Positions 1 through 61,018 of a stretch of 61,018 nucleotides of DNA are shown piece by piece; positions within the stretch are counted from its first letter, which is position 1, and the number at the start of each line of letters is the position of its first letter. The stretch spans positions 1 through 61,018 of the forward strand of contig QIBC01000191.1 of NCBI GenBank assembly GCA_003225215.1, written 5' to 3'. The stretch is from Acidobacteriota bacterium. Lineage in GTDB: Bacteria; Acidobacteriota; Terriglobia; Terriglobales; Acidobacteriaceae. The position numbers and the translations under genes were made by a program. The notes under the pieces were generated by a model. It was not told the origin of the DNA, did not search any database, and saw only the letters and a program-made list of their open reading frames with translations.

Positions 1-7
1 AGATAAC

Positions 8-47
8 GCCGGGTGCCCCACTCATCGCGGTGTTCGATGAGTGGGTT
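8..47 (+). repeat. Left arm of inverted hairpin repeat flanking the transposase
   Basis: A 40-base arm that recurs in inverted orientation at 611-650 with a single mismatch. Inside the arm, bases 17-27 and 35-45 pair perfectly (11 bp) around a 7-base loop, so each arm is itself a REP-like hairpin. The arm overlaps the GTG chosen as transposase start. Such paired hairpins around a lone Y1-type transposase are the known substrate layout of REP-associated tyrosine transposases. Confidence 0.85.
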
Positions 48-595
48 ATCCAGAAGGTCTCGTCTATAATTCGCCGCGTGCCGCGCGATCTGATCCGAAT
101 CTACGGTTTCACGACTACCACTACATCACCTGCAGTTGTTATCAAAGAAAGCCATTCATGGGATCTGTGTGTGCGCGAGATGTCTTTGTAGACGTGTTCG
201 ATAAAGTGCGCGCGCGTTACCGCTTCGACGTGCTGGGTTATGTCGCCATGCCCGAGCATTTTCATTTCATGATCACTGAGCCGGACAGAGCTGATCCTTC
301 GGTCGTAATGAAAGCCCTGAAGCAGACTGTGGCGAGACGGCTTTTGGCGGACGGCGCAGATCACTTTTGGCAGAAACGCTTCTATGACTTCAACGTCTAC
401 TCTGAAGAAAAGTTCGCGGAAAAATTGAAATACATGCACCAGAATCCTGTTAAGCGGGGGTTGGTCAAAAATCCTGAAGACTGGAGGTGGAGCAGTTATC
501 GTACATACGCCTTCAAGGAACGAGGACCGGTAAAGATGGATTGGTATTTCCCGCCATACACTTTGGGAAAGCCTCGCGTTCGAATGCTTGGATAA
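41..595 (+). CDS. REP-associated tyrosine transposase (Y1/IS200-like, RAYT)
   Basis: A 184-residue single-domain transposase of the Y1_Tnp superfamily. The HUH metal/nick-site motif is visible as MPEHFHFM near residue 71, and the family's tyrosine-bearing helix as YMHQNPVKRGLV near residue 131, followed by the WRWSSYR signature. These proteins cut and rejoin single-stranded hairpin repeats and are thought to spread REP elements in the host genome. The predicted GTG start lies inside the left hairpin and no good ribosome site is seen, so the true start may be a little downstream; the family core begins around HYITCSCYQR. It stands alone, with no accessory TnpB. The inverted hairpins on both sides support an intact, single-gene mobile unit of about 640 bases. 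Confidence 0.9.
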   Translation: MGYPEGLVYNSPRAARSDPNLRFHDYHYITCSCYQRKPFMGSVCARDVFVDVFDKVRARYRFDVLGYVAMPEHFHFMITEPDRADPSVVMKALKQTVARRLLADGADHFWQKRFYDFNVYSEEKFAEKLKYMHQNPVKRGLVKNPEDWRWSSYRTYAFKERGPVKMDWYFPPYTLGKPRVRMLG

Positions 596-610
596 TCCCA
601 AGGGAAAGCC

Positions 611-650
611 AACCCACTCATCGAACACCGCGATGAGTAGGGCACCCGGC
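611..650 (-). repeat. Right arm of inverted hairpin repeat flanking the transposase
   Basis: Reverse complement of bases 8-47, differing at one position in 40. It carries the same internal hairpin as the left arm. The remaining bases up to 867 hold no supportable gene. Confidence 0.85.
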
Positions 651-867
651 TGGCGCGCTACTTAGCGGGATTGCCTATTCCCAATCGCCGCGCTGCTGTC
701 CGATTCTGGGACACGGCGGAGCGAGACTGAACATACACCCGATGGCCGCGCGGACGGGTTCTATGGCTCTTCATCGCCTATTCTGTTTCGGGAATCTACT
801 TCGGCTGGTATTCGGCAGAAACGGCGGCCATGTTATGGCGAGAACAGCCGTAGGCAGTCAGCACTTT

Positions 868-1413
868 TTACTTGCTCTGCGCCAGGAACTTTGCCATGGG
901 ATCCCAGTAATGACTCTTCCAGCCGGTTGCCAAGTGGGGTGCGCTGCCTTGCGGAAAGCCGGTATGGTCGAAGACGAGTTTTGTGCCCGCACCCGACTGA
1001 TGCAGCTCGAATTTGGCGATGGAATAGACGCCGGGCGCCCAGCCGTCGTCGCGCCACGCCTGCACGATGCGCTGATTCGGCACGAGCTCGATATGGCGTC
1101 CGGTGATGTGGCCTTTGAACAAGGAAAATGTTCCGCCGGCCTCGCTGCTGATGCTGGCGGTCGCGCCCGGCATACTAAGCTCGCTGATCTTGCTGAACTG
1201 TGATGGATCGGTTAGAGCGTTGTACACGCGGTGAGGAGCTGCCTTGAACACTACTTCTTGATGAATGGCTTCCTCCTGCCTGGAGATCTCGTTGCCTTCG
1301 GCCGCGAAGGCGGAGGCGGGCGAGATTAACGCCGGCAATCCGGAAAAGCCAAGCAGCGAACAGGCCGACGCCATGCGCAGCGAAAATTCCCGGCGACTTA
1401 AGAAAGAAGACAT
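868..1413 (-). CDS. Tat-exported SRPBCC (START/Bet v1-like) domain protein
   Basis: A 181-residue protein. The N-terminus carries a twin-arginine signal (SRREF followed by a hydrophobic stretch ending SPASAFA), so it is probably exported folded. The remainder fits the SRPBCC polyketide-cyclase/AHSA1 fold: the FKAAPHRVYNALTD start, a central GGTFSLF strand and a C-terminal helix beginning near GWKSHYWDPM. The family binds hydrophobic ligands; the ligand here is unknown. The start at 1413 is chosen over an upstream ATG because it opens the Tat signal and is preceded by a purine-rich GGGGGA. It is transcribed divergently from an ArsR regulator across a short AT-rich spacer containing a palindrome, so it may be under that regulator. 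Confidence 0.8.
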   Translation of the reverse strand: MSSFLSRREFSLRMASACSLLGFSGLPALISPASAFAAEGNEISRQEEAIHQEVVFKAAPHRVYNALTDPSQFSKISELSMPGATASISSEAGGTFSLFKGHITGRHIELVPNQRIVQAWRDDGWAPGVYSIAKFELHQSGAGTKLVFDHTGFPQGSAPHLATGWKSHYWDPMAKFLAQSK

Positions 1414-1472
1414 CGTGGATTCCCCCGTATGCTGAGCGCTCCGGCTGAACTTCAATCCACTGGGCGCTAGTA

Positions 1473-1496
1473 ATATTTAACAATATTGTTTAATAT
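1473..1496. promoter_or_regulatory. AT-rich palindrome, probable ArsR-family operator
   Basis: A 24-base interrupted palindrome centred on a perfect AACAATATTGTT core, with one mismatched pair between the core and outer ATATT/AATAT arms. It lies in the 109-base spacer between the divergent Tat-SRPBCC gene and the arsR-type gene. ArsR/SmtB regulators typically bind AT-rich palindromes of this size near their own promoter. Binding is inferred. Confidence 0.6.
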
Positions 1497-1522
1497 CTAA
1501 TTCCTATACGGGAAGCAGATGT

Positions 1523-1879
1523 ATGTTGTCAACCACGAAAATGAAACGATCTTTGCCCGACGCCAAGCTTGACGCGGTTTTCCACGCTCTGGGCGATCGC
1601 ACGCGGCGAGCGTTGCTGGCCAGGCTGGCCGATGGTCCGGCGATGGTCACCGAATTGGCAGAGCCATTTCGCATGTCACTGCCGGCCGTCTCGCGGCATA
1701 TCCGCGTGCTGGAAAAGGCTCGTCTGGTGGCAAGAAATGTCGATGGCCGCGTGCACCGGTGCTCATTGCGGGCGGAGCCGCTCGCCGGCATACAGCAGTG
1801 GCTCAACCACTATCGCCACTTCTGGGAGGGGACGCTCGACTCGCTCGTCGCCTACGTCGAACACAGCAAACATGAATAG
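1523..1879 (+). CDS. ArsR/SmtB-family winged-helix regulator
   Basis: A 118-residue DNA-binding protein. Residues about 15-95 form the winged helix: FHALGDRTRRALLARLADG, then the recognition region MSLPAVSRHIRVLEKARLV and the wing RNVDGRVHRCSL. No cysteine metal-site cluster is visible, and the C-terminus is of the type paired with AHSA1 proteins rather than metal sensing. A GGGAAG sits about ten bases upstream of the start. The next gene, an AHSA1/SRPBCC protein, follows after 14 bases, the standard partner arrangement for this subfamily. It probably represses its own operon and perhaps the divergent SRPBCC gene. Confidence 0.9.
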   Translation: MLSTTKMKRSLPDAKLDAVFHALGDRTRRALLARLADGPAMVTELAEPFRMSLPAVSRHIRVLEKARLVARNVDGRVHRCSLRAEPLAGIQQWLNHYRHFWEGTLDSLVAYVEHSKHE

Positions 1880-1893
1880 ACAAACGAACGGAG

Positions 1894-2355
1894 ATGCCAG
1901 TGCCCGAAGAGACAGCAAGCCGGCGGGAGACTTTGAGGCTGGTAGTGCGCAAAACCATCGCCGCGACGCCGGAGCGGCTGTTCGCGGCCTGGACTAAGCC
2001 GGAGCACCTGAAACAATGGTGGGGGCCCCAAGGCGTTATCTGCATCGGCGCGGTTGTGGATTTGCGCGTCGGAGGCAGATACCGAATTGGGAATCGGCTT
2101 CCCGACGGCAAAGAAGTTTGGATTACCGGCGAGTACCGCGTTGTGGAGCCGCCAACCAGGCTGGTCTACACCTGGCAAATTGAATCGACGCCGCAGGCTT
2201 CCGAGATCGTGACGGTAAGCTTCGAGCGACGCGAGAAGGGCACCGAAGTGGTCGTGATCCACGAGCACATCCCCGACGCTTCCACTCGAAGCCAACATGA
2301 GCATGGCTGGCAGGGCTGCCTCACCGGCTTGGCGAAGCACGTTGTGGGCAGTTGA
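1894..2355 (+). CDS. AHSA1-type SRPBCC domain protein
   Basis: A 153-residue cytoplasmic SRPBCC protein. It shows the family signature RKTIAATPERLFAAWTKPEH followed by KQWWGP, a GGRYRI strand, and YRVVEPPTRLVYTW. AHSA1 domains form a hydrophobic cavity; in bacteria those coupled to ArsR regulators have no settled substrate. Preceded by AACGGAG at good spacing. The gene is the second in a two-gene operon with the ArsR regulator, so the two products probably act in one response. Confidence 0.88.
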   Translation: MPVPEETASRRETLRLVVRKTIAATPERLFAAWTKPEHLKQWWGPQGVICIGAVVDLRVGGRYRIGNRLPDGKEVWITGEYRVVEPPTRLVYTWQIESTPQASEIVTVSFERREKGTEVVVIHEHIPDASTRSQHEHGWQGCLTGLAKHVVGS

Positions 2356-2445
2356 GTGAGTCTCAGTTGCCGTCAGGGCGAAACTCGGAGAGAGGGTTCA
2401 CCACCCGTCCCCTGTCCATTGCAGTCAGAACGTCTCGCTGCTTCC

Positions 2446-5211
2446 TTATTCCTCTCGCAGAGCTTCCAATGGATCCAAATGCGAGGCCTTCTGCGCCGGA
2501 AGAAAGCTTGCGGTCATGGCGACAATGGCAAGCAATGCCACAGCCGCGGCGAAGATAGCCGGGTCGGTGTTCTTCACTGCGAATAACATGCTGCGTGCGG
2601 TGCGCGACGACCACCACGAGAGCGCCGCTCCGGCCACGAGGCCGATGCCAAGCAGTTCAACCGCTACCCCCATGATGAGTTGGAGTACACGCATCCGGTC
2701 AGCCCCGAGCGCCATTCTGATGCCGATCTCGTTGCGCCGGCGCGCGGCCATGTAGGAGATCAGCCCATAAAGGCCGATCGTCGTAAGTATCGCAGCCAGT
2801 ACTCCAAAGAATCCGGAGAGCGATGCCATCAGCCGTTCGCGAACGAGCGTATCGCGAATCTGTGTCTTTAATACCGTGAACTGAATCAGGATTGCCGGAT
2901 TAATCTCTCCCACCGCACGCTCGATGGCCGTCGTAAGCGAATCGAGCGGCAGGTCGGAGCGCATGACAATGGTGCAGCTCGTGTCAGGATGCTTGTCCTG
3001 ACCGCGCGGGACAAAAGCTATTGGAGTCAATTCCTCGCGCAGGGTGCGGTACTTCGTATCTTTTACAACGCCCACGATCTGATACACCGATTCCGGTTTG
3101 CCCGCGCCTTCGTCCACTTTGAAGGTCTGTCCCAGGGGATCCTTGTCTTTAAAGAGTTTTCGTACGAATGTCTCATTCACCACTGCGACCGCTGGAGAGT
3201 TAAGCGTGTCAGAGAGGCTTACGTCGCGCCCGCGAAGAATCGGAGTGCCCATCGTCTTGAAGAATCCCGGAGTAACCCGATTAAACCAGGAAACTTCCTG
3301 CAGCTCTTCTCCCGAAGCGTTGGTGTGGACGGAATCATTCCATCCATTTCCACTTACCGGAACGATGGAGACTCCCGCAGTAGATTCCACTCCGGGAAGA
3401 GTTTCCAGACGATCTACAAGTTGCTGTTTAAAGCTGTTTCTTGCCTCAAGTGGAATGTTGAGCTGAGTAAAATCAAGCTCGGTCACCAGGATTCCCGTCT
3501 GCCGAAAACCGGCATCAACGGAGACGAGTTTTTGAAAGCTGCGCACGAACAGGAACGCGCCGACCAGCAACACCATCGACAGCGCCACCTGCGCAACCAC
3601 CAGCACTCGACGCATTCCGAGTCGGTCGCGCCCGCCGATCGCTCCGCGTGCTCCGGCCTTCATTGCCACAATGGGCGGGGTAGCCGTGGCTCGCATAGCC
3701 GGCGTCAGTCCGAACAAGAGGCACGTGATCAACGCGACCAATCCGCTGAAGCCAAGCACTCTCCAATCGAGTGTGACATCCAGCTGTACTTGTCCACCGC
3801 GCGTGGTGAGGAAAGATAGCAAGACTCGAGTCAGAACTTGCGCGAGCACCATCCCCGCCGCTGCCCCAATTGCGGCTACGAGCAGACTTTCCATCATCAA
3901 TTGCTGGAGCAGTCGGGTACGTGACGCGCCCAATGCCAGCCGCACTGCGATTTCCCGTTCGCGGGCATTCGCTCTGGCAAACATCAGGTTCGCCAGATTG
4001 GCGCAGGCAATCAGCAACACAGTTCCTGCGATGGCCAGCAGCATCCACAAGGGCTGCTCGTATTCCGTGCGCAGGTTAGAAATCCCAGCGCTCGCCGGAT
4101 AGGCTGCCAACTTCCACGCCAGGAACTCCTTCGCCTCTTTGTCCTTGTACCGATCCGGAAGAGTCGCCTGAAAGATTCCCGGCGATATCGACTCCAACTG
4201 TGCGGTTGCTTTGGCCGGCGTCCATCCTGGTTTCAGGCGGCCCACGATGGCCAGCCACCATCCGTCGCGACGATCGAGGACCTTCCACTCGCCATCGATG
4301 AGGGCTTCGCTGCAGACGGGTACGGCGACATCAAACGAGTTTCCCACCTCCATGCCATAAAAGCCGGCGGGAGTCACGCCGATGATCTCTGCGGGATGTC
4401 CGTCAAGTGTTAGCTTGCTGCCCACAGCCGACGCGTTGCCGCCATACTCACGTTGCCAGAATGGGAAGCTGATCACCGCTCCCGGCAAGCCGCAGCCCCT
4501 CGTGTCGTCAACTGACGAAATCAACCGCCCAGCCGCTGGCAGGACGCCGAGCATGTTAAAGAAGTCGCCGCTTACGTAAATCCCGCGGGCAATGCGCGAC
4601 CTTCCGCCGGTCGCGAGATTGAAGCTGGTCGAGTTCCATGCGGCGATCCCGGAAAATGCTTGCTGATGATCGCGAATCTGTTCCCAAATCGGGTTCGTGA
4701 ACGTAGAGAAGCTGCCGCGAAAATTTCCAGAGCGCCCGTGACTGTTAGAGGGCTTCAGGTACACCAGCTCCTCTGGATTCCTTACCGGCAGGCTGCGCAG
4801 TCTCACTGCGTTCAGCAACTGGAAGATCGCGGTATTCGCTCCAATACCGAGCGCGAGCGACAAAACCGCGACGGTAGAGAATCCCGGGCTGAGCCGCAAG
4901 CTCCGCAACGTATAGCGCAAATCCTGACCGAGATGGGCGGCGAAGCCTCCATGCCACGGCCCGCCTGCAGGAACGGGCTCAACGCGCGGCTGACGCTCCA
5001 TTCGCCGTAGCCCTTTGGCCAGCAGATCGCGCTCGTCGAGTTCTGCCAGAACCGTGTCGTATGCCTGTTGCTCCGAAGTTCCTCGGCCCTTCAGCTCTGC
5101 GTGGCGATCTTCCAGGTGCTGGCCCAGCTCTTCGACAATCGCCGCTTCGCGCGTGGCTTCGAGTCTCAGCGGCGCCAGGCGTTTTCTGATTTCGTCTCTG
5201 AATTCAGGCAT
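2446..5211 (-). CDS. ADOP-family (duplicated FtsX) ABC transporter permease
   Basis: A 921-residue inner-membrane protein of the acidobacterial duplicated orphan permease type. Residues 1-75 form the short helical permease prefix (EIRKRLAPLRLEATREAAIV). The first membrane helix and MacB-type periplasmic domain start around residue 108 (GFSTVAVLSLALGIGANTA). The first FtsX core is near residues 405-490 (LLIACANLANLMFARA, then REREIAVRLALGASR), a second periplasmic domain follows, and the second FtsX core is near 800-915 (RRRNEIGIRMALGADR). There is no ATPase gene beside it, as is usual for this family. Its start overlaps the end of the PadR gene by 8 bases, so the two are cotranscribed and PadR probably controls it. 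Substrate unknown; MacB-like mechanotransmission is the family expectation. Confidence 0.92.
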   Translation of the reverse strand: MPEFRDEIRKRLAPLRLEATREAAIVEELGQHLEDRHAELKGRGTSEQQAYDTVLAELDERDLLAKGLRRMERQPRVEPVPAGGPWHGGFAAHLGQDLRYTLRSLRLSPGFSTVAVLSLALGIGANTAIFQLLNAVRLRSLPVRNPEELVYLKPSNSHGRSGNFRGSFSTFTNPIWEQIRDHQQAFSGIAAWNSTSFNLATGGRSRIARGIYVSGDFFNMLGVLPAAGRLISSVDDTRGCGLPGAVISFPFWQREYGGNASAVGSKLTLDGHPAEIIGVTPAGFYGMEVGNSFDVAVPVCSEALIDGEWKVLDRRDGWWLAIVGRLKPGWTPAKATAQLESISPGIFQATLPDRYKDKEAKEFLAWKLAAYPASAGISNLRTEYEQPLWMLLAIAGTVLLIACANLANLMFARANAREREIAVRLALGASRTRLLQQLMMESLLVAAIGAAAGMVLAQVLTRVLLSFLTTRGGQVQLDVTLDWRVLGFSGLVALITCLLFGLTPAMRATATPPIVAMKAGARGAIGGRDRLGMRRVLVVAQVALSMVLLVGAFLFVRSFQKLVSVDAGFRQTGILVTELDFTQLNIPLEARNSFKQQLVDRLETLPGVESTAGVSIVPVSGNGWNDSVHTNASGEELQEVSWFNRVTPGFFKTMGTPILRGRDVSLSDTLNSPAVAVVNETFVRKLFKDKDPLGQTFKVDEGAGKPESVYQIVGVVKDTKYRTLREELTPIAFVPRGQDKHPDTSCTIVMRSDLPLDSLTTAIERAVGEINPAILIQFTVLKTQIRDTLVRERLMASLSGFFGVLAAILTTIGLYGLISYMAARRRNEIGIRMALGADRMRVLQLIMGVAVELLGIGLVAGAALSWWSSRTARSMLFAVKNTDPAIFAAAVALLAIVAMTASFLPAQKASHLDPLEALREE

Positions 5212-5548
5212 TCTCCAACCCCGTAATCCGGCTCATAGCTGCGACAAACGATTGCCAGGTGTTGCGCTGCGCTCTCAGCACCTTGCGTCCAGGGGCGGTC
5301 AATTTGTAGTACCGACGACGTCGCTGGCCTTGTTTTTCCGTCCAGCGCCCCTGAATCCACCCGCGGTCTTCGAGCCGATAAAGGAGAGGATAAAGAGAGG
5401 CGACGTTAAAGCGCAGCGTCCCGCCTGAACGCGTCTCAATGAGCTTGCTGATCTCGTATCCATGCCGCGCCCGGTCCTCCAGGAGCGAGAGGATCATCAG
5501 TTCGGCGCTGCCCTTTTTCAGTTCACGATCCAGCATTGATGCTGCCAT
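5204..5548 (-). CDS. PadR-family transcriptional regulator
   Basis: A 114-residue winged-helix protein of the short PadR type. It starts with the typical LDRELKKGSAELMILSLLE, followed by HGYEISKLIE, SLYPLLYRLEDRGWI, the wing, and YKLTAPGRKVL. PadR proteins act as ligand-sensitive repressors. It is the upstream member of an overlapping pair with the ADOP permease, a recurrent arrangement in Acidobacteriota. A perfect GCAATATATTGC palindrome lies directly upstream of the start and is a likely autoregulatory site. An internal ATG four codons in is an alternative start. Confidence 0.92.
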   Translation of the reverse strand: MAASMLDRELKKGSAELMILSLLEDRARHGYEISKLIETRSGGTLRFNVASLYPLLYRLEDRGWIQGRWTEKQGQRRRRYYKLTAPGRKVLRAQRNTWQSFVAAMSRITGLENA

Positions 5549-5558
5549 ATATGTCTAT

Positions 5559-5570
5559 GCAATATATTGC
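5559..5570. promoter_or_regulatory. Perfect 12-bp palindrome upstream of padR-type gene
   Basis: GCAATATATTGC lies 10 bases upstream of the PadR start codon on the minus strand. PadR regulators bind short AT-rich palindromes overlapping their own promoters. Assignment is from position and symmetry only. Confidence 0.5.
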
Positions 5571-6015
5571 TGAGGCACTGACGTGTCAATCGGCTTAGAC
5601 TGTCCCTCTTCGCCGATGGTTAGGTGACTTTCTAACGTTGCGAGCTCAACGGATTATCTCGGGCTGAGTGGCCCATCCTTTTTCCGTTTCGGTTTGTGGC
5701 GGGTGGCGTACCCTGTTTTGCTGTTTATGCCTGCAACACCGAAGAGTGGGTGTCGCACTCTGCGTTGTTTTCGCAGGGTGCGCTAACGAGAATGGTGGAA
5801 CTACGATGGCTTTTGATTTGGTTTTTGGATTAGTCTCGGCAGCATGCATCGATGACAAATCGGATCAACAACGTGCATCGTCAACGCCCTCTTGAAAATC
5901 GCAAAAGGATGCGCCACCAACTTCTGAGGTATCGTAAGCAAGAAAATCAAGAAGCAGTGAAGGCTGCGCCACCAGTCCTCATGTTTCCTATGGATGTCCC
6001 CCTTTTCGCCCAACC
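5571..6015. other. Intergenic stretch without a supportable gene
   Basis: About 445 bases between the padR-type gene and the PD40 gene. Short open frames exist on both strands but none has family features, a ribosome site or coding-like composition. The stretch contains several near-repeats of GCGCCACCA and GTGGCNCATCC words, suggesting degenerate repeat material. Confidence 0.5.
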
Positions 6016-6960
6016 TTAGTTACCATGACTTCCGTGCACTTTCTCTCTTGTGGAGAAGAGAATCTGCGCGTCCGTGGCGGCACTCGGTCGTCTCGCGAAA
6101 TACAACGTCAAGCCATCCCAGGATAGTGCTGGCGTTACGTCCCCGGCGGCTGTGTTGAGCTCGTCCACGGGTATCGGCGTTGACCATGGATCGTGAGTTG
6201 TCGCTCGTGTCGAGGTCCAGAGATCCTGACTCTGACCGACCGACCCGGGCCGATTTGACTGGAAGAAGATCTCCAGCCCGTCGCGGCGCAGATATGGGCG
6301 TCCTTCGTTCCACGATGGGTCGCTCAGCTCCTGTACCTTGACGGGGGGTTCGAATGAGCCATCTGGATTTCGAACGCTCGCATAGATGTCGACTCCATTG
6401 TTTTGACTCCCTGCCGGATTGCTGACAAAGTACATGTAAGTCAGACCCGACTCCTCGTCCTCGAAGAGCGCCGGGCCTGAGTCGAATCCTTTTGTATTTA
6501 TGGGTGACCCAAGGTCATCGAGGTTGCTGGCGGGTTCCCATGCGGAGTCGTCATGCGTGTGCTGCCGGTATGACGCCATGAGGTCGAATCCACCTCGCCC
6601 GCCCGGGCGATCACTGGCGAAGTAAAGCCAGTGCCCGTCGGAGGAGACGAACGCCCCACGGTCGTTGTAGGACGAGTTCACAGTATCCGGCAGCTTTTCC
6701 GGTGTGCCCCACGGCGCGTCTTTGCGCTCGCGATGGATGACCCATATGTCCTCACCGCTCATTGTGACGTCGCCTCGTTGAAAGTAGAAGCTCAAGTCAT
6801 CCTTCGAGATCGCGCTTGCGAACTCGAGGGCGCTGCTGGTATTAACCTCATCGAATACTGTGGGCGTCGACCAGGCCGAGTAGCGTTGCGCTGTGGCTCC
6901 AGGTGCGCTCATCAGGAAGAGAGCGACCGACAACACGATCACCAATAGACAAGTCCTCAT
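6016..6960 (-). CDS. Secreted PD40 (WD40-like) beta-propeller protein
   Basis: A 314-residue exported protein. The N-terminus MRTCLLVIVLSVALFLMSAP ending ATAQ is a classical signal peptide. The rest contains PD40/TolB-type propeller blades, each with a display-like core such as DLSFYFQRGD, GHWLYFASDRPGG, GLEIFFQSNRPG and GLTLYFARRP. Such proteins in Acidobacteriota are usually periplasmic or cell-surface and of unknown partner. The start at 6960 is chosen for the signal peptide and the strong AAGGAGAA immediately upstream, over an ATG ten codons earlier. It is monocistronic. Confidence 0.85.
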   Translation of the reverse strand: MRTCLLVIVLSVALFLMSAPGATAQRYSAWSTPTVFDEVNTSSALEFASAISKDDLSFYFQRGDVTMSGEDIWVIHRERKDAPWGTPEKLPDTVNSSYNDRGAFVSSDGHWLYFASDRPGGRGGFDLMASYRQHTHDDSAWEPASNLDDLGSPINTKGFDSGPALFEDEESGLTYMYFVSNPAGSQNNGVDIYASVRNPDGSFEPPVKVQELSDPSWNEGRPYLRRDGLEIFFQSNRPGSVGQSQDLWTSTRATTHDPWSTPIPVDELNTAAGDVTPALSWDGLTLYFARRPSAATDAQILFSTREKVHGSHGN

Positions 6961-7144
6961 CTTATATTCTCCTTTTCTGAGGCAGCGCACCGGATAAGCA
7001 CAGGACGCGAGCGCACTAGCTCATGTGCCGCACAGCTTCCCGCTCAATTCCAAAGACCTCAATGGAAACAAGATGATTTGTTCCGGCTATTTGGGTGACG
7101 TGATAAGTCTTTGCTGTATCTGATACTTAGCCCAATAGCCGTTA

Positions 7145-7157
7145 ACCCAATTTGGGT
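7145..7157. promoter_or_regulatory. ACCCAA-N-TTGGGT inverted repeat upstream of winged-helix regulator
   Basis: A 13-base palindrome with a single central base, 45 bases upstream of the preferred regulator start, in the spacer shared with the minus-strand PD40 gene. Similar half-sites (TTTGGGT near 7088, GCCCAATA near 7130) lie nearby. It could be an operator for the regulator itself; this is a guess from symmetry. Confidence 0.3.
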
Positions 7158-7202
7158 ACATACGTGGTATGCTGCTCCGCATCTTTTTCCAGGCTGAAGC
7201 AG

Positions 7203-9131
7203 ATGCAGGCTGCAACCCGATGCAAGAACATATTTCGCTTCGGGCCTTTTGAGTTCGATCCCAATACTGGTGAGCTGCGAAAGCACGGTTTGCGTGTTCA
7301 GCTTATGGGCCAGCCGGTCGAGGTGCTCACACTTTTGCTCGAACGTGCCGGCGAAGTCATACGCCGCGAGGACCTTCAAAGTCGGCTCTGGCCCGGCGAC
7401 ACTTTTGTCGAGTTCGAGAACGGAATCAATGCGGCAGTAAAACGTCTGCGCGAGCGGCTGGGAGATTCAGCCGAGAGACCACGCTACATTGAAACTATTC
7501 CACGCAGTGGATACCGATTCATTGCTCCGGTAAGCCGCGTATCGAACGGAAACAGCGCCTCCGTTGTAACCAGCGACACAAAACCAGCAAACCTACCGGA
7601 TCAACCTCCCAATACTGTAGCCAAGGTCAGGATCAACCCTCGCTGGTGGTTCGGCGCACTGGCTGTCGCCGCGATTCTCGCCATTGCGCTCTATTGGGCG
7701 ATGTCTCGCTCCAGCCGACGGCTGGAGCGTCCGTCATCTGTTCAGATCAGGTCAATCGCCGTCCTACCCTTCGCGAATCTCTCCGGCGATTCCGAGCAAG
7801 AGTATTTCGCCGACGGCATGACCGACGAGTTAATAACGAGTATCTCGAAGATTCCCGGATTAACGGTGATCTCGCGCACCTCGGTCATGCAATACAAGAG
7901 GACGAACAAGCAATTGCCCACCATTGCGCGTGAACTGAACGTAGATGGCATCATGGAAGGCACGGTGCTGCGCCAGGGAGATCGGGTACGTATCACCATT
8001 CAGTTGCTTCATGGTCCCAGTGATACTCATTTGTGGGCGGACACTTATGAACGCGATCTTCATGATGTGCTCACTCTCCAGGACGAACTGGCCGATGCGG
8101 TTGCGCGCCAAGTGAAAGTTGCGGTCACGTCTTCTTACCAACAATTCCAGCGAGAGCACATCCGTTCTCTCGACCCAAAGAGCTATGAGTCTTATCTTAA
8201 GGGTCGTTATTACTTCAATAGCCTGCAGGTAGAGAAGGCGGCGGCAAGCTTCAAAGAGGCCATCAACTTAGAACCGGAGTACGCTCAAGCTTATGCCGGC
8301 TTGGCGGAGACGTATGACTTGTTTGAGCCGCAGAATGCAGCTCCTGCGCACCAAGCGATCTCTGCTGCCAAGGCTGCAGCCCTGAGGGCGCTTGAGCTCG
8401 ACGGCAATGTTGCTGAAGCGCACACTTCATTAGGGTGGGCAAACATGGTATATGACTGGGATTGGACGGGAGCTGAGGCGAACTTCAAGCGCGCACTGCA
8501 GCTCAACCCCAATTCTGAAACTGCTCATTTATGGTACGGCTGCGAACTGGTTTGGGAAAGCCGATTCGACGAGGGACTTTCTGAAATGAGGCGCGCCCAG
8601 GAGGTGGCTCCTGCATCTGCCTATATGGCTGCGTTTTTCGGAATGGGACTCTATCAAGCTCGCCGATATGAGGAAGCAGTTCATCGATCAAAAGAGGCGC
8701 TTGAGCTCGACCGCACATTTCCGGCGGCGTATCAATGGCTCGGATTAACCTACGCGGCAGTTGGACGGCATGAGGAAGCGGTCAACGAGCTTGAGAAATC
8801 TCTGCAGTTTTCAAGAGACCGAGGAGTGCGGATATCGGTGGCGTTGTCCAGGCTGGGATATGCCTACGGCGTTGCCGGACGACGAGCGGACGCCTTGGCG
8901 ATCCTCGAAGAATTGCGAAGAATGTCCGCTACGAAGCACGTTCCACCTCCGCACTTCGCCATTGTTTACATCGGCATGGGGGATAAAGATCGAGCTTTTG
9001 ACTGGTTAAACAAAGGCTTGAGAGAACGCTCGTACGAAATGCCGCTGATAAAGACCGATCCGCGATTTGACTCTCTCCGCAAAGATCCGCGTTTTCAGGA
9101 CTTGCTCAAAGACATGAGCTTCCCACAATAG
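7203..9131 (+). CDS. Membrane-anchored winged-helix regulator with TolB-like and TPR domains (CadC-like)
   Basis: A 642-residue protein. Residues about 10-95 are an OmpR/CadC-type winged helix (FRFGPFEFDPNTGELRKHG, then LQSRLWPGDTFVEFENGINA and PRYIETIPRSGYRF). One membrane helix follows near 150-170 (WWFGALAVAAILAIALYW). Next comes a TolB/FlgO-like domain (IAVLPFANLSGDSEQEYFAD) and a C-terminal array of TPR repeats (for example SYESYLKGRYYFN, NSETAHLWYGCEL). By family logic the cytoplasmic N-terminus binds DNA while the outer part senses or scaffolds. The ATG at 7203 is preferred over the TTG at 7152, which overlaps the palindrome. Target genes cannot be named; it is monocistronic. Confidence 0.9.
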   Translation: MQAATRCKNIFRFGPFEFDPNTGELRKHGLRVQLMGQPVEVLTLLLERAGEVIRREDLQSRLWPGDTFVEFENGINAAVKRLRERLGDSAERPRYIETIPRSGYRFIAPVSRVSNGNSASVVTSDTKPANLPDQPPNTVAKVRINPRWWFGALAVAAILAIALYWAMSRSSRRLERPSSVQIRSIAVLPFANLSGDSEQEYFADGMTDELITSISKIPGLTVISRTSVMQYKRTNKQLPTIARELNVDGIMEGTVLRQGDRVRITIQLLHGPSDTHLWADTYERDLHDVLTLQDELADAVARQVKVAVTSSYQQFQREHIRSLDPKSYESYLKGRYYFNSLQVEKAAASFKEAINLEPEYAQAYAGLAETYDLFEPQNAAPAHQAISAAKAAALRALELDGNVAEAHTSLGWANMVYDWDWTGAEANFKRALQLNPNSETAHLWYGCELVWESRFDEGLSEMRRAQEVAPASAYMAAFFGMGLYQARRYEEAVHRSKEALELDRTFPAAYQWLGLTYAAVGRHEEAVNELEKSLQFSRDRGVRISVALSRLGYAYGVAGRRADALAILEELRRMSATKHVPPPHFAIVYIGMGDKDRAFDWLNKGLRERSYEMPLIKTDPRFDSLRKDPRFQDLLKDMSFPQ

Positions 9132-9346
9132 ACGTTGACAGTAGGGCCTGCCCTTCCCATTTCGGGTTTTTTGCATTCGGTTCCCAAAAGCGAACATCAC
9201 CAGGCCAGCCGAGGAAAACGGGACAGCCGGGTGCCCTGCCTTTGGTTTTACATTTCGCGACGGTTGAAGGCGTCGTCCGAGGAAGTGGTTGTGCATGATG
9301 GGTGCCCGATCCCCGTCCCGAAGGTAAACCGGACAGTCTGGAGGGC

Positions 9347-9745
9347 TTAGGGTCGGTCTATCCCTGCCCCGAGCGCCAGATCCAGATTTGCAGCTGCGGC
9401 GAAGGCGTGGAAGTCGCGATCGCGGGTGATGAGAGGGATGCGCTGGTCGATACAGCTCTGCGCAATCAGCGCATCGCCGAGACGGGCTTTGCGGCGTTTT
9501 ACCAGCACTTTCTCTCGCAACGCTCCTGCCCTTTGCCAATAGCCGGGTGCGAGCTCGATGAGAGGTACTTCTGAAATTGTTTCGGCTACATCGGAAGGAA
9601 GCTTTGGGTCGCTCAAGAGCTCGGTGAGCACAACCGGCAGCATCACCACCTGGCGATCTTCCAGCGCACGGTCGAGTAGTTGTGCGTCCTCGCCACGGCT
9701 CCCGTCAAAAAACGCGATCCAGGTGCTTGTGTCGGCTGCGATCAC
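9347..9745 (-). CDS. vapC: PIN-domain toxin, VapC type
   Basis: A 132-residue PIN ribonuclease. The acidic active-site residues are visible in order: Asp5 (AADTSTW), Glu in VLTELLSD, Asp in RLGDALIAQ and the terminal TRDRDF. VapC toxins cleave RNA, often tRNA, when freed from their antitoxin. The gene starts 4 bases inside the end of the upstream antitoxin gene (overlap of stop and start), the usual toxin-antitoxin coupling. Confidence 0.9.
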   Translation of the reverse strand: MIAADTSTWIAFFDGSRGEDAQLLDRALEDRQVVMLPVVLTELLSDPKLPSDVAETISEVPLIELAPGYWQRAGALREKVLVKRRKARLGDALIAQSCIDQRIPLITRDRDFHAFAAAANLDLALGAGIDRP

Positions 9746-9945
9746 CGGTCGGCCTTCAGCTCCGTCAATGTTCGAGAGAAGCGAACCTTGCCTCGCAGCT
9801 TGCGCAGGCGCGCGTAAGTCCGCGAGGCCGCAACCAGTTGCAGCCCAGTACGAACGGTCTGAGTAACCCCTGCACCGCTGGCTTGCTGCGCTTTTTCAAG
9901 AAGCGCCACCGGCACCTCCACAGTGATCTTCCGCGCAGTATCCAC
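9742..9945 (-). CDS. vapB: VapB-type antitoxin
   Basis: A 67-residue antitoxin from a GTG start at 9945, preceded by AGAGGGC. The N-terminal ITVEVPVALLEKAQ looks like a DNA-binding strand-helix element of VapB antitoxins, and the C-terminal LRGKVRFSRTLTELKADR is the tail that neutralises the PIN partner. A longer open frame extends upstream to 10134 but has no coding character and would overlap the divergent gene, so the short start is preferred. It overlaps vapC by 4 bases, and as antitoxin probably represses the operon. Confidence 0.8.
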   Translation of the reverse strand: MDTARKITVEVPVALLEKAQQASGAGVTQTVRTGLQLVAASRTYARLRKLRGKVRFSRTLTELKADR

Positions 9946-10122
9946 AATGCCCTCTAGGATACCATATTCGATACCAGCATTGAATATGGTGTTTCGTGTT
10001 TGTCCTGACTGTAACTGCCAGAAATCCCCGAACCGCGAGAAATCCCTGGAAAATCTGGGACAGAGCGACGTAACCTCGCATCTGGTTTTGTTTTTGACCT
10101 TTGGTTTAAGCTCTCCGGGATT

Positions 10123-10569
10123 ATGAAGCGACACGTGCTGATCTACGGGCTAATCGGTGGAGTTCTGATAACGCTGCTGAAATGGACTGAGTACCGATTC
10201 CTGGTAATCGACCATTCGATCGAAATCTACGGCGGACTAATCGCTGCGACTTTTGCTGTCCTTGGTGTCTGGCTCGGGCTCAAACTGACACGAGCGCAGC
10301 AGAGGACCGCTGTGCAGGAGGTTCCGGTCACAGCCGGACAGCCATTTGTCCTGGACGAGAGAAAACGCGAGGACCTCGGCATCACGCGGCGCGAGCTTGA
10401 GATCCTTGAGCTGATCGCTCGCGGGATGAGCAACCGCGAGATCGCCCAGAAACTCTACGTGAGCGAGAACACGGTAAAGACGCATTCCAGCCGTGTCTTC
10501 GACAAATTGGGGGCGAGGCGACGTACACAGGCAGTGCAACTGGGCAAGGAGCGCGGATTGCTCCCTTGA
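10123..10569 (+). CDS. Membrane-tethered LuxR-type HTH regulator
   Basis: A 148-residue protein with two predicted membrane helices (residues about 5-17 and 38-53, LIYGLIGGVLITLL and GLIAATFAVLGVWLGL) and a C-terminal LuxR/GerE helix-turn-helix at about 85-145 (ITRRELEILELIARGMSNREIA, then VSENTVKTHSSRVFDKLGARRRTQA). There is no receiver domain, so the signal is probably sensed in or at the membrane. It lies 124 bases upstream of a DUF4199 membrane protein in the same direction, a pairing seen in Acidobacteriota and Bacteroidota relatives. Regulated genes are unknown. Confidence 0.85.
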   Translation: MKRHVLIYGLIGGVLITLLKWTEYRFLVIDHSIEIYGGLIAATFAVLGVWLGLKLTRAQQRTAVQEVPVTAGQPFVLDERKREDLGITRRELEILELIARGMSNREIAQKLYVSENTVKTHSSRVFDKLGARRRTQAVQLGKERGLLP

Positions 10570-10692
10570 AGTGCTCACCCAAACGAATGATTTCTCTCTC
10601 CCACAGCCAAAATCACTCAAAAGGATGACGACAGAGAACGTGTCAGGCGCGGTATGGTGCGTCCACATGCAGTTGCATTCACAGGAGAGACA

Positions 10693-11244
10693 ATGAAAAA
10701 GACCATCCTAACTTTCGGGCTGATTTCCGGCGCGGTTTCCTCACTGATGATGGTGGCCACGGTGCCGTTCGCGGACCGGATCGGCTTCGACAAGGGCGCG
10801 ATCGTCGGCTACACGGCTATCGTGCTCTCGTTTTTGCTGGTGTTCTTCGGTATACGTTCGTACCGCGACAACGTCGGCAACGGTCAGATCACGTTTGCGA
10901 AAGCCTTTGCTGTTGGGATCTCCATTACCCTGATTTCTTGTGTCTGCTATGTCGTAACCTGGGAAGTTCTGTATTTCAACTTCCTGCCCGGCTTTATGGA
11001 CAAATACAGCGCCTATGTCGTCGAGAAGGCTAGGGCCTCGGGCGCGAGTGATGCGGCTATCCAGGCGCAAGTTCAGCACCTGAGACAATACAAGGAACTG
11101 TACGACAAGCCGCTCTTCAATGCAGCCCTCACATTCATCGAGCCATTCCCGATTGGCCTCGTGATCACGCTGATCTCTGCGGCGGTCCTTAGGAAAAAGC
11201 CGCGGTCGCAACCGGCACCATCGCCGCTGCCGGCATCGTCTTGA
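10693..11244 (+). CDS. DUF4199 family membrane protein
   Basis: A 183-residue protein with four membrane segments: LTFGLISGAVSSLMMVATV, IVGYTAIVLSFLLVFFGI, AFAVGISITLISCVCYVV, and a C-terminal LVITLISAAVL. The motif IRSYRDNVGNGQITFAKAF is typical of DUF4199. Start at 10693 follows CAGGAGAGA. Function of the family is not established. It follows the membrane-tethered LuxR regulator and may act with it. Confidence 0.8.
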   Translation: MKKTILTFGLISGAVSSLMMVATVPFADRIGFDKGAIVGYTAIVLSFLLVFFGIRSYRDNVGNGQITFAKAFAVGISITLISCVCYVVTWEVLYFNFLPGFMDKYSAYVVEKARASGASDAAIQAQVQHLRQYKELYDKPLFNAALTFIEPFPIGLVITLISAAVLRKKPRSQPAPSPLPASS

Positions 11245-11287
11245 GCCACAGACAAGCATGGATGGAGCATTCGTCATGCCTTCCAGT

Positions 11288-12292
11288 TCATTCCGCACAG
11301 CCCACCGATTGCAGAGAGGGCATGCGACGCAGGCTCAGGCCGTCACTGTATTGCAGCAGATTGAGCGATCTGGAGTCGTCCCCTTCTGTGGAAACGATAA
11401 TCGCCGTTCTTCCACCGCCGAGATCGACTGCATTGAGCAATTTGGGAAGTGCCGAATCGAAGCGGTATCCAGAGTTGCGCGTCTCGACTGCCAGGATGTG
11501 CAGTGTTGGCTTCGGCGCCATCCATGCGGCGAGGACAAACGAGGAACGATCGGTTTGATTCGCTGACTTCCACTCCGCTCTTACGTAATAGCGGAGACTC
11601 CCGTCGGCAACACGGAAAGGCTGTACGGCAAGAGCGGGCGGAACACGCTCTGCTTCGCGTTGCTGGTCATCGTTTGCCATCGCCTTCATGCGTTCATTAA
11701 GAAGCAAAGCCATGCGCGTTTGAATGTCACTTCGCACCGGCTCATCGACAATACCGGAGTGTACGGAATTGAAACTCCGCTTTGCGGCATCCTCATACAC
11801 TTCCCGATGAGGTCGCAGAACGTAATAGCCGCGTGTGGAAAACAAGCTACTCCGACGGTTTACCGTAGCGAGTGCCCCGATGTAGGAGTCGTTTCCAACG
11901 TCTTCGTCCGATTCGCTTCCCAGAAGGGTGCTCAGGGTAACCGTAATCAGGTCTCCATCGCCGGTTAACAGATCGTATTGGTCCCCGAGGGCAAAGTGCT
12001 CGGTGCCCGGCCCTTTCTGGAATTGCGCGATGTAGTTTGCAGGGAGCTCGACTTGGTCAAAAAATCCGTCAACGACCGCGTCAGGAAGGCGTCGAGCATT
12101 TTGAGGGATCGTGTGATTGAATTTCACAGCCTGGAAGTAAATCAGTATTCGGTCACCGACGTAGCGACCCGCCAGCCAGAATTGCTCGGGCTGGGTCTGA
12201 GCGGAAACCGCGAGAGAGAACGTTACAACGAGGGCCAAAATGAGAATGCGCCCTGAAGATCCATTAACCGATTGGCTAAAGCTCCGCATCAC
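11288..12292 (-). CDS. Secreted hypothetical protein
   Basis: A 334-residue protein not recognised as a known family. A signal peptide is visible at residues 14-31 (GRILILALVVTFSLAVSAQ). The mature part has no repeats, membrane helices or obvious catalytic motif; it contains a region rich in charged helix (RSDIQTRMALLLNERMKAM) and several beta-like stretches. It overlaps no neighbour and faces the DUF4199 gene tail-to-tail. The composition and clean frame across 1 kb argue that it is a real gene. Confidence 0.6.
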   Translation of the reverse strand: MMRSFSQSVNGSSGRILILALVVTFSLAVSAQTQPEQFWLAGRYVGDRILIYFQAVKFNHTIPQNARRLPDAVVDGFFDQVELPANYIAQFQKGPGTEHFALGDQYDLLTGDGDLITVTLSTLLGSESDEDVGNDSYIGALATVNRRSSLFSTRGYYVLRPHREVYEDAAKRSFNSVHSGIVDEPVRSDIQTRMALLLNERMKAMANDDQQREAERVPPALAVQPFRVADGSLRYYVRAEWKSANQTDRSSFVLAAWMAPKPTLHILAVETRNSGYRFDSALPKLLNAVDLGGGRTAIIVSTEGDDSRSLNLLQYSDGLSLRRMPSLQSVGCAE

Positions 12293-12526
12293 CTAAAACC
12301 TCACGGTTCACTTCACCTTTCCAGCTCAGACCGCTGCAGAGGTGTCCGCTTTTAACCATCAACACTTTACAGACGTTGTCCTGTGGGTTTCAGCTTTGGC
12401 GGAAAGATTGCATTGGAAACTTGCAGCAGGACAAGCAGCCAGCCGCACGGTTCCCCTGTGGACCAAGGGTTAGGACATTAGGAGTTGGATGCCGGCGGAC
12501 AGGCCATCGCTGAGGAGGTTACTGTC

Positions 12527-12703
12527 ATGGCCAAACTAATCGAATTCCATGTTCCGCCAAACCACAAGAGTCAGGAGCGCTGGGTCCCAGCCAGACTTCG
12601 GGGAAGGATAATCGACTTTCAAGCGAGAGCAGACTACTTGAGCCGCAGGTTTGCGCAGCGCGTGCGACTCGTTTCCACATTGTCGCGGACCGCTACGCCA
12701 TGA
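12527..12703 (+). CDS. Small basic protein starting MAKLIEF
   Basis: A 58-residue open frame with an excellent GAGGAGGT ribosome site 8 bases before the ATG. The N-terminal half (MAKLIEFHVPPN, then RGRIIDFQ) resembles a recurrent class of very small Acidobacteriota proteins that I know only as hypothetical. The C-terminal half is arginine rich. No signal peptide or membrane helix. An in-frame ATG at 12485 exists but lacks a ribosome site. Function unknown. Confidence 0.5.
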   Translation: MAKLIEFHVPPNHKSQERWVPARLRGRIIDFQARADYLSRRFAQRVRLVSTLSRTATP

Positions 12704-12768
12704 GGTAAGTAGAACGTGGAAGGACGAACGTTGTGGCGCTTGAATTACCTTTTGAGGCTGGCTGCTTT

Positions 12769-13791
12769 CTATTTCACAGCTCTTAATGAGAGGCTTATCT
12801 TGGCGCGAAGTGGCGCCGGCAACTCCGAGTACCCTGCGGTGGCTGCGATTTGCTGGCCATCGGAGAACACCCAGTTGAGAAAGTCCTGCAGGGCTGCTGT
12901 TCGTTTAGCATCATCGCCCTTTACGCGCAGATAGAACCAATCGTAGCTCGTAATTGGAAATGAGCGCGCCCCTGGGGCATCGACGAGGGAAGCGGAGAAC
13001 TTGTCGAAGGCTGGGGTTTCAACCGAGCGACAGGCATCCTTAAGGCTCTCCGCTGAGGCCTTTATGAAATGGCCAGAAGCATTGAGGACTAAACCGAATT
13101 GGATTTTGGATTCGATCGCGTACTGTGCTTCAACGTAGCCAATCGCTCCTGGTTCTGACCTCACGGTGTCTACCATTTCGGAACTGCGCTCCGCGGGTTT
13201 GCCTACCGGCCATTTGGGAGAGGCGCTGACACCAACCTCGCTGCGAAACCGGGAACTGGCTTTGGACAGGAACTCTGTGAAGATGTAATTCGACCCTTTT
13301 CCCGCCGGCCGGTGTACTACTCTGATCGGCAAATCGGGCAAACTCACCTCGGGATTGAGCTTGGCTAACGCGGGCGAGCTCCAGCTCCTGATCTTGCCCA
13401 GAAAGATATCTGCCAGGACCTCTCCGGAAAATCGCAACTCGGTGTGAATGCCCGGGATGTTATAGATAGGCACGATCCCGATGACAACAGCGGGGAGCTC
13501 GACGAGTCCGGCCTTGGAACGTTGCTGCGCGGTTAAAGGAATTTCTCCCAGAGCAAAGTCGCCACTGCCGTGGGAAATGGCAACGATGCCTTCGTCAGCA
13601 CCAATCGCCACATATCTCATTTGGACATTGCGATTGCGTTGGTTGTACGCATCGGCCCACTTACTGACGAGAGGCGCGGGAACCGTCGAACCGGATCCTA
13701 CGAGGACGATAGCCTGTTGGCAGGTCCCCATCGTCGTGCACCAGCTAAGCAGGACAGCCATTCCAAGACTATTTCCCAGAAGCTTTCTCAT
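12769..13791 (-). CDS. PstS-like phosphate-binding protein
   Basis: A 340-residue periplasmic binding protein of the PBP_like_2/PstS type. A signal peptide is followed by VGSGSTVPAPLVSKW, the family's phosphate-loop region, then GSGDFALGEIPLT and VVHRPAGKGSNYIFTEFL. No pstCAB, phoU or two-component genes are adjacent, so it is an orphan. It could supply phosphate to a transporter encoded elsewhere or serve as a surface phosphate binder. Monocistronic. Confidence 0.85.
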   Translation of the reverse strand: MRKLLGNSLGMAVLLSWCTTMGTCQQAIVLVGSGSTVPAPLVSKWADAYNQRNRNVQMRYVAIGADEGIVAISHGSGDFALGEIPLTAQQRSKAGLVELPAVVIGIVPIYNIPGIHTELRFSGEVLADIFLGKIRSWSSPALAKLNPEVSLPDLPIRVVHRPAGKGSNYIFTEFLSKASSRFRSEVGVSASPKWPVGKPAERSSEMVDTVRSEPGAIGYVEAQYAIESKIQFGLVLNASGHFIKASAESLKDACRSVETPAFDKFSASLVDAPGARSFPITSYDWFYLRVKGDDAKRTAALQDFLNWVFSDGQQIAATAGYSELPAPLRAKISLSLRAVK

Positions 13792-14050
13792 TTCCTAGCC
13801 ATGCTTACGTCTCGACTGCGATCCGTCAAGTATCACGGCAGGGACAGGGCAGCGCGGTGAAGCTAAGCTATGCTGGGCTGAGTGGGATATCCCATAATGG
13901 CACTCGATCAACGCTGGTCGCTACCGGACCGGGAGGGTATGGAAAACGGATTCGCTGCCGGTATAGCGTTTCCCCAATAGAGCAATGTATGGCAAGGGTC
14001 AGCATTTCACACTGAGAATGAACGCAAAGAAACAACCGTGTACTTGTCCT

Positions 14051-14530
14051 CTATCTCTTATCTCGTTTCAGCAGCGCAATCTGAGCTGTGTGATAGATGC
14101 AATGATGGATGGTCCCATGCAGCAGGGTGTAGTTGTCGTGATTGCGGCTTGGGACTTGCTGCCTGAGTTGCTCGTCCGTACTGCGTTGAATAGCGTTGTA
14201 TAACGCCGCGTGCGACGCCTGCAGACGAGAGAGAACCGCCTGCCACTCTTCGTCGGTAATGGCGCGGTTGCTTGGCCAGTCGTCGGGCGTGTTCAAGGGC
14301 GCGTCCACCACTTCACCAAGAAAGCGGCGTAGCTCGATCTGTTCCCAGTAGGCGATATGCAGCACCAGCTGAAGAATGGAATGTCGTCCGATTACGGGAG
14401 GGCGTGAGGCTTGTTCCGCGGTGATGTCGTTCAACAGAGGTTTCAGCGCCGGTCCATGCCAGGCCTCGCCATTGCTGTCGCCTTCATACACGCTGCGGTA
14501 TAGCTGGGCTATGTGCATTGATTCAGTCAT
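14051..14530 (-). CDS. DinB-family four-helix bundle protein
   Basis: A 159-residue protein of the DinB/YfiT superfamily. The three metal-ligand histidines are suggested by SILQLVLHIAYWEQ near residue 50 and TLLHGTIHHCIYHTAQ near residue 140. Such proteins are often thiol transferases using bacillithiol or mycothiol, but many have no assigned reaction. Divergent from the racemase gene. Confidence 0.85.
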   Translation of the reverse strand: MTESMHIAQLYRSVYEGDSNGEAWHGPALKPLLNDITAEQASRPPVIGRHSILQLVLHIAYWEQIELRRFLGEVVDAPLNTPDDWPSNRAITDEEWQAVLSRLQASHAALYNAIQRSTDEQLRQQVPSRNHDNYTLLHGTIHHCIYHTAQIALLKRDKR

Positions 14531-14635
14531 CGCGATCTCATCCCGGGAGGAAATTAAACAGAATCGAGAATGAGATTTCCAGAATCAATGGCACGTTGCT
14601 AAATTTTGCATTCTCCTTTCATACGATCTCCTCCC

Positions 14636-15331
14636 ATGAAAACAATCGGACTCATCGGCGGCCTCGGTCCCGAGTCAACTGTCGACTATTATCGATCTCT
14701 GATCAACACCCATCGGGCACTTGATCCGAAAGGAGATCCGCCATCGATCATCATCAACAGCGTGAACATGGAATATGTCTTGAGATGCCTTGAAGGAAAG
14801 CGTCTTCAGGATCTAGCTGAATTTTTCGTAGTCGAGCTGCAAAAACTGGCGAACGCTGGAGCGGACTTCGCTCTCATAACCGCAAACACGCCTCATATCG
14901 TGTTCGATGACGTCGAGCGCCGGTCTCCGCTTCCTCTGATCAGTATTGTGGAGGCCACTGCTGATCGCGCGCAGCAGTCCGGTTTCGAGCACGTCGGCCT
15001 GATCGGGACTCGGTTCACCATGCAGGCCACGTTCTATCCCGTGGTGTTTGCTCGGAAAGAGATGCAGATTCACGTGCCCAAAGAAAGCGAGCAGGAATAT
15101 ATCCACGAAAGGTATTTCAGCGAATTAGTTAAAGGGGTATTTCGTGACGAGACACGTCGAGGGCTTGCTGAGATCATCGCTCGGATGAGAGATCGGAATG
15201 GCATACAGGCAGCAATTCTCGGCGGCACGGAGCTACCGCTGATCCTGCGGGGCGGGGAAGCTGCCGGAGTTCCACTGCTGGATACCACGCAAATCCATGT
15301 GGGTGCGGCTCTGGCACGCCTGATCGGTTGA
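14636..15331 (+). CDS. Aspartate/glutamate racemase superfamily protein lacking both usual cysteines
   Basis: A 231-residue protein with the superfamily N-terminus MKTIGLIGGLGPESTVDYY. The family converts amino acid enantiomers with two catalytic cysteines, usually in CNT and GCTE motifs. Here they read TANTPH (residues near 83) and GGTELP (near 197), so both cysteines are replaced. Some relatives use threonine at the first position, but a change at both positions makes racemase activity uncertain. The ATG at 14636 is chosen because it opens the family N-terminus. The cupin gene follows after 40 bases in the same direction, so they may be cotranscribed. Confidence 0.85.
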   Translation: MKTIGLIGGLGPESTVDYYRSLINTHRALDPKGDPPSIIINSVNMEYVLRCLEGKRLQDLAEFFVVELQKLANAGADFALITANTPHIVFDDVERRSPLPLISIVEATADRAQQSGFEHVGLIGTRFTMQATFYPVVFARKEMQIHVPKESEQEYIHERYFSELVKGVFRDETRRGLAEIIARMRDRNGIQAAILGGTELPLILRGGEAAGVPLLDTTQIHVGAALARLIG

Positions 15332-15371
15332 CGGATAACGTCTCAGCGCTGATTCCAGAAGGAAGGCAAGG

Positions 15372-15716
15372 ATGCAGTTGTTAGTCAACAATGGTACCGC
15401 CGAACACTACACCTGGGGGCAGGGGTGCGATGGTTGGCACCTTTTACGCAATGCCGGTTTGAGCGTCATCGAAGAATGCATGCCTCCCGGCACTGCAGAA
15501 GTCCGGCATCATCATGGGATGGCGCAGCAGTTCTTCTATCTTCTATCAGGAACAGCCATCATGGAAATCGAAGGCAGAATTCTTGAAATGTCCGCAGGCG
15601 ATGGTGCGCAGGTGTTGCCTGGTGTGCGACATCAAATTCGAAACGAGTCCAAAGAATCAATACGTTTTCTGATGATCTCCCAGCCACCGAGCCACGCCGA
15701 CCGAACTAATGATTGA
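15372..15716 (+). CDS. Single-domain cupin
   Basis: A 114-residue cupin. Motif 1 is EVRHHHGMAQQFFYLLSGTA (metal-binding histidines followed by the conserved Gly), motif 2 is VLPGVRHQIRNES. The size and layout match small cupin_2 proteins that bind a metal and act as isomerase, oxygenase or sensor. No substrate can be named. Immediately downstream of the racemase-like gene, probably in the same transcript. Confidence 0.85.
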   Translation: MQLLVNNGTAEHYTWGQGCDGWHLLRNAGLSVIEECMPPGTAEVRHHHGMAQQFFYLLSGTAIMEIEGRILEMSAGDGAQVLPGVRHQIRNESKESIRFLMISQPPSHADRTND

Positions 15717-15755
15717 AGAGGGCAGAGTGACACAGCTCTGCGCAGAGCAGGACTG

Positions 15756-16409
15756 TTACTCGTGTTCCTTCAGCCAATTGCCAAGCAGTACCTTGGCGGC
15801 CACAGACATCCCATGAAACCGGACTCCAGTTTTGCCGGATTCGCTCCAAATCACGGAAGAGCTTGCGCAGAACTCTGAGTTGACTTTCGGATTCCTGAAT
15901 TGAACCTGGTGGTCGCGATTCCAGCCCTTCACCTCGCCCAGAAGGCACATTCCGCCCTCACTCACGTTTAACGTGGTTAGCTGAAGCCGATGTTCGTCAT
16001 TTGAGAGCACCACCGGCATGCCCATCGGAACGCGGCGGTGGTGGCGGAACTCCTGCCGCACCAAGCCTTCCGCAGCGTGAAGGACAGCAGGGAAGGTGCG
16101 GGTGAATGACGATCGCTGTACGACGAAGTTTGCATTCCGAGAAGTCGTCGCATCTCGTTCGTCGCTGAGCGCGAAGACGATCGAGGTCTTATTCGAAGCC
16201 GACCGCCGACACAGGTCAAGCAGACCTGAAGCAGCCGCCGGGTCCACGCAGTCGATGATGATTGCGGGGTATCTGTGCGACCGAATGAGGTTGAGTCCCG
16301 CTCCCGCCCGGTCGATAGATGTTGGGTGCCATTTCACTCGTCTGACCGCCCCCGAGAGGCTAGCAGTCACACTGGCTTCAGGGCTGTAAATCAGTACTTC
16401 GGGGTTCAT
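15756..16409 (-). CDS. PilZ-domain protein with degenerate receiver-like N-terminus
   Basis: A 217-residue protein. Residues 1-115 look like a response-regulator-like fold without the phosphorylation aspartate pocket (NPEVLIYSPEASV, then YPAIIIDC). Residues about 120-215 form a PilZ domain with the c-di-GMP motifs RHHRR (RxxxR) and NVSEGGMCL (the D/NxSxxG element). It probably senses c-di-GMP and acts in motility, secretion or exopolysaccharide control. Start at 16409 is chosen over an ATG 18 codons upstream because it opens the domain. It is divergent from the outer-membrane barrel gene. Confidence 0.85.
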   Translation of the reverse strand: MNPEVLIYSPEASVTASLSGAVRRVKWHPTSIDRAGAGLNLIRSHRYPAIIIDCVDPAAASGLLDLCRRSASNKTSIVFALSDERDATTSRNANFVVQRSSFTRTFPAVLHAAEGLVRQEFRHHRRVPMGMPVVLSNDEHRLQLTTLNVSEGGMCLLGEVKGWNRDHQVQFRNPKVNSEFCASSSVIWSESGKTGVRFHGMSVAAKVLLGNWLKEHE

Positions 16410-16712
16410 CTGCCGCCTAGGAAACCATGAATCTGACAGCTGTGCACAATGCCAGAGGTACATTGTTCAAAATCCAAAATTCCCGTAAGTGGTGCGCTTA
16501 CAACGACAAACGCGGCGGGGCATTTCCAAAGTCGATGACCGATGGTGAGTGAGCGTCCGACAGAGAGCGGCTGAAGTGAGGTCGGGACAGGAGCCAATCC
16601 GGGTTCTTCTTGAAGGAGTGAGCCGGATGTGATACCAAATACGGACTCCGAATTTCCTTCTGACAAAGCGCTCTTACAATTCCTCCACCCCCGGGAGGGA
16701 GAGGCTGGCTCC

Positions 16713-19016
16713 GTGATCGTCCGGAAACTTGCGTGCGGCCCACTGGAGTTGGTCGTGTGTCTGACCGTCTCCGCATTCGGGCTCGGACAAGCAGTCTCAC
16801 CCCAGCCGCAGCAGACTGCCGTCGCCACAACTGCTGCCGATGTGGCACAGCTACCTTCAGCGCGCAACAAAGATGAAGACCAGCAAAGCAAAGACACTGT
16901 CATCCAGGCTCCCCAGCGACGACTGCCGAACCGCCGCCCGATTACGACTAGCTCGATTGAAGGGCTCGTCACTGGCATGGACGGGCGTGGAATCGGCGGA
17001 ACAACAGTCGTAATTCGGGATAGCAATGGAAGAATGCGCGCCGCCATGACCGATGCCGATGGCGTGTTTCGGGTCAGCGATCTCAACGCCGGAGTTTATC
17101 GGATTGAATGGCGCAGACAGGGTTTTCAGGACTTTACCCGGCAGAACGTTCGCGTCGGCTCAGGGGAAGTTTTGAGCATCGAGGTAAAGCTGCAATCGAC
17201 TGAAGAGTTCCTGGCGCAGGGTCCGATGGATCGGCCACTCGCGGGCGCTGTGCCGCCGAAGGCTGGCCAGACCGATACCGAGGCACGGCAGCCCTACAAC
17301 GAAATACGGCGGCGTCCGAACGAGACAATGCCGGCCGAGCAAAGTCCAACGGCCCAGGCTCCTCCCACGGAAAATGAAAATTTCGAGAAGAGAACTTACC
17401 GTTGGGATATCTCCGGAGGCGACCCGAAGGATCCACTGAACGCCTACAAGCGGTATCCGGCTTCAGGCGAGTACGAGTACACCAGCGGCCATTGGTACGA
17501 TCCCTTCAATCGCAACAAGCTCAAGGGCGACTATCCGATCTTTGGACAGCAAACTTTCTTCGTTTTTACCGGCAGCGCCGTCAGTGCCGTGGACGGTCGG
17601 CGCCTGCCGACTCCAAGCCTGGTGGCCGCGCGCAATCCAGGATCGTTTCAGTTCTTCGGCAATGGCGGACAGTTCTTCCTTAGCCAGATGTTTCGCTTTA
17701 CTGGAGAGCTCTACCACGGTGACGCCAGTTTCCGTCCAAAAGATTGGCGGATCGTCTTCACGCCTGCTTTCGATGTGAACTATCTCCTCACACGGGAACG
17801 CGGCATCGTGAATATCAATCCCCAGCGGGGAACGGATCGATTCGACGATCACGTTGGTCTGCAGGCCGCGTTTTTTGAGTACAAGATCAAGGACCTTAGC
17901 CCGAACTTCGACTTCGTTTCAGTTCGCGCCGGCATTCAGCAATTCCAGAGCGATTTCCGCGGACTGATTTATTCCGAGGAGCAACCCGGGCTGCGGATCT
18001 TCGGGAATCTGAAGTCGGACAAATACGAGTACAACCTCGCATACTTTTATCACTTGGAGAAAGACACCAACAGCGGGCTGAACACGTTTAACGATCGCCA
18101 TCAGCAGGTAGCGATCGCGAACCTGTACGTCCAGGACTTTCTGTTCAAGGGTTACACGACTCAATTCAGCTATCACTTTGATAAGGATGATCCTTCGATC
18201 TACTACAACAACAATGGGGTCATCACACGTCCTGAGCCAATTGGCGTGATTATTCCGCACGGGATTCGTTCGCACTACATTGGAACGACCAGCAACGGTC
18301 ACATTAAGCGTATCAACGTGTCTTCCGCGTTTTATCAAGTATTGGGGTATGACACAGACAACCAGGTCGCATCGCGCCGCAATGTTGTTCCTTGTCCACA
18401 GGGGTTTGGAAAGTGCGATCGCGTAGACATCAACGCGCAATTGGCCGCGCTGGAATTATCGCTAGACAAAGATTGGCTACGCCTGCGCACCTCATTCTTC
18501 TACGCTTCAGGCGATAAGAATCCGCGCGATGGCATAGCGCGCGGATTCGATTCCATTGATGAATCGCAGAGTTTTGCCGGCGGTCCGTTCAGCTTCTGGA
18601 ATCGCGAAGGCATTCGACTCACGGGCACGCTGATCGGCCTCAAGTCGGACAATGCTCTGTTTCCCGATTTGAGAGCGAGCAAGAACGAGGGTCAGGCGAA
18701 CTATGTAAATCCGGGCGCATATGTGTACAACGCGGGAGCCGACTTTGACATAACGCCGAAGATGCGCTGGGTAGTGAACTTCAACTACCTGCAGTTCGTG
18801 CACACCGAGCCGATTCAGTTAGTGCTCTTCCAGAACCACATTCATCGCGGAATCGGAGCGGACTTTGGTACCGGAGTGATATACCGGCCGCCATTGTCGG
18901 AGAACATCATTATCGAAGGCGGCATTACCGGATTGGTTCCGGCGCGTGGCTTGCGCGACATTTACACGGGCCAAACGCTGCTTAGCGCCTTCGGCCTGAT
19001 TAAGTTTGTGTTCTGA
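16713..19016 (+). CDS. Outer-membrane beta-barrel with carboxypeptidase-regulatory-like N-terminus
   Basis: A 767-residue protein from a GTG start that opens a signal peptide (CGPLELVVCLTVSAFGLGQA). Residues about 75-160 form a CarboxypepD_reg-like beta-sandwich (SSIEGLVTGMDGRGIGG, then GVFRVSDLNAGVYRIEWRRQG). The rest consists of alternating amphipathic strands and ends in Phe, LIKFVF, the outer-membrane insertion signature. No TonB plug and no heme motif are visible. A GTG at 16629 is an alternative start. The next gene, 35 bases downstream, is a multiheme cytochrome, so this barrel may serve as the porin partner that carries the cytochrome through or onto the outer membrane. That role is inference. 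Confidence 0.75.
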   Translation: MIVRKLACGPLELVVCLTVSAFGLGQAVSPQPQQTAVATTAADVAQLPSARNKDEDQQSKDTVIQAPQRRLPNRRPITTSSIEGLVTGMDGRGIGGTTVVIRDSNGRMRAAMTDADGVFRVSDLNAGVYRIEWRRQGFQDFTRQNVRVGSGEVLSIEVKLQSTEEFLAQGPMDRPLAGAVPPKAGQTDTEARQPYNEIRRRPNETMPAEQSPTAQAPPTENENFEKRTYRWDISGGDPKDPLNAYKRYPASGEYEYTSGHWYDPFNRNKLKGDYPIFGQQTFFVFTGSAVSAVDGRRLPTPSLVAARNPGSFQFFGNGGQFFLSQMFRFTGELYHGDASFRPKDWRIVFTPAFDVNYLLTRERGIVNINPQRGTDRFDDHVGLQAAFFEYKIKDLSPNFDFVSVRAGIQQFQSDFRGLIYSEEQPGLRIFGNLKSDKYEYNLAYFYHLEKDTNSGLNTFNDRHQQVAIANLYVQDFLFKGYTTQFSYHFDKDDPSIYYNNNGVITRPEPIGVIIPHGIRSHYIGTTSNGHIKRINVSSAFYQVLGYDTDNQVASRRNVVPCPQGFGKCDRVDINAQLAALELSLDKDWLRLRTSFFYASGDKNPRDGIARGFDSIDESQSFAGGPFSFWNREGIRLTGTLIGLKSDNALFPDLRASKNEGQANYVNPGAYVYNAGADFDITPKMRWVVNFNYLQFVHTEPIQLVLFQNHIHRGIGADFGTGVIYRPPLSENIIIEGGITGLVPARGLRDIYTGQTLLSAFGLIKFVF

Positions 19017-19051
19017 GAAAGCAAGTTGAAACCGGTCAGCTCAGGGGATTA

Positions 19052-19993
19052 ATGAAGAGGTCTCGCGGCGTTCGTTTGGCTGGGGTCTTTGGCCTCGCAA
19101 TTTGCCTGGTCTTCATCACGCGTGTGGTTGCACGCGCAAATCCATCCAGCAATCGACAAGAAGCGCAGCAGCCCCAGCAAGCAGGCTCGGCAAATTCTCA
19201 GGCTACTTCGCCAGATCAAACCGAGAGCATCACCGAACGAACGCAACGGCGGGGATCGCAACTCCTGATTCTTCAGACGCAAGACGAAGCAGACGCCAAA
19301 ACTCGCGGCTGCATGAGCGCCGGCTGCCACACCCCGATCGACAGCACTACGATGCACGCGCCCGGCACGGTCCGGCTGGGATGCACTGACTGCCACGGCG
19401 GCGATGCGTCAGTAATGAACAGCGCGGCCAAGGACTCTGCGCAATATAACGAGGCAAAGAGCAGAGCCCACGTGCGGGCGCGCTTTCGCGAAGACGAGCA
19501 CTCAGCGGCAAATGCGGTGCGTCCGTATTTTGGAGCGCGCTGGCTAAAGGAGAGCCCGGAGTGGGTGAAGTTTGTTAACCCCGGCGACAACCGTGTATCT
19601 CAAGAGACGTGCGGGCGTTCGGGCTGCCACTCTGAAGAGGTGCACCAGGTGCGCACCAGCATGATGACTCATGGTGCAATGCTCTGGGGCGCTGCACTGT
19701 ATAACAACGGCGGGTATCCAATAAAGAATCCGCGTTTTGGCGAGAGTTATGGGCGCGACGGCAAGCCGCAGCGACTGATCACGTGGCCTCCGCCAACTCC
19801 GGAAGAGACGAAGCAGAAAGGAATCTTGCCATACATCGATCCACTGCAGCGCTGGGAGATTTCCCAGCCTGGGAACGTGTTGCGAGTCTTTGAGCGCGGC
19901 GGGCGCGAAAAGGGCGAAGTCGGAAATCCTGTTTCGGATGAGGATCCCGGTCATCCTGACGTGAAGCTGTCCACACGCGGATCGGCAATCTAG
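19052..19993 (+). pseudogene. Multiheme c-type cytochrome/LVIVD protein, N-terminal frame (frameshifted)
   Basis: A 313-residue frame with signal peptide (residues 8-28) and three heme-attachment motifs: CX4CH at 87-93, CXXCH at 111-115, CX4CH at 187-193. It stops at 19991 without the domains expected after STRG. The frame beginning just after, one base shifted, continues the same type of protein with six more CXXCH motifs and no signal peptide. A single missing base near 19980 (within the run CGCGGATC) would join both into one protein of about 1,245 residues. AGGGGA precedes the ATG. It is translated behind the barrel gene. Confidence 0.8.
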
Positions 19994-19995
19994 GT

Positions 19996-22791
19996 TTGTC
20001 GCAACAGTCTGACCCGACGATCTCTAAGAGCGAGAGCGGACATCCTCTGCAGCATGTTTTCACGCTGTCGATCCCGTCCAGTCAGTGCATGACGTGCCAC
20101 ATCCATCCGGGTACGAACATGGTCACTACCTATTTTGGCTATACGTGGTGGGACAACGAGATCAATGCCGACAAGATGTATCCGGAGAAGCAGCACGATC
20201 CTTCGGCAGCGGATGCTTATCAGGCTCAGGTCCGCAATCCCGAGGGCTCTGCGGATCGCGGAAAATGGCGTGACGTAAAGTTCCTGGAACAGGTCGGAAC
20301 TCCTGAGTTCAACAAACAACTCGACAAGACCCAGATGGCGGATTTTCACAGCCATGGCTGGATCTTCCGGGCCGTCTACAAGCACGATCGCAAGGGGAAT
20401 CTGCTCGACGCCGACGGCAATATCGTCGACTGGAAGGATCCCGACAAATTCAAGAAGGCCATTCACCTTTCCGATATTCATCTTGATAAAGGAATGCAGT
20501 GCGCCGACTGCCACTTCTCACAGGACAACCACGGCAACGGTAAGCTCTATGGCGAGACGCGTAATGCGCTGGTAATTACCTGCGAAGCGTGCCACGGCGA
20601 TATCCGCTCACGCGCAACGCTGGTATCGACTGGTCCGGCTGCGCCTGGCAACGGAATCAATCTCGCGATTAACACGACGCCCTTCAAGCAGAAACAGTTT
20701 TACTGGCGCGGTGATCACCTTTTCCAGCGCTCGATCATGGACCCAAATCAGGAATGGGAAGTGGTGCAGGTAGTCGATACCATCACGCCTGGGCGTCCCC
20801 ATTACAGTGAGAAGTCACGCCTGGCAAAGACGATTCAGAAGGATGGCCTCACGTGGGGAGCGATCGCTGACCAGAGCGATCTTACCAAGCTCGCACACTC
20901 ATCCAGCAAGATGAGCTGCCAGAGCTGCCATACGTCGTGGACCACGAGTTGCTTCGGTTGTCATCTGTCGATGTCGGCAAATCAGCGCATGCCTATGCTG
21001 CACAATGAAGGTCTGCTGACACGCAACTATACCGCCTACGACTTCATGGTGCTGCGCGACGACGTGTACATGCTTGGCATCGATGGCACTGTCACGGGCA
21101 ATCGCGTTTCTCCGATCCGCTCCGCGTGCGCTGTCGTTGTCAGCTCGCAAAATGCGCAGCGCGACTGGCTGTACTACCAGCAACAGACAGTTTCGTCCGA
21201 AGGTTTCAGTGGACAAGCTTTTAGTCCGTACGTTCCCCATACGGTTCGCGCCAAGGAAACAAAAGAGTGCACCGACTGCCACGTCTCCCAGGAGAGGGAC
21301 AACAACGCCTGGATGGCCCAAGTCCTTATTCAGGGCACGAATTTCCTCAACTTCATGGGACGCTACGTTTACGTGGCGACCGGCGAGGACGGCTTTAACG
21401 CGGTCAAGATCGCTGAGCACGATGAGCCGCCTGCGATCTACGGAAGCGACTTCCACAAATTCGTATACCCAAAGAATTACGAAGAATTCCAAAAACACAA
21501 GCAGGAACTCGAGGCGGATGAGCATCCGGTTCGCGCAAAGCTCGGCGGGGAGGAGGTGCTGGATATCCAGCTTCGTGGCGAATATGCCTACACAGCGTTA
21601 GGCAAAGGGGGATTCCGCTTTTACGACGTCGCACAGATCGACAATAAAGATTTCTCCGAGAAGATCGTTACCGCGCCGGTTTCTCCTTGGGGGCAGAAGT
21701 TTTACGTAAAGAGCAAATACGCGACGGCGATTGCAACGCCGACCACTCTTGGCGTCGATCCGCTTCGGACCCATGATCCGCAAAACGAAGAGCAGAATAT
21801 CCATTTGATGTACGGTTTCCTCTACGGAACGGATAAATACGAGGGGCTGGTAGTTATCGGGAACAGCCTCAAGGACAAGAAAGATTTTGCCGGCGTGGGC
21901 ACCTTGCTGGACGGCAATCCGGCGAACAATTTCGTCCGTCGCGCCGCTACGTTCAACCCAGATGGAAAGTTGAATGGCGCTCACCGGATCACCATCGCTG
22001 GAGCATACGCGTACATCCTCTGCGATCGTGGACTGGAAGTTGTAAGTCTCGATGATCCGCTGCATCCGAAGATCACGGCTGAGGTCGGCGCGCCTGTGCT
22101 GAACGAACCCACAGGAGTGGCAGTCCAATTCCGCTATGCCTTCGTCACCGACAAGGAAGGGCTGAAGGTCTTGGAAGTGACTCGTCTCGACCAACCAAAA
22201 TTAATCGAAGCCGCGAGAGTTCCTTTGCGGGATGCCCGAAACGTTTATCTGGCGCGCACATACGCTTACGTCTCGGACGGCAGGGACGGCATGGCCATCG
22301 TCGATATCGAGCGTCCCGAGCGTCCGAAGTTGGCGCAGATGTTTAACGCCAATGGCGAGCTCAAGGACACGCGCGATATAAAAACCGGAATGGTCAGCTC
22401 GAGTCAGTTTGCCTTTGTCGCGGATGGTGAAGCCGGTTTCAAGATCGTCCAACTCTTTTCGCCGGTGGATAACGACAAGTTTTATGGATTCAGTCCACCG
22501 CCAACTCCGAAACTCGTCGCCAGGTACAAGACGAAAGGTCCGGCGCTAATCGTCTCCGAAGGCACCGATCGCGACCGTGGCGTGGACGAGAGCGGGAATC
22601 AGCTCTCTGTATTTGGACGTCGCGGCGCGCGGCCATTCAACCAGCAAGAAATGCAACGGATGTACATGCGAAATGGCGAACTCTACACCGTCACCAATGA
22701 TCCTCCTGGACGCCCGGTGGACTCCCACACTCCAATCAAAGCGGGCGATGCTCCCGCGGAGGAGAAGAAGGGAAGCGGCGGAGAAAGGTAG
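19996..22791 (+). pseudogene. Multiheme c-type cytochrome/LVIVD protein, C-terminal frame (frameshifted)
   Basis: A 931-codon frame continuing the preceding gene. Its upstream stop in this frame is at 19957-19959, so the junction must lie between there and 19993. Six CXXCH motifs are at residues 31, 169, 196, 308, 319 and 425 of this frame. Residues about 440-830 form repeated propeller units with YVYVATGEDGF, YAYTALGKGGFRFYDV, YAYILCDRGLEVVSL and YAYVSDGRDGMAIVD, matching LVIVD repeats. The only starts are a TTG at 19996 and no signal peptide follows, so alone it could not receive hemes in the periplasm. The stop codon overlaps the first bases of a dispersed palindrome. Confidence 0.85.
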
Positions 22792-22813
22792 AGACGCAGC
22801 ATGCTGCGTCTCT
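22790..22813. repeat. Dispersed palindrome with AGACGCAGCATGCTGCGTCT core
   Basis: A 24-base perfect palindrome. The 20-base core recurs perfectly at 28341-28360 and, with one change, at 29178-29197; a half copy lies at 46448-46462. Here it begins in the cytochrome stop codon and ends 19 bases before the truncated dioxygenase gene. Confidence 0.85.
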
Positions 22814-22832
22814 TCCATGCCGAGTGTGTAGT

Positions 22833-23576
22833 CTAGGCTGTGTTGTGATTGGAGTGGTTGGCGAACGAACCATGCACCAGCCGGGGATGATGAAACGAGG
22901 CTTCGCCTTTCTTCAACTCGACCGCGACGGGACTCTCGAATTGAGTTCGCTGTTCCTGACTGAGTACAGCATTGATTGCGTCCATGTCTCCGGCGAGTCC
23001 CGTGATCGGTAGATCTGGCCAGCGATGGCTTCCGGCGATGTACTGCAAACATCCATTTTCGCGGGTTGAGTCGTCGAGGGCGATCCAGCAGGTCAGATGA
23101 GCGAGTGGCTTAGTGCGAGTCCAGTAGGAGTAATCCTGATGCCAAGCCACGACACCACCATGGTGCGCCGGCTTGCAAAAGAGTTGATCGTGCCAGAAGC
23201 GCACAGGACCATCGAGCAATTGCGAGGCGCGAACAGTGAATCGTCGGTTCCAGAGCAAGTCATGAAAACCGGGTGCGATGCGCCAGGCGCCAAGGGCATG
23301 AAAGAGTACGGTATCTGGATCGGAGGACTCGTTTGAATGGAACTCGTAGAACAGTTCATTCTCGTTGTGCAACGGATCAGCTAATTGCGAGAGTTCTTGC
23401 CGCAGAATCTCGACTTGGTCGTCGTGGAGGATTCGAACGCCGCTGAGGTATCCATGCTCGCGAAAAAACTGTATTTGCTCCTGACTGAGCTGGAATTGGC
23501 CGGCGCCACCGGTATCCGAACGTTGCAGAAGCTTTCCAAGTGGCTTGTGTTGAAGCGATAGATCCCGGATCGTCAC
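22833..23576 (-). CDS. Phytanoyl-CoA dioxygenase family protein, C-terminally truncated
   Basis: A 247-residue Fe(II)/2-oxoglutarate oxygenase of the PhyH family. The metal triad is visible as HQD (WHQDYSYW, near residue 143) and His in [10 protein letters not shown] near residue 237. The family normally continues about 10-50 residues beyond this histidine and includes the arginine that binds 2-oxoglutarate; here the frame ends NHSNHNTA. Loss of that arginine suggests the enzyme is inactive or altered. The truncation point is 19 bases from a palindromic repeat, so a rearrangement may have cut the gene. It overlaps the MFS gene start region by 4 bases, indicating an operon. Confidence 0.8.
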
Positions 23577-24889
23577 GATTCCCGTACCGTCGTAATCTCC
23601 TGCGCTGGATCGCCGCCAGCATAAGTCTGCGCAATGATCAGGCGGCGAGCCTCAATGCGGAACTCCTTGAGCTGAGTGCGGAACCAAATGGATCCCAGAA
23701 TTGAGCATGCTCCACCAGCCGCCACGGTAAGTGGAGCCCCCATGCGCTCAGACAGCGCTCCAGCCAACAACGCTCCCAAGGGAGCCATGCCCATCATCAT
23801 CATGGAATAAACAGACATAATCCGCCCGCGCAGACGGTCGGGCACCATGGACTGAATCAAAGTATTCGTGGACGCCATCTGCACCATCATGGACATTCCT
23901 ATTGGAATCAGCAGAAGCGCAGAAACCCGAAATACGCGCGAATAAGAAAACAGAATAAGAAATACTCCAAACGAGGCGGAGGCCGCAGCAACCCAAGTTC
24001 CCAGCCCTCTTAGGCTGGATTTGGCTGCCAGCGCCATGGCTCCGATGAGGGCTCCTGTGCCACTGAATCCCATGAGCATTCCCAGTCCGCGGGCTCCGCT
24101 ATGCAGGATCTGATCGGCAAAGATCGGCATCAGCACCGCGTAGGGCATACCGACAAGACTTACGATTCCAACCAGGAGCAACAACGCAAAGATGGGTTTT
24201 GTCTGCAGCACCCAAAGGAAACCTTCCTTGATGTCCTCTATGGCCGATGTTTCCCGGGAATGAGGCGTCCAGCGTGGGACCTTCATCATCAGAAGTCCAG
24301 CCAACACGGCGATGTAGCTGACCGCGTTAGCGAAGAAGCACCATCCTTCGCCGATAGTGGCGACCAGAATGCCCGCGATCGCCGGCCCGATAACGCGCGC
24401 GCTGTTGAACATCGAGGAATTCAGCGCGATAGCATTCATCAAATCTTCTCTTCCCACCATCTCCACGATGAATGCTTGACGTGCCGGGATATCGAAAGCA
24501 TTCACGAATCCGAGCAACGCGGCGAGCACGAAGACATGCCACACCTTCACCACGCCGAGCAAGGTAATCGCGGCCAGGATGGAGGCAAGGATCATTGAAA
24601 GGGTCTGGGTAACAATGATTACCCGATGGCGGTTTCGGCGATCGACGACAGCGCCGCCGATAGGCGAGAGCAGGAAGATCGGAATTTGGGAGCAAAATGA
24701 GACCGCCCCCAACAGCAGTGATGATCCGGTCAGCCGATAGATAAGCCAGGCTTCGGCCACGTTCTGCATCCAGGTCCCGACCAGGGAAATCAGCTGACCA
24801 GCGAAAAAGAGCTGGAAATTGCGATGGCGCAGAGAGCGAAACGCGCTCGCGAATCGGGAAGGCAGGTAGCTTGTCGTCAGCGTAGCCAC
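23573..24889 (-). CDS. MFS transporter, EntS-like (DHA3/MFS_3)
   Basis: A 438-residue, twelve-helix major-facilitator protein. It starts [20 protein letters not shown] and has the loop signature [18 protein letters not shown] between helices 2 and 3, typical of the MFS_3 exporter group that includes EntS. The family exports siderophores or drugs, substrate unknown. It is the first gene of an operon with the truncated dioxygenase, overlapping it by 4 bases. Confidence 0.88.
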
Positions 24890-25637
24890 TTTATCGTTCG
24901 ATGCGGCAGTGGGGACGAAAACCTCAACTGGTCTGAAGATCGTAAGACTGCTGCAACTCCCATCATACCGACTCGGGAACGCCAGGAGGATGACTGACTC
25001 CCAGTATTGCTTACTTCAAGACTACCTATAACAGCTGGGCCACCGATCGGGCCTTTGAAGCCCAACCGCCACGCCGGCGACTTATAGAGGCGCGATCTTA
25101 GCAACAGCTTCGGCTCGCTGCACGATACATTCACGCGCATTCTCGGGGCAGAGTGGACTTGGCTGGAGCGTTAGCTTGGACGCTGGCAGCAGGTCTGCTT
25201 CAGCCTCGAAATTCGCTGATCTTGAGGCTGTTTGCCCGAAGGTGACCCAGATTCGCTCCGATCGCGAGAAATGGATGTCTTCTCTGCGAGAAGACGATTT
25301 CGGCAAGGACATTTCGCTATCGAAATTCATGGGGAGAGTTCTACATCTATCCGCTCTGACAGCAGCTCGCGCATGTCGTGAACCATTCGATTTGTCATCG
25401 TGGCAGATCACCACTATGTTGCGACAACCAGGGCGGCAGCAACCTCGACCGATCTGCTGCTCTACTACGATGAACTCAACGAGCCGCAAAGCTCAGCGGG
25501 TGCCAGATAGGAACAGAACTTTCCGGGCATGGCGAGGCACGCATGGATCCGAAGAGTTGCTCGCAGTGTGATGCGTGAAAACGTGTCTGTTACCTTTGTG
25601 TATCCAAAATCTCTGAAAAACTCTTGCGATTAGAGGG
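24890..25637. other. Intergenic region without a confident gene
   Basis: About 750 bases between the MFS gene and a small basic open frame. Opposing frames overlap here (minus strand ending 25082 and plus strand 25176-25571). The minus frame has a plausible coding tail (PSPLCPENARECIVQRAEA) and the plus strand shows a shifted segment RFVIVADHHYVATTR. I cannot assign either to a family; remnants of a decayed gene are possible. Confidence 0.4.
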
Positions 25638-25766
25638 ATGTTGTTTTATTTTCGATTCGCCATGCAGGAACATGACGAAAACGCTGATGATATAAGCGCC
25701 TCTGATCGCGCGCGCCAGCGTGCACAGAAGGCCCAAAAGCCGCACGGCAAGAAGAAAAAAGAGTAA
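25638..25766 (+). CDS. Possible small lysine-rich protein
   Basis: A 42-residue frame with an acidic middle (QEHDENADDISASDRAR) and a basic end (KPHGKKKKE). AGAGGG directly abuts the first ATG, so initiation there is questionable; an internal ATG at 25662 has no ribosome site. No family recognised. Low confidence. Confidence 0.25.
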   Translation: MLFYFRFAMQEHDENADDISASDRARQRAQKAQKPHGKKKKE

Positions 25767-25844
25767 CCGCTCAACCTACTACTGATGGCATAGCCGCTTC
25801 CATCAGATCGTAAAGAAGCAGCATAGTGCATCTCCACGCGGATG

Positions 25845-26978
25845 CTAACGCACATTTACAGGTCGCAAGACCCGTGCGACTGCGTCGATCAAGACGCGAT
25901 TTTGGTCGGGTGTTCCAACCGTGATTCGTAACGCCCTGGGAATACCCCATGGCGCCAAGCTGCGGACGATGCAGCCTTCGTTTTGAATCCGCCCTGCAAG
26001 CTGATTTGGATCTTCCGAAGTTTCCAGATACAGAAAGTTCGCAGTGGTCGGTACTATCCGGAAGCCCAGCTCCTGCAAACGGGCAGTCAGATATTCGACT
26101 CCTTCACTGTTGCGTTCGACCGAAAGGCGAATGTGGGTCTCGTCCTTCAGCGCAGCCACAGCACCGGCTTCGCCCGCGGTGGAAACCGAAAATGCCGTAC
26201 GCATCTGGGCGAAATAGCGCAGCATCTGTGGATCGCCGATGCCATAACCAACGCGCAAGCCAGCCAATCCATGAGCTTTCGAGAAAGTGCGCAGCACGAT
26301 TACGTTCTGGCGTTGCTTCCTCACCCATTCGATCGAGCGTGAGTACACCTGATTCTTCTTGCGCGAATAAAACTCTCCATAATCGGAATACGCCTCGTCT
26401 AACGCGACCATCACGTGTGAAGGCACGCGCTCGATGAAGCGATCAAGCTCATCGGCGAAAAACATCGTTCCCGTGGGATTGTTTGGATTCGCGATGTACA
26501 CGACGCGCGTATCTGCCGTGATGGCCGAAGCGATGGCATCAAGATCGAACCCATCGTTGCGAGTTGGAACCTCGATCAGTCGTCCACCCGCAGCGCACGT
26601 CACGATCGAGTAAATGATGAATGAGGATTTGCTGGTGACAGCATTCAGTCCTGGAGCAAGCAGCGTTCGCGCCACGATATCGATCAGCGCGGTCGAACCG
26701 TCAGTGACGAGAATTTGCTCTGGCTCGACGCCATGGTGCTCAGCGAGGACGAGACGCAAACGGTTAGCATCGTTGTCCGGATAAAAGTTGATTGCGGTTG
26801 CTGCTTGTCGTATGGCAGCTATAGCTAGTGGAGAGGGGCCGAATGGATTCTCGTTCGATGCCAGTTTTATGCAGCGAATGCCACTTTCGCGCTCAGCCTG
26901 TCGCACCGGCTTGCCCGGCACATACTTCGACAGCGCTCGTATGTGAGCCGGTACAAAATCTTCGATATTTTTCATCAA
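25845..26978 (-). CDS. hisC: Histidinol-phosphate aminotransferase
   Basis: A 377-residue fold-type I PLP aminotransferase. It has LASNENPFGPSP at the N-terminus, NPNNPTG near residue 165, the PLP lysine in TFSKAHGLAGLRVGYG, and the C-terminal R(I/V)TVGTPDQN motif. Length and motifs match HisC, which converts imidazole-acetol phosphate and glutamate to histidinol phosphate. Paralogues for aromatic amino acids cannot be excluded. No other his genes are adjacent; it follows rluB by 37 bases on the same strand as the last gene of a housekeeping run. Confidence 0.88.
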   Translation of the reverse strand: MMKNIEDFVPAHIRALSKYVPGKPVRQAERESGIRCIKLASNENPFGPSPLAIAAIRQAATAINFYPDNDANRLRLVLAEHHGVEPEQILVTDGSTALIDIVARTLLAPGLNAVTSKSSFIIYSIVTCAAGGRLIEVPTRNDGFDLDAIASAITADTRVVYIANPNNPTGTMFFADELDRFIERVPSHVMVALDEAYSDYGEFYSRKKNQVYSRSIEWVRKQRQNVIVLRTFSKAHGLAGLRVGYGIGDPQMLRYFAQMRTAFSVSTAGEAGAVAALKDETHIRLSVERNSEGVEYLTARLQELGFRIVPTTANFLYLETSEDPNQLAGRIQNEGCIVRSLAPWGIPRALRITVGTPDQNRVLIDAVARVLRPVNVR

Positions 26979-27015
26979 TTTGCTTCAGGAGAGCTGCAAA
27001 GAACTTGAGAGTGTA

Positions 27016-28317
27016 TCAGGGACTTCGGCGACGCGGCCCGTTGTTTGACCGTCTTTGACTAGGTCCGCGACTCGAAGTTTTGGAGCTCCGCTTGCCGGCA
27101 TTGCCTTTTCCTAGTTGCGGGGACTTTGAGCGCCGATCGAAGCTCTCTCGTGTGCTTCTGGACCGTTCTGGGCTTCTAAAACCTTGACGCGCACTACCAC
27201 GATCCTTGAATGCCCGTCCGTGATCGCGAGCGCCACGATTTCCGCTCGGTCGATCGGAGAATTCCTGTGCGCGCTTGTCTCGCCGAGGTCGATCAGCGAA
27301 CTGCGCAGGCCGTTCACGGCGACGATCATCTTCACGCCCGCCGAACTTCACGAAGCCCTCACCTGAGCGACGAGCCTGCTGGTAGTCGCGTCGGGGCGAT
27401 CGGAAAGTCCGCCCTCTGTCTTCGCGATCTCTTTCTCTCCGTTGTTCGTCGAATCGAGGTGCGCGTTCACTTCGAGCCTCCCGCGCTGGCGCTCTATCCC
27501 GTTCGCGAGGCCGACGCGGAGGCGCTCCGGCGTCTTCCCGCCCGGAGCGTATGTTGTCGCGCTCGAATCGGGGTACCTCACGCGGCTCTGTCGCGCGCTG
27601 CAGTTGCGAGACCTCTCTGGGTGTCAGAGTTCGCGACTCCCCGGGTGGCAGATCGAGCTCCAGCGGTCCGTAGCGAACACGACGGATTTTTTCTACGTGG
27701 TGTCCGACCTCCTCGAACATCTTGCGAATTTGTCGATTACGGCCTTCGTGCAATGTGACTTCGAGCCACGGGTTATCCGCTTCTTTGATTACGCGAATCT
27801 GCGCCGGGGCAGTGCGCACGCGGCGATTCGGATTCCTTTCTTCGGCAATGGAGACTCCGGAACGCAGACGGCGAAGCTGCTCCTCTTGCGGCTGTCCGGC
27901 AACTTTGACCAGGTATGTCTTGGGAATGTGTGACGCGGCCTTCATCAATTTATGGGCAAGAGCTCCGTCATTGGTGAGCAGCAGCAGACCCTCGCTGTTG
28001 AAGTCAAGGCGCCCGATGGGATACAGGCGCGCCTTGCTGCGCACGAGCTCCATTATTGTCGGGCGACCTTCGGGATCGGAGACGGTGGTGACGTATCCTC
28101 TCGGCTTGTTGAGAACAACATACTCTTGACGCTCAGCGCCCTTGAGAAGCTGGTTATTGACGCGAATCGAATCGACGTCGGGATCAGCCTTGCTGCCAAG
28201 CTCGGTGATGGTTGTGCCGTTAACACTCACCAGGCCTGATTGAATGAGTTCCTCAGCTTTGCGGCGGGAGGCGATGCCGGCAGCAGCAATGATTTTCTGA
28301 AGGCGTTCGAGAGCCAT
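27016..28317 (-). CDS. rluB: 23S rRNA pseudouridine synthase (RluB-type) with long basic tail
   Basis: A 433-residue protein. Residues 1-60 are an S4 RNA-binding domain (LERLQKIIAAAGIASRRKAEELI). The pseudouridine synthase core follows with the catalytic aspartate in PIGRLDFNSEGLLLLTNDG and the HEGRNRQIRKMF loop. The product normally modifies U2605 in 23S rRNA. The C-terminal 180 residues or so are an Arg/Ser/Gly-rich disordered extension not needed by the fold and likely to bind RNA. Start at 28317 opens the family N-terminus; an earlier ATG at 28335 lies near the flank of a palindromic repeat. It follows scpB in the same operon. Confidence 0.88.
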   Translation of the reverse strand: MALERLQKIIAAAGIASRRKAEELIQSGLVSVNGTTITELGSKADPDVDSIRVNNQLLKGAERQEYVVLNKPRGYVTTVSDPEGRPTIMELVRSKARLYPIGRLDFNSEGLLLLTNDGALAHKLMKAASHIPKTYLVKVAGQPQEEQLRRLRSGVSIAEERNPNRRVRTAPAQIRVIKEADNPWLEVTLHEGRNRQIRKMFEEVGHHVEKIRRVRYGPLELDLPPGESRTLTPREVSQLQRATEPREVPRFERDNIRSGREDAGAPPRRPRERDRAPAREARSERAPRFDEQRRERDREDRGRTFRSPRRDYQQARRSGEGFVKFGGREDDRRRERPAQFADRPRRDKRAQEFSDRPSGNRGARDHGRAFKDRGSARQGFRSPERSRSTRESFDRRSKSPQLGKGNAGKRSSKTSSRGPSQRRSNNGPRRRSP

Positions 28318-28340
28318 GGTGTTTGCTCGCTGCATGGTAG

Positions 28341-28360
28341 AGACGCAGCATGCTGCGTCT
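28341..28360. repeat. Dispersed palindrome (AGACGCAGCATGCTGCGTCT)
   Basis: A perfect 20-base palindrome between scpB and rluB. Its last base is the first base of the scpB stop codon on the minus strand. Same core as 22790-22813 and the variant at 29178. Confidence 0.85.
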
Positions 28361-29154
28361 TACGATGCTGCCTTGGTGTTCAGATGCTCTTCGTGCGGCG
28401 TAGAGGGTTGTTGCTCACCCGCGGTTTCGTTGCCGGAAGCGCCTGCGACGCCATTCATGTCAATACGGTCTTCGACAAAGAGATCGCTCTGAACCGCCGA
28501 GGTCAGCTTCTCAAATTCCTCGATGCTCGGAAGTTCGTTTATATCTTTGAGGCCGAAGCGCAGCAGAAAATCCTTCGTGGTTTTGTACAGAATGGGGCGC
28601 CCGATTACCTGTTTTCTTCCAGCAGTCGTAATGAGCTTGCGCGCGATCAGGTTAGCGAGCACTCCGCTGCAGTCGACTCCGCGAATTTCGCTGATCTCCG
28701 GTGCCGTGACTGGCTGCTTATAAGCAATCACGGCCAGCGTTTCCAGTGCCTGCAAAGAGAGGCGGATCGGTGGCTTCAGGCTCTTGGCAAAGGATCGCAC
28801 TACGTCGTGATGCTCCGGTTTGGTCGACATCCGGTAGCCGCCCGCAACCTGCCGGATTTCCATTCCGTGCTCCCGTGAGTCGTATTCCTTCACGAGCTCT
28901 TCGAGAACTTCACGCACCCGACGGCGGCTGCGCTCGCGCTGCTGTTTGGCGTCTTGCTTGGCATCTGCGAGCGTCTGATCTGACTCAGTCGGATGGCCAT
29001 CGCTCTCGACTACTGCCATGGGAAGGGAGGCTTCGGATGGCTCCGATCCGAGCTCTGCAGAGATTTCATCTGCGGTCACAGAGAGTATCTGCTCGATTGT
29101 GACGGGCTCTTCAGCAGCGTAGATAATTGCTTCGATTTTTGCTTTAAGGCTCAT
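28360..29154 (-). CDS. scpB: Segregation and condensation protein B
   Basis: A 264-residue ScpB. It shows the tandem winged helices: KIEAIIYAAEEPVTIEQIL at the start and RLSLQALETLAVIAYKQPVTAPEI near residue 140, then the linked GRKQVIGRPILYKTTKDFL. ScpB joins ScpA to SMC in chromosome condensation. An inserted acidic/charged stretch (residues about 35-80) and an extended C-terminus are longer than in B. subtilis. It lies between scpA and rluB in one operon, spaced by palindromic repeats rather than overlapping. Confidence 0.92.
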   Translation of the reverse strand: MSLKAKIEAIIYAAEEPVTIEQILSVTADEISAELGSEPSEASLPMAVVESDGHPTESDQTLADAKQDAKQQRERSRRRVREVLEELVKEYDSREHGMEIRQVAGGYRMSTKPEHHDVVRSFAKSLKPPIRLSLQALETLAVIAYKQPVTAPEISEIRGVDCSGVLANLIARKLITTAGRKQVIGRPILYKTTKDFLLRFGLKDINELPSIEEFEKLTSAVQSDLFVEDRIDMNGVAGASGNETAGEQQPSTPHEEHLNTKAAS

Positions 29155-29175
29155 CAGTTACCCATACCGCATGGT

Positions 29176-29199
29176 AGAGACGCAGTATGCTGCGTCTCT
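29176..29199. repeat. Dispersed palindrome, one-base variant
   Basis: A near-perfect 24-base palindrome with the same core as 28341-28360, differing at a single central base (GTATGC for GCATGC). It lies in the scpA-scpB spacer. Confidence 0.8.
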
Positions 29200-29232
29200 G
29201 TTTTGCAGCATACGACGGCAAGGAACGTGTAG

Positions 29233-30039
29233 CTACTTCCAATCGTCACGAGCAGCGGCTCCCTCGCCCATCACAGCTTCAAAATTTTCGTGCTTCTTGA
29301 TCAGTATCTCGCCAAAAACGGCTTCCTGGCGCAAGAGAATTGCCTGCAAACGCACAAGTTCCAGAAGGGCAAGGAAGGTACATATCAGGGCGTTCCTGGA
29401 CTGCATAGGTTGCAGCAAGCGCTTGAGACGCAGTGGCTTATCTTCAAGTAGGAGCCGTCGGCGCAGGTACTCAATCATCTGGGCGACTGTGACTGCGTCT
29501 TGATCGACCTGAATGATGGGACGCTCCCGCACGCGATCGAGAATCTGCTGGAACGTGCGCACAAGGTCAACTACGTCGGCGGCCAGCTCCGGCTCTGCTC
29601 CTTCATCTTCCTTGAAGTCCTTGAGCGCGGGATTCGTCCACACGGCTTCTTCAATCTGCTGCTTCTGCAGAAGCATCTGCGCTGCGCTTTTGAATTTCTC
29701 GTGCTCAAGCAAACGTTCCACTAGCTCATTGCGCGGATCTTCCTGAACTTCTGCAGGAGCGTCAGGATCGCGCGGCAAAAGCATCTTTGACTTGATGTGA
29801 ATGAGCAGCGCCGCCATGTAGATGAATTCCGCCGCTACATCAACATCGAGCTGCTTTAGATTTTCGACGTAGCCGAGATACTGCGCCGTGATCCTCGCGA
29901 TGGGAATGTCGTAGATGTCGATGTCCTGCTTGCGAATCAGGTCGAGCAGCAGATCCAGCGGCCCTTCATAAACACTGCCGACACTGACAGCGAAAGGGAA
30001 CTCGCTGGGTTCGCGATTGATGATGGGCGTCTCCGGCAT
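29233..30039 (-). CDS. scpA: Segregation and condensation protein A
   Basis: A 268-residue kleisin ScpA. The N-terminal YEGPLDLLLDLIRKQDIDIYDIPIARIT and the following LDVAAEFIYMAALLIHIKSKMLLPR are the canonical SMC-binding segments. The C-terminal helix region is present (LLEDKPLRLKRLL, then FLALLELVRLQAILLRQ), completing the kleisin. It is coded just after trpS and before scpB. Confidence 0.93.
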   Translation of the reverse strand: MPETPIINREPSEFPFAVSVGSVYEGPLDLLLDLIRKQDIDIYDIPIARITAQYLGYVENLKQLDVDVAAEFIYMAALLIHIKSKMLLPRDPDAPAEVQEDPRNELVERLLEHEKFKSAAQMLLQKQQIEEAVWTNPALKDFKEDEGAEPELAADVVDLVRTFQQILDRVRERPIIQVDQDAVTVAQMIEYLRRRLLLEDKPLRLKRLLQPMQSRNALICTFLALLELVRLQAILLRQEAVFGEILIKKHENFEAVMGEGAAARDDWK

Positions 30040-30072
30040 GAAAGCTACTGTGCGGCTCCTTCGACAGGCGCT

Positions 30073-31029
30073 TCATAGTGTTTCGACATTTTCCACCGAT
30101 ACCAGAGCGTCGGCTGCCCAACTTTTGCATTCGATGCAGCCGATGCCGGCGCTGCGACATCCAGCGTATACCTTTTGCAGTGTATCTTTGCTGCTAAAAA
30201 TTTTGTGCACATCTCCAATGGGACATACATCCGGATTGCCTGGATCAGTGCGCCGCACGCGTGCGGGATCGGTGACCATCGTCTTCAGTTTTTGACGAAC
30301 GACCGGCTCGGGATCGCTCATCAGAATGGAATTGCCGTACGACTTCGACATCTTGCGTCCATCGGTGCCCGGCAGCTTGGGTGACGGGGTAAGCAGAGCC
30401 TGAGGCTCCGGGAAAACATATGTGCGCCCCGGATTGGAATCGCCGGGCTTAACCAATCGCGGGTAGAAGCCGTTGAAACGGCGCGCAATCTCGCGCGTGA
30501 TCTCGATGTGCGGAACCTGATCCTCGCCCACCGGCACAAACTCCGCCTGATAGATCATGATGTCGGCCGATTGGAGCAGCGGATATCCGAGGAAGCCGTA
30601 AGTATTCAGGTCCTTCTCGCGGATGTTCTGCTGCTGCTCCTTATATGTAGGAACACGCTCGAGCCAGCTTAGCGGGGTAATCATTGACAGTAACAAATGC
30701 AACTCCGCATGTTCCGGCACGTGCGATTGAATGAACATCGTGCATTTCTGGGGATCGAGTCCTGCGGCCACATAATCGAGCATTACTTCGATGGAGTTTT
30801 GCTTAATCCGAGAAGTGTCTGCGTAATCGCTCGTAAGCGCGTGCCAGTCGGCTATAAAAAAGTAAGAATCGTAGGTTTCCTGCAGCTTCACCCAATTCGC
30901 GAGCGCGCCCACATAGTTGCCGAGATGCAGCTTTCCGGTGGAGCGCATGCCGCTCAGGATCCGCTGCTTTCGTCCGAAGGCCGTCTGGTTCGATTTGAGA
31001 GTAGAAGTCTGGAAAGAGGCCTGATCCAT
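30073..31029 (-). pseudogene. trpS: Tryptophanyl-tRNA synthetase with damaged 3' end
   Basis: A 318-residue class I synthetase frame with the HIGH-type motif GKLHLGNYVGAL and KMSKSYGN. TrpS charges tRNA-Trp. The frame stops after SWAADALVSVENVETL, short of the C-terminal helices (about 45-60 residues) of the family. In the next frame, starting about where it fails, the sequence MSKHYEAPVEGAAQ runs to a stop at 30045, 5 bases before scpA, and looks like the natural C-terminus. This indicates an internal deletion with frameshift of the missing region. Start at 31029 overlaps the M50 stop as TGATG, so the genes are coupled. Either another trpS exists or the sequence has an error here. Confidence 0.75.
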
Positions 31030-31709
31030 CAAAGTCTCATTAGGTTGTTTCTGAAGATGTCCATCGCAGGTCCGAGCAGGGGCCCTAGGAACGGCACTCT
31101 GAGCAGCACGAGTATCCACAAGATCGCGATTCCCGCCATGTCAAACATCCGGCGCACGCCGTCCGGCAGGAAATGACGCAGGACATGGCTGCCATCAAGC
31201 GGTGGCAAGGGAATCAGATTAAAAATGCCAAGAAGTACGTTGATGAATATTCCTTCGTACAGAAGCGCCGCGAACGGCGTGAGAATGCTGCTCGTGTCGA
31301 GCGACCCGCTGGACACAATGTCGTGTACAACGCGGTGACCGGTAAGCGAAGTCTTCGTGATGATTCCCAACAGAACAAAGCAGCCAACGGCAATGATGAA
31401 GTTGCTGATAGGACCTATGAGAGAAGTAAGAATGTCGTCCCGCACAAGATGTTTGAAGTTTCGCGTGTCAACAGGTGTGGGTTTGGCCCACCCGAGTAGG
31501 GGAGCTCCCGTGATTGCCGCGATCAGCGGGAGCAAAATCGTGCCAAACAGGTCGATATGTCTGATGGGATTCAGGCTAATACGACCTAGCATTCGGGCTG
31601 TTGGATCGCCCAGTCGATTTGCCATCCACGCGTGCGCCGACTCGTGCACGCTGATCGCAAAAAGAAAGACGATGATGTCGAAAACGACAATTACAGCATG
31701 CAAATTCAT
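31029..31709 (-). CDS. Site-2 protease family membrane metalloprotease (M50)
   Basis: A 226-residue integral protein. The zinc motif HESAHAW (HExxH) is at residue about 22, and the second metal site is NLIPLPPLDGSHV near residue 172. Five to six membrane helices surround these. This short class resembles the SpoIVFB/YwhC group that cleaves membrane-embedded substrates. Start at 31709 is chosen because it opens the first helix; a longer in-frame extension runs upstream through repeat DNA and has no family similarity. Coupled by TGATG to trpS. Confidence 0.85.
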   Translation of the reverse strand: MNLHAVIVVFDIIVFLFAISVHESAHAWMANRLGDPTARMLGRISLNPIRHIDLFGTILLPLIAAITGAPLLGWAKPTPVDTRNFKHLVRDDILTSLIGPISNFIIAVGCFVLLGIITKTSLTGHRVVHDIVSSGSLDTSSILTPFAALLYEGIFINVLLGIFNLIPLPPLDGSHVLRHFLPDGVRRMFDMAGIAILWILVLLRVPFLGPLLGPAMDIFRNNLMRL

Positions 31710-31930
31710 GCGGAAAGTCGATGTTATCAGGGAATAGGAGGAGGTTACAGGGGAGAGGGAACAGGGGAGAGCAGGAAGAAGGATACAGGAAACGGGGAAC
31801 AGAGGAAAAGCGAGCTTCCTGCGTTGGAACTGTATCTCGAGCGTTTCCGAGCACAAGTCAACGGGATCAGGGTTTCCCTGTACCGTGTTCCCTGTACCCT
31901 GTACCCTGATTTTCTGTTCCCTGTCCGACA
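31710..31930. repeat. Inverted CAGGGNA-word repeats between M50 and acyltransferase genes
   Basis: The plus strand from 31728 reads as repeats of CAGGG(G/A)A-type words; from about 31866 to 31922 the complementary words (TTCCCTGTACCCTG) appear in the opposite orientation. The left and right blocks could pair over a central unrelated stretch of about 60-70 bases. The right block is translated as the C-terminus of the neighbouring acyltransferase. Confidence 0.6.
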
Positions 31931-32724
31931 ATCGTTTTGACTTTGACTGTCTTCGCCGGAATTCCAGCTACGACGTTAAACGGGGGAACGTCCTTTGTGG
32001 CGACGCCCATGGAGCCCACGATCCCTTGCTCGCCAACAGTGACTCCGCTGAGCACCGTGGCGTGATAAGTGACGCGAGCGCGTGGACCGATTACCGTCTT
32101 GTGGTTGGTTACGATCATTGAATCGTTTAAGTCGTGGGCGTGCGAGTAAACATTCGCATAATCAGAGATGGAGCTTCCTTCGCGAACAATGAGCTCGCCG
32201 CGATCGTCGAGCAGAACGTATTTGTGGATGACGCAGTTGTCCTCGATGGTGAGGTTGTAGCCGAATGAGACCTCGATTCCGTGAAAGAGTTTTACATTTT
32301 TGCCGACCGACTTGAGCACGTGTTTGGCGACCATATGGCGCATGCGATAGCCAAGCCAGTGATTGAGGCCCAGCGGAGAGCGATCGAACATCATCCAGAA
32401 CCAGATGAGAGGTTTGCGCGGCTCATAGCGAGCAGCGTCGATGTCGCCGTAGTACTCAGGCTCAAGCGTGATGTTCCGAGGATCGAATGAGTGCGTCAGA
32501 GCTCGCGCTGAAAGCTGCGATGTAACTGAAGCATTGTCGTACTCTTCGTTTTCATCTTCCGGTACATAGGGGCGGCCGAGATAGATCTGATGGAGCGCAT
32601 CGCGCACGATCACGCTGCGGTGAACCGGATCGGGACTTGAAAATTCCTTGTCGAGATGATCGATCCAGGCGAGAAAGCTCTTCTCGGCGTCGGGATGGAG
32701 CGTGCGGTATTCGTAGCGTGGCAT
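31867..32724 (-). CDS. Left-handed beta-helix (hexapeptide) acyltransferase-like protein
   Basis: A 285-residue protein. Residues about 150-250 contain hexapeptide repeats (NLTIEDNCVIHKYVLLDDRG, then GVTVGEQGIVGSMGVATKDV and AGIPAKTVKVK), the LbH acyltransferase ending. The N-terminal third has no named domain and includes a membrane-like IWFWMMF. The C-terminal GQGTENQGTGYREHGTGKP is encoded by the CAGGGNA repeat block and is probably read-through of expanded repeat DNA. Target may be a sugar or lipid. It lies 50 bases downstream of trpD. Confidence 0.8.
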   Translation of the reverse strand: MPRYEYRTLHPDAEKSFLAWIDHLDKEFSSPDPVHRSVIVRDALHQIYLGRPYVPEDENEEYDNASVTSQLSARALTHSFDPRNITLEPEYYGDIDAARYEPRKPLIWFWMMFDRSPLGLNHWLGYRMRHMVAKHVLKSVGKNVKLFHGIEVSFGYNLTIEDNCVIHKYVLLDDRGELIVREGSSISDYANVYSHAHDLNDSMIVTNHKTVIGPRARVTYHATVLSGVTVGEQGIVGSMGVATKDVPPFNVVAGIPAKTVKVKTIVGQGTENQGTGYREHGTGKP

Positions 32725-32774
32725 GGTAGGTCGTGGTTCGCGAAGTCCTGATTCTATAGGAGGGAGACCCCACT

Positions 32775-33827
32775 CTATGCCCACTTACTCGAAGTAAACT
32801 CCACCAACTTTGTTAACTTCTCCCGCGCTGCTCCGGAGTCCAGTGATTCCGCAGCAATGGGCATTGCCTCTGAGATCGAATTGGCTCGTCCTGCAACCAC
32901 TAGAGCTGCGGCGGCATTGAGCAATACGACATCGCGCCGTGCAGATTTTTCTCCATCCACAATCCTTCGGATGATTTCAGCATTTGCCTTTGTATCGCCG
33001 CCCTGGATTTCGGAGATAGGAGCACTGCGCAGTCCGAACTCTTCCGGGGAGATATCGTAGGAACGAATCTGCCCGTTTCTCACTTCGGCGACATGCGTTG
33101 GGCCCGTGATCGTGATCTCGTCGAGGCCGTCGCTGCCGTGGACAACAAGCGCGCGATGGAGTCCGAGCATCTGCAGCGCTTGCGCGAGCTTCCCTACGAG
33201 CGATGCCGAGTACACCCCAACAACCTGAGCTGACGCGTGGGCGGGATTGCAGAGGGGCCCGAGCAGATTAAAGACTGTCCGAAGACGCAGTTCGCGCCGA
33301 GCCGGCTGTACATATTTCATCGCCGAATGCATCGACGGCGCAAACAGGAATGCGATGCCCACGGCTTCCAGGCACTCGGCGACGCGAGCCGGCGGCAGAG
33401 TGATGTTGATTCCCAACGCCTCGACTACATCTGCCGATCCACATTTCGAAGTGACGCTGCGGTTGCCGTGCTTCGCGACGCGCACTCCCGCTCCGGCTAC
33501 GGTCAGCGCTGTGGCGGTCGAGATGTTGAAGGTTCCGCTGGCATCGCCGCCTGTGCCGCAAGTGTCAACGAGAGCATCGCGCTCAGTTCCACTGACGTCC
33601 AGAGCGAAATCGTGAACCTTCAAGGGAGCCGCTGCCTTCCGAATCGCTTCGGCGAAGCCGACGATCTCCTCGACCGTCTCGCCCTTCATATGAAGCGCAA
33701 CCAAGAGCGCCGCGATCTGCGCATCTGTAGCCCCTCCACTGAGGATCTCAGACATAACTTCACGCGCAGCATCGCGCGAGAGCGATTCCCGGTGATTCGC
33801 GACCTGATGCAGGGCTTCGATGATCAT
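32775..33827 (-). CDS. trpD: Anthranilate phosphoribosyltransferase
   Basis: A 350-residue enzyme with [17 protein letters not shown] (PRPP loop), [16 protein letters not shown] and the C-terminal [11 protein letters not shown] motif. It transfers phosphoribosyl to anthranilate in tryptophan synthesis. Length and motifs are complete. No other trp biosynthetic genes adjoin. Start at 33827; the next gene on this strand is the acyltransferase. Confidence 0.93.
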
Positions 33828-34093
33828 GTGCTGTGATTACAAGCTAAATCAGCGCTGAAACTTCAATCAACCACGGAGCCACGGAGGCGTGGATAAACGG
33901 AAGAAAGAGGTGAACACGAAAGGCTATCGGCTTAAGCGCCTGGCGATTTCCAGATCACCCCCATGGTTTCAATAAGAGGAGGAGGACGTCTATCCCCCAA
34001 TTTCTGGTTCCCGGTTTTTCTCAGTGGCTCCATGCCGCCGTGGTGAAATAGGCATTCAGACTCTGATGGGCAGGTTGAGTTAAACTCGATCCA
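33828..34093. other. Intergenic stretch with CCACGGAG repeat words
   Basis: Divergent spacer between trpD and ruvC. It contains CCACGGAGCCACGGAG at about 33871, a word also seen at 44912-44937. No gene is supported. Confidence 0.5.
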
Positions 34094-34600
34094 ATGCGGG
34101 TTTTGGGCATCGATTGCGGCACTGAGTACACCGGTTATGGCGTGGTGGAACAGCATGCAGATGGACGCCTTGTGTTCGTTGTTGCTGGCGCGATCCATCT
34201 TCCCAAGCGCGAGACGATGCCGAAACGTTTGTCCACTGTGTTTACGGAGCTGTCGCATCTCATCTACGCCACTACTCCAAAGATGGTTGCGATTGAGGAA
34301 GTGTTCTATTCGGTGAATGCAAAGTCGGCGCTCAAGCTGGGGCAGGTTCGCGGTGTTGCAATGCTCGCAGCTTCCTCGGCGGGTCTCGAAGTGGCGGAGT
34401 ATTCGCCGCTGTCGATTAAGTCTGCAGTCGTGGGCTACGGCAAAGCCGAAAAAATCCAAGTGCAGCACATGGTTGCGCATTTGCTGAATCTTCCCGAACC
34501 GCCACGGCCTGCCGATGCTGCGGACGCGCTGGCGATTGCTATATGCCATCTACATACCCATGCGACCCTCAAGCGCTATGAGGTGGCAAGTCGCGGATGA
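34094..34600 (+). CDS. ruvC: Holliday junction endonuclease RuvC
   Basis: A 168-residue resolvase. The catalytic acidic residues are seen in GIDCGTEYTGYG, VAIEEVFYS, and DAADALAIAICH. RuvC cleaves four-way junctions with RuvAB. Complete length. Its stop overlaps the next gene's start by 4 bases. Confidence 0.95.
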   Translation: MRVLGIDCGTEYTGYGVVEQHADGRLVFVVAGAIHLPKRETMPKRLSTVFTELSHLIYATTPKMVAIEEVFYSVNAKSALKLGQVRGVAMLAASSAGLEVAEYSPLSIKSAVVGYGKAEKIQVQHMVAHLLNLPEPPRPADAADALAIAICHLHTHATLKRYEVASRG

Positions 34601-35337
34601 GCGCTCTTCGGCGGTTTGCCGGTTATTTCGTAATCAGTCTCATCGCTATCCAAGTCCATGGACAACAACATGATGCATCCGTAATATTCAAGTTTTCATG
34701 GAAGTACGGAAAGCCCTCGGATTACATCGTCACGGTGCATCGGACTGGTCAAGTTGACTACGTTTCCGATGACCATTCCTTGAGCCCAACCCAGGAACGA
34801 AACCAGCCAGTTGAGAGCAACGTCGAGCAGTCGATCCAGGCTAACGATGCGGCATCACAGGACAGGTTCACGAAGCAGTTTCAGGCAACTCAGAGGGTAC
34901 AAGAGAAAGTTTTTGCTTTAGCGGAGCAGCTCAGGTTTTTCGACGGACAGTTTGATTTCACCGCGCATCCGATTGCTCAAACAGGAAGCAAAACCCTTAG
35001 CTACGAGGAGGCGAGCCGTCACACTTCGACAACGTATAACTACTCTGAGAATCCTTCCATTCAGCAACTTACGGAGATTTTTCAAGGCATTTCTCTCACT
35101 ATAGAAAGCGGTCGAAAACTGGAATTTGACCGCCGATTCGACAAGCTGTCGCTTCATCAGGATCTCAAAGCGATGGACGATCTTTCAAAGGACGGACACC
35201 TGTACGAAGTGCAAGCGATCGCGCCACTGCTCCAACGGATTGCGGCTGATCGGACCGTTCTTCACATCGCCCAGCAGACTGCCCAGCACATCCTTGCCCG
35301 GGCTGGCCTGGCAGTTGCTCCCAACTCAGTCCAATAA
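34597..35337 (+). CDS. Exported hypothetical protein downstream of ruvC
   Basis: A 246-residue protein with a signal peptide (residues 6-22, FAGYFVISLIAIQVHGQQ). The mature part has a glutamine/asparagine-rich centre, a predicted helical stretch and no recognised domain. It overlaps ruvC by 4 bases, so it is translationally coupled, but there is no evidence for a role in recombination. Confidence 0.65.
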   Translation: MSALRRFAGYFVISLIAIQVHGQQHDASVIFKFSWKYGKPSDYIVTVHRTGQVDYVSDDHSLSPTQERNQPVESNVEQSIQANDAASQDRFTKQFQATQRVQEKVFALAEQLRFFDGQFDFTAHPIAQTGSKTLSYEEASRHTSTTYNYSENPSIQQLTEIFQGISLTIESGRKLEFDRRFDKLSLHQDLKAMDDLSKDGHLYEVQAIAPLLQRIAADRTVLHIAQQTAQHILARAGLAVAPNSVQ

Positions 35338-35398
35338 ATTCGCCACGCTGCCCTCCAGAAAGTGATCTAATGTATTGAGCAAGTTAGGGGGGCCAGAC

Positions 35399-37066
35399 AT
35401 GTCCAGTTCGGCATTAGGCTCGTCCAGCAGCGTTCGCGTTTTTTCTGCCTTTATCGTTTTCCTCCTTCTAATTCTCGCCGCACCCCTAATGGCGGATTCA
35501 CATGCGCGTATCGTCCGCCTAAGCTACGTCGATGGCGATGTCGAGCTGGACAAGGGCGATGGGCGTGGCTTCAACACCGCATATATGAACATGCCCATCT
35601 CGCACGGGTGGAAGCTATGGGCACGCGATGGCCAAGCCGAGGCAGAGTTCGAGGATGGCAGCTCGATTCGACTCACGCCGGATACTCTCATCGTGTTCTC
35701 CGATCTTAGTTTGGATTCCACCGGGGGGCGCAATACGTCGGTGGAGCTACAGCAGGGAACTGCCTACTTTGACATCCGCCATCGCGATCAGGACGGGTTC
35801 CATCTCGTCGCCGGGCGGGATCGGATTGAGCTGTCGAAGACAGTGCATTTCCGCCTTTCGGACGACAAGCATCAAGTCGAATTGGCTGTCCTCAGTGGCG
35901 AGGTGCAGGTTTCTAACGGCTCGGCGACTGAAGTCGCGGTGCGCAAGGGAGAGACAATTCGTCTTGATGACGATGATCCCGGCCGCTATTACCTGGCAAA
36001 GAGCGTCGATGTAGAGAACTACGATACTTGGGACAGCGAGCGCGTCAAGAATCACGACGAAGCTGTTTCGAGCACGGCTCTTACTGGGACAAATAACAGC
36101 CTGGTGTATGGGCTCTCCGACTTGAGTTCGTACGGGGATTACTTTTTCGTTCCTGGCTATGGGAACATGTGGCGTCCGGCATCGGTGCCGCTGGCCTGGG
36201 ATCCGTTTGCGGATGGGTACTGGCTTTCCTATCCCGGATCGGGATACGTATTCGTTTCAAGTTATCCGTGGGGCTGGGCTCCCTATCGCTATGGATCGTG
36301 GCAATTCGTGAATGGGCGTGGATGGTGCTGGGCTCCTGGAAATCACTGGAACTCGTGGCACACTGTTCCGCCCGTGCATAATCGGCCGCCGAACTTCCAT
36401 CATCCTGAAGTTCCCCATCAGGGACCGCCGGTAATTGCCGTCAATAACGGTATCCCAACTCCGGTTCCGCACAGAGCAGTGCTCGATAATGACGCTTTCG
36501 AGCACCGCTGGCCTCATTCGGTGAAAGAGACTAATGCAACTGGGCAGATTTTGCGTCAGGGCCAATCTCAAGCAACGCTTCCGGCGTCTAGCTTTGGATC
36601 CGGCTCCTCCGGCGCTCCTGCCACGGTTGTGGGCACGTTTCCCATGAGTACGGGCGGCGGCAGAGAGCGAGTGAATCAGATGCCTCCGGCGCAGAGTCGT
36701 ACGGACGCTCTTCGAGACGAGCGCATGCAACGAGATCAACGCAACCTCGACCTCGTTCGTGCCAGACAGGCTTCCTCACAAACTACGCCTGCCGTACCAT
36801 CACCATCGCTTGGGCGACAGACTCCGCTTAGCTCGCCTGCAACGGCATCGCATTCCGAGATCCACGCCACTTCTCCGGCGATGAACCCCAGAATGGAATC
36901 CCACAACACCCCAACTCGATCTCCGGCGATGCACATGGAGTCACGGCCTATGGGTCCTTCACCCTCTATGGGCTCGTCGCGCTCATCCTCACCATCGTTC
37001 TCTGGTGGATCGATGTCCCACGGATCAACAGGAGGCGGTGGACACTCGAGTGGCAATCATCGGTGA
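35399..37066 (+). CDS. FecR-domain and DUF6600 secreted protein
   Basis: A 555-residue exported protein. A signal peptide (VFSAFIVFLLLILAAPLMA) is followed by a FecR-like domain (residues about 40-190; VRLSYVDGDVELDKG, then RLTPDTLIVFSDLSLD) and a Trp/Tyr-rich DUF6600 module (DPFADGYWLSYPGSGYVFVSSYPWGWAPYR, written in parts: DPFADGYW, GSGYVF, WGWAPYR). The C-terminal third is Pro/Ser/His/Arg-rich and likely disordered. These proteins are common in Acidobacteriota and of unknown role, presumably at the cell envelope. Start at 35399 is preceded by a GGGGGG run. Confidence 0.8.
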   Translation: MSSSALGSSSSVRVFSAFIVFLLLILAAPLMADSHARIVRLSYVDGDVELDKGDGRGFNTAYMNMPISHGWKLWARDGQAEAEFEDGSSIRLTPDTLIVFSDLSLDSTGGRNTSVELQQGTAYFDIRHRDQDGFHLVAGRDRIELSKTVHFRLSDDKHQVELAVLSGEVQVSNGSATEVAVRKGETIRLDDDDPGRYYLAKSVDVENYDTWDSERVKNHDEAVSSTALTGTNNSLVYGLSDLSSYGDYFFVPGYGNMWRPASVPLAWDPFADGYWLSYPGSGYVFVSSYPWGWAPYRYGSWQFVNGRGWCWAPGNHWNSWHTVPPVHNRPPNFHHPEVPHQGPPVIAVNNGIPTPVPHRAVLDNDAFEHRWPHSVKETNATGQILRQGQSQATLPASSFGSGSSGAPATVVGTFPMSTGGGRERVNQMPPAQSRTDALRDERMQRDQRNLDLVRARQASSQTTPAVPSPSLGRQTPLSSPATASHSEIHATSPAMNPRMESHNTPTRSPAMHMESRPMGPSPSMGSSRSSSPSFSGGSMSHGSTGGGGHSSGNHR

Positions 37067-37112
37067 GCTTTTGAAGAACGAAGCCCGGCGGCACTTGGTC
37101 TGGAGTAGGGCT

Positions 37113-37958
37113 TCAGTCATTCTTAAGCACGCGGTAGATTTGCGTTAGCTGGCTCAGGCTAAGCGCCTCGGCACGAGCGTTCGAGTGCACCGCGGCTTCC
37201 TGCATCGCTTCACGGATTCGCTTTTCTGTATATCGACTACGCAGGTTGTTGAACAGCGTCTTGCGTTTTTGAGCGAATGCCAACTTGCAGAATCGCAAGA
37301 ATTCGTGGGCATCGATTTGCAAATCAGAAGCCTTCGGTGCAATGCGGAACCGCAGTACGCTGGAGTAGACCTGTGGTGAAGGCGAAAACGCGCTCGGCGG
37401 CAAGGTAAAGAGCTGCTCCACTTCGGCAAAAAGGTTTGCCGTGACAGTAAGCAATCCATAATCGCGAGATCCCGGTTTTGCAGACAGACGATCGGCTACT
37501 TCCTTTTGAACCATTACAACGATTGTTTCAATGGATTCATGCTGCTCAAACAACCGCAGCAGTATGTCTGAGGTGATGTAGTACGGAATATTTCCGATCA
37601 CTTTGGCGCGTTTGTAGTGGAGCTCAGGCGAATGCAGTAACTCTGCTACTGACACACCCAGGAAATCAGCTTGCACGATTTCAACGTTCTTTGATCCTGC
37701 GAAGGCGACGCGCAATTGCTGAGCCAGCATCGAATCGAATTCGATCGCGAACATATGTCCGGCGCGCTCGGCGAGCATCCGTGTAAGAGCTCCGCGACCG
37801 GGTCCAATCTCGACAACAAGTGACTGATTAATGTCGCCGAGAGCGTCGACGATGCGTCGCGTCGCGCTTGCGTCTACCAGGAAGTTTTGCCCGAACTTCG
37901 GCTTGCGCAGTGCGGGTGCCTTACGACGTGCAGCGTTGACCTGCCTGTGTGCGGACAT
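37113..37958 (-). CDS. rsmA: 16S rRNA dimethyltransferase
   Basis: A 281-residue KsgA/RsmA. FGQNFLVDAS, the SAM loop EIGPGRGALTRML and the active-site NIPYYI are visible. It dimethylates A1518 and A1519 of 16S rRNA. The C-terminal domain is complete (FAQKRKTLFNNL, then LSLSQLTQIYRVL). Divergent from glgA across 128 bases. Confidence 0.94.
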   Translation of the reverse strand: MSAHRQVNAARRKAPALRKPKFGQNFLVDASATRRIVDALGDINQSLVVEIGPGRGALTRMLAERAGHMFAIEFDSMLAQQLRVAFAGSKNVEIVQADFLGVSVAELLHSPELHYKRAKVIGNIPYYITSDILLRLFEQHESIETIVVMVQKEVADRLSAKPGSRDYGLLTVTANLFAEVEQLFTLPPSAFSPSPQVYSSVLRFRIAPKASDLQIDAHEFLRFCKLAFAQKRKTLFNNLRSRYTEKRIREAMQEAAVHSNARAEALSLSQLTQIYRVLKND

Positions 37959-38086
37959 TAGACTCGACGTTTTGCCTTGACCTCTCGGTTCTTCTCTGAT
38001 GAGAGCACGACGTGCAGCTTCACCGGCCGGTGCGGGAATTCTCGTGCGGGCGGATAAGTAGCGAATCCAAGCTGAAGGAGCTTTGG

Positions 38087-39541
38087 TTGCGAATCACTTT
38101 CGCCGCATCGGAGGGCGTGCCGTACTCGAAAACCGGAGGTCTTGCCGATGTTGTCGGCGCTCTTCCGAAAGCTTTGTCTGCTCTGGGCCATGAAATCACA
38201 GTGTTCCTGCCGCGCTATCGGCGAACGCATCTCAAAGAAGCGCACCTGTCGATCGCGAACCTTACCGTTCCGATGCAGGACTACCTCCTGTTTTGCCAGG
38301 TCATAGACGGTGGAAAGCACGATGGAGTGCAATTCTACTTTGTCGACCATCCGGAATTTAGCTATCGAGACGGGCTCTATGGCGACAGTCACGGCGATTA
38401 TCCGGACAATGCCGAGCGCTTCATGATGTTTTGTCGCGCAGTGATCGAGTCTTCAAAACGATTCGGACCACCGGATGTTTTTCACGTACACGACTGGCAG
38501 ACGTCGTTGATCCCGGTCTTATTGCGTAGCCTGTACGCATATGACGCTACCTTTGCGCTGACAGGAACGGTGCTGACGATCCACAACATCGGATATCAGG
38601 GTCTGTTTCCCAACACTGTTGTGCCAAAGCTCCTCTTGCCGTGGTCGCTCTTCACCATGGACCGCCTTGAGTTCTACGACAAAGTGAACTTCCTGAAAGG
38701 AGGGATTGTTTATTCGGATTACCTGACTACGGTGAGCCGAACCTACGCGAAAGAAATCCAGACTTACCTGTTCGCATTTGGCCTCGCCGACACGGTATAC
38801 AAAAAACGTGATCGCTTGATCGGAATTGTGAACGGAGCCGATTATGGGGAGTGGAATCCCGCAGCAGATCCTTATCTTCCGGCAAGATTTTCTACCTCCG
38901 ATCTCAGTGGAAAGGCAACGTGCAAGGAGTCCTTGCTTGAGCAATTCGGAATTCCAAAGGAGAAATTGCAGTCGCCAGTAATCGGAGTTATTTCGCGGTT
39001 TGCCGCGCAGAAGGGGTTCGACTTAATGGAAGCTGCCCTTCCGCGCCTGCTCCGAGAAGACGTTGTATTAGTAGTTCTCGGCACAGGTGACAGGCATTAC
39101 GAGGGCATGTTTCGCTCCCTCCACCGCAGTTTTCCAGATCGCTTGGCAGTGAAGATTGCGTATGACAATCCACTTGCCCACCTGGTTGAAGCCGGGAGCG
39201 ACATTTTTCTGATGCCATCTCACTACGAACCGTGCGGCCTGACGCAAATCTACAGCATGCGATACGGTACCGTGCCTGTCGTTAGAGCTACCGGCGGCCT
39301 CGAGGACACGGTCGAACAATGGGATCCTAAGCAGCGCACTGGAACGGGATTCAAATTCAGGGATTATGATCCTGCGCACCTGAACGCGGCAGTGCGGCAG
39401 GCGCTTTCTGCCTTCAAGAACAAAGAAGACTGGAAGCAGTTGATGCTCAACTGCATGCGTCAAAACTTTTCCTGGGAACAGCCTGCGCGTGAATACATTG
39501 AGGTTTACGAGAAGGCGCGTAGGCTTCGAGTTCCGAAATAG
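38087..39541 (+). CDS. glgA: Glycogen synthase
   Basis: A 484-residue GT5 enzyme. It starts at a TTG (38087) preceded by AAGGAG at 6-base spacing, which gives the family N-terminus LRITFAASEGVPYSKTGGLADVVGALPKAL. HVHDWQTSLIPV and the C-terminal EPCGLTQIYSMRYGTVPVVR are also present. It elongates glycogen from ADP-glucose. An in-frame start upstream at 38012 lacks a ribosome site and family similarity. No other glg genes are next to it. Confidence 0.93.
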   Translation: MRITFAASEGVPYSKTGGLADVVGALPKALSALGHEITVFLPRYRRTHLKEAHLSIANLTVPMQDYLLFCQVIDGGKHDGVQFYFVDHPEFSYRDGLYGDSHGDYPDNAERFMMFCRAVIESSKRFGPPDVFHVHDWQTSLIPVLLRSLYAYDATFALTGTVLTIHNIGYQGLFPNTVVPKLLLPWSLFTMDRLEFYDKVNFLKGGIVYSDYLTTVSRTYAKEIQTYLFAFGLADTVYKKRDRLIGIVNGADYGEWNPAADPYLPARFSTSDLSGKATCKESLLEQFGIPKEKLQSPVIGVISRFAAQKGFDLMEAALPRLLREDVVLVVLGTGDRHYEGMFRSLHRSFPDRLAVKIAYDNPLAHLVEAGSDIFLMPSHYEPCGLTQIYSMRYGTVPVVRATGGLEDTVEQWDPKQRTGTGFKFRDYDPAHLNAAVRQALSAFKNKEDWKQLMLNCMRQNFSWEQPAREYIEVYEKARRLRVPK

Positions 39542-39558
39542 CGCAGCCGATCTTCGAT

Positions 39559-40431
39559 TCAGGCATTCGGAAATAGAAAGCGCAGCACCGGTTCCACGCG
39601 CTCCGCCCATGCGGCTTCTTCATGCTTCGCGCCGGGAATGACTTCGTAATGCAGATCCTCGCCTTCCTTCCAGCCCTTAGCGACAAGAGCATCATCGAGG
39701 AGATTCGCGTCACGTACTCCCGTCTTGCTCTCTTCCGTGCCCATCGAGAGCCAGATCTTCAGTCGCGGCTTAGGTTGGGTCTTCTGGATCATTTTGAGAA
39801 TCGCCTTGTTGTCCCACCAGACCGAAGGCGAGAGCACGGCCAGCTTGCCGAAAATTTCAGGATAGGTAAAGCCGAGATAAAGAGTGGCGAGCCCCCCCAG
39901 AGACGATCCTCCGAGGCCGGTGTTATGCGCGTCTGCTAGCGTCCGATATCGTTGTTCGATGAAAGGTTTAAGCTCTTCGATCAGCATGCGTCCATATAGC
40001 TCTGAGTGGCCCCCGCCAAGTTTGCGATCACGAGTTGGGGTGTACTCCTCGATGCGATGCACGCCTGTGTTGAAAATGCCGACGATAATCACGGGCTCGA
40101 TTTCCCCCGCGCGAATTAAGCTATCGGCAGTCTCATCGACCTTCCAATCCATGCCGCGGACGTAGGCTGTCTCCGGATCAAACAGATTCTGCCCGTCGTG
40201 CAGATACAGCACTGGATAGCGCCGTTGGCTGTCTTCGTATTCAGGAGGAAGGTAGACGACCAGATCGCGCCGGTAAGGAACAAATCGTGAAATGAAGTTA
40301 TGGTGCCGCTGGACACTATCGGTGTTGTGCACACCGCCGGTCTGCCTCTCTATGGCTTCGAGCTGCGGCACGGAGTCTTCAAGATCCTCCGCGCCACCTT
40401 GCTCTGCGATATCAAAATTCTCAGTCGGCAT
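39559..40431 (-). CDS. Esterase, enterochelin-esterase-like alpha/beta hydrolase
   Basis: A 290-residue PF00756-type esterase with a 60-residue leader. YPVLYLHDGQNLFDP starts the fold, the nucleophile elbow is GLGGSSLGGLA, and the base histidine is in GAKHEEAAWAERV. No signal peptide. It is divergent from a second PF00756 gene, with only a short spacer between them. Confidence 0.85.
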   Translation of the reverse strand: MPTENFDIAEQGGAEDLEDSVPQLEAIERQTGGVHNTDSVQRHHNFISRFVPYRRDLVVYLPPEYEDSQRRYPVLYLHDGQNLFDPETAYVRGMDWKVDETADSLIRAGEIEPVIIVGIFNTGVHRIEEYTPTRDRKLGGGHSELYGRMLIEELKPFIEQRYRTLADAHNTGLGGSSLGGLATLYLGFTYPEIFGKLAVLSPSVWWDNKAILKMIQKTQPKPRLKIWLSMGTEESKTGVRDANLLDDALVAKGWKEGEDLHYEVIPGAKHEEAAWAERVEPVLRFLFPNA

Positions 40432-40499
40432 CCTTGTTTGTTAGAGTACATGGCTCAGTTAATGTTGCAAGTGAAAACCACCTTACAACTTTCCTCAAC

Positions 40500-41213
40500 A
40501 TGAACCGCGAATATCACAAATGGTGGTCACCGCGTCTTGGACGCGATATGGAGTTGCTGATCTTCGGGCATGCCGGCTTGCCTACGATCGTCTTCCCCAC
40601 ATCGCGTGGGCGTTTCTTCGAATTTGAGGATCGGGGCATGGTCGGCGCCATAGGGCAGAAGATTGAGGGTGGGGGTTTGCACCTCTACTGCGTTGACAGC
40701 GTGGACGAGGAGAGTTGGTACAACAAGAATGTTCCTCCACGCTGGCGCATCGCACGTCACAAGCAGTATGAGGATTACGTGCTGCACGAAGTAGTGCCGC
40801 TCATCAAGCAGAAGAACTCACGCTGGGACTTGGCGACTGCTCGGTGCTCCTTCGGCGGCTATCCCGCGGTGAATATGGCTCTCCGCCGTCCTGATGTAGT
40901 GAGTGGATGTTTGAGCATGGGTGGCGCCTTCGACATCACGCAATTTCTCGATGGCTACTACGACGATGACTGCTACTTCAACAATCCCCCACATTATCTG
41001 AGAAATACGGGTGATTCCTGGCATTTGGATCGTTACCGACAGAACAAGTACGTCCTGGCGACCGGCGAGCACGACATGTGCTGGAACGAAAATGAGCGCC
41101 TCGCCGAGATCATGCGCGAGAAGCGCATTCCGCACCGGCTCGATGTATGGCGCGATCACACCGGCCACGACTGGCCTTGGTGGCAGCGAATGGCTCAGGT
41201 GTATTTCACGTGA
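40500..41213 (+). CDS. PF00756-type esterase of the ATP-grasp/GCS2 cluster
   Basis: A 237-residue alpha/beta hydrolase. The nucleophile elbow is ARCSFGGYPAVN, the acid is in LATGEHDMCW and the base in HTGHDWPWW. It belongs to the small esterase group often placed beside ATP-grasp genes. The start at 40500 is used because the preceding codons are outside the fold. The next gene, in the same direction after 190 bases, is ATP-grasp-like. Possibly it trims or activates a product of that pathway, which is inference. Confidence 0.85.
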   Translation: MNREYHKWWSPRLGRDMELLIFGHAGLPTIVFPTSRGRFFEFEDRGMVGAIGQKIEGGGLHLYCVDSVDEESWYNKNVPPRWRIARHKQYEDYVLHEVVPLIKQKNSRWDLATARCSFGGYPAVNMALRRPDVVSGCLSMGGAFDITQFLDGYYDDDCYFNNPPHYLRNTGDSWHLDRYRQNKYVLATGEHDMCWNENERLAEIMREKRIPHRLDVWRDHTGHDWPWWQRMAQVYFT

Positions 41214-41403
41214 GAGGCAGGAATTAGCGATAGGCAATGAGCAATAAGCTCGCGCGCGGAAGCGCACCGAACGCCGAGAGTAGCCCACATGAGCCGAGTG
41301 GTGGACTGTAACAAGAGGCTCTGAGTTCCCCTCCAACCGGACTGTCTGAGAAGTCTTGCAGCCTTAAGAAGAAGTAGAATAGAAGACCCTCGGAGCTTCT
41401 CAA

Positions 41404-42426
41404 ATGGCCACCAAGAAAATTGGAATCATCTTTGGCATGGAGAACACTTTTCCAGGAGCTTTTGTCGAGAAGGTGAATTCCATGGGTAATCCCGACATCC
41501 AAGCCGAGTTCGTCAAGATCGGCGGCATTCGGATGGCGGAGCCAAGCGGTTATCGTGTGATCGTAGACCGCATCTCACACGATATTCCGTTTTATCGTGC
41601 GTATCTGAAGAACGCCGCGCTGAACGGCACGATCGTCATCAACAATTCTTTCTGGTGGAGCGCGGACGACAAATTTTTTAACTATGCGCTGGCTGAAAAG
41701 CTGGGCGTTGCGGTGCCGGCAACTGTGATCCTTCCGCATAAGGAGCATCCGCCGGGAACCACCGATCAATCGATGCGCAACCTGATCTATCCGATGAACT
41801 GGGATGAGGTCTTTCAGTACGTCCAGTTTCCGGCATTTCTCAAGCCGTTCGACGGTGGCGGATGGCGGGACGTATATCACGTTCACACTCCCGAAGATTT
41901 CTTTCGTGCCTACGATCAGACGCGCGATCTCTGCATGACACTCCAGCGCGCGGTCAAGTTCGAGGAGTATTTCCGTTGCTATGTTGTCGGGCAAGAGAAG
42001 GTGCACATCATGCAGTACGATCCGCGCCGGCCCCAGCACGAGCGCTACGTCAAAGACGGTCCCAAGATTGATCCTAAGCTGCTGGAGCGAGTGGAGCAGG
42101 ACGCGCTTACGCTCTGTCGCGCGCTCGGTTATGACCTGAACACCGTCGAGTTTGCGTGTGAAGACGGAATTCCTTATGCCATCGACTTCATGAATCCGGC
42201 TCCAGATGCGGATGTGAATTCGGTTGGGCAACAGAACTTCGATTGGATCGTCAATAGTGTTGCCGAGCTAGCTGTGAAGAAGGCGTTGAGCGACGAGAAT
42301 CCGGCTCGGGATCTTCGCTGGTCGGCGTTTCTCACAGGCAGGGCGGAGGCGGAAGCGCTTAGGAAAGCGCCGTTGAAGACGGCTAGCCGCACCAAGGCAA
42401 AATCGGAGGCGTCGGCAGCCATTTAG
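41404..42426 (+). CDS. ATP-grasp-like protein (RimK/D-Ala ligase type)
   Basis: A 340-residue protein with ATP-grasp motifs: NNSFWWSADDKFFNYALAEK then VPATVILP (pre-ATP domain), PAFLKPFDGGGWRDV (nucleotide lysine and glycine loop), KFEEYFRCYVVG (the EEY strand), and NTVEFACEDG then AIDFMNPAPDAD (metal ligands). The C-terminal 40 residues are basic and Ala-rich. The fold forms an amide or similar bond using ATP and a carboxylate; substrates unknown. AGCTTCTCAA precedes the start without a strong ribosome site. Followed by a repeat-rich spacer and the GCS2 gene. Confidence 0.8.
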   Translation: MATKKIGIIFGMENTFPGAFVEKVNSMGNPDIQAEFVKIGGIRMAEPSGYRVIVDRISHDIPFYRAYLKNAALNGTIVINNSFWWSADDKFFNYALAEKLGVAVPATVILPHKEHPPGTTDQSMRNLIYPMNWDEVFQYVQFPAFLKPFDGGGWRDVYHVHTPEDFFRAYDQTRDLCMTLQRAVKFEEYFRCYVVGQEKVHIMQYDPRRPQHERYVKDGPKIDPKLLERVEQDALTLCRALGYDLNTVEFACEDGIPYAIDFMNPAPDADVNSVGQQNFDWIVNSVAELAVKKALSDENPARDLRWSAFLTGRAEAEALRKAPLKTASRTKAKSEASAAI

Positions 42427-42461
42427 ATCTGGAGGTCTGCGGAATATCCGTAAACACAAGA

Positions 42462-42662
42462 GTCAAGAACAGCGAAATAAACAGGGGTTTTTCGAATTCG
42501 GCGAAGAAATCATCGAATTCTGCCCAAAATATGAAAATTTCGCTCAAAACCAGGGAATTAACAGGGAACTCTGTGGATTTCCTCCTAATCAACGATCAAC
42601 AAAGCAGTTAAATGGTATTTTGCAAAGATTCAGAAAATTAACAGGGAATCAGCAGGGAATTT
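42462..42662 (+). repeat. About 200-base dispersed repeat, copy 1
   Basis: A stretch containing repeated CAGGGAATTAACAGGGAA words and TCGAATTCTGCCCAAAAT, resembling 58336-58534 in the same order and orientation. No gene. It separates the ATP-grasp and GCS2 genes. Confidence 0.7.
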
Positions 42663-42707
42663 TCTTCCCGAATTGGTCCTTGAAGCCAGCTCGAAGCGAG
42701 CATTGTG

Positions 42708-43841
42708 ATGAAGCCGTCATTCACCATAGGTATTGAAGAGGAATATCAGACCATCGATCCCGAAAGCCGCGACCTGCGTTCGCACATCCACAGCGAGATC
42801 ATCGCCAAGGGCAAGCGGATCATGGAAGAGCAGATCAAGGCCGAGATGCACCAGTCCGTGGTCGAAGTCGGCACCGGCGTCTGCAAGAACATCAAGGAAG
42901 CCAAGAAAGACATCCGCAAGCTGCGCCGGGACATGATCGGCCTCGCTCGCGACAACGGACTCTTGCTTGCCGCGGGTGCGACGCATCCGTTTGCGGACTG
43001 GCGCGCGCAGGAGATCTATCCTGACGAACGCTATCGCAAAGTTGTTGAAGACTTGCAGCTGGTGGCACGCACCAATCTGATCTTTGGATTACATGTTCAC
43101 GTGGGCATTGAAGATCGCGAAACGACCATCCATCTGATGAATCAGGCGCGGTATTTTCTTCCGCATCTGCTCGCGCTGTCGGCAAACTCGCCGTTCTGGC
43201 TGGGCATGAAGACGGGACTCAAGTCTTATCGTTGCAAGGTGTTCGACAAATTCCCGCGAACCAACATCCCCAATTCGTATTCCAGTTGGTCGGAATACGA
43301 AAACTTCGTGAATCTGCTGATCAAGACCAACTGCATCGATAACGCGAAGAAAATCTGGTGGGACATTCGCCCGCATCCGTTCTTCAGCACCCTCGAGTTT
43401 CGTGTATGCGATATTCCCATGCGGCTCGAAGAGACGATCGCACTGGCCGCGCTTATTCAAGCCACCATTGCGAAACTCTACCGGCTGCACTCGCGCAATC
43501 AGGGATTCCGCATCTATGGCCGAGCCCTGCTGATGGAGAACAAGTGGCGCGCAGCGCGTTACGGTCTCGACGGCAAGCTGATCGATTTCGGCATCGAGGC
43601 CGAGGTGAACGAGCGCGATTTAATCTACGAGTATTTGGAATTTGTGGATGACACACTCGATGAGCTGGAAAGCCGTGAGGAGATCAACTACATTCATCGT
43701 ATCCTCGAGATGGGCAACGGCGCCGACCGTCAACTGAAAGTATTTGAAGAAACAGGAGACCTGAAGAGAGTGGTTGATTACATGGTGGAAGAAACCAAAG
43801 TGGGTGTATTCGACACCGAAGCCGCGTCGGTGACCCACTGA
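42708..43841 (+). CDS. Carboxylate-amine ligase, GCS2/YbdK family
   Basis: A 377-residue glutamate-cysteine-ligase-like enzyme. FTIGIEEEYQTIDPES, ATHPFADW, FGLHVHVGIEDRE and EFRVCDIPMRLEETIAL are the metal and substrate signatures. The family forms gamma-amide bonds between a carboxylate and an amine. A GTG at 42705 is an alternative start. The stop overlaps the next start as TGATG, so it is translationally coupled to the peptidase. Confidence 0.9.
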   Translation: MKPSFTIGIEEEYQTIDPESRDLRSHIHSEIIAKGKRIMEEQIKAEMHQSVVEVGTGVCKNIKEAKKDIRKLRRDMIGLARDNGLLLAAGATHPFADWRAQEIYPDERYRKVVEDLQLVARTNLIFGLHVHVGIEDRETTIHLMNQARYFLPHLLALSANSPFWLGMKTGLKSYRCKVFDKFPRTNIPNSYSSWSEYENFVNLLIKTNCIDNAKKIWWDIRPHPFFSTLEFRVCDIPMRLEETIALAALIQATIAKLYRLHSRNQGFRIYGRALLMENKWRAARYGLDGKLIDFGIEAEVNERDLIYEYLEFVDDTLDELESREEINYIHRILEMGNGADRQLKVFEETGDLKRVVDYMVEETKVGVFDTEAASVTH

Positions 43842-44902
43842 TGCCGCTTAGCAGTTCGCAGAGCACCGCTGTCCACACAGCCGAGCGACTGAGAAACCTT
43901 CCTTTTGATCCGGAATTGAGCCCCGGAGCCCGCAACGCGGTTCGCGTCTGCTTGCGCATACAGCCTACGGAGAAGGTCACGATCATCACCGACAAGGTGA
44001 CGCGGGAGATCGCTGCGAGTCTGGCGCACGAAGTGGATGCCGTAGGCGCGCCTCTCAACGTGTTCTTGCTCGAGGAGCTTGCGCCGCGTCCGCTGACGGG
44101 AATGCCGGCGGAGGTGCTCGAAGACCTCGAGAGCAGCCAGGTAAGCATCTTCGCCGTGCAGGTGCAAACCAACGAGCTGCGCTCGCGGATGCAGATGACG
44201 GAGATCGTAAATCGCCGTCGCATCCGGCACGCGCACATGGTCAACATTAATCGGCAGATCATGCTCGAAGGCATGCGCGCCGATTTCCTGAAAGTCGATC
44301 GCATCAGTAGCAAAGTGCTGGAGCTGGTGAGCGCGGCCAAGCAGATCAAAGCGAAGACCGCTGCCGGGAGCGATCTGGTCGCCGATCTCGAGCCGAGCTA
44401 TCGCTGGCTCAAAACGAGCGGGCTGATTAGTCCGGACAAGTGGGGGAACCTGCCTGGCGGTGAGGTCTTCACCACACCTGGCGAGGTGAATGGCACCTTC
44501 GTGATCGACGGCGTAGTTGGAGATTACTTGTGCGAGAAGTTCGGCGACTTGAAAGAGGCGCCGCTCACGATTCGCATGAAGGGGAACCGGCTCGCGGAAG
44601 CTCACAGTGAGAACAAAGAGCTGGAGCGCGACTTCTGGGCTTACACCCATACGGACGAAAATAGCGATCGCGTAGGTGAGTTCGCCATCGGCACCAACAT
44701 CGAATTGAAGGACGTGATCGGGCACATCCTGCAAGACGAAAAATTTCCTGGGATCCACATTGCGTTCGGCAATCCTTACGGTGAGCACACCGGAGCCAAG
44801 TGGTATTCGTCGACACATATCGACGTGGTCGGCCGGCGCTTTGATATCTGGGTGGACGGCAACCAGATCATGCGCGAAGGCAAGTTTTTGATCGAAGCGT
44901 AA
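43841..44902 (+). CDS. M29-type aminopeptidase
   Basis: A 353-residue protein of the aminopeptidase T/M29 type. The metal signatures are WGNLPGGEVFTTP (Glu), GEFAIGTNIEL (Glu), and FPGIHIAFGNPYGEHTG then SSTHIDVVGR (His). It would remove N-terminal residues from short peptides. The coupling to the GCS2 ligase suggests it handles an intermediate or product of that pathway, or has become a related hydrolase. Confidence 0.8.
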   Translation: MPLSSSQSTAVHTAERLRNLPFDPELSPGARNAVRVCLRIQPTEKVTIITDKVTREIAASLAHEVDAVGAPLNVFLLEELAPRPLTGMPAEVLEDLESSQVSIFAVQVQTNELRSRMQMTEIVNRRRIRHAHMVNINRQIMLEGMRADFLKVDRISSKVLELVSAAKQIKAKTAAGSDLVADLEPSYRWLKTSGLISPDKWGNLPGGEVFTTPGEVNGTFVIDGVVGDYLCEKFGDLKEAPLTIRMKGNRLAEAHSENKELERDFWAYTHTDENSDRVGEFAIGTNIELKDVIGHILQDEKFPGIHIAFGNPYGEHTGAKWYSSTHIDVVGRRFDIWVDGNQIMREGKFLIEA

Positions 44903-45026
44903 GACCGGTTCACCACGGAGACACGGAGTTCACGGAGGAATGTGAATTAGGTCGTGAACGCTTCGTTCCGATAATGAGCTTCCTATAGGACTGTCATCCT
45001 GAATGCCGGGGCGGTCCTATTAGGAT

Positions 45027-45196
45027 TGTCATCCTGAGCCCGTCTTTTGGGCGAAGGATCTCCCGCGATGCGTCAGCCGTAATTGCACTGTCGAGGCTCT
45101 TTCACGAGAATTCTGGCCGGCGTGCCGAGACAGGGCGATCAAGTCCAAAGTATTCCGGGAGATCCTTCGTCCGCCACCGGCGGGCTCAGGATGACA
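45027..45196. repeat. MITE-like inverted repeat with TGTCATCCTGAG ends
   Basis: Left arm 45027-45065 and right arm 45156-45196 are near inverted copies (TGTCATCCTGAGCCCG on one end, CGGGCTCAGGATGACA on the other; inner GGATCTCCCG and CGGGAGATCC). About 90 bases lie between. A partial left arm lies at 44991, and CACGGAG words at 44912-44937. The whole 44903-45220 spacer holds no gene. The same design appears at 48499-48626. Confidence 0.75.
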
Positions 45197-45220
45197 GACT
45201 TTTAGACATGTGTCCCTGAG

Positions 45221-46417
45221 ATGATTTCCCACCTTCGTCGTCCATTCAACCAAAACTTCACATCTGAGAAGTACAGCAACTTCCTGGCAGCCCTCGACCG
45301 CCGTTGCGGCACTCCCATCAAATTCCGTGTGGCCGAGACTCCGTGCTTCTTTCCTAAATCGCTACTCGATCAAATGGCCGAAGACGGTCGCCTGCTGGTG
45401 AATCAGCTGCTTGAGAGCCCCGAGTATCGCAAGCGATCCGACGTGACGATTCCGCGCGAATACAACGTTCCGAATGAATCGAAGCGGCCGATGTTCCTGC
45501 AGGTTGACTTCGGCCTTACGCGCAACAAGCAAGGCGGGCTGGAACCGAAGCTGGTTGAGCTGCAGGCGTTTCCTTCGCTCTACGCGTATCAACCTGCTCT
45601 GACTCAGGAATATTGCAAGAGTTACTCGCTCGATCCGGAGCTTCATACATTCCTGTCCGGGCTGGATTTCGAGGGTTATCGCCAACTGCTATGTCGAGCG
45701 ATTCTCGGCGGGCACTCTCCAGAGAACGTGATTCTCCTGGAGATCGATCCACTGGAGCAGAAGACGTTGCCGGATTTCCTGCTGACGAAGGAATCATGTG
45801 GCATCGAGACCGTGAATGTACTCGACCTGAAGAAGCAGGGAAGAGCGCTGTACTGCGAAAGGAACGGCAGGCAGGTGCGCGTAGAGCGAATTTACAACCG
45901 CATGATCGTCGATGAAGTCATGCGCAAGGGAATCAAGCTACCATTCGATCTTCGCGACGATCTCGAAGTTGAGTGGGCCGGACATCCCAACTGGTATTTT
46001 CGTATCAGTAAATTCTCCATTCCCTTTCTGAAACACGAATCTGTGCCGCGTACGTGGTTCCTCGACGAACTGAGCACGATGCCGGGTGATCGAGAGAACT
46101 ACCTGCTGAAGCCGCTATATTCTTTCGCGGGGATAGGGATCAAGTTTGCGCCTACAGACGAAGACATTGCCGCGATCCCGCCGGAGCAGCGCCATGAGTA
46201 CATCATCCAGGAGCGGATCGCCTTTGAGCCGGTTATTGACACGCCTCATGGCATGACGCAGGCTGAGGTCCGCATTATGTACATCTGGTTAGACTCCGAC
46301 CCGCAGCCCACGCCGGTACTCACGCTCGTCCGCATGGGACGCGGCAAGATGATGGGCGTCGATCACAACCGCAATCTCGAATGGGTCGGCGGATCGGCCG
46401 GACTGTGGGTCGAGTAA
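45221..46417 (+). CDS. ATP-grasp-like protein resembling glutathionylspermidine-synthase type
   Basis: A 398-residue protein without a known family name. The order of motifs recalls GSP-synthase-like ATP-grasp proteins: VDFGLTRNKQGGL then PKLVELQAFPSLYAYQPA (acidic metal-binding strand first), later NYLLKPLYSFAGIGIKF (lysine and glycine loop) and IIQERI then AEVRIMYIW. It is separated from the M29 gene by a MITE-like element but keeps the direction of the cluster. It could form another amide bond on the same pathway. Function inferred from fold only. Confidence 0.65.
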   Translation: MISHLRRPFNQNFTSEKYSNFLAALDRRCGTPIKFRVAETPCFFPKSLLDQMAEDGRLLVNQLLESPEYRKRSDVTIPREYNVPNESKRPMFLQVDFGLTRNKQGGLEPKLVELQAFPSLYAYQPALTQEYCKSYSLDPELHTFLSGLDFEGYRQLLCRAILGGHSPENVILLEIDPLEQKTLPDFLLTKESCGIETVNVLDLKKQGRALYCERNGRQVRVERIYNRMIVDEVMRKGIKLPFDLRDDLEVEWAGHPNWYFRISKFSIPFLKHESVPRTWFLDELSTMPGDRENYLLKPLYSFAGIGIKFAPTDEDIAAIPPEQRHEYIIQERIAFEPVIDTPHGMTQAEVRIMYIWLDSDPQPTPVLTLVRMGRGKMMGVDHNRNLEWVGGSAGLWVE

Positions 46418-46528
46418 TCCTGATATTCTTTCGTGTTTGTCCGAAGCAGAGACGCAGCATGCAGGCTTGTCCCAGTAGCTCCACTCCACAAGGGCAGTGC
46501 CGCGCTGTGGGCGGCACAGCTGAGAATA

Positions 46529-46716
46529 GCCCGGGGTGCAACCCCGGGGCGTTGTTTCAGATCCTAGTCCGGCTTGCAGCCGGACGACTGAATTGCTTCT
46601 CGCGTCGGCGATCAATTTCAGTCGTCCCGCAAACTACGCGGGACTCGGACACGCAATCGGCCAAGCCAGAGTTTCACTCCGGACTACTTTCAACCGTGCC
46701 GCCAACGGCGCGGCAC
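46529..46716. repeat. Chain of GC-rich hairpins
   Basis: Four successive hairpins: 46529-46550 (GCCCGGGG/CCCCGGGGC), 46567-46585 (GTCCGGCT/AGCCGGAC, perfect 8-bp stem), 46624-46644 (GTCCCGC/GCGGGAC), and 46696-46716 (GTGCCG/CGGCAC). They lie between the ATP-grasp and M28 genes with no gene in the 396-base spacer. A half copy of the AGACGCAGC palindrome is at 46448-46462. Confidence 0.7.
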
Positions 46717-46813
46717 TCGTCTCGGGTGAAGGAGGTCTCGTTGATGCAGTTAATTTTGGATAGCCCTGCAACATGTGTTTTCTCTACGATGCGCCATTTC
46801 TCAGGAGAATCTT

Positions 46814-48421
46814 ATGCATAAACTTGCTGTTCTGATCGTGAGTGCGGCCACGTTGCTGGCGCAGGACGTACCCAATCCACCAAAGGAATTTGACGGCAAG
46901 AGCTGGTGGGATCACGTAAAGGTCCTGGCCGACGACAACATGGAGGGACGCGAGACCGGTAGTGCAGGACTTAGGCGAGCCGAGGCGTATGTGGTCGACC
47001 AGCTTAAGCAGTCCGGCGTTGAGCCCGCCGGCGAAAACGGCTACTACCAGCCGGTGAAGCTGACTTCGCGTGAGATTGATGAAAAGAACTCCAGCATGGC
47101 GCTGGTGAAAGACGGCAAAGCCGAGCCCCTGACTCTGGGTGAGGATGCGTTTTTCTCAACGCGTGCTGATCTTGCTCCTCAGGTGGAAGCGCCGCTCGTG
47201 TTTGTCGGCTATGGATTGAAGGTTCCGGAACAGAACTATGATGATCTCGCCGGCCTCGATCTAAAAGGAAAGATTGCGGTTATCTTTGCCGGAATCCCTG
47301 CGAATATACCTGGACCGCTCGGGTCTCACTATCAGACCGCTGCAGAGCGCTGGAAGGTGTTGAAGGCGGCTGGCGCGATCGGGGCACTCAACATTCCCAA
47401 TCCGGCATCGATGGACATTCCCTGGTCGCGCATGAGTCTGTCGCGAACGCATCCAAGCATGGACCTCGTCGGTTCCGAGTTCAATGAAACTGCCGGCGAG
47501 AAGGTAGGCGGAGTCATTAATCCTGCGCATGCCGATCGGTTCTTCTCTGCTTCTGGTCATAGCTTCCAGGAAGTCCTTGACGCCAGCAAGGATCGCAAGC
47601 AGCTTCCCCGCTTTCCGCTGAATATCTCGTTGCGCGCTCGCACGAAGACATCGACGCACCCAGTGGAGTCAGCAAATGTCGTCGGCAAGCTGACCGGCTC
47701 CGATCCAAATCTCAAGAATGAATACGTGGTGCTCTCGGCGCACATCGACCACCTCGGGATCGGTGAGCCCATTAATGGAGACAAGCTCTATAACGGCGCC
47801 ATGGATAATGCGTCGGGAGATGCAGTATTGCTCGACGTCGCAGCCGCGCTTAAGGGCTCGCCAGAGAAACCCAAACGATCGCTGCTCTTCGTCTTCGTCA
47901 CAGGGGAGGAGAAAGGGCTGCTGGGTTCAAAATACTTCACCGCACATCCGACGGTGCCGCCGAAGTCGATGATCGGCAACATCAACATCGACATGTTCCT
48001 GCCGCTGTATCCGATGAAGGCAGTGACCGTCTATGGGCTCAAGGAATCGAATCTCGGAGACGAGCTCCGCCGGGTCGCAGAGAAAGATGGAATCGAAGTT
48101 GAGGACGATCCTGAGCCGCAGCGCAACAGCTTCATTCGCAGTGATCAGTACAACTTCATCCGTCACGGAATTCCCGCGCTCACGATGAAAGTGGGATACA
48201 AGCCGGGATCTCCCGAAGATAAGACGTTTCACGACTGGCTACATCAGCGCTATCACGCGCCCTCGGATGATCTGAACCAACCTGTGGATCAAAGCGCAGC
48301 AGGGAAGTACGAGCAAGTGATTAGTCAGCTCATGCTGGCGATTGCGGATGACAGCAAGCGGCCGGAGTGGAAACAGGAAAGCTTTTTCCGTCGCTATGCG
48401 CAGGCAAGTAGTGGAGAGTGA
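46814..48421 (+). CDS. M28-family metallopeptidase with PA domain
   Basis: A 535-residue secreted peptidase. A short signal (KLAVLIVSAATLLAQ) is followed by a protease-associated insert (residues about 105-265) and the M28 core: SAHIDHLGIGEP, GAMDNASGDAVLLDVAAAL, FVTGEEKGLLGS, NINIDMFLPLY, and QRYHAPSDDL supply the five metal ligands and catalytic Glu. It would degrade peptides outside the cytoplasm. Start at 46814 follows AGGAGAATCTT. Monocistronic. Confidence 0.92.
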   Translation: MHKLAVLIVSAATLLAQDVPNPPKEFDGKSWWDHVKVLADDNMEGRETGSAGLRRAEAYVVDQLKQSGVEPAGENGYYQPVKLTSREIDEKNSSMALVKDGKAEPLTLGEDAFFSTRADLAPQVEAPLVFVGYGLKVPEQNYDDLAGLDLKGKIAVIFAGIPANIPGPLGSHYQTAAERWKVLKAAGAIGALNIPNPASMDIPWSRMSLSRTHPSMDLVGSEFNETAGEKVGGVINPAHADRFFSASGHSFQEVLDASKDRKQLPRFPLNISLRARTKTSTHPVESANVVGKLTGSDPNLKNEYVVLSAHIDHLGIGEPINGDKLYNGAMDNASGDAVLLDVAAALKGSPEKPKRSLLFVFVTGEEKGLLGSKYFTAHPTVPPKSMIGNINIDMFLPLYPMKAVTVYGLKESNLGDELRRVAEKDGIEVEDDPEPQRNSFIRSDQYNFIRHGIPALTMKVGYKPGSPEDKTFHDWLHQRYHAPSDDLNQPVDQSAAGKYEQVISQLMLAIADDSKRPEWKQESFFRRYAQASSGE

Positions 48422-48498
48422 AGCTTCGGTGTCAATTTGACAATTGATCGACTACGACAATCCAACCTCACTCTTGAAACTGTCACCATTATTGAAAC

Positions 48499-48626
48499 TG
48501 TCATCCCTCGCGCGGTTTTTGCGCGAGGGATCTGCTTCTTGTGCTCTCTGAGAGACAGCAGATCCTCCACTCCGCATTAAAATTATTGACGACATAATGG
48601 GTCTCGCTGCGGAGTGAGGGATAACA
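48499..48626. repeat. MITE-like inverted repeat with TGTCATCCCTC ends
   Basis: The left end TGTCATCCCTC and right end GAGGGATAACA (10 of 11 bases match inverted), with inner GGGATCTGCT and AGCAGATCCT arms. A perfect 11-bp stem with 7-base loop is at 48503-48531. Same architecture as 45027-45196. The rest of the 48422-48652 spacer shows no gene. Confidence 0.7.
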
Positions 48627-48652
48627 GTGTCTGGAGGGGCGAAGCTCCGAAT

Positions 48653-49117
48653 TCACTGACTCTCCCGCAATCGAAACAGAATCGCATATAGATGGTGGGC
48701 CTCGTGCAGCAGGAAGAACTCAAGCCAGAGGGAAATATCCATCTCGCCCAAAACGGGATGAATTCCGATTCTGGCAAGTTGCGCATCTGAGAGAGAGTTG
48801 ATTTTGCTCAAGACCTCCCTGCGCAGTTGTCGAATTCGTGCGAGTAGAAGATCCACAGCCAGAGACGACCACGATGGCCAGTGCTCGTCATCCTCCGCAC
48901 GATACCGTCCGAACTGGGGCCGGTCTTCACCTAGAATTCTGCCCAGGCGTTCCAGAAATACCTCGTGGTAACGGCAAAGGTGCGCCAGGTTCTCGCGCGC
49001 CGACCATTTTCCAGAAGCGGGCTGGCGATTCCATTCTTCAGCTGTCTTGTTTGCGACGAAGGCGCTGAGAGAGGAGAGCTGGTCGCGCAGACGTACTGCT
49101 GTAAGTTCGTTGAGCAT
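48653..49117 (-). CDS. DinB superfamily protein
   Basis: A 154-residue four-helix bundle. The family histidines appear as KWSARENLAHLCRYHE (near residue 47) and LLHEAHHLYAILFR at the C-terminus, the normal metal triad. Likely thiol-dependent transferase or unknown. It is convergent with the M28 gene. Confidence 0.88.
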   Translation of the reverse strand: MLNELTAVRLRDQLSSLSAFVANKTAEEWNRQPASGKWSARENLAHLCRYHEVFLERLGRILGEDRPQFGRYRAEDDEHWPSWSSLAVDLLLARIRQLRREVLSKINSLSDAQLARIGIHPVLGEMDISLWLEFFLLHEAHHLYAILFRLRESQ

Positions 49118-49151
49118 GCCGGTGTAGATGTTTAGGGCTCCGTCTCAGCCA

Positions 49152-49182
49152 TAAAAAGAAAGACCCCGCCGGGGCGAGGTCT
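49152..49182 (-). terminator. Rho-independent terminator of the SYLF gene
   Basis: On the minus strand AGACCTCGCC pairs imperfectly with GGCGGGGTCT and is followed by TTTCTTTTT. It lies 18 bases past the SYLF stop codon. Confidence 0.75.
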
Positions 49183-49199
49183 GGTTTTGAACAATCGGT

Positions 49200-49928
49200 T
49201 TACTTGCTGGCGCGAGCTTCAGCGAAGTCGCGATGAATCTCGGCGATGAAGTCACGAGCAGAAGCAGGTGTACGAACCTGGCCATTCAATATCTGTTGGA
49301 ACGGAACGACGCTGCTATAGAGGTCCTTGGTAGTTTTGTCATCCTGCTTTATTTCGGCGCCGTTTATATCGATACCAGCGAACAGGCCCTTGGATCGTGA
49401 GTAGGTCAGGATCTCGCTGTCGAGCTTCCAGTTTGTACTGGCCGCGGCTGTGCGTCCAACTGGGCCCGCAGCGGCGCTGGCGTCTGCGCCAATTTTGAAT
49501 TTGCTGGAGAGCAGTTGTTGCGCGCCCTTGTCGTTCATTACCAGCATTAAGATATCCGTGGACTTACCGCCGATCTGTGCGCCCCAACTTCCTCCGCCGA
49601 GAAATACCGGCGCTGGTGCGCTCCAAGCTGCTGAATTGTTGGACAAACGGCACGTGGCAAAGCCACGACCGTAATTTCCGCCAATCCCGAACGCAGCTTT
49701 CTTTTCATTTGGAATCGCGATTACGCACTTGGCCTTGGCCAACAACTCGGACGGTACTCCCTGATCAGGAGCCGCAAAGATGTCTTTCAGCATTTTCGTG
49801 GCTTCATCCAGGCGGTCGGCAACAGCCGGGTGATTTTCCTCGAGCTTACTCTTCGCCGTGTCGTTGGTCTGCGCGAAGCTGACAGCTCCGAATGCAAGCA
49901 ATAACAGTGTCAAAAACAAACTTTTCAT
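49200..49928 (-). CDS. SYLF/Ysc84-like lipid-binding protein
   Basis: A 242-residue exported protein. A signal peptide (SLFLTLLLLAFGAVSFAQ) is followed by the SYLF module (VPSELLAKAKCVIAIPN, GIGGNYGRGFATCR, WSAPAPVFLGGGSWGAQIGG, TDILMLVMN). SYLF domains bind lipids; bacterial members are envelope proteins. The initiation region is tandemly duplicated: the same GGGATAG/TACCC/ATG unit occurs 30 bases upstream in frame, giving an alternative start at 49958. Confidence 0.9.
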   Translation of the reverse strand: MKSLFLTLLLLAFGAVSFAQTNDTAKSKLEENHPAVADRLDEATKMLKDIFAAPDQGVPSELLAKAKCVIAIPNEKKAAFGIGGNYGRGFATCRLSNNSAAWSAPAPVFLGGGSWGAQIGGKSTDILMLVMNDKGAQQLLSSKFKIGADASAAAGPVGRTAAASTNWKLDSEILTYSRSKGLFAGIDINGAEIKQDDKTTKDLYSSVVPFQQILNGQVRTPASARDFIAEIHRDFAEARASK

Positions 49929-50113
49929 GGGTACTCTCCCTATCCCCTTCATTTTCATGGGTACTATCCCTATTTCCCTTCAGAAGACGCTCATTGAGAG
50001 CTTCGTGTGTATGGATGAGGAGAGTCTCGGCGGTGTTGTGTGCCAGTTACCGCTATTTGGTCTCAGCAGCAGCTCTGCCGTCGGAGGAATGTTAGAACTG
50101 TGTCCAACCCGGC

Positions 50114-51664
50114 TCAGGCGAGTGGGTCCAAACTGCGCCAGCTCCATCCGTGACGGGCGATCAGCAAATCAGAGGCTTCTGGGCCAGCGCTGCCGGCGGC
50201 GTAGTTGGAAAACTTTGGCGCGGGCAGTTCCGACCACGCGTCTTCCACGGGAGTAATCAATCGCCACTCAGCTTCCGCTTCATCGCGGCGGGTGAAGAGC
50301 GTCGCATCTCCGCGCATGACATCCAGCAGCAAGGTTTCATAAGCTACGGGGCTCTTGGTGCCGAACGCCTCACGATAGCGAAAGTTTAGCTGAACATTGG
50401 CGGTGTGCATCTCTGTGCCGGGACGCTTGGCCGCGAAGTCCACAGAGATACCTTCATTCGGCTGAATGCGGAAGGCGATTACGTTACGCTCGACCTCGTT
50501 GTCGCTCTCATGCGCAAATAGAGTTTGCGGGGTTCGCTTGAAATGCACCGCAATTTCCGTGAGGTTGCGAGAGAGCCTCTTGCCGGTCCTTACAAAAAAG
50601 GGAACGCCGGCCCAGCGCCAATTATCGATAAAAAACTGTGCAGCAGCGTAGGTTTCCGTTTTGGACTTTGGAGAAACTCCCGGCTCTTCGCTGTAGCCCG
50701 GAACGGACTTACCATCGATTTGGCCGGGACCATATTGTCCACGAACCGTTCTTTCAGCAGCCTCCTCAACCGTCATCGGCTTGATTGCGCTCAGAACCTC
50801 GACCTTTTTTCCCCGAACGGAACTCGCATCAAAAGCCAGCGGTGGCTCCATGGCTGTCAGGCTCAGTAGCTGAAGCATGTGATTGGCGACCATATCTCGC
50901 AAGGCGCCGGTTTCTTCGTAGAAGCCGGCGCGCTGCTCTACGCCGAGCGTTTCGGCGGCGGTGATTTCGACGTAGTCGATGTAATTGCGATTCCAGATCG
51001 GCTCGAATAGAAGATTCCCGAATCGAAACACCAGGATGTTCTGAACGGTTTCTTTGCCAAGATAGTGGTCGATGCGATAAACGTCTTCCTCGTGGAAGAC
51101 AGAAAGGAGAACTTCGTTCAGTTTGCGGGCCGAAGCCAGATCGTGGCAGAACGGCTTCTCTACGACAACTCGCGTCCAGCCCTTCTCGTTGCGGTTCAAT
51201 CCGGCAGCTCCGAGGCCCCTGATGATCTCGTCAAACAACGAGGTGGGCGTTGCGAGATAAAAGAGCAGGTTGGGGCTGCACTCGGTGCGTCGCATCTCTC
51301 CGAGATATTTTGTGAGACGCGGATATGTTTGCGGATCATCGGTATCAGCCGCAAAATACCGGATGCGTTTAGCGAAATCACGCCAGCCTTCAGAGGTAAA
51401 GTTGCGCGCATCCTTCGAATGCGCTGCAGCTTCTTCCAGACTCTCGCGAAACTGCTCATCCGAGAGAGGCTTCCTGCCGACACCGACGATGTCAAAGTGC
51501 GGCGACATGCATCCGACGCAGGCGAGATCGTAAAGCGCCGGAATCAGCTTGCGCCGGGTGAGATCTCCAGTCGCGCCAAAGATTACCAGGATGCAGGAGT
51601 CTGCTTTTGGCAGCGCGGGAGTTGCGTAAGTTGTGGTGGGTCGGGCTTCAACGATGGTTGCCAT
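50114..51664 (-). CDS. zwf: Glucose-6-phosphate 1-dehydrogenase
   Basis: A 516-residue G6PD. The NADP loop is VIFGATGDLTRRKLIPALYDL, the catalytic segment RIDHYLGKETVQNILVFRF, and EKPFCHDLASARKLN. It starts the oxidative pentose phosphate pathway. It is complete and stands alone; no pgl or gnd nearby. Confidence 0.95.
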   Translation of the reverse strand: MATIVEARPTTTYATPALPKADSCILVIFGATGDLTRRKLIPALYDLACVGCMSPHFDIVGVGRKPLSDEQFRESLEEAAAHSKDARNFTSEGWRDFAKRIRYFAADTDDPQTYPRLTKYLGEMRRTECSPNLLFYLATPTSLFDEIIRGLGAAGLNRNEKGWTRVVVEKPFCHDLASARKLNEVLLSVFHEEDVYRIDHYLGKETVQNILVFRFGNLLFEPIWNRNYIDYVEITAAETLGVEQRAGFYEETGALRDMVANHMLQLLSLTAMEPPLAFDASSVRGKKVEVLSAIKPMTVEEAAERTVRGQYGPGQIDGKSVPGYSEEPGVSPKSKTETYAAAQFFIDNWRWAGVPFFVRTGKRLSRNLTEIAVHFKRTPQTLFAHESDNEVERNVIAFRIQPNEGISVDFAAKRPGTEMHTANVQLNFRYREAFGTKSPVAYETLLLDVMRGDATLFTRRDEAEAEWRLITPVEDAWSELPAPKFSNYAAGSAGPEASDLLIARHGWSWRSLDPLA

Positions 51665-51697
51665 CTTTATTCCTCGCCTCCATGTGTCGTTGAGGGA

Positions 51698-52648
51698 TTA
51701 CGAGCCGGTCGGAACATAAACTTGGCGCTGCGTTACCAATTCCACGTTCGGGACTTCAGTGCTCAGCTTGATGCGTTCGAAGCCAGATTTCTTTCCTGGC
51801 TGGGCTTCAAGGGTAAGCAGAAACTGATGTGACATTCGCTCAGTAAGATCTTTGAAGTACGGTCTGAAGGAAGGCGGAGTGTCATTACCGAGATAATATG
51901 CTTCGCCTCCGGTGGCATCCGCGAGTTCCGAGAGGTAGCTCTGTCCCCAATTGATCCTGAATGGAGAGTGCCCGAAGTGTCCTCCTCCACGCGCATAGAG
52001 GGCATTCACTACAACACCGCCGCGCTGAGCTTCGTCGATGACGGAATTGAGATAGGGATCATCTAGACCAAAGCCATCCCAGAATCGGTCGATGCCGTCG
52101 GTGACCATTATCACCTCGCGGGCGCTATTCGTCTGTCGCCATCTCTTGAGGAGATCCTGCAGAGCAAAGTACGGACTCGGTGAAGAACCACCGTCTCCAA
52201 AGGTCAATCTTAAAGCTTTGGCTGCCTGCGCATGATCGTTGGTTGGGTTCTGCGCGATTACCGCAGTGCCATTTCTCATATAGCCAATTCCGATCAGGAC
52301 ATTCGCGGGTTGCGCATTAATGAAATCGCGGATGTCATTGAGCTTGGTACCGATCTCTGTCGCAGAGAGTGAATCGTCGATAAATATGAAGAGCTGCACC
52401 CCAATTTCGGGAGTCTCGACAGGCTGCCAGGCGAGAACCTTATCGTGCTGCTTTCCTTGGCTGACGACTACGTCCTCGGCGCGAACAGTGGGAACTTCCT
52501 TGCCGTGCCGCGGTTCCACGCTGACAACGACTTTGGTCGGAACTCCGGGGAACGCCGGTTCCTGCTGTGGGAACGCAAGAAGAGGACGTACGAAGGGTAA
52601 AATGAGAGCCGTAACTACAAGTGCTTTCAGGATCCGCTGGAGTTTCAT
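51698..52648 (-). CDS. VWFA domain protein of the Acidobacteria type
   Basis: A 316-residue exported protein. Residues about 85-275 form a von Willebrand factor A domain with MIDAS-type FIDDSLSATEIG and VTDGIDRF. The N-terminus carries a signal (ILKALVVTALILPFVRPLLA) and a PTKVVVSVEPRHGKEVPTV segment of the VWFA-related family. Function likely metal-dependent adhesion or protein contact. Start follows AGGAG. Confidence 0.85.
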   Translation of the reverse strand: MKLQRILKALVVTALILPFVRPLLAFPQQEPAFPGVPTKVVVSVEPRHGKEVPTVRAEDVVVSQGKQHDKVLAWQPVETPEIGVQLFIFIDDSLSATEIGTKLNDIRDFINAQPANVLIGIGYMRNGTAVIAQNPTNDHAQAAKALRLTFGDGGSSPSPYFALQDLLKRWRQTNSAREVIMVTDGIDRFWDGFGLDDPYLNSVIDEAQRGGVVVNALYARGGGHFGHSPFRINWGQSYLSELADATGGEAYYLGNDTPPSFRPYFKDLTERMSHQFLLTLEAQPGKKSGFERIKLSTEVPNVELVTQRQVYVPTGS

Positions 52649-52741
52649 GCGTATCTCCTGCAGATTAGATTCACGGCCCGAGTTCAGGATTCGTCTAAGG
52701 CTCTCACATGCCAATTTTGTCCAAACTGTGACAGCCGGACA

Positions 52742-53554
52742 TCATTGCTGCACAAGTGATTTTGCGGTCGGCCGGACCAGGAGCGCATCGATGTCTTTGC
52801 GGTCCCAACCCCCGCCCAATGCTTTTACCAGGAACACTGACGTCACGAGGCGCTGGCCTTGAATTTGCGTTGCAAGCCGCTGGTTACTAAGCAGCGTTTG
52901 CTGCGCGATAATGACATCCAGATACGTGACCAGCCCACCGACATAACGATCATTCGCGATGTTGAGATAGCGCTGTGAATCTTCTACAGCTTTTTGTTGC
53001 GCGGAGGCGGCGTCGGCCAGTGTTGTGAGTCCAGATAAACCATCTTCAACTTGTTGGAAGGCGGTCAAAACCGTGTTGCGATAATTCGCAACGGATCCCT
53101 GATATCCCGCCTTGGCGAAATCTACCTGCGCGTGGATGCGGCCACCGCTGAGGATGGGTTCTACTGCTAAGACTCCGAATGACCAAAACGTGCTGGGAGC
53201 ACCAAAGAGTTTGGCGATATCAGAACTGTTTAATCCTCCTCCGCCCGATAGAAAGATTGACGGATAAAACGCGCTTTGCGCGACGCCAATGAGCGCGTTC
53301 TGCGATGCCATCTGGCGTTCCGCAGTCGCGATATCGGGCCGGCGCTCGAGTACATCGGTTGGAACTCCGAGCGGTATGGCAGGTATCTGCGCATTCAAGG
53401 CCGCGGGAGCGAGATGGAACGTCGGCGCTGGAGTGCCGATAAGCGTCGCGATCGCATGTTCAAATGTGGCCCGCTGATCTTGCAGCAGATGTAGTTGGGC
53501 GCGAGCTGCGTCAAGCACCGTTTCCTGCTGTGCGGTTGCGGCGAACCCGGCCAA
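52742..53554 (-). pseudogene. RND outer-membrane efflux protein (NodT/OprM type), 3' part
   Basis: A 270-residue frame corresponding to the C-terminal half of a TolC-like OMF lipoprotein: RRPDIATAERQMASQNALIGVAQSAFYPSIFL and the terminal VSVFLVKALGGGW region (written here as TSVFLVKALGGGWD). It begins in the middle of a helical hairpin and lacks a start. The N-terminal half lies upstream in another frame. Together about 100 residues are missing compared with the family. Confidence 0.8.
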
Positions 53555-54011
53555 AGAGATCGACCTCGTAGCTCAACTGAAACGGGACTTGAAAGATGTT
53601 CTGTGTAATCGCACTCGTAGGCGCCGTCGCGCCCACAGCCGCGCGATTTGCCGAGAGCCGCTGCCGTTGCGCGTTCGCTCCTGCTGAAAGCGAAGGGAAG
53701 TAGCCGGCCACCTGCACCCGAGCCAAATCGCGTGCCTGTTCTACGCGTGTCACAGCGAGCTGGATGGATTGATTTGCATCCAAGGCCTGCTGCTCCAATC
53801 CGTCGAGCGCGGGATCCTGATACAGCTTCCACCATATGCCTTTGGGAATTCCGTCCCGCGGTTCGGCGGCGCGCCAAGGCTCCTCCGCCGACCAGGTCGG
53901 CGGAGTACCGACACTCGCCCGTTGATACTTTGGTCCTGCTGCACACCCGGAAAAAAACATCAGCAGCAACGCCACAACAGCAACATTCACGACTTGCAAA
54001 CGCAATAGCAT
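53511..54011 (-). pseudogene. RND outer-membrane efflux protein (NodT/OprM type), 5' part
   Basis: A 166-residue frame that starts a lipoprotein OMF: signal and lipobox (MLLRLQVVNVAVVALLLMFF then SGCAAGPKY), WWKLYQDPALDGLEQQAL, and YEVDLFGRVRR. It then runs into NRTAGNGA and stops, where relatives continue with about 110 residues of coiled coil before the next frame. An internal deletion with frameshift near 53540 explains both halves. No RND pump or adaptor gene lies beside it. Confidence 0.8.
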
Positions 54012-54220
54012 TTCCGCTTTTATGTCAAGTTTTTAATATGTAGGATATCGGTATACCCGCAACCACTCAACTCAACCAGTTATAAATCTTTACGTCGTCT
54101 GGTGCTGGTCAAGGCACACGCTGTCCATCTCGGTATCGGATAATAATAGAGGCTTCGTGGCACCGCATTCGTAAGGGAGTGAGGTCTTTTCGACACACCT
54201 TGACTATCAATGAAAAGTTG

Positions 54221-55384
54221 ATGACTCGGCGCGTGCTCTCGATTCTTGCGCTCGTCTTTATTTTTGTCTGGTCGGCGATATTACCGGCGCAAGAGAACCC
54301 GGCTGCGACAGTGAATGCCGCCAGAGCCATCGGAACGGTGGCGGCGATCAACGGCAGCACCATCTCGGTGAAGACCGATGCGGGCGCAGAAACAACAGTC
54401 ACGGTCTCGGACTCTACTCGAATCGTAAAGGCTGCTCCCGGACAGAGAGATCTAAAAGGCGCCACAACGATTCAGCTCCAAGATTTGCAGGTTGGTGATC
54501 GTGTGCTTGCTCGTGGGAAAGCGGGGGAGGGAGCAAACTCAATTGCAGCCACATCGCTGATTGTCATGAAGCAGAGCGATGTTGCGAATCGCCAGCAGCA
54601 GGACATTCAGGAGTGGCAGCGGAGGGGCGCAGGAGGAATTGTGCGCGCCATTGATCCTGCTACAGGGGCGGTCACGATATCAACCACACCAACTCAGACC
54701 ATTTCAGTGCACACAACCGGCGATACGCTTTTTTTGAGATATGCGCCGGACTCGGTGAAGTTCAGCGACGCGAAGAAGAGTTCGCTCGGCGAAATCAAGG
54801 TTGGCGATCAGCTTCGGGCGCGCGGAAACAGAAGCAGTGACGGCCAAACTCTTAACGCCGATGCCGTCATCTCAGGAACCTTTAAAAATATCGCAGGCAC
54901 TGTGAATTCAATCGACAGTTCCGGCGGCACAATATCAGTTGCGGATTTGATCGGGAAGAAGACTGCAGTGGTGAAAGTTACTCCGGAAACGCAGATGCGG
55001 AAAATTCCTCCTGAGGTCGCGCAAAGAATCGCAATGTTCCTCAAGCGACCTGCGGGCGCAAACAATCCGGAGTCGGCGCAGAGCGCTCCAGCAGAACGGG
55101 GAGGAGGACAGCAACTGCGGACAGCCGGAGAGCCTGGCAGACCAGGCGGTGCGCCAGATTTTCAGCAGATAATCCGTCGTATGCCGGCAGCGTCCCTCAC
55201 AGATTTGCAGAAAGGAGACGCTGTGATGATTGTGACGACTGACGCTGCTTCTGGTCAGCCAGTTACCGCTCTCACCCTGCTGAGTGGAGTTGAACCGATC
55301 CTCACTGCAGCTCCCACCGAGACCACTGCCAATTTGCTTTCCGGGTGGAGTATGGGGAGCGGCGCGGAAGCCGGAAATCAGTGA
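54221..55384 (+). CDS. DUF5666-domain exported protein
   Basis: A 387-residue protein with a signal peptide (SILALVFIFVWSAILPAQE). Repeated beta modules match DUF5666: IGTVAAINGSTISVKTDAG, LQVGDRVLARG, GGIVRAIDPATGAVTIST, and IAGTVNSIDSSGGTISVAD. The family is exported with no known reaction. Its stop overlaps a GTG of the next gene by three bases, so the two may be coupled. Confidence 0.8.
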   Translation: MTRRVLSILALVFIFVWSAILPAQENPAATVNAARAIGTVAAINGSTISVKTDAGAETTVTVSDSTRIVKAAPGQRDLKGATTIQLQDLQVGDRVLARGKAGEGANSIAATSLIVMKQSDVANRQQQDIQEWQRRGAGGIVRAIDPATGAVTISTTPTQTISVHTTGDTLFLRYAPDSVKFSDAKKSSLGEIKVGDQLRARGNRSSDGQTLNADAVISGTFKNIAGTVNSIDSSGGTISVADLIGKKTAVVKVTPETQMRKIPPEVAQRIAMFLKRPAGANNPESAQSAPAERGGGQQLRTAGEPGRPGGAPDFQQIIRRMPAASLTDLQKGDAVMIVTTDAASGQPVTALTLLSGVEPILTAAPTETTANLLSGWSMGSGAEAGNQ

Positions 55385-55422
55385 ACTGCAGTTTTGATAA
55401 TTCTCATTCAGGCGAAGACTAC

Positions 55423-58311
55423 GTGACTTCTTGCTCGTTCAAATTGCGATCTATTGCCTTATCTTTCTTCTCTTTTCTGCTTTTGTCATCTGCTCTGTTG
55501 GCCCAAACCGGTACTGTGCGCGGAAAGGTGAGCGATCCCAGCGGAGCTGTCATTCCGAATGCTGTAATTACGGCCAAGTCAGGAAGCGGCCAGGCGAAGA
55601 GTGCGACATCCGGTGGCGATGGGCAGTACCAGATCAACGGTCTCGCGGCTGGGCAGTACACGGTTTCAGCATCTGCTCAGGGCTTCGCTCCGTTTTCGAA
55701 GACGTCAGTCACCCTTGTTGAAGGACGCCCCGTGATACTCGATATTCCGCTCGAGATCGAAGTGGTACATCAGAATATCGATGTGCAATCGGAAGGGAAC
55801 AACGTCGACACAGCTCCGGCCAACAACTCAAATACGGTTGTTTTGAAAGATAAAGATCTAGACGCCTTATCCGATGATACCGATGAGTTGCAGTCGGAAC
55901 TCCAGGCCCTCGCCGGCCCTTCGGCAGGCCCGAACGGCGGACAAATGTACATCGACGGATTTACCGGCGGGCAGCTTCCTCCTAAGTCCGCAATCCGGGA
56001 AATTCGCATTAATTCCAACCCATTCTCCGCACAATTTGACAGACTCGGCTTCGGACGCGTTGAGATTTTTACCAAACCGGGAACGGATAAATATCACGGA
56101 CAAGTTCAGTTCAACGAAAACAACTCGATCTTCAACTCGCGAAATCCGTTTACTTCAAGCGTCGCTACTCCGCCGGACTATCACACAGAAATGTACGAGG
56201 GGAACTTCGGTGGGCCTTTGGGCAAGAAAGCTTCATTTTTTCTGAATGCCCAACGGCGCAATATCGGAGATGTTGCGATTGTCAGTCCGCAATGCGGCGA
56301 CTTTGTTCTTCCGGAGTGTGCACAGCAGACTGTTCCGAATTCGCGTTTCCGAACTGAGACCGGACCGCGTCTCGATTATCAGGTTTCAACCAACAACACG
56401 TTGACCGCGCGATACGAATATGAGGGAGCACATGAGGAGAACAATGGCATTGGTCAAACCCAAAGCCGTGTCAACCTGCCCTCGCTGGCTTACAACCTCG
56501 ACAGCTCCGAACATAATCTGCAAGTCAGCGACACGCAGGTGCTGGGCACAAAAGTAGTCAATGAGACGCGGTTCCAGTATCAACGCGTGCACAGCGATCA
56601 GACCCCGCTCAGCACGGCCCCAGAGCTCTCCGTTCCCGGCTTTTTCGCAACCGGCGGTCGCAGCTCCGGGCACTTGGTTGATCAGGAAAACCATTATGAA
56701 CTTCAGAACTACACATCTATCCTGTCTGGCAATCATTCCATAAGATTCGGCGGACGACTGCGTCTCTCGCAGGCGTCCGATCTAATCGCAGACAATTTCA
56801 ATGGAACTTTCAGCTACCCGTCGCTGGCTGCGTTCGCTGGCGGCCGGGCGAATCAGTTTTCCATTACAACCGGGCAGCCCCTAATCTCGGATACGTTTGT
56901 CGATGTAGGCGTTTACGCGGAGGACGACTGGAAGGCGCGTCCCAATGTGACATTCAGCTACGGTCTGCGCTACGAGACCCAAAATGATATTCACGATTAT
57001 AAAGATCTCGCCCCGCGGCTCGGCGTCGCCGTGGGATTAGGGAAAAAGGGGTCTATACCAAAGACGGTTGTACGTGCCGGCTTTGGCATCTTCTACGATA
57101 GATTTCCGCAGAGTCTTGTTCTACAGGCGAATCGTTTGAACGGGACCAATCAGCAGTCGTTTATCGTCAATTCTCCGTCGTTCGGGCCAGACAACATTCC
57201 GCCATCCTTCGATGGATTCACGGGCGAATCGCCAACCGTGTACCGCATTGATCCAAATCTACGCGCTCCATATGTGATGCAAGCTGCATTTGGAGTTGAG
57301 CACCAGCTCACGAAGGCGGCCAAACTTTCTCTTACATACCTGAACGCCCGGGGATTGCATCAGCTCTTTACCAACAACATCAACGCGCCCTTTCCGGGAA
57401 CCTTCCCAGCCAGTCCCGTTTGTCCGCTGGGCTGCGCGACAGGCAACATCTACGAGTATCAGTCGGAGGGCATCTTCAAGCAGAACCAACTGATTACGAA
57501 CGTCAACATTCGCTATGGACCGAACCTATCGATCTTCGGTTTCTACTCGTTGAGTTTTGCTAACAGCGATACCTCGGGATCGGGGAGCTTCCCGACGAAT
57601 CCCTACAACCCGAGCGCCGACTATGGCCGGGCAGGTTTCGATGTTCGCAACCGCCTGTTTATTGGCGGTACATTTACGGCGCCATTTGGATTCCGTCTGA
57701 GTCCGTTTGTTTTTGCCAACTCCGGCCAGCCTTACAACATCACCATTCCCGCGGACATACTCGGCACTTCGATCTTCAATGCGCGGCCGGGATTCGCAGC
57801 TGGATCTTCGCAATGCACCTCGCTCTCAACCACGAATCCGTTCTGCTTCTTCATTCCCATTCCAGGACAAGCTTATAACCCAATCCCAATCAATCTTGGC
57901 GAGGGGCCGGCGAACGTCTCGGTAAACCTGCGCGTAAGCAAAACGATCGGTCTCGGTGAGCGACTCGAACGGGCCGGCAATAGCGGAGGAAATCGTGGCG
58001 GGCACGGTGAGGGCGGTGGAGGCGGACGCGAGCGCGGAGGCTTCGGCGGTTTCGGTGGCCCTGGGGGCGGCATGGGCGGCATATTTGGCGGCGGGACCAG
58101 CGGCCATCGCTACAACCTGACATTCAGCGTCCAAGCTCGCAACCTATTCAACCACCAAAACCTCGCGCCTCCGGTTGGAGTGCTCAGTCCGCAGGCATTT
58201 GTGCCCAACGCGACCACGAACTTCGGCGAATCAATCTCCCTTGCCAATGGCCCGTTCAACACCCAAGCCGCGAATCGGCGAATCGATCTGCAGGTGCAGT
58301 TTTCGTTCTAG
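55423..58311 (+). CDS. Carboxypeptidase-regulatory/TonB-type outer-membrane barrel
   Basis: A 962-residue protein. The start at 55423 (GTG) opens the signal peptide (KLRSIALSFFSFLLLSSALLAQ). A CarboxypepD_reg domain follows (GTVRGKVSDPSGAVIPNAVI), then a plug-like region (NGGQMYIDGFTGGQLPPKSA, then RLGFGRVEIFTKPG) and a large barrel ending NRRIDLQVQFSF. A Gly-rich stretch (residues about 875-915, GGHGEGGGGG then GGFGGFGGPGGG) sits before the last strands, probably in an outer loop. The same group includes Oar-like receptors. An alternative GTG at 55381 overlaps the upstream stop codon. Confidence 0.88.
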   Translation: MTSCSFKLRSIALSFFSFLLLSSALLAQTGTVRGKVSDPSGAVIPNAVITAKSGSGQAKSATSGGDGQYQINGLAAGQYTVSASAQGFAPFSKTSVTLVEGRPVILDIPLEIEVVHQNIDVQSEGNNVDTAPANNSNTVVLKDKDLDALSDDTDELQSELQALAGPSAGPNGGQMYIDGFTGGQLPPKSAIREIRINSNPFSAQFDRLGFGRVEIFTKPGTDKYHGQVQFNENNSIFNSRNPFTSSVATPPDYHTEMYEGNFGGPLGKKASFFLNAQRRNIGDVAIVSPQCGDFVLPECAQQTVPNSRFRTETGPRLDYQVSTNNTLTARYEYEGAHEENNGIGQTQSRVNLPSLAYNLDSSEHNLQVSDTQVLGTKVVNETRFQYQRVHSDQTPLSTAPELSVPGFFATGGRSSGHLVDQENHYELQNYTSILSGNHSIRFGGRLRLSQASDLIADNFNGTFSYPSLAAFAGGRANQFSITTGQPLISDTFVDVGVYAEDDWKARPNVTFSYGLRYETQNDIHDYKDLAPRLGVAVGLGKKGSIPKTVVRAGFGIFYDRFPQSLVLQANRLNGTNQQSFIVNSPSFGPDNIPPSFDGFTGESPTVYRIDPNLRAPYVMQAAFGVEHQLTKAAKLSLTYLNARGLHQLFTNNINAPFPGTFPASPVCPLGCATGNIYEYQSEGIFKQNQLITNVNIRYGPNLSIFGFYSLSFANSDTSGSGSFPTNPYNPSADYGRAGFDVRNRLFIGGTFTAPFGFRLSPFVFANSGQPYNITIPADILGTSIFNARPGFAAGSSQCTSLSTTNPFCFFIPIPGQAYNPIPINLGEGPANVSVNLRVSKTIGLGERLERAGNSGGNRGGHGEGGGGGRERGGFGGFGGPGGGMGGIFGGGTSGHRYNLTFSVQARNLFNHQNLAPPVGVLSPQAFVPNATTNFGESISLANGPFNTQAANRRIDLQVQFSF

Positions 58312-58335
58312 AGTTGTTTCGGAAACGCAGGCGAG

Positions 58336-58534
58336 ACAAGAAACAGGGACAATAACAGGGTTTTTTCGAATTTGACCTCAGATTCGTCGAATTCTGCCCA
58401 AAATCTGAAAAATTCGTCGCAACGCAGGGAATTATCAGGGAGTTCTGTGGATATCTCTCTAAGCGGATACCAACAAAGCCACTTACGCCCATTTCGCGCA
58501 GGATTCAAAAAACTAACAGGGAATTATCAGGGAA
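58336..58534 (+). repeat. About 200-base dispersed repeat, copy 2
   Basis: Same order of words as 42462-42662: AACAGGG, TCGAATTCTGCCCAAAAT, CAGGGAATTATCAGGGA, TCTGTGGAT, and a terminal AACAGGGAATTATCAGGGAA. It follows the TonB-type gene. Confidence 0.7.
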
Positions 58535-59111
58535 GCTCTGCTGCGACGACTGCATTGTTCGCAACGCGTGCGCCCGAGCCCGGAGATGAAGTAAGCAGGT
58601 CGCAATCGTATCGACCCCATTTCGCTGAATTGTCCTAGGACACCTCTGTAGACTTCATCCTCCGGCGCGCGATCATCTGCCGACGAGCCTGCGACCGCGA
58701 TTGGGCGCATTCGGTCACGCGGCAAAGCCGGTCAACCAACGCCAGTCCATCGAAACCGACTTATAAGCTCCCTTTATCAGTCCTGTCTCTTTTTATCCCG
58801 TGTCTTGCGCAATTTATCCCTTGATAACGTCTATTCGCCTGTTTTATTCTTCGCGGCCACAGAGCCGAAGCTGCTCGTGATTTTTCGGGCGAAGGAATCG
58901 GCCAACGGTGTGAATCGGTTTTCGAGTCAGTGCTTTTTGCCGGTCTGACTCTTTGTGTGGGAGTGGGAGAGGATTCGTGAGAAGGGTTGCGTCCCCAACA
59001 AGCCGCCTTTGTTCTGTCCCCGCTCCCGCGAACTTGCCGTTTGTCTCGCCCGTAGCTACCGACCTTGAACATTTCCAAACTCTTTCCATTTCCGAATCGG
59101 AGGCGAAATCC
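58535..59111. other. Intergenic stretch upstream of the last gene
   Basis: No gene is supported. CGGAGGCG at 59098-59104 is a ribosome site for the following gene. Short frames on both strands have no family features. Confidence 0.55.
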
Positions 59112-61018
59112 ATGAAAGCTCGGTTCACCAGAGCTCTTATATTGCTTGGGGCATTTCTATGTTGCGTGGGCGTCAGCTTCGCTCAGACAGGCACAGCTGC
59201 GGTCCACGGCACGATTACAGACCCTCAGGGACGTGTCGTGCCCAGCGCTATGGTGACCTTGACCAGCACTGCAACCAACATAGTTCGCACACAAAAGACC
59301 GGTCCGGTTGGCAACTTTTCATTCGACCTGATTCCACCCGGCGACTATCGCCTCGAGGTGGAGGCTCCGGGGTTCCAGAAGGCGTTGTTGGAGAGCATTC
59401 ATGCCTTGGTAGCTACTCCGTCGGATCTCAACGTGGTCTTACGAGTCGGATCGACGACGCAGACGGTAGAAGTCATCGCCGAAAATGCGGCGGTCCAGGT
59501 GAATACCCAGGATTCAAGCCTCGGCAACACGATGGTGAGCACGCAAATCGAGCAGCTTCCGCTGGAAGCCCGCAACGTGCTCTCTCTGCTTAGCCTTCAG
59601 CCTGGTGTAACGAAGGACGGATATGTAGCTGGCGGACGCATGGATCAGTCCAACGTTACTCTTGACGGAGTGGACATTAACGACGCGGAAAAAAACCAGG
59701 CTGGACCCGACACTCTGGACTCGTCAACGAGTGCAAGCCCAATTGCTGGCCCGGTTCTGCGTGTGAACGCGGATGCTATCGAAGAGTTTCGCCTCTCGAC
59801 CGTATCCTCGAATTCATCTGGCGGCCGCTCCTCCGGAGCCCAAATCCAGTTGGTCAGTAAGAGCGGCTCAGACCGGTTTCGGGGGACCCTCTCGGAATTC
59901 CACCGGAATACGATCTTCGAAGCCAACGACTGGTTTAACAATCACAATGGAATACCGCGTCCAGCCCTGATTCGAAACACTTTTGGCCCTTCTTTCGGCG
60001 GGCCGATCATCAAGGACAAGTTCTTCTTTTTTTACAGCTACGAGGGACGGCGCGATGGAAGCCAAACTCCAACTTCTCCCAACACCGTCCCGCTTCCGTC
60101 GCTTGCACAGGGAATCGTCAAGTTCAAGGATTCAAACAGCAATTTCCAGCAGATTAACGCCGCTGATATTGCGAACATCTTTCCCGATACAGGCGGAGTC
60201 AATCCTGCCGCGCTGGCGGCCCTGGCCCAGGGAGCAAAGTTTGCGGCAAACAGCAATGCCGTAGGCGATGGACTAAATACGGCTGGAAACGTATTCAATG
60301 CTCCAGTTCCAGTTCACCTTAATTCCCATTCGCTAAGACTCGACTACACGCTGAATCAAAACCAGCAGCTATTTGTCCGCACGAATGTGATCTACGATCA
60401 CGTTCCACAAGCCGCAACATTCGCCACCAACAAAACGCCAATCATATGGAGTCACCCTTGGGGCCTTGCAGTTGGCCACACCTGGGCCATAAGCAGCAAT
60501 CTCGTCAACAACTTCCGGTATGGCATGACGCGGCAGGCGGTCACTAGCGGGGGGGAGTTGTCGGGCAATTTAGGATACTTCCGCCTGGTGTATCAGCCGG
60601 TGAACTTCGGGTCGACTGCCTATGACAGCAGCCGCACAACGCCGGTGAACAACTTCGTGGATGATATGTCGTGGACCAGAGGCCGCCATACCTTACAGTT
60701 CGGCGCCAACATCGAAACCATCAGCAACGGATCTCTGAATTTCAGCAACTCATTTGATACCGCAACTACCAATCCCTCGGGATACAAGACCAATCTATTG
60801 ATTAACGCGATCAATCAGTACCTGAGCGACAATCGTGGATATAAGGTCGCATCCAATTACAAGAGCTCGGTAGAGAATGCTGTTACAGCGTTGATTGGCC
60901 GGTACACGCAATATACCGCCAACTTCCTGTTTAATCGCGATGGTTCACTCCTGAATCCAGGCGCTCCGACGAGGCGCACCTTCGCTACCCAGGGGTATGA
61001 AGGGTATATCCAAGATGT
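59112..61018 (+). CDS. Carboxypeptidase-regulatory/TonB-type barrel, partial (runs off window)
   Basis: The frame is open from the ATG to the window end (635 codons). MKARFTRALILLGAFLCCVG then VSFAQTG is a signal peptide, followed by a CarboxypepD_reg domain (TAAVHGTITDPQGRVVPSAM, PGDYRLEVEAPGFQK). A TonB plug-like segment follows (IEQLPLEARNVLSLLSLQPGV, GRMDQSNVTLDGVDIND) and then barrel strands (FRGTLSEFHRN, FGPSFGGPIIKDKFFFFYSYEG). It resembles the preceding barrel's family but with a clearer plug. The stop lies outside the window. Confidence 0.88.
   Translation, partial: MKARFTRALILLGAFLCCVGVSFAQTGTAAVHGTITDPQGRVVPSAMVTLTSTATNIVRTQKTGPVGNFSFDLIPPGDYRLEVEAPGFQKALLESIHALVATPSDLNVVLRVGSTTQTVEVIAENAAVQVNTQDSSLGNTMVSTQIEQLPLEARNVLSLLSLQPGVTKDGYVAGGRMDQSNVTLDGVDINDAEKNQAGPDTLDSSTSASPIAGPVLRVNADAIEEFRLSTVSSNSSGGRSSGAQIQLVSKSGSDRFRGTLSEFHRNTIFEANDWFNNHNGIPRPALIRNTFGPSFGGPIIKDKFFFFYSYEGRRDGSQTPTSPNTVPLPSLAQGIVKFKDSNSNFQQINAADIANIFPDTGGVNPAALAALAQGAKFAANSNAVGDGLNTAGNVFNAPVPVHLNSHSLRLDYTLNQNQQLFVRTNVIYDHVPQAATFATNKTPIIWSHPWGLAVGHTWAISSNLVNNFRYGMTRQAVTSGGELSGNLGYFRLVYQPVNFGSTAYDSSRTTPVNNFVDDMSWTRGRHTLQFGANIETISNGSLNFSNSFDTATTNPSGYKTNLLINAINQYLSDNRGYKVASNYKSSVENAVTALIGRYTQYTANFLFNRDGSLLNPGAPTRRTFATQGYEGYIQD

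Follow-up and report, generated by a model that had tools for sequence, protein, structure and literature searches.

Three predicted amide-forming ligases, a peptidase and esterases in a conserved Acidobacteriota gene neighbourhood

Amidoligase operons, which link several amide ligases of different folds to peptidases, were reportedly predicted computationally by Iyer et al. in 2009 (doi 10.1039/b917682a), and we know of no product that has been assigned to them experimentally. Two better-described systems use related enzymes. Glutathione biosynthesis pairs a GCS2-type ligase for its first step with a eukaryotic-type synthetase that is circularly permuted, and the E-64 pathway of fungi achieves NRPS-free small-molecule amide synthesis with the ligase Cp1B (PDB 9cjn) and a second ligase of the ANL type (PMC12568646). 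More generally, linked peptide ligases often act one after the other when peptide metabolites and cofactors are built (PMC4431377).

Here we analysed a 61,018-nt stretch (positions 1–61,018 of contig QIBC01000191.1, assembly GCA_003225215.1) of an Acidobacteriota bacterium of the Acidobacteriaceae, hereafter the window, which carries a set of three such ligases together with hydrolases (Table 1). Like the predicted amidoligase operons, the set combines amide ligases of different folds with a peptidase, and at least two of its non-ribosomal peptide ligases are linked to peptidases in conserved neighbourhoods. Linked amidoligase operons are already a known kind, of which the Acidobacteriota set is a variant. 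As in glutathione biosynthesis, a GCS2 ligase occurs with a circularly permuted synthetase of the AG2 fold, but the cluster also encodes a peptidase, esterases and a ligase of the RimK fold. The E-64 pathway likewise uses a ligase of the AG2 fold (AG2 against Cp1B, Z = 20), but it contains neither a GCS2 ligase nor an M29 peptidase (PMC12568646). Our literature search returned no paper joining YbdK with ATP-grasp enzymes, or carboxylate-amine ligases with Acidobacteria; the exact neighbourhood may already be drawn in Iyer et al. 2009. We propose, with a probability of roughly 0.55, that the core est2–AG1–GCS2–M29–AG2, with est1 as an optional member, is one unit encoding an NRPS-independent pathway in which a small soluble molecule receives several amide bonds in succession.

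Table 1. Features of the gene set in the window, and loci in other genomes that carry replacement genes (coordinates of the respective locus)
Feature	Coordinates	Strand	Description
est1	39559..40431	-	PF00756 alpha/beta-hydrolase esterase, enterochelin-esterase-like; divergent, optional member
est2	40500..41213	+	PF00756 alpha/beta-hydrolase esterase; core member
AG1	41404..42426	+	ATP-grasp ligase, RimK/LysX/D-Ala-D-Ala ligase fold; no Pfam family
GCS2	42708..43841	+	Predicted YbdK-type carboxylate-amine (glutamate-cysteine-ligase-like) ligase
M29	43841..44902	+	Predicted M29-like metallo-aminopeptidase; overlaps GCS2 by 1 base
MITE-like inverted-repeat element	44983..45205	.	Between M29 and AG2
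AG2	45221..46417	+	Circularly permuted ATP-grasp, glutathione synthetase/YgiC/glutathionylspermidine synthetase fold; no Pfam family
CP_ATPgrasp_2/1-type replacement loci	L037 8097-9449; L201; L202; L204; L206; L207; L218		
Amidotransferase-like replacement loci	L036 5888-6916; L157 6969-8024; L158 9804-10880; L159 9555-10568; L163 9416-10417; L218 10904-12058		

The sequence-only reading had placed two esterases, two ATP-grasp proteins, a GCS2 ligase and an M29 peptidase between positions 39559 and 46417. All six open reading frames are present, with two starts revised: est2 begins at a conserved ATG at 40500 (MNREYHK...) rather than at the TTG at 40434, and GCS2 probably begins at the ATG at 42708. 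The TGATG coupling of GCS2 and M29 was likewise confirmed, the stop codon occupying 43839–43841 and the start codon 43841–43843. The set lies downstream of glgA and upstream of an M28 peptidase gene. Some of its genes are separated in the window by gaps of 190–318 bp, so a single transcript is at most putative, and we count this spacing against reading the genes as one unit. The wider gaps nevertheless look secondary, because some loci are tightly packed; in one of them (L100), AG1, GCS2, M29 and AG2 are separated by 17, 5 and −4 bp. No structured RNA in the region exceeded the Rfam thresholds, and none of the six proteins matched a PADLOC model of anti-phage defence at E 0.001.

GCS2 matches PF04107 in Pfam above the curated cut-off (E = 8e-64) and the carboxylate-amine ligase family NF010039/TIGR02050 with 546 bits against a cut-off of 371. 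The GIEE motif is kept, and residues G9, E11, E12, E54 and R233, aligned to YbdK (1r8g), are invariant across 87 sequences. Judged by its sequence, GCS2 is a predicted YbdK/GCS2 carboxylate-amine ligase, the one protein of the YbdK kind in the source genome. AG1 matches no Pfam family and scores only 24.5 bits against the RimK family TIGR00768, below the cut-off of 143.4. Its predicted model (pLDDT 81) resembles RimK, LysX and D-Ala-D-Ala ligases (Z about 19–22), with RimK at the top (Z = 22) and LysX and D-Ala-D-Ala ligase at Z = 20–21. AG1 and the RimK/LysX ligases have the fold in common (Z = 21–22), yet they are 16–18% identical, and the presumed metal-site motif is D-F-M-N in AG1 against the usual E-x-N. 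Across 110 sequences, K147, Q181, E249, D261 and N264 are invariant or nearly so.

The ATP-grasp nature of AG2, merely suggested at first, gained support from a confident model (pLDDT 86.5) that matches glutathione synthetases and YgiC at Z = 22–24. AG2 has no Pfam match at E 0.01, does not match the curated glutathionylspermidine synthetase family, and has no counterpart of the amidase domain in E. coli GspS. Its structural matches extend over 320–370 residues, nearly the whole length (Z = 20–24; Foldseek E = 1e-9 to 6e-13 among the top matches), and comprise YgiC, the human, yeast and plant glutathione synthetases, glutathionylspermidine synthetase and Cp1B. Identity to solved glutathione synthetases is about 11–16%, and the fold is like that of glutathionylspermidine synthetase, YgiC and YjfC (Z = 21–24 over 330–360 residues). 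Residues E113, Q115, R227, K297, G304, R351 and N383 are invariant across 65 sequences. By analogy with the fold families, the conserved residues of AG1 and AG2 would take part in ATP and metal binding. We favour a small-molecule substrate because the structural matches of AG2 include glutathione synthetase and Cp1B, both of which couple small acids with amines.

Other families have a CP_ATPgrasp_2/1-type ligase where AG2 would stand beside AG1, often together with GCS2 (Table 1). Predicted peptide-tagging operons (Alpha-E/transglutaminase operons) contain ligases of the CP_ATPgrasp_2 type. This replacement, and the position of RimK as best structural match of AG1, would fit a scheme in which the ligases modify a protein or a cell-surface polymer, AG1 extending a protein C-terminus as RimK does on S6, and M29 or the amidotransferase-like hydrolase described below removing the additions. 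We consider such tagging unlikely, given that LysX and D-Ala-D-Ala ligase match AG1 nearly as well as RimK, that characterised enzymes of the GCS2 and glutathione-synthetase-like types use small molecules, and that no target protein or precursor gene is conserved beside the cluster. Unlike RimK/LysX systems, the neighbourhood also has no conserved S6- or LysW-like partner gene.

M29 matches PF02073 (E = 1.9e-11, 43.9 bits against a gathering score of 27). Residues E208, E280, H306, Y313, H326 and D328 are invariant across 66 sequences; five of them, E208, E280, H306, H326 and D328, correspond to the metal ligands of the M29 family (Glu, Glu, His, His, Asp), and the two Glu and one His align to AmpS (1zjc). 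The gene product is therefore a predicted aminopeptidase of the M29 family. Among PDB sequences its best match is NicX, a ring-cleaving iron dioxygenase, to which it scores closer than to AmpS. We rejected a NicX-type dioxygenase, since M29 keeps both glutamate ligands of its family in all 66 sequences, and NicX is without them in the alignment. The esterases match PF00756 in Pfam with E = 1.5e-33 (est1) and 1.2e-6 (est2). The catalytic triad of est2, Ser139/Asp214/His245 in the numbering from the 40434 start, is conserved in 74, 72 and 75 of 75 sequences, respectively. With their catalytic residues intact, the enzymes of the cluster look active.

In several other families, the M29 slot is filled by a protein of about 330–385 residues (Table 1), for which we found no Pfam family and nothing relevant in the PDB. 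We assigned it as amidotransferase-like because of its conserved Cys (CHxxG) and NHHPE motifs. Among 38 AG2-bearing genomes, M29 occurs in 21, the amidotransferase-like protein in 12 and both in none, a lack of overlap with a probability of 2e-6 when relatedness is ignored. The amidotransferase-type superfamily includes the gamma-glutamyl hydrolase PuuD. The Cys and His-Pro-Glu motifs of the replacement, and the presence of a single hydrolase type in most AG2-bearing genomes, could thus speak for amine or amino-acid utilisation resembling the E. coli Puu pathway, in which GCS2 would glutamylate an amine that is later converted and the hydrolase would remove the glutamyl group. This route appears distinctly improbable: the neighbourhood has no conserved oxidase, dehydrogenase or amine transporter, and glutamylation needs fewer than three ligases.

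To assess the neighbourhood, we scanned public genomes with AG1, which yielded 549 encoded relatives, and kept the best 80 loci. All of these 80 are labelled as Acidobacteriota or groups within it. GCS2 adjoins AG1 in 74 of the 80, est2 is near it in 62, M29 in 60, and AG2 in 42 by strict clustering or 47 by profile score; genes missing from a locus often reflect contig ends. The next commonest neighbour, a kinase family, occurs in 11 of these best 80 loci, in which we found no conserved dedicated transporter, regulator or tailoring enzyme. In this respect the cluster differs from many secreted natural products. The order est2–AG1–GCS2–M29–AG2 is retained across genera and orders, in the Acidobacteriaceae and the Bryobacterales, with AG2 inverted in one of the 80 loci, and AG1 and GCS2 form the most constant pair across Acidobacteriota. 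The flanking GlgA and M28 peptidase genes stay beside the cluster within the genus only, which argues against a chance neighbourhood. The membership of est1 held in part: it lies divergently beside est2 in 26 of the best 80 loci, and it falls outside the constant core.

The genes are also gained and lost together. Of 61 related genomes, 19 carry AG1, 17 GCS2, 16 M29, 15 AG2 and 19 est2, with contig-end fragments counted as present and two GCS2 paralogues at 35% identity left out. In these genomes GCS2, M29 and AG2 never occur without AG1; joint presence and absence gives Fisher p values of 3e-13 to 5e-11, which ignore relatedness and are thus descriptive. Among 297 genomes sampled from the phylum, 36 of the 38 with AG2 and 22 of the 23 with M29 also have AG1, and the remaining cases are decayed or fragmentary. 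Distance matrices of the five proteins, calculated over 33 complete loci, correlate with r = 0.81–0.88, consistent with joint inheritance. Scattered orthologues in related genomes, which the sequence-only reading had named as the finding that would speak against it, were looked for and not seen, either in the order of the 80 loci or in the joint presence among the 61 relatives. A coincidental adjacency of unrelated enzymes, to which the loose spacing in the window and the inconstancy of est1 might point, is almost certainly not the explanation; for the five-gene core it is contradicted by the phylum-wide order, the joint gain and loss, and joint decay in one genus.

The same 61 genomes bear on a glutathione-like thiol or tripeptide cofactor, in which GCS2 would act as GshA and AG2 as glutathione synthetase. 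By fold and family, these two proteins do match both steps of glutathione synthesis. The bacillithiol synthase family BshC is nevertheless found in 59 of the 61 relatives, with or without the cluster and thus in carriers too, and 42 of the 61 are without the cluster altogether; the cluster is therefore unlikely to be the general thiol pathway or a simple replacement of glutathione. As the third ligase and the esterase would also be left unexplained, we regard a thiol pathway as very improbable.

The description as an amide-bond-forming cluster is thus well supported: the three ligases have folds known for amide formation, their active-site residues are invariant, and the genes keep their order and are gained and lost together. 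Under our reading of a pathway acting on one small molecule, GCS2 would couple an amine or amino acid to a carboxylate of glutamate or of a related acid. AG1 and AG2 would then add amino-acid or amine units via acyl-phosphates, as do RimK/LysX/Ddl and glutathione synthetase. M29, or the amidotransferase-like hydrolase in other lineages, may trim an intermediate or recycle the product, and the esterase or esterases may remove or transfer an ester group. From the fold class and the usual roles of linked amidoligases, we infer that the product would be a small peptide or amide, perhaps a gamma-glutamyl one. The later steps appear to differ or to be optional, because some families have AG1 and GCS2 but no M29 or AG2. 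More tentatively, the cluster might make a new class of gamma-glutamyl or related peptides widespread in Acidobacteriota, with GCS2 and AG1 constant and the permuted ligase and hydrolase swapped by lineage, so that the end products would differ.

Acidobacteriota count among the commonest bacteria of soil, and their small-molecule chemistry is little known. The cluster is compact and well conserved and is probably a complete pathway of few enzymes, with two of its three ligases outside curated Pfam families. Cultured carriers include Bryocella elongata, Terriglobus roseus, Acidipila rosea, Silvibacterium bohemicum and Edaphobacter lichenicola, some of whose loci are partial within the 10 kb seen. 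B. elongata DSM 22489 carries the full set of six. The product can be searched for directly in these strains, and natural presence and absence among close relatives offers ready comparisons.

Conservation of the gene set, for which a check across phyla had been proposed, was examined within Acidobacteriota and held there; the matches seen outside the phylum were lone GCS2 and est2 homologues and distant M29 relatives, on plasmids. A search of 72,556 plasmids found no true relative of AG1 or AG2, and the GCS2 and est2 homologues inspected on plasmids had no ligase partners beside them. Relatives of est2, about 40% identical, lie on Pseudomonadota plasmids (NZ_CP020371 407366–408094; Rhizobium plasmids); the surroundings of the only annotated case (Thiodictyon) contain no ligase gene.

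In genus g137 (G208/L160 and G191), GCS2 is a fragment and M29 and AG2 are interrupted by stops or cut short, the cluster decaying jointly; AG1 was not found in these genomes. Within the window, the gap between AG1 and GCS2 (42427–42704) is AT-rich with repeated AATTAACAGGGAA motifs. The short inverted-repeat element between M29 and AG2 has arms TGTCATCCTGAGCCCG. A 13-base segment of these arms is present 34 and 32 times (66 sites in genome G000), against once for a reversed control, and its copies often form facing pairs about 150–165 bp apart. From this copy number and pairing we assign the element to a MITE-like family; it is probably an insertion and no working part of the cluster.
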